Part shown: positions 1 to 36,854 of the stretch, one piece after another
Position numbering within the stretch: position 1 is the first letter of the stretch
Layout: every line of letters begins with the position of its first letter
DNA from: an uncultured Acetatifactor sp.
GTDB taxonomy: Bacteria; Bacillota; Clostridia; Lachnospirales; Lachnospiraceae
DNA: 36,854 nt
Direction: 5' to 3'
Assembly (NCBI GenBank): GCA_947581905.1
Contig: CANPWC010000003.1
Location: 1 to 36,854 of the forward strand
The notes under the pieces: generated by a model
The model's database searches: none
What the model was told of the DNA's origin: nothing
The model's input: the letters and a program-made list of their open reading frames with translations, nothing else
Program-made: the position numbers and the translations under genes

Positions 1-3
1 ATC

Positions 4-88
4 GGGGCTTAACGCCCCTCCTGGAATCTTCAGGGTCGCATTGCTGTTTGGTTGTCAAGGTGCTTTCTCGCTGCCGTTCTCTGCGGCA
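4..88 (-). promoter_or_regulatory. rRNA-operon-type leader (boxA-like element and hairpins)
   Basis: Read leftward, this is the transcribed leader after the promoter at 97-125. It holds a small hairpin (72-88, five paired bases), then a stretch at 50-63 reading GCACCTTGACAACC, which resembles the Firmicute rRNA boxA antitermination element (CTTTGAAAACT-like). A hairpin with a 5-bp GC stem follows at 4-18. This order is what precedes 16S rRNA in Firmicutes. The rRNA itself is not in the window, so the assignment is an inference. Confidence 0.5.
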
Positions 89-96
89 ACTCTGAC

Positions 97-125
97 ATGA
101 TATCACAGCTCCGCAGCTTTGTCAA
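97..125 (-). promoter_or_regulatory. Sigma-A promoter, proximal of a tandem pair (leftward)
   Basis: On the minus strand the -35 box is TTGACA (125-120) and the -10 box is TATCAT (102-97), separated by exactly 17 bases. It lies about 95 bases downstream of a second near-identical promoter that points the same way. Nothing in the window is transcribed from it; the target is to the left, probably an rRNA operon. Confidence 0.75.
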
Positions 126-195
126 CAGCTTTTTTTAAATTTTTAAATCTTTTCCGCGGTCCCGGATATCATCACGGAACTGTCAGCGGAATTAT

Positions 196-225
196 ATGAT
201 ACCATAGTTTTCATCCACTTGTCAA
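196..225 (-). promoter_or_regulatory. Sigma-A promoter, distal of a tandem pair (leftward)
   Basis: On the minus strand TTGACA (225-220) and TATCAT (201-196) are 18 bases apart. Both boxes are identical to those of the promoter at 97-125, and the -35 contexts match too (CTGTTGACAA in both). Tandem strong promoters are typical of Firmicute rRNA operons. Confidence 0.7.
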
Positions 226-309
226 CAGTTTTTTATTTTGTTGTTGAGTTAATATTCTTTATGTTGATTACATCGGCATTGGCCGGATGTCACATCTTTT
301 CTTTGGCTT

Positions 310-318
310 CATATTTTA
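310..318 (+). promoter_or_regulatory. Candidate mother-cell sigma (SigE/SigK-type) -10 element
   Basis: CATATTTTA fits the CATANNNTA -10 pattern shared by SigE and SigK in Bacillus, and an AC dinucleotide lies about 16 bases upstream (292-293). It sits 30 bases before the start of the SpoIID-like gene, and no good TTGACA/TATAAT pair is seen there. The match is short, so this is a suggestion only. Confidence 0.25.
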
Positions 319-348
319 TAGAATAATCAGACGTAAAGGAAAACAGCC

Positions 349-2040
349 ATGGCCATTGGATATTTGAAGATACAGACGCGCACCGCCCAGGGGGCCGTTC
401 CGGTCGAAAGGGCGCAGGTGAGAATTTGGGATGAGGAGGGAAATATGCTGTACCGCCTCACATCGGATGAGAGCGGGGTGACGCGGGCGGCCGCGCTGGA
501 AGCGCCGGACAGAAGCTTTTCGCAGAGCCCCGATTATGCGGGGCTCCCTTATGCGAATTATGGGGTGAGCGCCGAGGCGGAGGGCTTTGAACCGGTTTCG
601 GTTACGGAGATTCCTGTTTTCGACGGAGAAACCGCCATCTTGCCTATCATGTTTTTTCCGCTTAAAGCGCCGCAGGGAAAACCAGAGGCGGAAACCGTCA
701 CAATCGGCAGGCCGGCGGTGATGGACAGGTGCTCCGTGAGCCAGAAAGGAGGATTTGCGGATGCGCGTGTGCTCCGTCAGGTGGTGATTCCAAATCCGAT
801 CACAGTGCATCTGGGAGCTCCGGGCGCATCGGCGGCGAATGTGCGGGTTCCCTTTTTGGATTATGTGAAAAATGTCGCCAGCAGCGAGATTTATCCGACC
901 TGGCCAGAGGCGGCGCTGAAAGCGAATATCTACGCGATCATGACGTTTGCCTTAAACCGCGTTTATACGGAATGGTACAGAGGCCGCGGTCATGATTTCG
1001 ATATCACCAACAACACGGCCTATGACCAGTATTATGTCCCCGGCCACCCTGTGTACGATTCCATCAGCCGCGCCGCGGAGGAAATTTTCGGGGAATATGT
1101 GCGCAGGCAGGGACAGAACGCGCCGTATTTCACCGCTTTCTGCAACGGCAGCACCGTTGCCTGCGACGGGCTGTCTCAGTGGGGGACGGTTACGCTGGCG
1201 AACCGGGGGTATTCTCCGCTGCAGATTCTTCGCTATTATTATCCGGACGATATCGGCATCACGAAGACCAATATCGTGACAAACCAGCTGGCGTCTTACC
1301 CAGGGGTCGCGCTGCGTTCCGGCAGCTACGGGCTGGACGTGCAGACCGTACAGACGTATTTAAACCGCATCCACCGCAATTATCCGGCAATTCCCGCCGT
1401 AACGGACGCCGCCGGCACCTTCGGAGAGAGCACCCGGGCTTCGGTGACGGCGTTTCAGAACGTTTTCGGCCTGACGCCGGATGGCATTGTGGGGAGGGCG
1501 ACCTGGTATCAGCTCTCCAACGTATATACGGCGGTGACCCGCCTGGCAGAGCTGGACAGCGAGGGCACGACCCTTGGGGTGGGTACGGTGCCGCCTTCCG
1601 CCGTGCTCCGTCAGGGTTCCACCGGGCAGAACGTGATCACGCTGCAATATCTGCTGGATCTCATTGCCCGCTATTATCCTTCCATTCCGGCACCCGCACA
1701 GGACGGTGTGTTCGGCAGAAAGACCCAGCGGGCAGTGATCGCTTTTCAGAGGGAAATGGGGCTGACGCCGGACGGCATTGTGGGCGGACACACTTGGCAG
1801 ACGCTCTATGAGGTATATCTGGGCATCTGGCAGAATGTGCCCGGTCCGGGAACAGAGTATATCACCTATACGGTGAAAGCGGGAGACAGCCTGTGGAAGA
1901 TCGCACAGCGTTACGGCACGACGGTGGAGACCATCATGCGGGCGAACAGTCTGACCGGCAGCCTGCTGCAAATCGGTCAGGTGCTGCGCATTCCGATAGG
2001 GATGCGGGCGATCGTTCGCCAACTGCCGGCCAGACCGTGA
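349..2040 (+). CDS. SpoIID-like / double PG-binding / LysM cell-wall protein
   Basis: A 563-residue protein of four recognisable parts. Residues about 1-110 form a beta-rich region that I cannot name. Residues about 146-310 resemble SpoIID/Lyt[11 protein letters not shown], then SSEIYP with a Glu near 180 at the position of the SpoIID catalytic acid, and GLSQWG with a YYYP tail near 274-300. Two peptidoglycan_binding_1 domains follow (about 322-392 and 420-490), each with LRxGSxGxxV and [12 protein letters not shown] LysM domain closes it (about 504-550, [13 protein letters not shown]). SpoIID proteins are lytic transglycosylases that cleave stem-peptide-free glycan during engulfment, so a role in spore or wall remodelling is likely. 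No signal peptide is visible. The start follows AAAGGA with 8 bases' spacing. It is monocistronic and ends before a tRNA transcribed toward it. Confidence 0.8.
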
Positions 2041-2233
2041 CAGGCAGCCTGGCCATCCTCCAGACCGACCTCCAGAACGGGCAGACTGCAGACCGGGAAA
2101 AAGCGGCCACATCCCGGATAGGTCCAGAATGGGCAAAACGGTGCCGAACGCACGGGGAAAACGTGCCGTTCTGTGAAAAAAAAGCGCCAGCCTGCGGATA
2201 AAAAGCAGAGAACCGTGGCATATTGGCATACAA

Positions 2234-2264
2234 AAAGCCCGGAAATACAACATTTCCGGGCTTT
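2234..2264 (-). terminator. Rho-independent terminator of the tRNA-Ser transcript
   Basis: A perfect 13-bp stem (2234-2246 with 2252-2264) surrounds a 5-base loop. Read leftward it ends in CTTTTTG, as expected for termination just beyond the tRNA 3' end at 2286. On the other strand the tail is only TTATCC, so it may serve the SpoIID-like gene weakly as well. Confidence 0.8.
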
Positions 2265-2285
2265 ATCCTTGCATTGGTAAAGAAA

Positions 2286-2373
2286 CGGAGAAAGAGGGAT
2301 TTGAACCCTCGCGCCGCGTGAGCGACCTACACCCTTAGCAGGGGCGCCTCTTCGGCCTCTTGAGTATTTCTCC
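2286..2373 (-). tRNA. tRNA-Ser (anticodon GCT)
   Basis: The minus strand folds as a class II tRNA of 88 nt. The acceptor stem is GGAGAAA/TTTCTCC with discriminator G. The anticodon stem CGCCC/GGGTG encloses the loop CTGCTAA (anticodon GCT, reading AGC/AGU). A long variable arm precedes the T arm GAGGGTTCAAATCCCTC. No CCA is encoded. It has its own consensus promoter (2439-2467) and terminator (2234-2264). Confidence 0.95.
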
Positions 2374-2438
2374 ACAATCCGAATAACGTCTCTACCAATC
2401 CATATAAAGTTGTAGCGTCCACTTGTAACGCACAAGTA

Positions 2439-2467
2439 ATTATACCTAAGCTTCCTTGGTTTGTCAA
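2439..2467 (-). promoter_or_regulatory. Perfect consensus promoter for tRNA-Ser, overlapping the plsC stop codon
   Basis: On the minus strand TTGACA (2467-2462), a 17-base spacer and TATAAT (2444-2439) match the sigma-A consensus at all 12 positions. The plsC stop TGA (2466-2464) lies inside the -35 box. The tRNA begins 66 bases downstream of the -10 box. Confidence 0.85.
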
Positions 2468-3195
2468 TCGTTTTTTTGATTTTTTTCCGCCAAGGCTTCC
2501 GCGATTTTCGCCTCAATCCGACGCTTTACCTCTTCCGCGATCTCATGGCTCTTCATACCTTTATACTCTTCATAATAGATCGGAGGCAGGTAATAAATCT
2601 GGACCGTCACAGGGCGTATGGATTTCTCGTCAAACGGGATCGCCGTATCAATCAAGGCACAGGGAACGATCGGGCACTTTGCCATCTGGGCGCTTTTAAA
2701 GGAACCGCCCTTGAAATCCAGCAGCTTATTATGCGTCTTGCTTCGGGTCCCCTCCGGAAAGATCAGGAAATTCCTTCCTTTCTTTACTTCTTCCGCCATC
2801 TGCTTGATCACTTGCAGGGACTGCCGGATATCCTGCCTGTCTATGCCGATCGCTCCCAAAGCCGCAATGACCTGTTTCAAGAGGATGATATTGCCTACTT
2901 CCTGCTTGTATACAAAGCCAAACGGCACGGGGCAGGTATCCAAAAACACCAGGACGTCATACATTCCCTGATGGTTCGGGAAAAAGATAAAGCCGTTTTC
3001 TTTCGGGATGTTTTCCAAGCCATGCGCCTCAATCTTGACCCTGCCGGCATGGTTCGCCGCCTTAGTCACTTTTTTAATGTAGGCAAACGCTTCCTCCAGG
3101 TCACGATCCGGCTGTTTCCCATATTTCCAAATCCGATACAGGTAATAAGGCGCGATATAAAACAAGCGCAGGACCATCAATGCTATCCTTCTCAT
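2464..3195 (-). CDS. plsC: 1-acyl-sn-glycerol-3-phosphate acyltransferase
   Basis: A 243-residue member of the PlsC family, which makes phosphatidic acid by acylating lysophosphatidic acid at the membrane. It carries the two hallmark motifs: NHxxxxD (NHQGMYD, residues 74-80), which holds the catalytic His/Asp, and FPEGTRSK (147-154), which binds the glycerol-phosphate. A hydrophobic, basic N-terminus (about 1-25) fits membrane association, and the length is typical. The ATG overlaps the stop of the fumarase beta gene (ATGA) and follows GGGAGG with 8 bases' spacing, so it is translationally coupled in the HIT-fumarase operon. Its stop codon forms part of the promoter of the downstream tRNA-Ser. 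Confidence 0.9.
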   Translation of the reverse strand: MRRIALMVLRLFYIAPYYLYRIWKYGKQPDRDLEEAFAYIKKVTKAANHAGRVKIEAHGLENIPKENGFIFFPNHQGMYDVLVFLDTCPVPFGFVYKQEVGNIILLKQVIAALGAIGIDRQDIRQSLQVIKQMAEEVKKGRNFLIFPEGTRSKTHNKLLDFKGGSFKSAQMAKCPIVPCALIDTAIPFDEKSIRPVTVQIYYLPPIYYEEYKGMKSHEIAEEVKRRIEAKIAEALAEKNQKND

Positions 3196-3749
3196 GTCGC
3201 TTCCTCCCGATACTGCTTCACTGCCGTCTCATACAGATCTTCCCCTTTGCAGTCATCGACCACGATCACCGGAAAATCTTTCACCTCCAGCCTGCGGATC
3301 GCCTCCGTCCCCAGGTCCTCGTATGCGACCACCTCGGAACTGGTAATGGACTTGGAAAGCAAGGCCCCCGCCCCGCCCACGGCGGCGAAATACACCGCGC
3401 CATTCCTGATGATGGCATCTCTCACTTCCTGGGTACGCTTCCCTTTTCCGATCATTCCAACCAAGCCTAAGTCCAACAACGTTGGGGCGTACTTATCCAT
3501 ACGGCTCGCTGTGGTAGGGCCGGCGGAACCGATCGGCCTGCCCTCCCTGGCAGGAGAGGGTCCCATGTAATAAATCACGTTGCCCTCCAACGGCATCGGC
3601 AGCCTTTCTCCCGCCTGCAGGGCCTCCCACATCCTCTTATGGGCGGCATCCCTGGCGGTATAAATGGTTCCCGTCAGATACACATAATCACCAGACCTTA
3701 GGCCTTGCGCCTCTTTCTTATCAAATGGCACATTCAAATGCTTCTCCAT
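3192..3749 (-). CDS. Fumarate hydratase class I, beta (C-terminal) subunit
   Basis: This 185-residue protein matches the C-terminal half of the Fe-S fumarase/tartrate dehydratase family. Visible hallmarks are LxGTIYTARDAAHKR near the N-terminus, YMGPSPA, SAGPTTASRMD (residues about 75-86) and an FxVxxxGGAGALL segment. With the alpha subunit encoded 47 bases upstream it would interconvert fumarate and malate in the cytoplasm. Two-subunit forms are usual in Clostridia, and the tartrate-dehydratase alternative cannot be excluded from sequence alone. I chose the ATG at 3749, five bases after GAGG, over a GTG one codon upstream. Confidence 0.87.
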   Translation of the reverse strand: MEKHLNVPFDKKEAQGLRSGDYVYLTGTIYTARDAAHKRMWEALQAGERLPMPLEGNVIYYMGPSPAREGRPIGSAGPTTASRMDKYAPTLLDLGLVGMIGKGKRTQEVRDAIIRNGAVYFAAVGGAGALLSKSITSSEVVAYEDLGTEAIRRLEVKDFPVIVVDDCKGEDLYETAVKQYREEAT

Positions 3750-3796
3750 CACAACCTCGAATCTTTGCTTTCTTCCATGGGATCTTCAAACGTTCT

Positions 3797-4639
3797 TCAG
3801 ATTTCCCTTACTAAATGGCGGTTTACATGGCAACAGATATTGACCGCGACAGGCAGCCCCGCAATATGCGTCGGATAGGTATCAATGTTCACGGCGAGCG
3901 CCGTGGTCGTCCCTCCCAATCCGCCCGGTCCAATCCCGGACTGGTTGATCTTGCGAAGCAGCTCCTCCTCCAATTCCCGGACATAAGGGATTGGGGAACG
4001 CTCCTTTAACGGCCTCGTCAAGGCATGTTTCGCCATCAACGCGCATTTTTCAAAGGTCCCCCCGATACCGACCCCTACCACCATGGGCGGGCAGGCATTC
4101 GGGCCTGCGTCCCTCACTGCCGTAAGCACCGCGTTCTTCACGCCCTCGATTCCATCCGCCGGCTTTAACATGAAAACACGGCTCATGTTTTCACTGCCGA
4201 AACCCTTGGGCGCTACCGTGATCCTTACCGCCTCTCCCGGCTTCACCTCATAATGGATGACCGCGGGCGTGTTGTCTTTGGTATTCTCCCGTTCGATCGG
4301 GTCACGCACCACCGACTTGCGCAGGTATCCATCCGCATAACCTTGCCGGACGCCTTCATTGACGGCTTCTTCCAGGGAACCTCCCACAAAATGCACATCC
4401 TGTCCAATCTCCAGGAAAACCACCGCCATTCCGGTATCCTGGCATATGGGGATCCTGTCCTCCCCGGCAATATCCAAATTATCCAGAAGCTGTCCCAAGA
4501 CCCGCCTTCCCAATGGGGATTTCTCCTGCACGGATGCTTCTTCCAGCGCTTCCTTCATGTCGCAAGTCAAGTAATGATTGGCTTCGATGCACATCTCCCT
4601 GACATTCCTGACAATTTCGCTTACATCTATCGTCCTCAT
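3797..4639 (-). CDS. Fumarate hydratase class I, alpha (N-terminal, Fe-S) subunit
   Basis: A 280-residue protein of the 4Fe-4S hydro-lyase family. Three conserved Cys are candidate cluster ligands: C66 in CQDTGMAV, C183 in AGPNACPPMVVG and C199 in GGTFEKCALM. The C-terminal GIGPGGLGGTTTALAV is also diagnostic. It forms the enzyme with the beta subunit downstream. The reading frame extends ten codons upstream to a TTG, but the ATG at 4639 has GGGAG eight bases before it and gives the family's usual length. It lies 39 bases after the HIT gene. Being oxygen-sensitive, it fits an anaerobe. Confidence 0.88.
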   Translation of the reverse strand: MRTIDVSEIVRNVREMCIEANHYLTCDMKEALEEASVQEKSPLGRRVLGQLLDNLDIAGEDRIPICQDTGMAVVFLEIGQDVHFVGGSLEEAVNEGVRQGYADGYLRKSVVRDPIERENTKDNTPAVIHYEVKPGEAVRITVAPKGFGSENMSRVFMLKPADGIEGVKNAVLTAVRDAGPNACPPMVVGVGIGGTFEKCALMAKHALTRPLKERSPIPYVRELEEELLRKINQSGIGPGGLGGTTTALAVNIDTYPTHIAGLPVAVNICCHVNRHLVREI

Positions 4640-4678
4640 CCTTCGCTCTCCCACAGCAATGCCAGCCAAACCTGCGCT

Positions 4679-5089
4679 TTATTCCAGGATCTGGCCCATG
4701 ACCCCGTCTAATTCTTCCGCTGACGGAGATGTCGGGGTCCAGTTGATCTCCTGGCCATCGCCAAGGTACCTCGGTATGATATGGACATGAAAATGCTTCA
4801 CCGTCTGGCCTGCTGCCTCCCCATTATTCTGGACCAGGTTCAGCCCATCACAGCCCAACCTGTCCTTCATGCGCACGGCAACCCTCTTCACGACAGGAAG
4901 CACCAACGCCGCGGCATCATCTGGCAAGCCAAACAAATCCTCTGCGTGATCCTTAGGGATCAGCAAGGCATGTCCCCTTGTGGCGGGACCCAGGTCTAAA
5001 ATGACTCGAAACGCCTCATCCTCATACAAGGTACGTGAGGGGATCTCCCCATTCGCGATTTTACAAAAAATACAATCATCCTTCTTCAT
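4679..5089 (-). CDS. HIT-family nucleotide hydrolase (HINT-like)
   Basis: A 136-residue histidine-triad protein. The active-site motif HFHVHIIPR lies at residues 99-107, and the N-terminal CIFCKI (residues 6-9) is the CxxC zinc site common in HINT-type members. NLVQNNGEAAGQTV before the triad is typical. These proteins hydrolyse nucleoside phosphoramidates or similar adenylates; the substrate here is unknown. The frame opens further upstream (ATG at 5128), but the ATG at 5089 follows AAAGGG and starts the conserved domain. It is first in an operon with fumarase and plsC, driven by the promoter at 5152-5180. Confidence 0.88.
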   Translation of the reverse strand: MKKDDCIFCKIANGEIPSRTLYEDEAFRVILDLGPATRGHALLIPKDHAEDLFGLPDDAAALVLPVVKRVAVRMKDRLGCDGLNLVQNNGEAAGQTVKHFHVHIIPRYLGDGQEINWTPTSPSAEELDGVMGQILE

Positions 5090-5151
5090 TATCTTACATC
5101 CCTTTCCGCCCATAAGCAGGCATTCCATCCCATTGATCCAGGAGCAATCCT

Positions 5152-5180
5152 ATTATATCCAATGATGGGGCGCGTGTAAA
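5152..5180 (-). promoter_or_regulatory. Sigma-A promoter of the HIT-fumarase-plsC operon
   Basis: On the minus strand TTTACA (5180-5175) and TATAAT (5157-5152) are 17 bases apart. It lies about 60 bases upstream of the HIT start and just after the rhomboid stop codon. Confidence 0.8.
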
Positions 5181-5185
5181 TACTT

Positions 5186-5220
5186 TTTGTCAGATCTGGA
5201 TCCGCTACATTTTGTCAGAT
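5186..5220. repeat. 25-bp tandem duplication at the rhomboid 3' end
   Basis: TTTGTCAGAT occurs at 5186-5195 and again at 5211-5220, with similar flanking bases (TCTGGATCC and CCGGACCC). The duplicated stretch includes the last codons and stop of the rhomboid gene, so the second copy is non-coding. Confidence 0.6.
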
Positions 5221-5855
5221 CCGGACCCATTAAAATCCCCTTTGCCATTCTTCCTCTTTTTGCCATAACGGACACGCTCCGCCAGACAGGACGCGCTCCC
5301 TAAGAGGAAACCTGCAATCAAGCCGCCTATATGGGCGGGATTATCTATATTGCTTCCGGTAAAGCCGCTATAAAGGGACAAGGCGATCATAAGCAACACA
5401 CGGGCAGGCGTAACATTCGGAAGATGCCTGCGTGAAAAAAGCACCAACCCCAAAAGGACCCCCACCAGGCCGAACACGGCGCCGCTCGCCCCAATGGAAG
5501 ACGACCAGTCCGCCGACAGGGTCTTCACGAAAAGGGAAAGCAAGTTGCCGCAGATGCCGGACAAAAAGTAAAACACGGTATACCGGACATGCCCAACCTC
5601 CTTTTCGATCATGGTGCCAAGGAAAAAGAGGATGATCACGTTATTAAACAAATGGTATTGGTCGCTATGCAGGAACATGGCCCAGATAATGCGGCCGTAC
5701 TCATGGTTCAACAGGACGGCAGGCACATTTTGCGCCCCAAGGAGGTACAGTCTTTCCCCGGTAAAACGGCAAACAAGGAAAACGACGATATTGATTATGG
5801 ACAACGTGGCGCTTACCAAAGGCTGGCTCTTTACTTGGTCTTTCGTGATACTCAT
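5205..5855 (-). CDS. Rhomboid-family intramembrane serine protease
   Basis: A 216-residue polytopic membrane protein with the rhomboid signature. GASGAVFG (residues 122-129) carries the nucleophile Ser124, and the partner His175 lies in the last core helix (HIGGLIAGFLLG). The HxxxN-type segment HLFNN in the second helix stabilises the transition state in this family. About six hydrophobic segments are seen, then a basic, Gly/Ser-rich cytoplasmic tail. It would cleave transmembrane helices of unknown substrates. The ATG at 5855 follows AAAGGTG with suitable spacing; a GTG four codons upstream is less likely. It appears to be a single-gene unit between the Tad operon and the HIT operon. Confidence 0.9.
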   Translation of the reverse strand: MSITKDQVKSQPLVSATLSIINIVVFLVCRFTGERLYLLGAQNVPAVLLNHEYGRIIWAMFLHSDQYHLFNNVIILFFLGTMIEKEVGHVRYTVFYFLSGICGNLLSLFVKTLSADWSSSIGASGAVFGLVGVLLGLVLFSRRHLPNVTPARVLLMIALSLYSGFTGSNIDNPAHIGGLIAGFLLGSASCLAERVRYGKKRKNGKGDFNGSGSDKM

Positions 5856-5923
5856 ATTTCTTTTCACCTTTCGCCGGATGCTTGTTCCGGCAATCGTTCG
5901 ATGGCTTAACCACCTACCTTAAA

Positions 5924-5953
5924 ACTGTACCACTATCTTGCCCGTTTCGTCAA
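5924..5953 (-). promoter_or_regulatory. Candidate promoter for the rhomboid gene
   Basis: On the minus strand TTGACG (5953-5948) and TACAGT (5929-5924) are 18 bases apart, about 70 bases before the rhomboid start. The match is moderate. The rest of the 205-base gap to the FHA gene shows nothing I can name. Confidence 0.35.
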
Positions 5954-6060
5954 TCCTTACTGAACCCACTCATTTTATGAAAATATGGAACTTGCCCATT
6001 TTAAGAAAATGTAACCATGAAAACCGCCCATCCGGCATTTGTCCTACGAAAGCCGAACCA

Positions 6061-7341
6061 TTACCGAAAGGTCAGCATCACCTTGCCAAAACGGATTTCA
6101 TCCTCTTCCATCAGCTTCCGCTTCTCATACGGCTGGAGCCTTAATCCATTCTTGAACGTCCCATTGGTAGAATTCAAATCCTCCAGATAAAATTCATCCT
6201 CCTCCTTTGTGATCCTGGCATGCAGCCTGCTGACAGAACCGTCCGTCAAAACGCAGTCCGTTTCCCCCTTCTTCTTTCCGATCAGCATAGAATCCCGCTC
6301 CAAAGCACATACAGACCTCCCATCCTGGTCATAAAGCCGATATACATGCTGCTCCTTGGCTTTCTCTTCAAAATACATGGTCCGTCCCAGCTCCTCTTCT
6401 TCCTCTTCCGATTCCTCTGCCGCCATGGGTGAATACGATGAATACAGGGAATCTTCCGCCACGGCATAACCAGCGGTCAACTCTCTGTTCCGGTTTTCCA
6501 GCGCCTCTCGTTCTTCTTTCAATTTTTTCTTCCTGTTCTCAAAGAAATACCGAATGCCTTTCTTAGACTTCTCCTCTGAAAGCAGACCTGGATCCATGTC
6601 CGGTCCCTCCTCGCTTCCAGACTCTTTGTCTCCCAAAGCTTCTGCCATAACAGGGCCTTGTTTCCGTTCCGCGCTCCCTTTGCGGATCCGCGCTTCCTCC
6701 CTGCTTTCTCCGGCGGCGCGGCTTCCTGCGGATCCAGCGGCACGGTTCCCCACAGATTGGGCAGGCTTTTCCCAAGCTTCCACATCCGGTGCCTCGTCGA
6801 GGCGCCGGGCATCTTCAAAAATCCGTTCCTGAAGATACGGCTTCCCTATTTCTTCAAATTGTTCGTGCATCAAATAAACGCATTCCACTAGCTTGTCGTC
6901 ATCATAATCGATCCGTTCCACCAGATAATCCAATAATGCCTGGAACCCGTCATCCCCCTCATAATATGGGATATACAAGAAAGAAAAATCCTTTTTCTCC
7001 AGGTCCTGGAAGATATGTTCCGGATGCCAGATCAGATTGCCATCGTCCAACAGGAAACGTTCCAGTTCCCTTTGCACCTGCTTCATGCTCCACAATAAAT
7101 CCCTGACCCATTCCCGCCCGACGCTTCTTCCGGAATACAGCTGCATGATGCTCTGCGTGGAAGAAATATCATAATAAAGGTAGGCTTGCCCATTGATGTA
7201 CCGCAGGCTGCAAGGCAACAGGCGTTTAATGCCTCCCCTTGTGACAATGCAATACTGATAGCGGTTTTCTTCCGGCTTCTTCTCCAAAAGGATTCTTTCG
7301 TAGTTACAATTCAAGTTCCTGACATATTGCGCTTGTAACAT
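6061..7341 (-). CDS. FHA-domain protein with DUF6382-type N-terminus
   Basis: A 426-residue cytoplasmic protein and the last gene of the Tad operon. The C-terminal 75 residues (352-426) are a forkhead-associated domain: an IGK entry strand, SRLHARI and NSTNGTFKNG are the conserved phosphothreonine-binding loops. Residues 1 to about 175 resemble the DUF6382 family found N-terminal to FHA domains in Clostridia. The middle (about 180-345) is charged, low-complexity and probably disordered, with possible phosphorylation sites. FHA domains bind phosphothreonine peptides, so it may connect pilus assembly to a Ser/Thr kinase encoded elsewhere. The ATG follows GGAGGGG, 31 bases after the upstream TadE-like gene. 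Confidence 0.85.
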   Translation of the reverse strand: MLQAQYVRNLNCNYERILLEKKPEENRYQYCIVTRGGIKRLLPCSLRYINGQAYLYYDISSTQSIMQLYSGRSVGREWVRDLLWSMKQVQRELERFLLDDGNLIWHPEHIFQDLEKKDFSFLYIPYYEGDDGFQALLDYLVERIDYDDDKLVECVYLMHEQFEEIGKPYLQERIFEDARRLDEAPDVEAWEKPAQSVGNRAAGSAGSRAAGESREEARIRKGSAERKQGPVMAEALGDKESGSEEGPDMDPGLLSEEKSKKGIRYFFENRKKKLKEEREALENRNRELTAGYAVAEDSLYSSYSPMAAEESEEEEEELGRTMYFEEKAKEQHVYRLYDQDGRSVCALERDSMLIGKKKGETDCVLTDGSVSRLHARITKEEDEFYLEDLNSTNGTFKNGLRLQPYEKRKLMEEDEIRFGKVMLTFR

Positions 7342-7371
7342 TTGACCCCTCCCATCTTTCTCTGATTTGTT

Positions 7372-7806
7372 TTATTTCTCCAAAGCATCCAACAATTTGC
7401 GGCACGCCCTGACCGTCAGGGCAGGAGACAGGCTTACGCAGCTATGGCTTGCCCGTATCCGCCAACCATCGCCCCCGGTCCATTTTGCCAAGCCGCTGAA
7501 AGGGACTTCGACACGGCTTTCCACCTCCGCGCTCAACTTCCCTAAGGATGCCTTAATATCCCACTCCCCCGGCCTGCACGCCAGCAGGCGGTCCCAATCG
7601 AAACCAGACGCCTGCTTTCGGACCGCGCCTACCATTTCTTCCCCCGTCCGGGCACAGTCAGACGTCCCATCCGTGACCCACCAAGCCACGTCCTGTTCCA
7701 GCAGGCATCTGTCATACAGGAAAAACATTCCGTAAACCAACAACACCTGCACGCCCAACACCAAGGGCAAAATGCACGCCGCTTCCACGCTAAAATATGC
7801 TTTCAT
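7372..7806 (-). CDS. Small TadE-like pseudopilin
   Basis: A 144-residue protein starting MKAYFSVEAACILPLVLG. A short polar leader is followed by a Val-Glu-Ala core and a single hydrophobic helix, which is the TadE/pseudopilin pattern with Glu early in the helix. The rest would be extracytoplasmic, with several Cys and Trp. It is probably a minor pilin or assembly factor processed by one of the local prepilin peptidases. The frame extends 12 codons upstream (ATG at 7842), but GGAGGG lies directly before the ATG at 7806 and the leader is then of normal length. Confidence 0.65.
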   Translation of the reverse strand: MKAYFSVEAACILPLVLGVQVLLVYGMFFLYDRCLLEQDVAWWVTDGTSDCARTGEEMVGAVRKQASGFDWDRLLACRPGEWDIKASLGKLSAEVESRVEVPFSGLAKWTGGDGWRIRASHSCVSLSPALTVRACRKLLDALEK

Positions 7807-7845
7807 ATCCGCCCTCCATCCATATGCTCCTTGCTTCCCCATTCC

Positions 7846-8292
7846 TTAGCCCAAAAGACGCATGGCTTCTTCCAGCCAAAATCCCGCAGCCAAGAACGGA
7901 AGATACGGGAAACAATGTTTCCTGCTTACTTTCTTTACCGCCAAAAGGACCATGGCATAAAACGCCGACAGCGCCAGGCTGCAGCAAAAACTCCCTAAAC
8001 AACGGCCGATCCCTGCCATCCCTCCCACTACCATTAAGGCACAGCCATCCCCTGTGCCGATCTTTTGCGTCACCCAGGCAAGCCCAAGCAACAGGACGCC
8101 CGGAATCAGCCCCTCGCACAAGCTTTGGGCAAGGTCCGCAAAGCCAACATCGCCAAACAGCCAGCTTGTGGACGCCTGCAAGAGGACCAAAGCACCGCCA
8201 AGCCCCAGCCAGGAAAGCGGCACCTGTCCTTTCCTGGCGTCATGCCAGCCCAGCGCCATCAGATAAACGCCCAAAACCAGGTTCCATCCCAT
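7846..8292 (-). CDS. Second A24-type (GxGD) prepilin peptidase
   Basis: A 148-residue, highly hydrophobic protein. It has both catalytic aspartates of A24 peptidases: D18 in GWHDARKGQVP and D82 in the GTGD motif (residues 79-82). The HDARKGQVP segment matches the usual D-x-R/K-x-x-x-I/V-P pattern. It would cleave and perhaps methylate prepilins at the membrane. It differs clearly from the other A24 gene of this operon (15694-16197). The ATG at 8292 has AAAGGAGG nine bases upstream; an ATG three codons earlier abuts that site. It begins five bases after the TadE-like gene stops. Confidence 0.8.
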   Translation of the reverse strand: MGWNLVLGVYLMALGWHDARKGQVPLSWLGLGGALVLLQASTSWLFGDVGFADLAQSLCEGLIPGVLLLGLAWVTQKIGTGDGCALMVVGGMAGIGRCLGSFCCSLALSAFYAMVLLAVKKVSRKHCFPYLPFLAAGFWLEEAMRLLG

Positions 8293-8297
8293 CTGCC

Positions 8298-9281
8298 TCA
8301 TCCTCCTTTCTTACCGCATCGGCTGCAGGGAGGATAGCGGCCTTCCACCTCTTTCCTCGGCACGGTGCGGATGTTGCGGTTCAATGAGGAACATTGGCGA
8401 GAGGAGTGATACCTTTCCCCGTCCGGCGTAATATATACCATGCCTTCCTCTGGCCTCTGGCCTGCGCATCTTTCGCAGGGCGTATAATGCTTTCCAGATT
8501 CATTTTTCTTAAAACCTATGGATTCTTCCTCCACCGCCAGGACCGTGCGCCGAAGATAACTGCAATCCGGCGTTTCATGATACACTTTCCCATGTTCCGT
8601 CATATAGACGTAATCCTCCCCTTCCTCCTGGCTTTCTTCCGATCCCTGTAAGTCATAACCGGTCCACGCCTTGGCATAATAACGGTTGCTCATGCGAAAA
8701 GGGGCAAATCCAACCACTTTCACCCAGGGCGATACGGAATAGGTAAGCTTCAGGTCAATGCAATCCCCTTCCCCTAAATAAGAAGATTCCAACAGCTGCA
8801 AACTCTTTGCGCCATTGCTTAAGGGGGACTGCTCCAGGTAATTGGTCCCTACATCCCTGACTAATTTTCCGTATACGGCAAAGTCCGTAAGCAGCGTGCC
8901 GCCCAGGTCCAAGATGGCTTGCTCTTCCCGTTCCCCTCCCAGTCCCTTGTCATAAGCATAACCATAGACCGCAAGCTCTCTGCCCGTCTCCCACAAAGCA
9001 GCCTGCAGATTCCCATGGAGGCGTATCATTTCGATCGCTGACATCAGATTCAGGAAAAAGAACAAAAACAACGGCACCACCAGGGCTGCTTCCACCGTCA
9101 TGCTGCCGCGCGTCTGAAAGGCGGACGCCGATACCTCTTCTATCCCGTCCAGGGAAAGGCCCTCCGCGGGCGGTCCGCCTAAGAACAGGGACGATAAGCC
9201 CCGGGCAAGGCTTATTCTAAATTGATACATCGGAGAAGGTCGCTTCATCTTATTTTTCTTTATCGTATCGTAGGCTTCCAT
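8298..9281 (-). CDS. TadE-like protein with two C-terminal Cys/His repeats
   Basis: A 327-residue protein. Residues about 60-78 (RGSMTVEAALVVPLFLFFF) are a TadE-type segment: polar leader, Glu, then a transmembrane helix. An extracytoplasmic region follows. The C-terminus holds two copies of one module at about 225-272 and 281-323. Each has VYxTxxGxxYH, a Cys five or so residues on, Leu and Arg residues, and a closing PCxRC. Four possible metal ligands per copy recall an Ada-like zinc site, which is inference. The start at 9281 follows AAGGAGG with eight bases' spacing; the frame is open to 9347. It is probably a minor pilin or tip subunit whose repeats act outside the membrane. Confidence 0.75.
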   Translation of the reverse strand: MEAYDTIKKNKMKRPSPMYQFRISLARGLSSLFLGGPPAEGLSLDGIEEVSASAFQTRGSMTVEAALVVPLFLFFFLNLMSAIEMIRLHGNLQAALWETGRELAVYGYAYDKGLGGEREEQAILDLGGTLLTDFAVYGKLVRDVGTNYLEQSPLSNGAKSLQLLESSYLGEGDCIDLKLTYSVSPWVKVVGFAPFRMSNRYYAKAWTGYDLQGSEESQEEGEDYVYMTEHGKVYHETPDCSYLRRTVLAVEEESIGFKKNESGKHYTPCERCAGQRPEEGMVYITPDGERYHSSRQCSSLNRNIRTVPRKEVEGRYPPCSRCGKKGG

Positions 9282-9340
9282 CCCGCGTCCCTCCTTCCCC
9301 ATTGATAAAAGAGGCATCGCCGCCCGCCTTACTCGGGCGC

Positions 9341-10855
9341 TCACCAATAAGACTTTTTCTTCCTGGCAAAATAGGAATAGCCATAGGAACTGACCACGGA
9401 CGCCTCTGCCTCAAAGCGGTCGATGCAGCCGTCAAGCCGAAACGCCCCGTTTCCCTGCGTCTGCCGAATATCCATTTCCACCACATCCATCAGGCGGAAA
9501 GTCTGCTCTTCTTTGGGAGCCATGAACACCAAAATGCGAAGATAATCCCCATATCCTAAACCGCCTTCTTCCTTGTTCCCCATGCTTTCATCGCTTCCGC
9601 CCAATATTCCTTCCAAAAAGGCATCCATGTCGTAATGCCATGCGTCCTTCCCTTTTATCAGGGGCACTTTCCCGCCTGACAAAAGGCACTTCACGTCATA
9701 GAGCGCTTCCGCGTAAGACCAGCCCAACAAGACCACCGTCTGCAGAAGAGGCGCGATTTCCGGCAGCAACACCAGGCTTGCCGCCAAATCGCACACTCCG
9801 GCTACCAGTTCACATTTTTCCTTGTCCGAATACAAGGTTAATAAATCCGCCACCCATCGAATGGCGCTGATCCGGTTTGCCACGGCTTTCAGGTTCTCCA
9901 GGTCGCTCGTCTTGCCCGCCGCCACATATTCCGCCTGGTAACGCAGGACGCCCTTATCCAAAGGGCTCCTGTAATTTCCACAATAACGGAAGATATATTC
10001 CACGAAAAGCAGCTTGTCCAAAAGACTTTCTTCCTCGGGAGCCACCCAATTCCCACTGCCAAGCTTCCCCTGCCTGCGCCGTGTGGACGCCAGGCTCCCA
10101 ACATCCACGCTCACAGGGGAAAGCCCAGACAGGGCTTTCGCATCCATAACCAGCCCCAGGATCCCTTTCCCGTCGGGCATCTCCTGGGATGGGGCGGTTA
10201 CGGATGGAGCGGCTGCATCCTCTTCCAGGTCAAGCCACCCCTCCCCCACTTCCAAACTATTTACGCCATAATCCCGGATTTCTTCTTCCGCCTTGCGTTT
10301 CTCCGAAGCCAAATCGCGTTCCTCCAGGTCTTTCTCCTCCACAGTCTGGATCCAGGAAGCAAGGCTTTGCAAATAAGTAAGGCCCACATCGTCCCGGACC
10401 GCTTCTATCGCATTTCTGCGGAACCATGCGCCAGAGGAATCCGTTGCTGCCAAGGCGCGGACGATCCGCACTTCTCCAGGCTGCAGCGCCAGGAAATCCC
10501 GATACAGCCAATCCCCCAAAAGCACCTCATTCGTCTCGCAGTTACGGGTGATATAATCCAGTACATGGCGCTCGACCGTTTCTATGGATGGCTGCGCCGA
10601 GCCATAAGAAGTGTCAATATAGAATAAGTTATACTGTTTGAAGAGCTCTTGATGATATTCTGCCAAGGCGCTGTCCAGCCCGACATCCACGATCAGGCTG
10701 CCCTCCAGGCATACAGCGTTCTGGCGTACGCCCTCCAACAACGCGAAAAATAATGATAAGAGCACCAGAAGGGACAATGCCATATATACTGTAAGATATC
10801 CCGGACGGTCCGTGATGCCACCCAGGATCCGGCGTGGCTTGCCCTGCCAGCACAT
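9341..10855 (-). CDS. DUF5702-type Tad-locus protein
   Basis: A 504-residue protein with one transmembrane helix (about 19-45, YLTVYMALSLLVLLSLFFALLEG cut short here) followed by a long extracytoplasmic part. The pattern after the helix, with EGVRQNAV, a LDSALAEYHQELFKQYNLF segment and a Tyr-Gly motif, matches the DUF5702 proteins that sit in Firmicute Tad loci. Function is unknown; a structural or anchoring role in the pilus is likely. The open frame extends to 11083 through the pilin gene, but those residues are a shadow of it, so I start at the ATG at 10855. Its ribosome binding site is weak (GGA), suggesting coupling to the pilin gene 23 bases upstream. Confidence 0.7.
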   Translation of the reverse strand: MCWQGKPRRILGGITDRPGYLTVYMALSLLVLLSLFFALLEGVRQNAVCLEGSLIVDVGLDSALAEYHQELFKQYNLFYIDTSYGSAQPSIETVERHVLDYITRNCETNEVLLGDWLYRDFLALQPGEVRIVRALAATDSSGAWFRRNAIEAVRDDVGLTYLQSLASWIQTVEEKDLEERDLASEKRKAEEEIRDYGVNSLEVGEGWLDLEEDAAAPSVTAPSQEMPDGKGILGLVMDAKALSGLSPVSVDVGSLASTRRRQGKLGSGNWVAPEEESLLDKLLFVEYIFRYCGNYRSPLDKGVLRYQAEYVAAGKTSDLENLKAVANRISAIRWVADLLTLYSDKEKCELVAGVCDLAASLVLLPEIAPLLQTVVLLGWSYAEALYDVKCLLSGGKVPLIKGKDAWHYDMDAFLEGILGGSDESMGNKEEGGLGYGDYLRILVFMAPKEEQTFRLMDVVEMDIRQTQGNGAFRLDGCIDRFEAEASVVSSYGYSYFARKKKSYW

Positions 10856-10878
10856 GACACTGTCCAAAGGCTGTCGTA

Positions 10879-11046
10879 TCACACTTTGTTGGTCTGTGAA
10901 GTGATCTTGGAAAAAATGGACTCCACGATCTGGGTGATCTGTGATTTGAACACGATGACCAGCCCTACAAGCACCACAATGATCAGGATGATTTCCACCG
11001 TCCCCATCCCATCTTCCTCTTTCCAGAACTCTTTCCAAGTTTTCAA
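10879..11046 (-). CDS. flp: Flp-type IVb major pilin (Flp1-like)
   Basis: A 55-residue protein. It has a charged 13-residue leader ending EEDG, a cleavage point before MGTVE, and a long hydrophobic stretch (IILIIVVLVGLVIVF). Glu is at +5 of the mature protein, the conserved residue of type IV pilins. The remainder is short and amphipathic (SQITQIVESIFSKI). This matches the Flp1-like pilins of Clostridia and gives a mature pilin of 42 residues. The start is TTG, with AAAGGAG seven bases upstream. It lies between tadC and the DUF5702 gene, behind a set of GC-rich repeats that may set its expression. It is the presumed pilus fibre subunit, cut by a local GxGD peptidase. Confidence 0.85.
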   Translation of the reverse strand: MKTWKEFWKEEDGMGTVEIILIIVVLVGLVIVFKSQITQIVESIFSKITSQTNKV

Positions 11047-11061
11047 TCCTTTCTCCTTTCT

Positions 11062-11187
11062 GCCGCCAGGCGGCTTGCCTCATGCGCCGCCAGGGGCGGC
11101 ATCCCTCTCAACCGCGCCAGGCGGCTTGCTTCATGCGCCGCAAAGGGGCGGCATCCCTCTCAACCGCCGCCAGGGGGCGGCATTCCA
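11062..11187. repeat. GC-rich tandem repeats between tadC and flp
   Basis: Two copies of a 51-bp unit and a partial third occupy the gap. GCCAGGCGGCTTGC starts at 11065 and 11116, and a related GCCAGGGGGCGG at 11169. Each unit contains GCC/GGC inverted repeats able to form hairpins, plus GGCATCCCTCTCAACCG. No reading frame is supported. In the transcript these hairpins fall between the tadC stop and the pilin start; they could stabilise or separate the pilin message. Confidence 0.75.
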
Positions 11188-11189
11188 CG

Positions 11190-12659
11190 TCAAAACGATC
11201 CAAATGCCGGTATCATGATCATGACCATGACGATCCCCAGCATCATCACCATAGGGACCAGCAGCTTGGTCGACACCATCTCGCCTTTCTGCCGAAAGCG
11301 GTTCATCTGCTCCTGCCCGGACCGCCTGGCCTCCTCTGACAACCGCTCTTTCAGCATGCCGCTTCCCTTTTTCAGGTTTTGGGACAACAAGGCGCAGAAA
11401 CGGACATACTCCTGGACGCCGCTTCTTTTGCCAAGGTTTTCATAAGCAGTCGCTTCAGAGACGCCCGCCTGCAGCTCCCGGCAAGTGTAGAGCAGCTCCT
11501 CATAGGCAGGATGGACCGGCCCGCCCCGGGAGCGGTCCGCCGTGTAATCTCCTGCGATCTTGGACAGGGCGCTGCGGACATTCATCCCCGCTCCGACATA
11601 GAGAAGCAATTTATTGACGATCAATGGATAAGCTTCCTTTAACTGCCGCTCTTTTTCCTCCACTTTCGCCCCCAGGTCCCGGTCTGCCAGGAAAAACGAC
11701 CCCGCTGCCGCCACAATGCCCAGCCCCCAGAGCAGCATGCTTAAGTCCTCCTGCTTTTCCGTCCATTGGATTTCGTGACCTTCCCATTCCGTCGGCAGCT
11801 TCCATCGCTCCCTGGTCCGCGAAGATTCCTCAGACGCGGCCAACAGGGATTCCAACCCATCGTGAAGTTCTTCCTGTTCCGTTTTAGGCAGGGCTGTAAC
11901 CACGATCGGCCGTTCATGTTCCCATTCCCATTCCCCATAACGTACATGGGCTGTCAGGACCGCTTCTTCCCGTCCTCCATCCTCCAGGGAACGCACCCAA
12001 CCATACGCATCCACCAAGTCCGGGCGCAAGCTGGCCCATTCCACCTCGAAAGGGTATCCTTCCAGGCATTCCACAAGATCCAACTCATCCGTCACTTCCT
12101 CCCAGGAAGCGTTCTCACCCAGGGCGACCCGTTCCATCTCTTCCCAGAAAGCATCCTCCAAACGGTCCGCTTCCTCCCAATCTGGGATCTGTCCCTTTAC
12201 GCTAATGGAAAATTCCTGCTCCAGCTCCTGGTCCACTTTCGCCCTAAGCAGGACCTCCTGGTCCTCCGCCGCATAGCTTCCCCGAAAGATCTCACCGCCT
12301 TGCAAATGGGCGGACTGCAGGACTTGCCATTTGACAAGGCAGCCCAAAACCGTGCCGACTAAGGAGAACGCCATGGACAAGGCGCATTTCCTCACGTAAT
12401 ATCCCCAGGCCAGCCCAGCTTCATTTTCCGAAGGCTTAAGCCTGCCCAATCTTCGGCGGACGGCCGGCGTCCCCAGCGCCCGTCCCCTCCCGTCATATGC
12501 CAAATGAAGCAGCAGGCTCCCCATTCGATAAAACGGCGCAAGCAGCTTCTCCGTCTGCGGCGGGACGTCCCGGGCAGTGGCTTCCGCCAGCCGCCCCCTG
12601 CTTGCCGCCAGCCAAAGCAGTACATATCCTGCCAATATCAGTGCACCCAGATAAAACAT
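11190..12659 (-). CDS. tadC: TadC-like inner-membrane platform protein with large insertion
   Basis: A 489-residue type II secretion F-family protein. The C-terminal domain (about 330-450) has the F-domain pattern AYPLIVNKLLLYVGAGMN...AL and a REL..G.....A...LG.R core, then a last transmembrane helix (465-486). Further helices are predicted at about 2-20, 91-111 and 306-325. Residues 112-305 between helices two and three form a roughly 190-residue acidic, Trp-containing domain ending LPTEWEGHEIQW, absent from ordinary TadC of about 300 residues. I do not recognise it; topology suggests it is outside the cytoplasmic membrane. It partners TadB and the TadA ATPase. The ATG follows GGGGAGG, 29 bases after tadB. 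Confidence 0.8.
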   Translation of the reverse strand: MFYLGALILAGYVLLWLAASRGRLAEATARDVPPQTEKLLAPFYRMGSLLLHLAYDGRGRALGTPAVRRRLGRLKPSENEAGLAWGYYVRKCALSMAFSLVGTVLGCLVKWQVLQSAHLQGGEIFRGSYAAEDQEVLLRAKVDQELEQEFSISVKGQIPDWEEADRLEDAFWEEMERVALGENASWEEVTDELDLVECLEGYPFEVEWASLRPDLVDAYGWVRSLEDGGREEAVLTAHVRYGEWEWEHERPIVVTALPKTEQEELHDGLESLLAASEESSRTRERWKLPTEWEGHEIQWTEKQEDLSMLLWGLGIVAAAGSFFLADRDLGAKVEEKERQLKEAYPLIVNKLLLYVGAGMNVRSALSKIAGDYTADRSRGGPVHPAYEELLYTCRELQAGVSEATAYENLGKRSGVQEYVRFCALLSQNLKKGSGMLKERLSEEARRSGQEQMNRFRQKGEMVSTKLLVPMVMMLGIVMVMIMIPAFGSF

Positions 12660-12688
12660 CCTGCCCTCCCCTTAAGACCAGCTCCTTT

Positions 12689-13513
12689 TCATCCCCATGT
12701 GGAAGCGATTTCCTTGAGAAGCTTCTCCGCCAGGAAATAAGCCCCCAAATAGGCCGCCAGGCAGCCGCTCATGATGCAGTTCCCCTGCCAATTATGGAAC
12801 AACATGTCAAAATAGCCCGGGTTGCTCCCCTCCAAATAAAGGACGATCGCAAACGGCATCAGGTTCATGATGCCTTGCTCCATACGCTTTGCCGCCGTCT
12901 GCGTACGAATCTCCTCTTCCGCTTCCACCTGTCTATGTATCATCTCCGAACTGGACCGGATGATTTCCGCCATGCTTCCGCCACTGCGCTTGGCGATCGC
13001 CAACACATCGGCAAATTCCCGGATCGGTCCCGCCTTGCTGCTCTCGCCCAGGTCCTGCAAAAGCTTTTCCAGCGTCACGCCCACCACCAAGCCGCGCCGT
13101 ATCCTTTCCAGCTCCCTGCAGATCGCGGACTGCGCCCCATACATCAGCTCCATGTCAGGAATCGTGGAAACCATGGCGTTTTCAATGGAATATCCCGCCC
13201 GCATGGCGGTGTCGGCGCAACAGATGCAGTCACAAAACTGCAAGACCAAGGTCCGCCTGTCTTCCTCCACCTTATGCCGCGCATCCTTCTTCCATAAGGC
13301 CACGCCCACCGCGCACAAGGGGAGCGCCGCCCATGCGCTGCGATAAAAGAACCAGGAAAAGAGCGCCACCACTCCACAGCATTTCCCTAACTCCAGCAGC
13401 TTTTCCATCGGCTTCCATTCATGCGGCGGGTTCTTTCCACCCTTTTCGTCCTTCTCACGCACGCCCCTGGCCGCCTTTCCTTTCCATTCCTGCCATTTGA
13501 AGCTTTTCCCCAT
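12689..13513 (-). CDS. tadB: TadB-like inner-membrane platform protein
   Basis: A 274-residue F-family protein. Two N-terminal hydrophobic segments (about 43-72) precede the F domain, with CADTAMRAGYSIENAM, CRELERIRRGLVVG and EFADVLAIAKRSGGSM (about 99-175); two more helices lie near the C-terminus. It would form the membrane platform with TadC. As called, the gene overlaps tadA by 59 bases. The ATG at 13513 has AGGGGAG eight bases upstream. An internal ATG at 13408 would avoid the overlap but lacks a good site, and the first 35 residues are low-complexity, so the exact start is uncertain. Confidence 0.82.
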   Translation of the reverse strand: MGKSFKWQEWKGKAARGVREKDEKGGKNPPHEWKPMEKLLELGKCCGVVALFSWFFYRSAWAALPLCAVGVALWKKDARHKVEEDRRTLVLQFCDCICCADTAMRAGYSIENAMVSTIPDMELMYGAQSAICRELERIRRGLVVGVTLEKLLQDLGESSKAGPIREFADVLAIAKRSGGSMAEIIRSSSEMIHRQVEAEEEIRTQTAAKRMEQGIMNLMPFAIVLYLEGSNPGYFDMLFHNWQGNCIMSGCLAAYLGAYFLAEKLLKEIASTWG

Positions 13514-14699
13514 GAATCAGCTCCCCTTTCCTCTTAAACTCGCCGACGACGTTCCCTTTATCGTCTTCCCCGGTCTCTTCAAAGGCAAAAAGAGGGTTTA
13601 ACAAAATCTCCCCATCCGCGTAGCCTGCCACTTCTACTACCTGCATAAGCTTCCTGGTACGGTCCCGCAGCCGCCCCAGATGGACGATGATGTCGATGCC
13701 GGAAGCCAGCTGCTGCCGGATCGCCGCCAGGGGGATCTCCATCCCCATCAGGATCATATTCTCCAACCGGGACAGCATATCCTTGGCGCTGTTGGCATGG
13801 CCAGTGCTCATGCTGCCCTCATGTCCCGTATTCATCGCCTGGATCATGTCCACCGCTTCCGCGCCGCGGACCTCCCCCACCACGATGCGGTCCGGCCGCA
13901 TCCGCAGGGAAGCTTTGATCAGGTCCCGCATCGTGATCTCCTGGCAATTCTCCATGTTGCGGTTGCGCGTCTCCAGCCGTACCAGGTTACGCAGCCCCTG
14001 CAGCTGCAGTTCCGCGTTATCCTCGATCGTGATGACCCGCTCCTGCTTCGGGATGAAGCCTGATAATACATTGAGGAACGTGGTCTTGCCGCTTCCGGTG
14101 CCGCCACTGATGAAAATATTGTATTTCGCTTTCACCAAATCCTCCAGGAAGACCGCTACCTCGCTGCCGATGGAACGGCGGCGCAGCAACTCTTCCATGG
14201 TGATCGGCTTCTCGGGGAAGCGCCGGATGGTCACGATCGGTCCATTTAAAGCGATCGGGTTCATGACAACATTGACCCGGGCGCCATTTTCCAAACGGGC
14301 GTCCACGATGGGAGACGATTCATTCACCACCCGGTTGCACTTCGCCACGATCTGCTGGATGACGTCCTGCAGCTTCTCCGTGGACTCAAATCCCACGTCC
14401 AACTCCTGCAAACAGCCTTCCCGCTCCACGAACACACAGTCTTTCCCGTTAATCATGATTTCCGTGATAGAGGGATCCTCCACGAACATCTGCAAAAGGT
14501 CCAGCCGACGCATGGAATCAAATAACTCCCTCTTCAGGCGCTTCCTCTGGGCAAGCGGGCACTTTCGCAGCTCCGCCTCCTCCAGGATGGCCTCCTCTAT
14601 CATCTCTTCTACCTCATCATCTGTAGTCTCCCTCCCATAGTCTACTCTGGACAGCACCTTTTCCCTCAGGTCTTTCTTCCACTGGTTCCATTCCTTCAT
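13455..14699 (-). CDS. tadA: TadA/CpaF secretion ATPase
   Basis: A 414-residue hexameric ATPase that powers Flp pilus assembly on the cytoplasmic face. Walker A is GGTGSGKT (199-206), an Asp-box follows in ITIEDNAEL, Walker B is DRIVVGEVRGAEA (270-282) and the His box is TGHEGSMSTGHANS (291-304). The N-terminal domain has the family's DPSITEIMING. The chosen ATG at 14699 has GAGGAGG six bases upstream; the frame begins at a GTG seven codons before. This start lies within the end of tadZ, giving an 83-base overlap. The gene in turn overlaps tadB, so translational coupling along tadZ-tadA-tadB is likely. Confidence 0.92.
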   Translation of the reverse strand: MKEWNQWKKDLREKVLSRVDYGRETTDDEVEEMIEEAILEEAELRKCPLAQRKRLKRELFDSMRRLDLLQMFVEDPSITEIMINGKDCVFVEREGCLQELDVGFESTEKLQDVIQQIVAKCNRVVNESSPIVDARLENGARVNVVMNPIALNGPIVTIRRFPEKPITMEELLRRRSIGSEVAVFLEDLVKAKYNIFISGGTGSGKTTFLNVLSGFIPKQERVITIEDNAELQLQGLRNLVRLETRNRNMENCQEITMRDLIKASLRMRPDRIVVGEVRGAEAVDMIQAMNTGHEGSMSTGHANSAKDMLSRLENMILMGMEIPLAAIRQQLASGIDIIVHLGRLRDRTRKLMQVVEVAGYADGEILLNPLFAFEETGEDDKGNVVGEFKRKGELIHGEKLQMAGMERKGGQGRA

Positions 14700-15693
14700 G
14701 CAGCACCTCCTCGGCGACACGCCTCACATAATCCGCCAGGTCTCCTTTCGTCATCTGTTCCACGCTTTCCGGCAGATGCCTAAACCTGGGCAGGCGATAT
14801 TGGCTGGTCTTATTCAGGACATCCTCATATTCGTACAGGGAAAGCACCTGCTCATACTGCGCGACTTTCCCCCGGGCGGCACGATCGTCCTTCGTCAGCG
14901 TAAATACCCGGCTGCAAAGCCGTAAAATAGGGAACAGTCCCTGGATGTTCTCGCTTAAGTCCAGGATGACATAATCATACTCCCCCCAATCCCCGATCCT
15001 GCGCAGCAATTCCAGCCATTCCTCCCCTGTCACCTCTAACAGGTTCCAACCGGTCCTGACCGGCGGCACATAATCCATACGCCCTTTCTTCTGCACCATG
15101 GTCTGCAGGCGAAGCAGGAATTTATCACTGTCGGACCCCAAGAAGAACACGACGTCCGCCAAGTCCCTTTCCTGCGCGTCCGGCAAAAGCTCGCGGTTCC
15201 CGGCATAGTGCTCGAAATTCAGGTAAAGCACCCTATTCCGGTCCGCCAACATCTGCCCCAGCGTCAGGGCGAAAGAAGTCTGCAGGCACCTTTTCACAGG
15301 GGAAAACATGCCGATCAGCTTGGTATGGGAGCCCTCTGAGAGCTTCGGCAGGGGCGCTTGTGCCACTTCCATATAAACGCCCAGCAATTCCTTATAGACC
15401 TCTTCCGCCGCTTGATACTTATTCACGTTGCGAATGGTCCCATATCGTATGACGCCGCTTTCATTTAACAGCACCGTCTTAAGCGCGGGAAGCTTCCTTA
15501 CCTCTTCCGTATAAGCCCTTTCCGCCACCACCAGGAGGTCCACCGCCTCTTTCCCTATGAAATCCGCCAGCTTGTCCACATCCGTATAGGTATAAACCTC
15601 CCAGGGGACGTCCCTGTGGGACTTGATAAATTCCGTCATATGCTGGGCATACTCTTCTTCCGTATCACACAGCACCATCGTATGGCTTTTCAA
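14617..15693 (-). CDS. tadZ: TadZ/CpaE-like MinD-family localisation protein
   Basis: A 358-residue protein with an atypical receiver-like N-terminal domain (about 1-105) and a MinD/ParA-like C-terminal domain (about 120-340), the TadZ/CpaE layout. TadZ sets where the Tad machine assembles. The Walker A position (129-141, GMFSPVKRCLQTSF) lacks the glycine-rich KGGxGKT loop, while a Walker B-like YVILDLSENI remains at about 241-250, so ATP hydrolysis is doubtful. It starts with TTG directly after the stop of the upstream peptidase gene (TAATTG), with GGGAGG ten bases before it; the first ATG is five codons in. Its 3' end overlaps tadA by 83 bases. Confidence 0.8.
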   Translation of the reverse strand: MKSHTMVLCDTEEEYAQHMTEFIKSHRDVPWEVYTYTDVDKLADFIGKEAVDLLVVAERAYTEEVRKLPALKTVLLNESGVIRYGTIRNVNKYQAAEEVYKELLGVYMEVAQAPLPKLSEGSHTKLIGMFSPVKRCLQTSFALTLGQMLADRNRVLYLNFEHYAGNRELLPDAQERDLADVVFFLGSDSDKFLLRLQTMVQKKGRMDYVPPVRTGWNLLEVTGEEWLELLRRIGDWGEYDYVILDLSENIQGLFPILRLCSRVFTLTKDDRAARGKVAQYEQVLSLYEYEDVLNKTSQYRLPRFRHLPESVEQMTKGDLADYVRRVAEEVLHEGMEPVEERPEGKGAVQSRLWEGDYR

Positions 15694-16197
15694 TTAATAG
15701 ACACCTCCCAAATGCAAAAGGACGCCGACAAACAACGGTCCTGACAGACGGACCCCCGCCTTCCTCAAATCCGCGCAGTCCTCAAAATAAAGCTTCCACT
15801 GTCCGGTCCGGCAGATATCCGCGAAATAAGCGCAAAAATACCCAAACCTTTCCTTCCCGCTCCGCTCCCTGCAAATCTTGATTATGGAAATACATGCTGC
15901 AACCAGCAAAGAATAGGACAAGAGACAGGCAAGCGCCCGTCCTGACAGGTACCCCGCAGCCGCAGAATAAAGCTTCACATCTCCGGCTCCGACGGCACCG
16001 ATCTTGAATAATGGATATGACATCAATAGTACGGTCAAAAAACTGGCGGAAAACTCTTTCAAACCGCCGCCTCCCGCATCCCAATACCGGAAGCCTGCCC
16101 CATGCAGGAATATCAGGCACACCAGCCAGTTCGGGACCTTCGCCTTCCGATAATCGTACAGGCAGGCTAAAAACAACATAAGGCACAGCGCTGCCAA
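15694..16197 (-). CDS. A24-type (GxGD) prepilin peptidase, TadV/CpaA-like
   Basis: A 167-residue membrane protein and first gene of the Tad operon. The catalytic aspartates are D15 in CLYDYRKAKVPNW and D73 in GAGDVK (70-73). The short form, without the N-methylase Cys domain of PilD, is that of TadV/CpaA. It removes the leader of the Flp pilin and probably of the TadE-like proteins. The start is a TTG ten bases after AGGAGG; an in-frame stop lies just upstream and the next ATG is six codons in. The C-terminal region (about 110-150) is a longer polar loop than usual. It is followed without a gap by tadZ. Confidence 0.87.
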   Translation of the reverse strand: MAALCLMLFLACLYDYRKAKVPNWLVCLIFLHGAGFRYWDAGGGGLKEFSASFLTVLLMSYPLFKIGAVGAGDVKLYSAAAGYLSGRALACLLSYSLLVAACISIIKICRERSGKERFGYFCAYFADICRTGQWKLYFEDCADLRKAGVRLSGPLFVGVLLHLGGVY

Positions 16198-16347
16198 ACC
16201 ATCATCTCCTCCTCATGTACAATGGAAGCTTTGGGCCGGATCCAATGGCCCTCAAGAATGGTACCAAGATACAAAACATAAGATACATCCGAATGCACCA
16301 ACCCTGCCGCCAGCGTCCCCTCTCGCCTGCAACTGGGTTGTAAGTGC

Positions 16348-16376
16348 ATTATAGACGTTCTTTCCCGGTTTGTCCA
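16348..16376 (-). promoter_or_regulatory. Sigma-A promoter of the Tad operon
   Basis: On the minus strand TGGACA (16376-16371) and TATAAT (16353-16348) are 17 bases apart. About 140 bases of untranslated leader follow before the first TTG start. The leader contains an inverted repeat, GGGCC-N9-GGCCC. The promoter begins 36 bases after the bofA stop, so the operon can be transcribed apart from bofA. Confidence 0.75.
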
Positions 16377-16411
16377 GTAGGCTGGGACAAAATTTTCATT
16401 TTCGCCGTTTT

Positions 16412-16684
16412 TCACAATAAATGATAAAATCCGAGCCCATAAAGTGCCGCAAGCCCGGGAAATCCAAGGATTGCGGATGTCAAAAACGTAATTCCGTTTA
16501 TTCCGACAAGCCTTTCAATCCCCCTTGCGGCGAGAAATTCATTGATGAAATAGATCGCCACCATGCCAAGCACGGCCCGCAGCAACAGGTTTAACAGCCA
16601 CTCCGCATGCTGCCGCAACGCTCCCGCTAAAAGGATGGCTAAGAATACCGCCGCGATGGCCACCATACCCATATACCGAACCAT
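16412..16684 (-). CDS. BofA-family protein (pro-sigmaK processing inhibitor family)
   Basis: A 90-residue integral membrane protein. The C-terminal half has the BofA pattern: a helix ending in FINEFLA, then GINGITFLTSAILGFPG and a final hydrophobic stretch. In Bacillus, BofA holds the SpoIVFB protease inactive in the forespore outer membrane until a signal arrives. The ATG at 16684 follows AAGGAGG with six bases' spacing; an upstream extension to 16813 is not supported. It stands head-to-head with the yaaL-like gene, its usual neighbour in Firmicutes, and just upstream of the Tad promoter. Confidence 0.8.
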   Translation of the reverse strand: MVRYMGMVAIAAVFLAILLAGALRQHAEWLLNLLLRAVLGMVAIYFINEFLAARGIERLVGINGITFLTSAILGFPGLAALYGLGFYHLL

Positions 16685-16778
16685 CGTCTCCTCCTTGCCT
16701 CGTCCCACCTGGTCTTGTTCCATCTTATGCGCAAGGACGCGTGAAAATGTGCCGGCCTCTCCCTTTACGGAGCATTTC

Positions 16779-16832
16779 CTTAAGCCCCGCATTAGTCTTC
16801 TTAAGCCCCGCATTAGAAGCTTAAGCCCTGCG
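16779..16832. repeat. Three 20-21-bp direct repeats upstream of bofA
   Basis: CTTAAGCCCCGCATTAG starts at 16779 and again at 16800; a third, diverged copy (CTTAAGCCCTGC) starts at 16820. They lie between divergent bofA and yaaL, about 95 bases before the bofA start. CTTAAG is itself palindromic. They could be binding sites or simply a local tandem duplication. Confidence 0.6.
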
Positions 16833-16849
16833 CGTAAAGCTGGAAAGAA

Positions 16850-16876
16850 TTGACACGGCTGGGAATATTTTATAAG
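16850..16876 (+). promoter_or_regulatory. Candidate promoter of the yaaL-like gene
   Basis: TTGACA (16850-16855) is followed by TATAAG (16871-16876) at a short spacing of 15; a TATAAT at 16885-16890 has no good -35 box. One of them probably drives the gene starting at 16966. Confidence 0.35.
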
Positions 16877-16965
16877 AAACAGGCTATAATTTTACTGTGC
16901 GGAGCGTCACAAATGACCTTGATGGCAAATGAGAAGCCGTCCAAACGCCCCGAAAGGAGCATGTC

Positions 16966-17244
16966 ATGAAAACCTATTTCAGCCAAAGAATGGAAACTTC
17001 CGATAAGCCCACGGAGGAACTGTGCCTCCCGACCCTGAAAGAAGACATCGAAAAAACCCGCATCGCTTTAGAGATCGCTTATGCGGGTTTTGACAACGCC
17101 GTCGAAGAAGATATGATAGACTGCTATATTTTTGAGATCAATGCGCTTCTTAAGCGCTATAAGCATTTGAGCGAACTGGCTGCGAAGCAGGAGCAAACGG
17201 AGCCCGCCTCCAAACAGCTCCTCCTGTCCGAGCTCCCTGCCTGA
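16966..17244 (+). CDS. YaaL/DUF2508-family protein
   Basis: A 92-residue soluble, mostly helical protein. Residues about 24-75 match the DUF2508 (YaaL) pattern: an LKEDIEKTR start, AYAGFDNAVEEDMIDCYIFEINAL, then KRYKHL. Function is unknown; in Bacillus the gene lies between recR and bofA. Here it is divergent from bofA, 281 bases away. The ATG follows AAAGGAG with seven bases' spacing. The last codons and stop (TGA at 17242) fall inside the first unit of a 56-bp tandem repeat, so the C-terminus may have been set by repeat expansion. Confidence 0.75.
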   Translation: MKTYFSQRMETSDKPTEELCLPTLKEDIEKTRIALEIAYAGFDNAVEEDMIDCYIFEINALLKRYKHLSELAAKQEQTEPASKQLLLSELPA

Positions 17245-17359
17245 CGCATCCTGCGGGGTCAGCGGGCTGACTGCCTCGCCCATACCCAGCCCCCGCCTGA
17301 CGCATCCTGCGGGGCCAGCAAACTGACTACCTCGCCCATACCCAGCACCCGCCTGACGC
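17239..17359. repeat. 56-bp tandem repeats between yaaL and glgB
   Basis: GCCTGACGC starts at 17239, 17295 and 17351, exactly 56 bases apart. The first two units share GACGCATCCTGCGGGG and CTCGCCCATACCCAGC; the third is truncated. CGCATCCTGCG recurs near 17379. Units contain short hairpins (CGCA-TCC-TGCG and GTCAG-N4-CTGAC). They fill the gap between the two convergent genes, and no simple terminator with a T-run is seen there. Confidence 0.75.
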
Positions 17360-17391
17360 GGCGGGCCATGCGCCTTGCGCATCCTGCGTCA

Positions 17392-19320
17392 TCAGAACAG
17401 GAAAAGGACAGCCCCATAAGGCGGCACGTCGAACGTGATGGAGTATTCCTTAAAATGGCAGGGCTTTTTCTGCGCGCTAAGCTCCTCAGGGAGGATGCCG
17501 CCCCTGCCGCCGAAACGTTCCTCGTCGCTGTTGAGCAGAAGCCGGTACTTCTTGTCCTTAGGCACCCCTACCATGTAATTTTCCCATTTCATAGGCGTCA
17601 TGTTCAGGACGAAAAGTATGCTGTTGCGCCCTGTCGAGGACTTGCGCACGAACGAATACACGCTATGGTCCCTGTCGTCCGCGTTCATCCATTCAAAGCC
17701 GTCCCAGCTATTATCAAACTCGTACATGCAAGGGTACTTCCGGTAGATCCGCAAGAGTTCCTTCATATATTCCTGCAAGCCCTTGTGGTTTTTCTCCGCC
17801 AACAAGTACCAATCTAACTCCCTTGCCTCGCTCCATTCCCTTTCCTGCCCGAAATCCTGCCCCATGAAAAGGAGCTTCTTGCCACAATGTCCGAACAGGA
17901 ACGTGTAGCCCACCCGAAGGTTGGCATATTTATCGTCCGGATAGCCAGGCATTTTGTTGAGCATGGAACACTTCAAGTGAACGACTTCGTCATGGGACAA
18001 CGGCAGGATATAATTTTCACTGTCATTATAACTCATGGCAAAGGTCATGGCGTAGTGGTTCCCTTTACGGTAAATGGGATCCAGCTTCATATATTCACAG
18101 AAGTCGTGCATCCAGCCCATATTCCACTTGAAAGAAAAGCCAAGCCCGTCGTTCTCATCGCCTATTTTGCTGGTCACGTTGGGCCAAGCGGTGGACTCTT
18201 CGGCAATGGTGATGAAGCCGGGATAAGTTCCGCGCACCACGGAATTCATATGGCGGAAGAACTCCACCGCTTCCAGGTTCTTGTTGCCGCCGTAACGGTT
18301 CGGAAGCCATTGCCCGTCTTTTTTCCCATAATCCAGATAAAGCATGGAAGCCACGGCGTCCACACGGATGCCGTCCACATGATATTCCCGCAGCCAATAA
18401 AGGACATTGGCGATGAGGAAATTCTTCACTTCCATCTTGCCATAATCAAAAATTTTCGTGCCCCAGTCAGGCTGGGAGCCGCGCCTCGGGTCAGGATGCT
18501 CAAACAAGGGCTGCCCGTCAAATTCCGCCAAGCCATGGTCGTCTGTCGCGAAATGCGCCGGAACCCAATCCAGGATGACGCCCACGCCGGCCTTATGCAG
18601 CTCATTGACCAAGTACATGAAATCTTTAGGCGTGCCGTATCGGGACGTGGGGGCATAATACCCCGTCACCTGGTAGCCCCAGGAGCCGTCGTAAGGGAAC
18701 TCCGCAATGCCCATCAACTCGATATGGGTGTACTTCATTTCCTTCAAATAATCCACGATACGGTCTGCGAACTGGCGGTAATTATAGAAGCCCTCCGCAC
18801 CGTCCGGATGCTTCATGAAAGAACCGATATGGCATTCGTAAATCGCCATGGGCTCCTTGTTCATGTCCTTCTGGTCGCGGGCTTTCATCCACCGATCATC
18901 TTTCCAGGGAAAGCCCGTGATGTCCGTGACGATGGAGGCGGTCGCGGGGCGGTATTCCGCCTGGTTGGCGAACGGGTCCGCCTTATACAGCATCCTGCCG
19001 TCCTGGGTGGTGATCAGGAATTTGTACAGCGCCCCCTCTTTCACGCCGGGGACGAACAACGCCCAGATGCCGCCCGGTCCCAGCTTGGCCATGGGATGGC
19101 TTCCCTCGTTCCAGGTATTAAAGGATCCCACGACATGCACTTCCTCCGCATGCGGGGCCCATACGGCAAAATATACCCCTTCTTTGCCGTCTTCCACGGA
19201 CAAATGGGCGCCTAATTTTTTATAAATATCATAATGGGTCCCCTGGGCGAACAGATATTGGTCCATTTCGGAGAGGAACACCCTTTCCCGTTCCGCCATG
19301 GGGGCTTTCTTCTTCGTCAT
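17392..19320 (-). CDS. glgB: 1,4-alpha-glucan branching enzyme
   Basis: A 642-residue GH13 enzyme that introduces alpha-1,6 branches into glycogen. An N-terminal CBM48-like domain (about 35-125, with VYFAVWAPHAEEVHVVGSFN) precedes the barrel. Conserved regions include DWVPAHF, GIRVDAVASMLYLDYG with the nucleophile Asp near 321, AEESTAW with the acid Glu near 373 and LSHDEVVH near 444. The all-beta C-terminal domain ends the protein. Length is normal. The ATG follows AAGGAG, ten bases after the stop of the TPR/AAA-like gene, so the two are co-transcribed. No other glycogen gene is present in the window. Confidence 0.93.
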   Translation of the reverse strand: MTKKKAPMAERERVFLSEMDQYLFAQGTHYDIYKKLGAHLSVEDGKEGVYFAVWAPHAEEVHVVGSFNTWNEGSHPMAKLGPGGIWALFVPGVKEGALYKFLITTQDGRMLYKADPFANQAEYRPATASIVTDITGFPWKDDRWMKARDQKDMNKEPMAIYECHIGSFMKHPDGAEGFYNYRQFADRIVDYLKEMKYTHIELMGIAEFPYDGSWGYQVTGYYAPTSRYGTPKDFMYLVNELHKAGVGVILDWVPAHFATDDHGLAEFDGQPLFEHPDPRRGSQPDWGTKIFDYGKMEVKNFLIANVLYWLREYHVDGIRVDAVASMLYLDYGKKDGQWLPNRYGGNKNLEAVEFFRHMNSVVRGTYPGFITIAEESTAWPNVTSKIGDENDGLGFSFKWNMGWMHDFCEYMKLDPIYRKGNHYAMTFAMSYNDSENYILPLSHDEVVHLKCSMLNKMPGYPDDKYANLRVGYTFLFGHCGKKLLFMGQDFGQEREWSEARELDWYLLAEKNHKGLQEYMKELLRIYRKYPCMYEFDNSWDGFEWMNADDRDHSVYSFVRKSSTGRNSILFVLNMTPMKWENYMVGVPKDKKYRLLLNSDEERFGGRGGILPEELSAQKKPCHFKEYSITFDVPPYGAVLFLF

Positions 19321-19330
19321 CGCAGTCTCC

Positions 19331-22300
19331 TTAGGCCGTAAAATCTTTTTCCCGCAAAATGATCATGTCTTCCTCGTCATAACGCTTCGCCAGCACTACA
19401 TCGCAGAAATGCTTCAAAGTCTTGCGATTGGCATGGTGAATGGCATCATCGACGATTCCCTTGACCTCCGCTACCGTGACCGCATGGTCGCTGCTCTGCA
19501 TATCCTGGATCCTGGTATGGAGGGCCAACATGGCCATTTCATCAATGGCGTATTCCTGCTTATGGGCATATTCCTTGCCAAATTCCGCCAAAGCGTCATT
19601 GTCCAGCGCTTCCAGGTCGATGCGCGCGTTAAAGCACTCCGCAAGCTTCTTATGCTGCGTCAGGAATTTGTTCATCGCCCGTTTGCTGTCCTCCAGGATG
19701 ACGATGATTCCGATGGATTCATATTGTAAATATTTAAACAGCTCTCCGACCACCTTGGTTTCCATGCCGGAAGCTTTCTGGATGATCAACGCGCCGTTCT
19801 TCAAATGGTCCAAAATCTTGGACACGTCCTCCCGCTTCAGGGAAGCGCCCGTAATCTTAGCCGTCTTGCCGGAGAAGTTGGTATCCGAGATCTGTACATA
19901 GCAGACGATGTTCTTCGCCAACGCATACGTATCCATCCCTTCGTCGCCCGTCACGACCACATTGCCCGTATAGGCGGCCAGGGAAATCGAATCCAGGGCT
20001 TTCACCAGCTTTTCCCGGTCCTCCTTATTCTGGAGGAACTGGTCAAAAAGGGCGACCTCTTCTTTTGTCAAGTCACGCACCCGAGCCTGGTCGCGTTCCA
20101 CGGTGGCTTTCTCCTGCTTCGCGGATTCCGCCGCGGCTTCCTTGCCGGCTCCGTCCGCCTTCCCGTCGTCCGCCGCCTGCCCTTTGCCGGATTTCTCCTC
20201 TTTCGTGCTTACGCCGTCTTCTTCGGCGGCGCCAGGCTTATCCTGTCCGGCAAGACCTTTCGCGGGCTTAGCGACCGACTTGGCGGACGCCCTGCCCCAG
20301 CCGAAACGCTTCTTCCCGCGGGTTGCAGCAGCATCCTCGGCTCCTTCGTCAAGCCCTTCGGCGGCCTCCTGCCCTTTCGGGGCGGCATCTTCCAGACCCT
20401 TGGCGGCTTTCTCCACGACCTCCCATTCTTCCTCGGCGACTTCTTCCAGCGCCCTGGCGACAGCTTCCTCGTAGGCTTCCTCAGGCCCCTGCACATCCTC
20501 CACAGGCTCCTCGGCTTCTTCCGCAGGCTCTTCTGCTTCCTCAGCAGAAGCTTCCTCATAAACTTCCTCAACCTCCTGCCCGTCATCGGCAGGCTTTTCC
20601 CCATAATCCTCCTCAGACCCCTGCACACCCTCCACAGGCTCCTCGGCTTCCTCGGCTTCTTCCGCAGGCTCTTCTGCTTCCTCAGCAGAAGCTTCCTCAT
20701 AAACTTCCTCAACCTCCTGCACATCCTCGGCAGGTCCTTCCTCATAAGCCTCCGCAGGTTCCTTCGCCTCTTCAACCGGCTTCTCTACCACATATTGGTA
20801 CGGCTTCCCATAGGGAGCCTTATCTTCCCCGAATTTCCTGGCTGCGATCATGGCGCGCAGGCTGATCTGTCCCTCAACCTGCTCCTGCTTCTTGACCTCA
20901 TCCGGCACGACCAGGCTGATCTGCCCGTCAGACTCCATGGAAAGGACCTCTTCCAACTCTCTTGGCAAAGGAACTTCTTGAATGGGCTCCTCTTTGCCGG
21001 CATTCTCGGTCCCGGCAGCTTCTGTTCCTAACTCTGCAAGGGAAGCGGCACCAGCAGCCCCAGCTTTCTCGGCTGCCCCTTCCTCTACGGCAGCTGCAGG
21101 CTCGGCATCCGCCTCCTGCGAGGGCTCCTCAGGATAACCTTCTTCCCGTGCCCCCTCTTCAGCGTAACCCTCTTCCAGGGCGCCCTCTTCGGTGTAACCC
21201 TCTTCCGGAGCGCCTTCCTCTGCATAGCCCTCTTCTGGGTACTCACCCTCAACATAGCCTTCTTCCGGATAGCCTTCTTCAGCATACCCCTCTTCCGGGT
21301 AGCCCTCTTCGGCATACCCCTCTTGCGAATATTCTTCCTCGGCGTAACCCTCTTCCGGATACCCCGCCTCGACATACTCGCCGTCCGGGTTCCCGCCTGC
21401 GGCGTCTCCGCCCTCCGCTTCCGACGAGGCCGCTTCCGGAGCGCCCTCCTCCAAAACCTCCTTTAAGCCCTCGGCAAGCTCCTTTTGCAGATTGATCGTA
21501 TTATATTGGCTGACATCCATAGTCTTCACCTGGATGTCCAATTCTTCCTCTTCCGGCAAGGCGGCCTCTGCGCCTTCTTTTTCCATGGCAAGGGCCGCTT
21601 CCACCGCCTCGGTATAGTGGCTGTCATAGACACGTGTAGGTTCCGCAGAGCTTAATTCCCCTGCAGGCTCCTCTCCGACCGCCTCTTCCCCGGCAACCGC
21701 TTCCCCTGCGATCTCTTCCCCTGCGACTTCTTCCTCAGCAGGTCCATAAGGCTGTCCCTCCAGCTCCTCGCCGGAATAAGCTTCTTCGCTTTCCTCCTGC
21801 GCTGCTTCCGGCATGGCGGCCGCCTCTTCCCCAGCCGCGCTTTCGTAAACCTCTTCGTCCCTCTTGAACCGATTGTCATAAATGCACTGCTGCTGCGGCG
21901 TAAGCGGCTCATGGAGCATTTTAAGCTCCATCGCCTTGATCACATACTTTCCATCGCCAAACCACAGGATCAGCTCATCACACTCTTCCACACAACGGGT
22001 CGCCAGCCCGATACGATGATAAAGATAAGCCAGCTCGTAAGCCCACCGCTCGCGGTAATCCCTCTTCTTCAATTCCTCCAGGACCGCGATGCGCTCTTCC
22101 AGGCTCACATCCTGCGCTTCATAAAGCTTATATTGTAAAATGTACCGCCCGGTATCCCGAGGCGCGACTTGCACGAACTCCTTATAATACTCCAACGCCT
22201 GGACGAACTCTTCCATCTTGATGGATAACTCACAAAGGGAATAACAAATGGCCCGTCCTCCCGGACGACGATCATATGCCAGCAACAATAAGTCCCTGGC

Positions 22301-22474
22301 ATCTTCATATCTTCTATTGATTTTATATAAGTCGCTGATCTTGCAAAGCATCATGACGCTTTTCACGCGCCGCCAGTCTATCGTGTCCGCGATTTCCGCC
22401 GCCTTGGCATAATCCCCTTCGGCGATCAGCCGCTTGATCTCTTCCGAACTCAGTTTATACTCATACTTATCCAA
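19331..22474 (-). CDS. TPR protein with acidic repeats and degenerate AAA+ domain
   Basis: A 1047-residue protein in three parts. Residues about 1-215 are helical, TPR-like repeats (GDYAKAAEIA, RYEDARDLLLLAYD, EFVQALEYYKEF). Residues about 216-780 are acidic and low-complexity, with pentapeptide repeats of the EEGYP/EEGYA type (about 364-454) and a long duplicated Glu/Ala-rich segment. The C-terminal 240 residues follow the CbbX/SpoVK AAA+ outline: GNVVVTGDEGMDTYALAKNIV at Walker A, GALIIQKASGM at Walker B, GIIVILEDSKRAMNKFL, then NARIDLEAL. The GKT and DE residues are missing, so it is probably a non-hydrolysing scaffold. The start is TTG, eight bases after GGGAG. It lies between rsmA and glgB. 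Confidence 0.7.
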   Translation of the reverse strand: MDKYEYKLSSEEIKRLIAEGDYAKAAEIADTIDWRRVKSVMMLCKISDLYKINRRYEDARDLLLLAYDRRPGGRAICYSLCELSIKMEEFVQALEYYKEFVQVAPRDTGRYILQYKLYEAQDVSLEERIAVLEELKKRDYRERWAYELAYLYHRIGLATRCVEECDELILWFGDGKYVIKAMELKMLHEPLTPQQQCIYDNRFKRDEEVYESAAGEEAAAMPEAAQEESEEAYSGEELEGQPYGPAEEEVAGEEIAGEAVAGEEAVGEEPAGELSSAEPTRVYDSHYTEAVEAALAMEKEGAEAALPEEEELDIQVKTMDVSQYNTINLQKELAEGLKEVLEEGAPEAASSEAEGGDAAGGNPDGEYVEAGYPEEGYAEEEYSQEGYAEEGYPEEGYAEEGYPEEGYVEGEYPEEGYAEEGAPEEGYTEEGALEEGYAEEGAREEGYPEEPSQEADAEPAAAVEEGAAEKAGAAGAASLAELGTEAAGTENAGKEEPIQEVPLPRELEEVLSMESDGQISLVVPDEVKKQEQVEGQISLRAMIAARKFGEDKAPYGKPYQYVVEKPVEEAKEPAEAYEEGPAEDVQEVEEVYEEASAEEAEEPAEEAEEAEEPVEGVQGSEEDYGEKPADDGQEVEEVYEEASAEEAEEPAEEAEEPVEDVQGPEEAYEEAVARALEEVAEEEWEVVEKAAKGLEDAAPKGQEAAEGLDEGAEDAAATRGKKRFGWGRASAKSVAKPAKGLAGQDKPGAAEEDGVSTKEEKSGKGQAADDGKADGAGKEAAAESAKQEKATVERDQARVRDLTKEEVALFDQFLQNKEDREKLVKALDSISLAAYTGNVVVTGDEGMDTYALAKNIVCYVQISDTNFSGKTAKITGASLKREDVSKILDHLKNGALIIQKASGMETKVVGELFKYLQYESIGIIVILEDSKRAMNKFLTQHKKLAECFNARIDLEALDNDALAEFGKEYAHKQEYAIDEMAMLALHTRIQDMQSSDHAVTVAEVKGIVDDAIHHANRKTLKHFCDVVLAKRYDEEDMIILREKDFTA
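20511..20720. repeat. Exact 70-bp duplication inside the TPR/AAA-like gene
   Basis: Positions 20511-20580 and 20651-20720 are identical over 70 bases, 140 bases apart. They encode Glu/Ala-rich peptide (EVEEVYEEASAEEAEEPAEE). Perfect identity, also at third codon positions, points to a recent duplication or ongoing gene conversion. Confidence 0.9.
21115..21385. repeat. 15-bp coding repeats (EEGYx pentapeptides)
   Basis: About 18 units of a five-residue repeat, E-E-G-Y/A-[P/A/V/T], lie at residues about 364-454 of the TPR/AAA-like protein. DNA units are variants of a 15-base unit (plus strand CCCTCTTCNGNGTAA-like). Unit number is likely to vary between strains. Confidence 0.8.
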
Positions 22475-22562
22475 GGTATCTCACTCCCTTATTTCAATCT
22501 TGGGTGCTCTCCCGTCCTGCATTTACCTTACGCCTATACTCCACCACATTACACCATTTTTT

Positions 22563-22591
22563 AGTGTATCACGCTTTCAGCTTATTTGCAA
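22563..22591 (-). promoter_or_regulatory. Candidate internal promoter for the TPR/AAA-glgB pair
   Basis: On the minus strand TTGCAA (22591-22586) and TACACT (22568-22563) are 17 bases apart, at the very end of rsmA and about 90 bases before the TTG start of the TPR gene. Confidence 0.35.
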
Positions 22592-23429
22592 GCGTAATAA
22601 ACTGCTCCAATGTTAAAGTTTCGCCGCGGACAGACGAAGAAAGCCCCATCTGGGATAGCGCTTCCCCTATCTTCTCCTTATCCAGCCCCAGGTCCGGCGC
22701 ATTGCCCAAGCCGTTCAGCAAAGTCTTGCGCCTCTGGTTGAACGAGGCGCGGATCACGGCAAACAAAAACTTTTCATCCGACACCTCGGCAATCGGCTCT
22801 TTCCGGCAATCCAGGCGGATCACGGCGCTCCCCACCGTAGGCCTGGGCAGGAAGCAGTTGGGCGGCACGTTCCCTACAAGCTTAGGCTCCGCATAATAAC
22901 GGACCGCCAGGGACAACGCGCCGTAGTCCTTAGAGCCGGGGCCGGACCGCATCCGGTCCGCCACCTCTTTTTGCACCATGACGGTGATGCTGTCCAAGGG
23001 GATGCGCCGCTCCAGCAGGCTCATGAGGATCGGCGTGGTGATATAATAAGGGAGGTTCGCCACCACCTTGATCGGCCTGCCCGCGTTCCTTTCTTCCACC
23101 AGCTTCCTAAGGTCCACTTTCAAGATGTCTTCGTTCAAGATCGTCACATTTTCGTAAGCGGAAAGCGTATCCTCCAGGATCGGGATCAACGCCTTGTCTA
23201 TCTCCACCGCTATGACTTCCCTGGCGTCTTCCGCCAGATACTGGGTCATCGTCCCAATGCCGGGCCCGATTTCCAGCACGCAGTCCTCCTTCCCGATCCG
23301 CGCCGCCCGCACGATGCGTTCCAGTACGCCGGTATCGATCAGGAAATTCTGCCCGTATTTTTTCTGAAAACGAAACTGATATTTCTGAAGCACCTCTATG
23401 GTGTTCTGCGGAACCACTAATTTATCCAT
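22569..23429 (-). CDS. rsmA: 16S rRNA (adenine1518/1519-N6)-dimethyltransferase
   Basis: A 286-residue KsgA/RsmA methyltransferase, which dimethylates two adjacent adenines in helix 45 of 16S rRNA. Hallmarks are KKYGQNFLID near the N-terminus, the SAM-binding EIGPGIGTMT (about 53-62), VAVEID-type acidic loop and the catalytic NLPYY (125-129). The C-terminal domain has FNQRRKTLLN. The ATG at 23429 overlaps the stop of the DHHW gene by eight bases; GAGG lies 12 bases upstream, a long spacing, so re-initiation after the upstream gene is likely. Confidence 0.93.
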   Translation of the reverse strand: MDKLVVPQNTIEVLQKYQFRFQKKYGQNFLIDTGVLERIVRAARIGKEDCVLEIGPGIGTMTQYLAEDAREVIAVEIDKALIPILEDTLSAYENVTILNEDILKVDLRKLVEERNAGRPIKVVANLPYYITTPILMSLLERRIPLDSITVMVQKEVADRMRSGPGSKDYGALSLAVRYYAEPKLVGNVPPNCFLPRPTVGSAVIRLDCRKEPIAEVSDEKFLFAVIRASFNQRRKTLLNGLGNAPDLGLDKEKIGEALSQMGLSSSVRGETLTLEQFITLANKLKA

Positions 23430-24546
23430 AATATTGAAAATCCTCTAAAAAGTGTATGCAGTTATACAAAACCAGCACATCCGTGCTGGCGCCCATGTAC
23501 GGATCCATCAGCTGGGACAGCCTGCCGTTGTAATAACGCAGGTCCACCACATAAATGCGCTCATAATGGGGCGTAAGCAGGGGGATGAAGCAGTTCGCGT
23601 AGGAATCCTTTAACACGAAAAGTTCCCGCCCGTTCTGATATCCGGTCTCAACCTCCACGAAGCCATGGTTGTCGTCCAGGAAAAAGCCGTACTTGTTCTT
23701 CCCCTCCAGGTAAGAATCCTCATAAAGGGAAGAAGTCTCGGTATTGTAATCATAAGTGACCTTCACAGGCCTATCCAGGGTCTCAGGGAAGAAGCGGATC
23801 TCGTCCGCCGCCACGGGCAGGTTGATCTTGGAATGCAGCGTGCCCAGGAAATCCTGTGTGACCGTTTCCATGCCCTGCGTATCGTATTTGACATTTGTCA
23901 GCTTCCCGGTATGTCCAAGCCAGGCCTGGTACCCATAATAGGCGCCCAGGGAGGTCCAATGGTGGTCCGTCCGGTAATAAATCTCTTCCTGCGCATGCTC
24001 CCGTAGCGCGGACGCCACATCAATGTAGGCTTCCTCTCCCACGGCGGACCGCGCCTGGCCAAGCAATTCATCCTGGTCATAGAACGGCGCGTATGCCGGC
24101 AGCTTGTCCGTCAGCACATTGTCCGCGGTCGGCACCAGCATGACCTTCGCCCCATATTTTACCACCAAGCCCTGCAACAGCCTAAGCTTCGACGCCACGG
24201 TCTTGGCATCCACGTCCTCCGGGAGGTGCTGCTCGATCAGGTACCGGTCCTTGCCCAAATATACGCCGTTGATCTCTTTTTTCCGTAAAAAAAGCTCACT
24301 GCGGGTCTTAAGCTCAATCCAGTTGTCCCGCCCTACGAACTGATCCGAAACATAGTCCTCATATTGTTCCATGAATTTCCCGCTGGCAAGCGCTTCCCAG
24401 CTAAGCGCCGGACGCTTCGCCAGGACGCGGTTCTCATTTTCTGAAAAAAGCCGATCCTCCTGCACCAGGTCCACGATCAGGAAAAGCAGCATGATCGCGC
24501 ACAAAAAGCCGACTGCCAACCAGGCGTCCTGTTTATCGTCATCCAT
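23422..24546 (-). CDS. DHHW-family (AlgJ/AlgX-like) cell-surface acylation protein
   Basis: A 374-residue protein with one N-terminal transmembrane helix (about 10-28) and an extracytoplasmic domain. YRTDHHWT (191-198) is the signature of the DHHW family, related to the SGNH-like AlgJ/AlgX O-acetylation proteins; KDSYANC (313-319) supplies a probable catalytic Ser. It lies 17 bases downstream of an MBOAT gene. In known systems the MBOAT protein moves acyl groups across the membrane and such a partner transfers them to a polymer. The acceptor here is unknown. The ATG follows GGAGGCG. Confidence 0.82.
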   Translation of the reverse strand: MDDDKQDAWLAVGFLCAIMLLFLIVDLVQEDRLFSENENRVLAKRPALSWEALASGKFMEQYEDYVSDQFVGRDNWIELKTRSELFLRKKEINGVYLGKDRYLIEQHLPEDVDAKTVASKLRLLQGLVVKYGAKVMLVPTADNVLTDKLPAYAPFYDQDELLGQARSAVGEEAYIDVASALREHAQEEIYYRTDHHWTSLGAYYGYQAWLGHTGKLTNVKYDTQGMETVTQDFLGTLHSKINLPVAADEIRFFPETLDRPVKVTYDYNTETSSLYEDSYLEGKNKYGFFLDDNHGFVEVETGYQNGRELFVLKDSYANCFIPLLTPHYERIYVVDLRYYNGRLSQLMDPYMGASTDVLVLYNCIHFLEDFQYYG

Positions 24547-24563
24547 GAGTCCCGCCTCCTATC

Positions 24564-26018
24564 TCAAAATCGGAAATACAAAAAGGGATTATACGAAGCA
24601 TCCACCACATAAGCCAAGGATGCCAGCAGCAAAAGGGCGGGGACCGCTTTCTGCAGCAGCCTGCGCAAAGCGATGCCTGCGCCGCCCTGGGCCCGCTCTA
24701 AGGCATCGGACCCCCACTCCATCACCGGCGTCGCCAAAAACATGGCAGCCGCCAGGACGAAGAAATATTCCAAAAGTAAAAACAGCCCCCTGTCGCTGTA
24801 CCACCCTGCGCCGTTCGCCCCGAACATGGCCCTCAGGTACCAGAGGAACTGCGAGACGCCCTCCACCTCGAAAAAGACCCAGCCCACCAGAACGACCACC
24901 ATGGAATAGGCCCAGCCCACTATTTTCGGCAGATGCTCAAGCGCCTTGCCCAGGAAAGATTTCTCCAAGATCAAAAACGCCGCGAACCACAATCCCCAAA
25001 GCAGGAAATTCCAGCCTGCGCCATGCCAGATGCCGGTCAACATCCACACGGCCAGGATGTTGAACATCTGCCTGCCCAGGCCCTTTCGGTTGCCTCCCAA
25101 AGGGATATAGACATAATCCCGGAACCAGCTTCCCAGGCTGATATGCCATCTGCGCCAAAATTCCGTGATCGAGGCGCAGGTATAGGGATGGCGGAAATTT
25201 TCCGGGAAATGGAAGCCCAGGATGGACCCCAGACCGATCGCCATGTCTGAATAGCCGGAAAAGTCAAAATAAATCTGCAGGGCAAAGGCGGTAATCCCCA
25301 GCCAGGCGCTCAACACGTCCATGGAGGCGTAATCCATCACCTGGATTTCTTCCCAAAGCATGCCGATATTGTTGGCTAACAACACCTTTTTGCCCAAGCC
25401 TACGGCGAAGCGGCGGCAGCCATAACTGATCCCCAGGATGTCCGTCTTGCGCTCATGCAGGTCGCGTTCCACATCCGTGTATTTCACGATCGGCCCTGCG
25501 ATAAGCTGGGGGAACATGGTGACGAACACCGCAAAATCCAGGAAGTTCCGCTGCACGCCCGCCTTGCCCCGGTACACGTCTATGGTATAGGACATCGTCT
25601 GGAACGTGTAGAAAGAAATGCCGATGGGAAGCGGCAGCCCCAGCAGAGGGATCTTCGTCCCCAAAAGAAAGTTCACCGTCCCGACCAAAAAGTCCGCATA
25701 TTTAAAAAAGCCCAGCACGAAAAGATTGATGCAAATGGAGGAAGCCAGGAGCGCCTTCGCCTTACGCCTGCCGCGTCCGGACCCCGATTCCCTGCAATTC
25801 GCGATGGCCCTGCCATGGAGATAGTCGGAAACCGTGGAAAACAGCATGAGCGTTATGTAGACCGGTTCCCCCCAGGCATAAAAAACAAGGCTGCCCAAAA
25901 AGAGGATGACGTTCTTCATCCTCTGGGCAACCCGGTCAGGGAACACGTTCGCTAAGAAATAAAGCAACAAGAAAAAGGGCAAAAAACGAAATAGGAAGAT
26001 GATACTGCTGAAAACCAT
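24564..26018 (-). CDS. MBOAT-family O-acyltransferase (AlgI/DltB-like)
   Basis: A 484-residue polytopic membrane protein of the MBOAT family. The conserved features are YFDFSGYSDMAIGLG (about 250-264), FWRRWHISLGSWFRDYVYIPLGG (shortened; about 287-309) and the catalytic His332 in LTGIWHGAGWNF. The PIGISFYTFQ segment is also typical. It would pass an acyl group across the membrane for transfer to a surface polymer. The DHHW protein downstream and the DUF4358 lipoprotein 16 bases upstream probably belong to the same module. The donor and acceptor cannot be told from sequence; DltB-type D-alanylation seems less likely because no dltA/dltC lies nearby. Confidence 0.9.
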   Translation of the reverse strand: MVFSSIIFLFRFLPFFLLLYFLANVFPDRVAQRMKNVILFLGSLVFYAWGEPVYITLMLFSTVSDYLHGRAIANCRESGSGRGRRKAKALLASSICINLFVLGFFKYADFLVGTVNFLLGTKIPLLGLPLPIGISFYTFQTMSYTIDVYRGKAGVQRNFLDFAVFVTMFPQLIAGPIVKYTDVERDLHERKTDILGISYGCRRFAVGLGKKVLLANNIGMLWEEIQVMDYASMDVLSAWLGITAFALQIYFDFSGYSDMAIGLGSILGFHFPENFRHPYTCASITEFWRRWHISLGSWFRDYVYIPLGGNRKGLGRQMFNILAVWMLTGIWHGAGWNFLLWGLWFAAFLILEKSFLGKALEHLPKIVGWAYSMVVVLVGWVFFEVEGVSQFLWYLRAMFGANGAGWYSDRGLFLLLEYFFVLAAAMFLATPVMEWGSDALERAQGGAGIALRRLLQKAVPALLLLASLAYVVDASYNPFLYFRF

Positions 26019-26034
26019 GCCTCAGACCCCGTTC

Positions 26035-26754
26035 TTACTGGTTTAAATAATCCTCGATCGCATCCAGGGCCAGCTGGTTCTGTTCCTGGCAATGCTCAAT
26101 GACCACTTCATCTCCGGAATCCAACAAATCGTCCACATCTGCGCCCAGTTGGACGAAACATACATAATCCCCCACCGTTTCCACGACGGAAGCCTGGATC
26201 TTGCCCAGGTTCTGGGGATATTGCATCGTGTCCTGCACCATCCTGTCACGGTATGCGCTAAGGGCTTCCTCCACCTCTTCGGCACAGCCCTCTTTCGGCT
26301 TCACTACCAGGATCATGTCCACGTTGGTGCTGATCATGGGCATCTCGCCGAAATAATCCTCATACAGGTCGGCGGACAGCCCGAAAGCCCCTTCCAGGTA
26401 ATCCGTATAAATCATGGTGTTCGGCCAATAGTCGCTGCCCAGGGCATCCGTCACCGCTTTCTTGACGCCCTCCATCTCTTCGCTCCAACTCTCCGGATAG
26501 ATGTCTTCCGCCGCATCAGAACCGCCCTCGCCCGTCACGGCATCTCCCGTATCAGGAACGGTCCCTTCTTCACCAGCCCCCAGACTGCCGTCCTGGGAAT
26601 CCTCATCCTCCTTCGGACCCTGTGCCTCGGCATCCTCCCCGGCAGGCTCCTCCACCTGGGAACCCCCCGTCCCATCGTCTTTGTCCTTCGTTCCGCAGGC
26701 AGTAAGCGAAAACGCCAACGCCAACACACATAGCCATATGATTTTCTTTTTCAT
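26035..26754 (-). CDS. DUF4358-type lipoprotein
   Basis: A 239-residue secreted lipoprotein. The signal peptide (MKKKIIWLCVLALAFSLTAC) ends in the lipobox LTAC. A Gly/Glu/Asp-rich linker runs to about 85. The C-terminal domain, with an EEALSAYRDRMVQDT helix followed by VGDYVCFVQLG, fits DUF4358. Families of this kind recur beside MBOAT/DHHW genes in Lachnospiraceae, so a role in surface acylation is inferred from context only. The ATG at 26754 is preceded by AAAGGA; a GTG two codons upstream is possible. Confidence 0.72.
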   Translation of the reverse strand: MKKKIIWLCVLALAFSLTACGTKDKDDGTGGSQVEEPAGEDAEAQGPKEDEDSQDGSLGAGEEGTVPDTGDAVTGEGGSDAAEDIYPESWSEEMEGVKKAVTDALGSDYWPNTMIYTDYLEGAFGLSADLYEDYFGEMPMISTNVDMILVVKPKEGCAEEVEEALSAYRDRMVQDTMQYPQNLGKIQASVVETVGDYVCFVQLGADVDDLLDSGDEVVIEHCQEQNQLALDAIEDYLNQ

Positions 26755-26828
26755 GGTCACACCATCCTTTTATGAAATCCTTTCTGAAATCCTTGTTTAA
26801 GCAAAACCAATTCCTAAGCACAAGTTTA

Positions 26829-28031
26829 TCACATTTCCGCCCGTTTGCATAGCCGTTTCTTTAAACTGGTGCAGATCTGCTGCACAATGATGAACCCCAA
26901 AGGACCTTTCACGATCCCCCAGACGCCGAACAGCCCGATGCCCGCATAAACGCTGGCCAATACCGCGATCGGCGGCACGCCGATGCGGCTGCCGATCAGA
27001 CGCGGCTCCATCAGTTCCCTGACCAATACGCAGCAGGCATATAGGGCAAGGCAAAGGACGGCTTGCCAGATATTGCCGCCAAACAGCCTGACCGCGGCAA
27101 GCGGCACCAGGACGATGCCCGTCCCAATGAAAGGAAGCGCATCCAGCAGTCCGGCCAACAGCCCCCATAAAGCGCCCATCTCGATCCCGGCGACGCTCAA
27201 TGCCAACGCGGACAAGGTCCCGATCACGCTCATGATGACAAGCTGCGCCTTGACGAAAGTGGCGATATAGCGGATCACGCCGCAGATCACCTCTAACAAT
27301 ACATGAAATTCCTCCCGGTCCAGCAGCTTATTCATGATCTCGTCATAGTCCTTGGCCAACAGGACGGTCGCAATGACGAACGTGGCCAGGAATCCGCCGA
27401 ACGCCGCAATTCCTTTCATATATTCCAACGACTGGGCCAGCATGCCGGGCACCGCCTTGGACTGAAAGAAGCCGAACCCCTGCTCCACGTAGGAAAGCAG
27501 CGTCTCGCTCAGGTACTCCCCATCAATGCCCAAGGCATGTCCCGCAAGATGGCTTATGTTATAAACCAAAATCCCCAGGTCCTGCTCCAGCCCTTCCAGG
27601 CTTGCGATCCACTTCGGCAGGCTCCCCACGATCCAGGAAAACAAAAGCCAGACGATGGCCGCCAAAGCCGCGCAGGCGACCAGCAAAAGGAGGACGACGC
27701 CAATCTGGCGATGGATGTGGAGCTTCTTTTGAAGCTTTAGAAGAAACGGGCCGAACATGGTCACAAATAGCACCGCGACCAACACCGGCGCGATCAGGGG
27801 AGAAATGTAGCGCAAGAAAAAATAGACTGCCCCTATGACGGCAAGCAGCGTAAGCGCCTGGCCGCCCCGGAAAGCCTTGGCCGCGCCTTCCCGTAATCCC
27901 CCTTGCCCCGTGCCTTTCCGATCCGTGCCAGTCCAGCTTCCGCCAACCTGGTCCCCGCCAGTCCAGCCCCCGCCAACCTGATCCGCGCCAGCCTGCCCCG
28001 TGCCAGCCCGATCCATGTCATCCCTGCCCAT
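26829..28031 (-). CDS. AI-2E family (TqsA/YtvI-like) membrane transporter
   Basis: A 400-residue membrane protein. From about residue 55 it follows the AI-2E transporter family: two N-terminal helices, a soluble region with SLPKWIASLEGLEQDLG, then helices including LDALPFIGTGIVLVPLA, and a final GxxGVxxGPL-like VWGIVKGPLGF. Substrates differ between members and are unknown here. The first 55 residues are unusual: three ten-residue repeats of the xDQVGGGWTG type, encoded by 30-bp DNA repeats. The start is uncertain; the ATG at 28031 has AAAGG about 11 bases upstream. It lies 87 bases after the RluA-like gene. Confidence 0.82.
   Translation of the reverse strand: MGRDDMDRAGTGQAGADQVGGGWTGGDQVGGSWTGTDRKGTGQGGLREGAAKAFRGGQALTLLAVIGAVYFFLRYISPLIAPVLVAVLFVTMFGPFLLKLQKKLHIHRQIGVVLLLLVACAALAAIVWLLFSWIVGSLPKWIASLEGLEQDLGILVYNISHLAGHALGIDGEYLSETLLSYVEQGFGFFQSKAVPGMLAQSLEYMKGIAAFGGFLATFVIATVLLAKDYDEIMNKLLDREEFHVLLEVICGVIRYIATFVKAQLVIMSVIGTLSALALSVAGIEMGALWGLLAGLLDALPFIGTGIVLVPLAAVRLFGGNIWQAVLCLALYACCVLVRELMEPRLIGSRIGVPPIAVLASVYAGIGLFGVWGIVKGPLGFIIVQQICTSLKKRLCKRAEM
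27931..27990. repeat. 30-bp coding tandem repeat at the 5' end of the AI-2E gene
   Basis: Units 27931-27960 and 27961-27990 differ at only a few bases; a decayed third unit follows. They encode ten-residue repeats. The stretch is open in a second minus-strand frame as well (28117-27833), a by-product of its composition. Confidence 0.8.
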
Positions 28032-28118
28032 GCCATCCCGACCTTTCTTCGATTTGGCGCTTCTGCCGGTTTCCTTTTCAACCGCGCCTCCGGTATAGTA
28101 TGGGCGGAATCTTCCATT

Positions 28119-28976
28119 TTATGTGGGGAAGCCTGGAAACAGGCCGAAAGGAGGCGTCTGGGGGCTGACCTCGAACGACATCGACTTCCCGGTGCGCGGG
28201 TGCCGGAAAGAGACCTGGCTGGCGCACAGGGCGATGCCTCCCTGGAATGGATTCACCAACAGAGAAGCCGTATCGGACGCCACTGTGGCGTCTGACGCAT
28301 CGGGCAGTTGCGCCCCACCATATTTCCGGTCCCCAAGGATGGGCAGCCCGGCATGGGCAAGCTGGGCACGGATTTGATGAAACCGCCCCGTATCGATCCG
28401 CACTTCCAAAAGCGCCATATCGAACGGCTCTTTCCTGCGCCCCACCACACGATAATGAAGAACTGCGATCCTGCCAGCGCGGTCCGCGCCTGCCTCTCCA
28501 ACGATCTCGCCGGCGCGGTCCGTGCCTGCCTCCTCCACGATCCTGGCGACGCGGTCCTCCGCGTCCCGCAGCAGGTAATCCGTCAATGTCGCGGCATCCG
28601 CGGCAGGATTGCCGCAGACCACGGCATGATAGCGCTTATTCAAAGCGCCCTGCTCCAGCTGGGCGGACAGCCTGGCCGCGTCCGCCTTGGTCTTGGCGAA
28701 GACCAGAAGCCCCTCTACCGGCTGGTCCAGGCGATGCACCACCCCTACATAAGGCAGCGTCCCCTGCCTTGCGGGGGCACGACGTGAAGCGCCGGCGCGC
28801 CCATTTTCTCCTATCGCGCCATTTTCCCCCTGGGAGCGGGCGCTTCCCTGGGACAGGTATTTGCGCAGCTCGCTGACCACGTCCGACTGCCCGACCCGGG
28901 CAGTCTGCGTGGCCAATCCGGCCGGTTTATATAGGACCAGGACGCTTCCATCCTCATACACGATTTTCGTCTTCAT
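28119..28976 (-). CDS. RluA-family pseudouridine synthase
   Basis: A 285-residue enzyme that isomerises uridine in RNA. The catalytic motif HRLDQPVEG (81-89) holds Asp84. An early IVYEDGSVLVLYKPAG and a late RFHQIRAQLAH with GDRKYGG are family features. Two low-complexity insertions (about 44-72 and 143-165, Gly/Ala/Arg-rich) interrupt the fold at loop positions and look like repeat expansions. HRLD followed by QPVEG, not TSG, marks the subgroup often annotated RluA/RluD-like in Clostridia; the RNA target is unknown. The ATG at 28976 has AGAAAGG seven bases upstream. Confidence 0.87.
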   Translation of the reverse strand: MKTKIVYEDGSVLVLYKPAGLATQTARVGQSDVVSELRKYLSQGSARSQGENGAIGENGRAGASRRAPARQGTLPYVGVVHRLDQPVEGLLVFAKTKADAARLSAQLEQGALNKRYHAVVCGNPAADAATLTDYLLRDAEDRVARIVEEAGTDRAGEIVGEAGADRAGRIAVLHYRVVGRRKEPFDMALLEVRIDTGRFHQIRAQLAHAGLPILGDRKYGGAQLPDASDATVASDTASLLVNPFQGGIALCASQVSFRHPRTGKSMSFEVSPQTPPFGLFPGFPT

Positions 28977-29028
28977 GTTCATCCTTTCTTGCATGGCAGG
29001 AACCAACCTACGCGCGTCTGCCTGAAAA

Positions 29029-30603
29029 TCACCTCCGCAGCCCTTTCGGGTAATGGTTTTTCAGGATGCCCCCAGCCAGCTTGCCCCAGCCAAGGCTATA
29101 ACCGTCCACCGCCACCAAATGCCAGCCCTTGTCCCCTTGCGCCGGGAACGTGTTCCCTTTTAAATATTCCTGGACCTTGGGACCGTCCGCTTCCAAGTTA
29201 TCACAATGCCGCGCCATCTGCGGCTTCAGGAACAGGGCAAGGGCGTGGGAGGGCTCAAAGCGCCCTTTCTTCAAAGTCCCCAAATGAAGCCCGGGACGTA
29301 AGACCTTAAGCCCTTTCAGGCTGGGCATTCCCTGTGGGCTTATATAAAGCTGGTCGCCAAACCGCAAAAAGATGCGCCCACATTCCTGCCCGTCCCAGGC
29401 GGGCGGATCTAGCCTGCCCAAAAGTTCCTCGATCGGCGCGGTAAGCGCCTCTTTTTCAAAAGCGAAATAATCCGCACATTCTTTTCGGGAAATCCCCTTT
29501 TCCAATCCATTCGCCGGCCAGGCACGCTCCTGTCCGTCCCAATCCCCCGCCCTGCGCAGCACGGCGGCGAAATGCCCTTCCCCATCCAGCCGATGAGGCC
29601 ACAAACGCACCGTCCGCGACAGGCTTTGCGCCAAAGCCGCGTCACAGTCCAAGGGAGCGCCCGCCACATCGACGCACCACTCCGCCCTCCCGGGCAGGAA
29701 CGTCCCTCGGGCAGGCTGCCCAGCCGCGAAGCCCCCAGCCGCTGGCGCCGAACTTTCCGCCTGCCCCGCTGCAGCCGCGGCTACCGGACCCTCCCCACGC
29801 CCTACCACTGGCGCCATGCCGCCCATCTGCCCCGCCGCATCCTCCAGGGAAAACTCCCCATGCCGCATCAGGAAGCGGGCGACGCTCCCTTCATTTTCCG
29901 CCGGTTCAAACGTACAGGTGGAATATACCAAACGCCCGCCAGGGCGCACCATGCGGGCAGCCTGGTCCAGGATCTCATCCTGCCTGGCCGCGCATAGGCG
30001 CACATTGTCAAGGCTCCATTCCTCCCGCGCTTCTTCTTTCTTGCGGAACATCCCCTCGCCGGAGCAGGGTGCGTCCACCAAGACCCGGTCAAAATAATCC
30101 GGGAACGCCTCCGCCAGGCGCTGGGGCGTCTCATTCGTCACCAGGCAGTTGGAACCCCCTAAGCGCTCCACGTTTTCCGACAGGATCTTCGCCCGTGCCG
30201 GGTGGATCTCGTTGCTCACAAGGATCCCCGCCCCTTTCATGGCGGCGGCAATCTGCGTGCTCTTTCCGCCGGGGGCCGCGCAAAGGTCCATGACACGCTC
30301 GCCGGGGCAAGGTGACAGCAGTGTCACCGGCAGCATGGCGCTGGGTTCCTGGATATAATAAGCCCCTGCCTCATGATAAGGATGCTTCCCTGGCTGGTCT
30401 TCCTTTCCATAATAGAAGCCATCCTCCGCCCAAGGCACCCTGGATAAGTGAAACGGGCACTTTTGCAGGAACGCTTCCGGTTCAGCCTTCCAGGCATTTA
30501 AACGAAGCGCCTGAAAGCTCTCCTTTTCCAGGCTGGCTAAGAACTCCTCCGCCTCTTCTCCAAGCAAGTCCCGCATCCTTTGCACAAACGCCACCGGCAA
30601 CAT
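29029..30603 (-). CDS. 16S rRNA m5C methyltransferase, RsmF-like (NOL1/NOP2/Sun family)
   Basis: A 524-residue RNA (cytosine-5) methyltransferase. SAM motif I is MDLCAAPGGKS (105-115), the release Cys180 lies in DAPCSGEGMFRK and the catalytic Cys230 in STCTFEPAENE. The C-terminal portion (about 310-524) has the PUA-like RNA-binding extension of RsmF. An Ala/Gly-rich insertion (about 258-300) separates the domains. The ATG follows AAGGAGG, and the promoter at 30663-30691 lies 60 bases upstream. It heads a long run of same-strand genes ending at glgB. Confidence 0.88.
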   Translation of the reverse strand: MLPVAFVQRMRDLLGEEAEEFLASLEKESFQALRLNAWKAEPEAFLQKCPFHLSRVPWAEDGFYYGKEDQPGKHPYHEAGAYYIQEPSAMLPVTLLSPCPGERVMDLCAAPGGKSTQIAAAMKGAGILVSNEIHPARAKILSENVERLGGSNCLVTNETPQRLAEAFPDYFDRVLVDAPCSGEGMFRKKEEAREEWSLDNVRLCAARQDEILDQAARMVRPGGRLVYSTCTFEPAENEGSVARFLMRHGEFSLEDAAGQMGGMAPVVGRGEGPVAAAAAGQAESSAPAAGGFAAGQPARGTFLPGRAEWCVDVAGAPLDCDAALAQSLSRTVRLWPHRLDGEGHFAAVLRRAGDWDGQERAWPANGLEKGISRKECADYFAFEKEALTAPIEELLGRLDPPAWDGQECGRIFLRFGDQLYISPQGMPSLKGLKVLRPGLHLGTLKKGRFEPSHALALFLKPQMARHCDNLEADGPKVQEYLKGNTFPAQGDKGWHLVAVDGYSLGWGKLAGGILKNHYPKGLRR

Positions 30604-30662
30604 CCCATCGCCCTCCTTTTCACGCCAAAGCCCCGTTTGGGCGTTTCCATCGTGTGAGTACC

Positions 30663-30691
30663 ATTTTATTATGAACCATTCCGCAAATCAA
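30663..30691 (-). promoter_or_regulatory. Sigma-A promoter upstream of the RsmF-like gene
   Basis: On the minus strand TTGATT (30691-30686) and TAAAAT (30668-30663) are 17 bases apart. It stands back-to-back with the MerR promoter at 30735-30765. Confidence 0.5.
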
Positions 30692-30734
30692 TAGAAAGAA
30701 TCTTGCATTTTTGAAAAAAATCCGCGAAAAAGCC

Positions 30735-30765
30735 TTGACCTTCCACCTGGTGGAAGGGGTATGAT
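30735..30765 (+). promoter_or_regulatory. MerR-type promoter with 19-bp spacer and perfect dyad
   Basis: TTGACC (30735-30740) and TATGAT (30760-30765) are separated by 19 bases instead of 17, the known hallmark of MerR-activated promoters. The spacer region carries a perfect inverted repeat, CCTTCCACC-T-GGTGGAAGG (30739-30757, nine bases each arm). A MerR dimer bound here would untwist the spacer. The promoter directly precedes the merR gene, so autoregulation is expected. Confidence 0.9.
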
Positions 30766-30808
30766 AAAGAGGAAACCAAGGCATGAAATGAAAAGAGGCG
30801 AGGCTGCC

Positions 30809-31459
30809 ATGAAGATCAATGAAGTGGAAGCCCTGGTAGGCATCACGAAGAAAAACATTCGTTTCTATGAGGGAAAAGGCTTGCTCTCCCCTTTGCGCAA
30901 CGGAGAAAACGGATACCGGGACTACGGCAGGGAAGAAGTCGCCATCCTGCAGCGGATCAAGCTGCTTCGGAAGCTGGGCGTCCCCATCGAAGAGATCCGC
31001 AGGATGCAGACGGGGGCCCAGACCGTGGGAGACGGCATGAAACGGCACCTGATCACCTTGGAGCGTGAACGACAGAACTTGGAACAGGCCATCCGCTTCT
31101 GCACCCTTTTGCAGGAAAAGGACATCCCTTTATCCGAATTGGACGCGGGGCAGGTGCTGGAAGAGATGGACCGCCTGGAACAGGCCGGCACCACGTTCCA
31201 AAACAAGCAGGTCAGAGACATCCGCATCCGCTATGTAGCGCCCGTCCTGATCACGGCCGCGACCGTCTTACTTATGACGTGCCTCCTTGTGCTGTTCGCC
31301 CATACTTACTATATGGATCAAGGGAAAGTCATTCCCTTTGCCATCGTATGGATCATATTCCTTGCCCCGGTCTTAGTGTCCGGAGGCGTAGTATCCGCCC
31401 TTTACCAACGCATCCGTGAAATCATGAAAGGAGAAGCTGATGATGCAAAACAATACTAA
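30809..31459 (+). CDS. MerR-family regulator with C-terminal membrane domain
   Basis: A 216-residue protein. Residues 1-70 are a MerR winged HTH (VEALVGITKKNIRFYEGKGL, YRDYGREEVAILQRI). A dimerising coiled coil follows (about 80-140). Residues 143-216 contain two transmembrane helices and end LYQRIREIMKGEADDAKQY, in place of a soluble effector pocket. No Cys pair for metals is seen. It should bind the dyad upstream of its own gene from the membrane. The ATG at 30809 is preceded by GAGGCGAGG; the frame is open to 30761, but that lies inside the -10 box. Its 3' end overlaps the next gene by 20 bases. Confidence 0.87.
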   Translation: MKINEVEALVGITKKNIRFYEGKGLLSPLRNGENGYRDYGREEVAILQRIKLLRKLGVPIEEIRRMQTGAQTVGDGMKRHLITLERERQNLEQAIRFCTLLQEKDIPLSELDAGQVLEEMDRLEQAGTTFQNKQVRDIRIRYVAPVLITAATVLLMTCLLVLFAHTYYMDQGKVIPFAIVWIIFLAPVLVSGGVVSALYQRIREIMKGEADDAKQY

Positions 31460-31718
31460 CCGTCCGAATCGGAAAAAAGTCGCCCCAATCGTCATCACTA
31501 TCGTGGTGGTTCTTTATATCCTGTCGCTCCTGGCCATTTTAACCAAGATCATATCGTTTTCCAGGCAACAGCTCGCGGAGGATGCAGGACCTCTCCTCCC
31601 GATCTTAGGGATTTACGCCATCTTAGGCATCGTGGTGATCTTCGGCGTCATTAAGGCTATGCTGCAGCGTATGAAAGAAATTGATCGGGGAGAGGAAGAA
31701 GAAGCATCCAAATATTAA
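31440..31718 (+). CDS. Small two-helix membrane protein, paralogue of the MerR tail
   Basis: A 92-residue protein with two transmembrane helices (about 14-38 and 48-70). From residue 14 it aligns end-to-end with residues 143-216 of the preceding regulator: VAPIVIT against VAPVLIT, and LQRMKEIDRGEEEEASKY against YQRIREIMKGEADDAKQY. The two are therefore homologous and probably arose by tandem duplication. It may pair with the regulator in the membrane and hold or release it. AAAGGAG lies six bases before the first of two consecutive ATGs. It overlaps the regulator gene by 20 bases. No known family name comes to mind. Confidence 0.75.
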   Translation: MMQNNTNRPNRKKVAPIVITIVVVLYILSLLAILTKIISFSRQQLAEDAGPLLPILGIYAILGIVVIFGVIKAMLQRMKEIDRGEEEEASKY

Positions 31719-31743
31719 ACCAGAGGAAGGAGAGGATTTTAAA

Positions 31744-32055
31744 ATGTTGTTGTTCAATATCGACTATGTACCGGGTAAAGAATTGGAAGCATTAGGCCTG
31801 GTGAAAGGGACCGTGGTACAGTCCAAGAATTTCGGGAAAGATTTCATGGCAGGCATGAAGACCCTTGTCGGCGGAGAGATCGCCAGCTACACCGAAATGC
31901 TGGTGGAAGCCCGCCAAATTGCCACCAAGAGGATGGTGGACGAGGCTACCGCCCTGGGGGCGGACGCCGTGGTCAACGTACGGTTCGGCTCCTCCAGCGT
32001 CATGCAGGGCGCCGCGGAAGTATTGGCTTATGGGACTGCCGTGCGGTTCAAATAA
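31744..32055 (+). CDS. YbjQ (UPF0145) family protein
   Basis: A 103-residue protein matching YbjQ: LGLVKGTVVQSKNFGKDF, then a helix with EARQIATKRMVDEATALGADAVVNVRF and a final YGTAV. Such proteins form pentamers; they are often labelled heavy-metal-binding, but their role is not established. The ATG at 31744 follows AAGGAGAGG and starts the conserved domain; the open frame begins at 31681 inside the preceding gene. It is the third gene of the MerR-controlled operon, so it is a candidate effector or target of that system. Confidence 0.82.
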   Translation: MLLFNIDYVPGKELEALGLVKGTVVQSKNFGKDFMAGMKTLVGGEIASYTEMLVEARQIATKRMVDEATALGADAVVNVRFGSSSVMQGAAEVLAYGTAVRFK

Positions 32056-32081
32056 AACACGTATTGAATAAAGCGTGAAGC

Positions 32082-32127
32082 GACAGGGGCATCCGGCGTA
32101 AGACATTCGCTGGATGCCCTTCCTGTC
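32082..32127. terminator. Hairpin between convergent ybjQ and response-regulator genes
   Basis: GGGCATCC (32087-32094) pairs with GGATGCCC (32112-32119), and GACAG (32082-32086) with CTGTC (32123-32127). The loop is 17 bases. There is no T-run on either side, so it may be a weak or factor-dependent bidirectional terminator. Confidence 0.45.
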
Positions 32128-32131
32128 GACA

Positions 32132-32824
32132 TTAGACCTTAAACCGGTACCCTACGCCCCATATGGTCTCAATGTACTGGGGCTTTGCCGTATCCGCCTC
32201 AATCTTCTCACGGATCTTCTTGATATGCACTGTCACGGTGGCTATATCGCCGATGGAATCCATGTCCCAGATTTCCCGGAACAATTCCTCCTTCGTGAAG
32301 ACGTGGTTGGGATTCTCCGCCAGGAAAGTCAACAGATCGAACTCCTTGGTCGTGAACGTCTTCTCAACGCCCTCCACATAGACCCGGCGCGCCGTCTTGT
32401 CGATGCGGATGCCGCGGATCTCCACGATGTCGTTCTGAGGCTTGGCATTAATCCCTACCAGCCTTTCATACCTGGCCATGTGCGCTTTCACGCGGGCAAC
32501 CAGTTCGCTGGGGCTGAAAGGCTTCGTCATATAATCATCCGCGCCCAGGCCAAGCCCCCTGATCTTGTCAATATCATCTTTCTTAGCGGACACCATTAAG
32601 ATGGGGATGTTTTTCTGCTCCCGGATCCGCTTGCACACCTCGAACCCATCCATGCCGGGGAGCATCAGGTCCAGGATGATCAAGTCAAACTGCCCCTCCA
32701 GGGCCGCTTTGAGCCCCTCGTCGCCGGAATTACGGATCTCCACCTGGAAATCGCTCAGCTCCAGGTAATCCCTCTCCAGATCGGCAATGGCCACCTCGTC
32801 TTCAATAATCAAAATCCTGCTCAT
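32132..32824 (-). CDS. OmpR/PhoB-family response regulator
   Basis: A 230-residue regulator. The receiver domain has the phospho-acceptor Asp52 (LILDLMLPG), Ser79 and Lys101 (MTKPFSP). A winged-helix DNA-binding domain covers about 135-228 (TTKEFDLLTFLAENP, DIATVTVHIKKIREKIE, WGVGYRF). The ATG at 32824 follows GGAGGAAG; the frame is open 50 codons further into non-homologous sequence. It lies 58 bases downstream of the sensor kinase gene, its probable partner. The stimulus is unknown. Confidence 0.92.
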   Translation of the reverse strand: MSRILIIEDEVAIADLERDYLELSDFQVEIRNSGDEGLKAALEGQFDLIILDLMLPGMDGFEVCKRIREQKNIPILMVSAKKDDIDKIRGLGLGADDYMTKPFSPSELVARVKAHMARYERLVGINAKPQNDIVEIRGIRIDKTARRVYVEGVEKTFTTKEFDLLTFLAENPNHVFTKEELFREIWDMDSIGDIATVTVHIKKIREKIEADTAKPQYIETIWGVGYRFKV

Positions 32825-32882
32825 ATCTTCCTCCATTTTCATGCCGCTTTCCGGCAAAATTCGCTCAACCGTCGTTCCTGGC

Positions 32883-34361
32883 CTAATCCCTTTGCAGCTC
32901 CCTGTATTTGCGCATGACGAAGTGCATGCAGGTCCCCTCGCCTTCCTTGCTGGTCGCCCAGATGTAGCCGCCATGGTCCTCTATGATCTTCTTCACGATG
33001 GACAAGCCGATCCCGCTGCCGCCCATGGCGGAATTGCGGGACGCGTCCGTCCGATAGAAACGCTCGAAGATCTTCGGCAAATCCTTCTGGGAAATGCCCC
33101 TGCCGTTGTCCTCGATCTCCACCCGGATGGAATCCACCTCGTCCAGGATTCGGATGTCGATCTCCCCGGGAGACTTGTCCATATATTTTACACTATTGCT
33201 GATGATGTTATTAATGACCTTCTTCATCTGTTCCGGGTCCGCGATGACGACCGTGTCCGGCGCGGCCAGGTTGGAATAATTCAACTTGATGTTCTTATTC
33301 TCCAGATCCAGCCCGACCTCTTCCACGCAGTCGCCAAAGTATTCCGCAACATTGATGCGATGGAAATTATACGGGATGCGGTTGTTCTCCACATTGGAAT
33401 AAACCGTCAGCTCGTTGATCAGCTTCTGCATGTCGTTCGCCTTGTTATAGATAGTCCTTAAATACTTGTCCATCTTCTCCGGCGTATCCGCCACGCCATC
33501 CATGATCCCTTCCACATAACCCTTGATGGCCGTGATCGGGGTCTTCAGGTCGTGGGAAATGTTGCTGATCAGTTCCCTGTTCTGCTGTTCATGCCGGTTG
33601 CCCTCTTCCATGGACTCCTTCAGGCGCAGCCTCATGTTCTCATAATTCCGGTAAAGGTCGCCGATCTCTCCCTTGGCGTCCGTCTGGAGCGAATAATCGT
33701 AATTGCCTTCCTTGATCTTCATCATCGCCACATTCAGCTCATTGATCGGGTTGAACACGCCCTTATGGATCCACTGTGTAAGCATGATGCTGGTAAAGAC
33801 CAGGATGGCCAGGATCGCGATGAACATGTCGATGAGCAGCTCCCTGGAAATCAAGGCGCTGACCACGGTAATGACGAAGATGCTGCCCTGGGAGCCGTCC
33901 GAGAACACGAAGTCCACCTGCCGGATGAACTTCCTCATATTATCACTGTAATAACTGAAATTCTCCGAGACCGCCCCATCGCCGTATTCCGGCAGCTTGT
34001 CAAATATCTCTACGGCCGCCTCCTGGTTGCCCGCGTAATAAATCTCATGATCCTTACGGACCAAGATATAAGTGGAATCCTGGGAAACCTCCCTGTTCAA
34101 CTCCTGGAGGTAGGACTTGTCTTCAAACTTGGAGACGTCCCGGGCAGCCTGGTCCAGCAATAGCTCATAGGCCTCGTTCGTATCCTCGATAAAGGACTGC
34201 ATGGAATCAGACATCCTCGAATAATCCAAACCCTCCATCCGAAAGCCCCGCTGGCTGTTCACCAGGTACATGCCGATCAAGATGAACGCCATGGCGGTCA
34301 AAACGAGCGGCAGCAATATGATCGTAGCGAAAGTGACTCTTAAACGCGTCTTAAACTTCAT
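32883..34361 (-). CDS. Membrane sensor histidine kinase
   Basis: A 492-residue class I kinase. Transmembrane helices lie at about 10-34 and 178-197, enclosing an extracytoplasmic sensor of about 140 residues. A HAMP domain follows (about 199-255), then the dimerisation domain with His270 in NISHDLKTPITAIKG. The ATPase domain has NNIISNSVKY (about 384-393), DNGRGI (418) and GGSGIGLSIVKKI (447). The ATG at 34361 follows AAAGGATG; a TTG nine codons upstream is less likely. It precedes its response regulator, and its promoter shares an intergenic region with perR. Confidence 0.92.
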   Translation of the reverse strand: MKFKTRLRVTFATIILLPLVLTAMAFILIGMYLVNSQRGFRMEGLDYSRMSDSMQSFIEDTNEAYELLLDQAARDVSKFEDKSYLQELNREVSQDSTYILVRKDHEIYYAGNQEAAVEIFDKLPEYGDGAVSENFSYYSDNMRKFIRQVDFVFSDGSQGSIFVITVVSALISRELLIDMFIAILAILVFTSIMLTQWIHKGVFNPINELNVAMMKIKEGNYDYSLQTDAKGEIGDLYRNYENMRLRLKESMEEGNRHEQQNRELISNISHDLKTPITAIKGYVEGIMDGVADTPEKMDKYLRTIYNKANDMQKLINELTVYSNVENNRIPYNFHRINVAEYFGDCVEEVGLDLENKNIKLNYSNLAAPDTVVIADPEQMKKVINNIISNSVKYMDKSPGEIDIRILDEVDSIRVEIEDNGRGISQKDLPKIFERFYRTDASRNSAMGGSGIGLSIVKKIIEDHGGYIWATSKEGEGTCMHFVMRKYRELQRD

Positions 34362-34425
34362 AGGGAATCCGACATCCTTTTGTGGCAAAATGCAAACGGT
34401 TTCGGTTAAGCCTCCACCTCATAAC

Positions 34426-34434
34426 AGTATAACA
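34426..34434 (-). promoter_or_regulatory. Extended -10 promoter of the sensor kinase gene
   Basis: On the minus strand TGTTATACT (34434-34426) is an extended -10 box. No strong -35 box is found 17 bases upstream. It lies about 65 bases before the kinase start. Confidence 0.45.
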
Positions 34435-34505
34435 CATTTTTCCCATGGAAAGTGTAAAATGAAAGAAACTTTCTCATAAAAAAAATATAAAATAGGACTT
34501 TGGTC

Positions 34506-34533
34506 TTGACTTCATAGAAAAAACCGATATAAT
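34506..34533 (+). promoter_or_regulatory. Sigma-A promoter of perR
   Basis: TTGACT (34506-34511) and TATAAT (34528-34533) are 16 bases apart. An AT-rich, partly symmetrical stretch directly after the -10 box (ATTAAAATAGTAATGATT) could be an autoregulatory PerR/Fur site, but it is an imperfect match. Confidence 0.7.
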
Positions 34534-34576
34534 TAAAATAGTAATGATTCCTGATTTTGAAAGAGAGGACAGCCGG

Positions 34577-34996
34577 ATGGCATTGAAGCACAGCAGGCAG
34601 AGGGAAATGATCAAGGAATTTCTGATGACCCGGACGGATCATCCCACTGCCGACATCGTATATATGAATGTGCGCAAGCAGCACCCGAACATCAGCTTAG
34701 GGACCGTGTACCGCAACCTGACGCTTCTTGCGGACTTAGGCGAAATCAAGCGGATCCGGGTCGGCGACGGGGTAGACCATTTCGACGCCGACACTTCGCC
34801 GCACTACCACTTCGTCTGTACGGAATGCGGGCATGTGACGGACCTGCAGATGAAGAACCTGGACGAGCTCGTCACCCTGGCGGGGGCGAACTTCGACGGG
34901 CAGATCGCCGGGCATGTCACGTATTTCTACGGGATCTGCGGCGACTGCGGGAAAGCAGGGCGGGACGCTTCCCCTGCAGGAGGCGCTTACCACTGA
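34577..34996 (+). CDS. PerR-like peroxide-sensing Fur-family repressor
   Basis: A 139-residue Fur-family regulator. An N-terminal winged helix (SLGTVYRNLTLL) is followed by the metal-binding dimer domain. The spacing D70-x5-H76-x-H78 and D89 reproduces the regulatory metal site of Bacillus PerR (D85, H91, H93, D104), with H36 as the fifth ligand; Fur normally has Glu at the last place. Two CxxC pairs (C81/C84 and CGDC) form the structural zinc site. It is therefore probably PerR: Fe-bound repressor, released on His oxidation by peroxide. The rubrerythrin gene 90 bases downstream supports this. The ATG at 34577 follows AGAGGA. Confidence 0.85.
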   Translation: MALKHSRQREMIKEFLMTRTDHPTADIVYMNVRKQHPNISLGTVYRNLTLLADLGEIKRIRVGDGVDHFDADTSPHYHFVCTECGHVTDLQMKNLDELVTLAGANFDGQIAGHVTYFYGICGDCGKAGRDASPAGGAYH

Positions 34997-34997
34997 T

Positions 34998-35030
34998 TGT
35001 TGGATTCTTCGGAATCATAACATATTTTTA
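34998..35030 (+). terminator. UUCG hairpin between perR and rubrerythrin (attenuator-like)
   Basis: GATTC-TTCG-GAATC (35003-35016) forms a tetraloop hairpin, extended by TGTT/AACA pairs (34998-35001 with 35019-35022), followed by TATTTTTA. It begins right after the perR stop. It may terminate part of the transcripts. A second, perfect 6-bp hairpin (TCAGGC-ATTG-GCCTGA) follows at 35041-35056. Confidence 0.5.
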
Positions 35031-35086
35031 AAATCATCCATCAGGCATTGGCCTGAAAATCCATCCAAGAAAAGGAGAAGAAGAAC

Positions 35087-35626
35087 ATGAAATTTGTATG
35101 TCAGGTATGTGGTTACGTACATGAAGGGGACACCCCTCCCGAGTCTTGCCCTGTATGCAAGGCTTCCGCGGACAAGTTCACCGCGCAGGCAGAGGAAAAA
35201 GTATGGGCGGCTGAGCACGTGGTAGGCGTGGCTTCCGGCGTCAGGGAAGACATCCTGAACGACCTTCGCGCGAATTTCCAGGGCGAGTGCACCGAAGTCG
35301 GCATGTATCTTGCAATGGCCAGGGTCGCCCACAGGGAAGGCTATCCCGAAATCGGCTTATATTGGGAGAAAGCTGCTTATGAAGAGGCCGAGCATGCCGC
35401 GAAGTTCGCAGAGCTTCTGGGCGAAGTCGTAACCGATTCCACCAAGAAGAACCTGGAGATGAGGGTTGATGCCGAGAATGGCGCCACCGCCGGCAAGACC
35501 GACCTTGCAAAGAGGGCGAAAGAGCTGGGCCTGGATGCGATCCATGACACAGTGCATGAGATGGCCCGCGACGAGGCCCGCCACGGCAAGGCCTTTGAGG
35601 GGTTACTCAAGAGGTATTTCGGTTAA
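35087..35626 (+). CDS. Reverse rubrerythrin (rubredoxin domain N-terminal)
   Basis: A 179-residue non-haem iron peroxidase. The N-terminal rubredoxin domain has CxxC pairs CQVCGY (5-8) and CPVCKA (21-24). A ferritin-like diiron domain follows, with [28 protein letters not shown]-type and [11 protein letters not shown] helices carrying the Glu/His ligands. Domain order is the reverse of classical rubrerythrin, as in the clostridial NADH-dependent peroxidases that remove H2O2 and O2. It is probably repressed by the PerR-like protein upstream. The ATG follows AAGGAG with nine bases' spacing, and a strong terminator lies 38 bases after the stop. Confidence 0.92.
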
Positions 35627-35663
35627 GAAAAAAGCCCGTAAAATCAACATATTGCGAATTTTT

Positions 35664-35699
35664 GAGGGGTTTGCCACAACAGGCAGACCCCTCGTTTTT
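35664..35699 (+). terminator. Rho-independent terminator after rubrerythrin
   Basis: GAGGGGT (35664-35670) pairs with ACCCCTC (35687-35693), extended by TGCC/GGCA around a 6-base loop, and is followed by GTTTTT. Confidence 0.88.
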
Positions 35700-35708
35700 C
35701 GTAAGTGG

Positions 35709-35771
35709 CTGTGTAATATACTGTGTACGATTTCTGAGCAGAGAGCAAAACTGTGTAAGCGAAACTGTGTA
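35709..35771. repeat. Four CTGTGTA repeats at a composition boundary
   Basis: CTGTGTA starts at 35709, 35721, 35751 and 35765. They lie between the rubrerythrin terminator and the AT-rich XRE region. They could be recombinase or regulator sites at the end of an acquired segment; no integrase is visible in the window to test this. Confidence 0.5.
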
Positions 35772-35806
35772 ACAAAAAAGAAACCAGCGTGATACAAATA
35801 CGCTGG
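35772..35806 (-). terminator. Terminator of the XRE regulator gene
   Basis: CCAGCGT (35784-35790) pairs with ACGCTGG (35800-35806) around a 9-base loop. Read leftward it is followed by TTTCTTTTTTG. It lies immediately after the regulator's stop codon. Confidence 0.8.
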
Positions 35807-35810
35807 CTTC

Positions 35811-36158
35811 TTATTGAATGTGCTTTCGCAACGTTTCTTTGGTTGTCAGAAGAATATCTCGGATGATTTGCTTTTCTATTATCGTACAATCTGACAAAAT
35901 ATCTGATATATCCTTTTGGATATAAACATCTGCGATAGGCAAGCTGTCAGATATAAGCTGATCCAGAGATACGTTTAATTCGTTGGCAATCTTTATCAGA
36001 AGTGGAAGGCTCGGTTTGCTTGTTCCGCTTTCGGCGTGGGCAATCGTGGAGGTGGCTACGTCTATTCTACCCGCCAACTGTTCCTGCGTCCAATGTGCCT
36101 TGCGTCTATATCGCTTGATACGCTCCCCAAGACGCCCATAATCAATGTCGTTCGTCAC
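35811..36158 (-). CDS. XRE-family (Cro/CI-type) transcriptional regulator
   Basis: A 115-residue protein. Residues about 8-65 form an HTH_3 domain: IKRYRRKAHWTQEQLAGRID, then STIAHAESGTSKPSLPLLIKIA and a LNVSLDQLI end. The C-terminal 45 residues are helical and may dimerise. The start is GTG with GGAGG six bases upstream. Codon use is AT-richer than in the genes to its left, suggesting transfer. It is transcribed away from a small ORF and a truncated membrane protein on the other strand, the usual layout of a mobile-element repressor beside the operon it controls. Confidence 0.85.
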   Translation of the reverse strand: MTNDIDYGRLGERIKRYRRKAHWTQEQLAGRIDVATSTIAHAESGTSKPSLPLLIKIANELNVSLDQLISDSLPIADVYIQKDISDILSDCTIIEKQIIRDILLTTKETLRKHIQ

Positions 36159-36217
36159 GGCTGCCCTCCTTTCAAAAATCTCAAATTATTTTTCTTTACC
36201 CCCTATCATTCTACGCC

Positions 36218-36260
36218 ATTATGTGCTATACTATAAATAGCGCCCATATCATAATGTGCT
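36218..36260. promoter_or_regulatory. Candidate operator: 10-bp direct repeats with extended -10 promoter
   Basis: ATTATGTGCT (36218-36227) and ATAATGTGCT (36251-36260) match at nine of ten bases and are 33 bases apart, about three helical turns. An extended -10 box TGCTATACT (36224-36232, plus strand) overlaps the first copy. The XRE protein could bind both and block rightward transcription. The rest of the 310-base gap between the XRE gene and the next long gene holds only the small ORF at 36383. Confidence 0.4.
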
Positions 36261-36382
36261 TCAAAACGACAAATATGCGAAGAAAAATAAATTTTCCTGT
36301 TTTTTGCCGCTGTCCTGCTCGCATTGAATGATATGGAAATGTTATTTGAGAAGTAAGAAATACAAGAAAAGAGGTATGCTCA

Positions 36383-36439
36383 ATGAGAAAAGTATTCGGG
36401 TTGGAACTATATAATCTGATGGAAATTTCGTTGCAGTAA
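36383..36439 (+). CDS. Possible 18-residue leader ORF
   Basis: ATG at 36383 follows AAAGAGG with nine bases' spacing and opens an 18-codon frame (MRKVFGLELYNLMEISLQ) ending 29 bases before the next gene. Only the start context supports it. It could be a translated leader or chance. Confidence 0.25.
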   Translation: MRKVFGLELYNLMEISLQ

Positions 36440-36468
36440 ACGCACATAAGGAGAGAAGGAGAATTACT

Positions 36469-36854
36469 ATGAACGAATTGTTACAAAAGTTAAAGGCGGC
36501 GGATCGTGTTTGCCAGAGCGCAAATGAATACTATGTCAAAGCAGAGCAAATTGAAAGTTCGACTTCAAAATTAAGCGGCATGATAAAACCAGCCAAAATC
36601 GCGTGGATTATCATTGGATTCATTGTATCGTGGCTTGTTGGGGATATGTTGCCTAATAATGGTTTTATTCAAGTTGTCGGGTTTGTTGTAGTCGTGATAC
36701 TTGCTATAATCTGTTATCGCAAGACAAAAGAAATCATTAATTCAAAAATAGCTAAGATACAGGAACAGGCACAGGCAGAGCGCAATAAAGCACAACAGAT
36801 TTTTGAAGATAATATCGCAACAATGGAGTTTTTGCCTTCTGATTACTGGTATCC
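36469..36854 (+). CDS. Membrane/coiled-coil protein of unknown function (3' end outside window)
   Basis: A partial frame of 128 codons without a stop at the window edge. An N-terminal charged helix (about 1-38) is followed by two adjacent transmembrane helices (about 43-59 and 66-83, SWLVGDMLPNNGF between them) and a Gln/Glu/Lys-rich coiled coil (about 85-115). The ATG has AAGGAG about eight bases upstream. I do not recognise the family. The AT-rich composition matches the neighbouring XRE gene, and its promoter region carries the candidate operator repeats. Confidence 0.6.
   Translation, partial: MNELLQKLKAADRVCQSANEYYVKAEQIESSTSKLSGMIKPAKIAWIIIGFIVSWLVGDMLPNNGFIQVVGFVVVVILAIICYRKTKEIINSKIAKIQEQAQAERNKAQQIFEDNIATMEFLPSDYWY

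Follow-up and report, generated by a model that had tools for sequence, protein, structure and literature searches.

Why should a MerR-type regulator end in an apparent membrane hairpin, be followed by a small protein that resembles this hairpin, and share an operon with a YbjQ protein? This question is raised by a locus of an uncultured Acetatifactor sp. (assembly GCA_947581905.1, contig CANPWC010000003.1, positions 1-36,854, forward strand). The whole stretch of 36,854 nt that was analysed is referred to as the window; the genome it belongs to is 95% complete and distributed over 230 contigs. On the plus strand of the window, a promoter is followed by the gene of the membrane-tailed regulator (MerR-T), a gene encoding a stand-alone version of the tail domain (T, 92 residues), and ybjQ. 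The features are as follows.

30735-30765, plus strand: MerR-type promoter, read from the sequence, with -35 TTGACC (30735-30740), a 19-bp spacer, and -10 TATGAT (30760-30765)
30739-30757, no strand: operator dyad inside the spacer, a perfect 9+1+9 inverted repeat (30739-30747/30749-30757)
30794-30803, plus strand: likely merR ribosome-binding site, assigned by eye
30809-31459, plus strand: membrane-tailed MerR regulator (MerR-T), 216 aa
30809-31009, plus strand: MerR winged-helix DNA-binding domain (PF13411, residues 1-67)
31100-31102, plus strand: codon of Cys98, near the end of the predicted helix 73-102
31205-31456, plus strand: T domain (tail) of MerR-T, two predicted helices joined by a short loop and followed by the C-terminal motif
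31409-31456, plus strand: C-terminal motif RxxEIxxGExxxAxxY of MerR-T, whose codons also contain the start of the next gene
31440-31718, plus strand: stand-alone T protein (92 aa; translation start 31440 or 31443), overlapping the MerR stop
31668-31715, plus strand: second copy of the C-terminal motif RxxEIxxGExxxAxxY, in stand-alone T
31725-31735, plus strand: likely ybjQ ribosome-binding site, assigned by eye
31744-32055, plus strand: YbjQ (PF01906), 103 aa, without Cys or His

Further downstream (32132-35626), a response regulator and a histidine kinase on the minus strand, a Fur-like regulator, and a rubrerythrin-like protein were recognized by eye.

The N-terminal part of MerR-T matches PF13411 with an E-value of 4.7e-19 (68.7 bits, cut-off 21.6), and its nearest solved relatives and folds are CueR and CadR. 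All 50 matches listed in the fold search are MerR proteins, and this search is uninformative on the tail. The AlphaFold model of MerR-T (mean pLDDT 87.4) contains a long helix at residues 73-102 and two tail helices at residues 133-169 and 177-207, connected by a loop of approximately 7 residues. A two-helix tail had been placed at residues 143-216 in the first-pass annotation, which was made from the sequence; the tail is indeed C-terminal and composed of two helices, but the hairpin begins near residue 133. A DNA-binding domain and two long predicted hydrophobic helices are thereby combined in a single chain, as in membrane-integrated one-component regulators of the CadC/ToxR type, and insertion of the T helices into the membrane is presumed from their hydrophobicity.

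The tail and the small protein match each other at 31% over 94 residues in a single BLASTP comparison (E 2e-10), and stand-alone T is likewise predicted as two helices, at residues 11-44 and 52-91 (AlphaFold, mean pLDDT 87.2). A profile that excluded MerR tails and was built from 55 stand-alone T proteins matches the tail of the window's regulator in its own genome with an E-value of 6.8e-16. In a shuffle control (E-values for 5000 sequences, threshold 1e-3, shuffling within hydropathy classes), the profile scored with 86 out of 86 MerR tails of the census described below, with 81 out of 86 when the last 18 residues were removed, and with 1 out of 430 shuffled tails. When the membrane part alone was shuffled and the last 18 residues were kept, 426 out of 430 still scored; thus most of the profile signal is carried by the C-terminal motif. 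Homology of the MerR tail and the 92-residue protein, as proposed initially, is confirmed by the BLASTP match, the profile, and the shuffle control, and the profile alignment of the two tails, whose absence had been reckoned with, is significant. Tail and stand-alone T represent one predicted two-helix domain, T. Pfam searches with T gave only weak matches, the most frequent being PF07332 (19 of the 55 members, best E 6e-6), and no match better than E 0.45 was obtained in the PDB. These matches were taken as shared membrane composition, and an assignment of T to the holins or another known membrane family was rejected. The T family is unnamed in the Pfam, PDB, and NCBIfam searches, the latter performed with the window's protein only.

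Relatives of the locus were collected by a contig scan, which yielded 76 loci, and by a scan of 99 relatives, which yielded more. This first census, with the window's own protein as query, comprises 86 distinct tailed regulators, window included. Duplicates (L018/L078, L029/L079, and L077/window) were counted once, matches below 130 bits (L076 and L092-L106) were left out, and the number of distinct regulators was reduced from 88 to 86 by dropping L086 and L089, which are MerR proteins with an ectodomain and without T. In all 86 distinct operons, ybjQ is located downstream on the same strand. Due to the use of the window's own protein in the first census, a second sample was drawn blind to YbjQ. 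Among 392 genomes of the order, sampled regardless of YbjQ, 23 further full-length regulators were found, all 23 with ybjQ directly downstream; a clear gap separates full-length matches (E < 1e-70) from other MerR proteins (E > 1e-42). Besides the window's own genome, 391 genomes of the class contributed only two regulators, both already counted. The total is 109 distinct operons, window included, and ybjQ follows the regulator in 109 out of 109, so that its assignment to the operon stands.

Stand-alone T is less constant. At least one copy is present in 65 of the 109 operons, two being the commonest number, and none is present in 44. In a quick, midpoint-rooted tree, operons with and without T fall largely into different clades: one of 41 rows, none with T, and one of 68 rows, 65 of them with T. 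The expectation that MerR tail and stand-alone T both co-occur with ybjQ is thus borne out in full for the MerR tail (109/109) and for stand-alone T in 65 operons only. Genomes in which the three genes are routinely separate and the dyad is lost, the pattern named beforehand as the opposite outcome, are not what was seen, as operator and ybjQ accompany the regulator in 109/109. In L021, L024, and L028, a gene on the opposite strand is situated between the first and the second T and separates T-ybjQ from merR; its product is a PilZ protein by Pfam in L024 and looks alike by eye in the other two.

The 19-bp repeat at 30739-30757 is the sole inverted repeat of at least 7 bp found in the 181 bases searched. 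A dyad operator within an over-long promoter spacer of 19 bp is a trait of the MerR family, whose activators switch such promoters by untwisting the spacer. Across loci, the operator core TTGACH-TTCC-N7-GGRRGG is conserved; the operator resembles that of copA. The promoter with its 19-bp spacer and the perfect 9+1+9 dyad described in the first-pass annotation are both there, but the 9+1+9 perfection is peculiar to this locus. In its strict form, the core occurs within 500 nt upstream of 77 of the 88 distinct regulators. With a relaxed count (at most one mismatch, or at most three mismatches together with a -10 element at the right spacing), an operator is located within 300 nt upstream in 99 of the 109 operons (97 with at most one mismatch), compared to 1/109 on the opposite strand; within 1500 nt, the same-strand count is 105/109 versus 1/109. 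At 7 of the 99 near sites, TA...T is absent from the expected -10 position.

In case of the ten operons without a near operator, the site lies farther upstream. For six of them the distance is 657-1231 nt, five sites being located before yhfC and one before a DUF3784 gene (L007); for the remaining four it is 1689-2002 nt, and the site precedes yhfC and an alpha/beta-hydrolase-like gene, the latter named by eye. The DUF3784 gene of L007 is located at 2466-2860, upstream of merR. An operator is therefore found upstream in 109 out of 109 operons, window included. A strict operator is located directly before yhfC in ten loci, and L020 carries an additional strict operator before ybjQ itself. The layout of an autoregulated operon, as had been claimed, is thus upheld by the operators and by the single strict site in the window's own genome. 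Because this genome contains exactly one strict site and one YbjQ, the regulon looks limited here to the window operon. Activation, as opposed to repression, of the operon is assumed from the spacer length alone.

Is the T domain a private sensor of the regulator, or does it belong to YbjQ? With the T profile, 99 relatives were searched together with 383 genomes from the order and 368 from the phylum. Among the matches listed, 35 distinct stand-alone T proteins occur outside the known operons, and all 35 were examined. Except for one at a contig end and one without ybjQ (L259), all are directly followed by ybjQ, 32 overlapping it by approximately 20 nt and one with ybjQ 12 nt downstream, i.e., 33 of 34 assessable genes from genomes where no tailed MerR was found. 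No MerR tail is among the T-profile matches listed in the genomes of these 35 proteins, a limited number of candidates being scored per genome, and a scan of eight T-ybjQ pairs without MerR gave no operator in their vicinity. Furthermore, the last T of the locus is joined in frame to YbjQ in 9 of the 86 first-census loci (L033, L035, L039, L051, L053, L055, L057, L065, and L067). All nine fusions keep an internal AAGGAGG and ATG, thus fused and free YbjQ are both possible products. Due to its position beside ybjQ where no tailed MerR was found and its fusion to YbjQ, the tail is regarded as a YbjQ-associated domain and not as a private sensor. On the simplest reading of these gene arrangements, T would be the membrane partner of YbjQ, and the regulator would consist of that partner and a MerR domain. 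T genes of only 53-56 aa occur in seven loci (L020, L036, L048, L051, L053, L055, and L057); in the two that were aligned (L020 and L055), one helix and the C-terminal motif are seemingly retained. In L197, the start of ybjQ is overlapped by the gene of an 81-aa protein that has two hydrophobic stretches and does not resemble the T profile; this protein is possibly a distant or analogous YbjQ partner.

The C-terminal motif coincides with the gene junctions. In the window, T overlaps the MerR stop, and in most operons without T it is ybjQ that overlaps; judging from the sequences, an overlapping junction of this kind to ybjQ is retained by most MerR-T genes without stand-alone T. Between T and ybjQ of the window itself, the overlap is lost and a 25-nt gap is present. 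Overall, 196 out of 226 junctions overlap, and at most junctions the motif codons include the following gene's ribosome-binding site and start codon, so that conservation of the motif is partly a DNA matter. The motif is present at 190 of the 196 overlapping junctions and at 28 of the 30 scored as non-overlapping; if six of the latter with start calls doubtful by eye are omitted, 22 of 24 remain, since both failures (L005 and L064) lie outside these six. A pure overlap effect was rejected as the sole cause of the motif on the basis of these 28 junctions. In the fusions, RFQEI is retained and the second half of the motif is gone. The second half might serve to bring YbjQ, and its loss upon fusion would then be expected.

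The YbjQ protein of the window is a full-domain member of PF01906 (residues 1-101, E 6e-37, 126.8 bits versus 23 bits) and the only YbjQ found in its genome. The family is widespread, with YbjQ in 76 of 149 genomes of the phylum sample and in 10 of 14 control genomes. A T match was found just upstream in none of the best 30 YbjQ loci of the phylum sample and in 4 of the 29 loci listed in the order sample, one of the four (L172) being weak. These lists contain the best-scoring matches, in which other YbjQ subgroups are favoured; the same phylum sample does include two T-ybjQ pairs (G860 and G922). On these counts, a role of T as a general partner of YbjQ was rejected, and T is considered to belong to a subgroup of YbjQ proteins. 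In the portion of PMC4092069 that deals with the YbjQ fold, pentamers are reported for relatives of known structure, UPF0145 proteins are listed in proteomic data excerpted from PMC6414554, PMC6262375, and PMC6459899, and in these passages YbjQ is called uncharacterised or putatively metal-binding.

Genes of intramembrane proteases are recurrent neighbours. By raw count, 41 of the 109 regulators (21 of the 65 operons with T and 20 of the 44 without) have a YhfC (PF10086) or Rce1-like (PF02517) gene at a distance of up to 1.7 kb on their own strand, a number that may be an undercount, as the flanking DNA is short at many loci. The families were named by Pfam on examples only, L015 being a weak match. 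In L011, an Rce1-like gene (5648-6262) is situated between the merR and T genes. The window operon has no intramembrane-protease neighbour.

MerR domains are also joined to other membrane segments. L086, L089, and L108 (1591-5546) encode MerR proteins of approximately 650 aa in which a single apparent membrane helix precedes a large further part, in L108 by two genes in tandem; they apparently represent a second kind of membrane-tethered MerR, and the operator core of the MerR-T operons is also present at L086 and L089. In L093, L094, L096, and L097, the MerR domain is fused to a multi-helix membrane domain that is RDD-like by eye.

The regulator of the window is 49-69% identical to the forms of its clade, mostly from Oscillospiraceae, and 40-48% identical to ten of the twelve full-length forms in the sample of its own genus. 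In the tree it is located on a long branch together with three Acetatifactor MAGs (support 86, not starred). The identity pattern and this grouping suggest that the regulator may have passed between families.

Considering these observations, we favour, tentatively and with a little less than even confidence, an operon that governs its own expression and supplies a membrane-bound complex of YbjQ; its MerR activator would be tethered to the membrane by a copy of YbjQ's membrane partner. Via its C-terminal cytoplasmic helix, T would keep YbjQ bound to the inner membrane face, and the MerR-borne T domain would join, or compete for, the same T-YbjQ assembly. If YbjQ became engaged elsewhere or the state of the membrane were altered, occupancy or conformation of the tail would change. 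The MerR dimer could then untwist the 19-bp spacer and turn the operon on, so that additional T and YbjQ would be produced, along with an intramembrane protease in many relatives, until the MerR tail was once more occupied by the T-YbjQ complex. In the most likely mechanism, the regulator would sense in which state the membrane complex of T and YbjQ is, and increase its amount. As to the signal, membrane or amphiphile stress is the likeliest guess, and the protease neighbours may hint at a membrane-active agent as trigger. It is tempting to speculate further, with perceptibly lower confidence, that the circuit is self-referential, i.e., that the MerR-fused T joins the very T-YbjQ complex it supplies and the regulator has the output complex as its ligand. 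If so, additional copies of T, T peptides with a single helix, and fusions of T with YbjQ would be tuning elements in competition for this assembly.

Other readings place the sensing step elsewhere. In the first-pass annotation, sensing was assumed to take place at the membrane, perhaps by hetero-pairing of the two tails, with YbjQ merely as output. A location of sensing at the membrane is retained here as a presumption. The homology of the tails and the presence of at least one stand-alone T in 65 of 109 operons, commonly two, are in good agreement with hetero-pairing, but the 44 operons without stand-alone T, confined in the tree to their own clade apart from three, keep tail, operator, and ybjQ, and stand-alone T accompanies ybjQ where no tailed MerR was found. 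Because of these 44 operons hetero-pairing cannot be essential, and as the sensing step it is not supported; we consider this explanation rather unlikely, even though pairing of the tails may tune the response. Alternatively, the tail itself could sense lipid packing or an amphiphile, e.g., bile acids or a membrane-active peptide, with YbjQ and T outside the signalling path. The predicted loop of only about 7 residues, tail positions conserved in MerR-T and absent from T (e.g., W165 and P176), and the protease genes near 41 of the regulators speak for such direct membrane sensing. It leaves unexplained why the tail is the very domain that accompanies or is fused to YbjQ elsewhere, and is judged unlikely, if worth keeping in mind. 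The same 41 protease neighbours, ten of the loci with a strict operator directly before yhfC, could also indicate regulated intramembrane proteolysis, in which a YhfC or Rce1-like protease frees the MerR part from the membrane. In 68 of 109 operons, including the window, no such neighbour is present in the available flanking DNA, and proteases under the same operator would be outputs rather than inputs, which renders this possibility improbable.

A CueR-like metal sensor, with the tail only as an anchor and YbjQ as a metal-binding output, would fit the DNA-binding domain and fold, which are nearest to CueR and CadR, and the naming of PF01906 as putative heavy-metal-binding. MerR-T reaches 50.8 bits against the curated CueR cut-off of 147.4, which is far below; the only conserved Cys position in the 86 regulators is Cys98 (86/86), no conserved pair of metal-binding cysteines is found in their C-terminal regions, and YbjQ lacks Cys in 83/86 and His in 48/86. 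Metal sensing was set aside on the Cys/His counts and the CueR cut-off, and its probability is regarded as very low. Finally, the tail might be an incidental fusion held by translational coupling, without any part in signalling, while the regulator merely sets its own level. This would explain why, at most junctions, the following gene has its start and ribosome-binding site inside the motif, but the motif is also found at 28 of 30 junctions scored as non-overlapping and the hairpin is recognizable without it in 81 of 86 regulators, thus we regard this as the least probable reading of all.

The preferred reading, a tethered MerR activator that monitors the YbjQ complex it provides, has partial counterparts among known systems. 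The closest working parallel are co-component systems, and the closest family is MerR, in its CueR/CadR branch without the metal site. According to the section available from PMC9214523, ToxR/ToxS and VtrA/VtrC combine a DNA-binding domain of the CadC-like type with a sensor heterodimer in the periplasm, and share with the operon described here a compact cassette in which a membrane-tethered factor is followed directly by a partly overlapping gene of a membrane partner, a putative one in the present operon. In contrast to them, the DNA-binding domain is of the MerR type, a loop of about 7 residues is all that is predicted to lie outside in place of a periplasmic sensor domain, and partner and regulator tail are the same domain. 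With the CueR/CadR-type activators MerR-T has the DNA-binding domain, the fold, and the 19-bp spacer in common, but it lacks their conserved Cys pair, and a hydrophobic hairpin replaces the C-terminal metal loop. The window's YbjQ is a full-length member of the YbjQ/UPF0145 family (PF01906; PDB 1y2i, 1vr4, and 2gtc, five chains each), and differs from other members by its tie to a putative membrane partner and a dedicated regulator and by the lack of conserved Cys/His. MerR proteins of the same order with RDD-like or ectodomain parts (by eye) also have a MerR domain followed by membrane segments, but no T domain and, in the stretches examined, no ybjQ. A MerR-YbjQ operon or a membrane-bound MerR was not described in the open-access literature searched, in line with the first-pass annotation, to which no described system with this layout was known.

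MerR thereby joins the DNA-binding domains that may act in membrane-tethered regulators. A subgroup of YbjQ gains a putative membrane partner family, a dedicated regulator, and a recurrent intramembrane-protease neighbour. The promoter with its one conserved operator is a direct reporter for what YbjQ responds to, and the regulator offers a handle on the function of the widespread YbjQ proteins.
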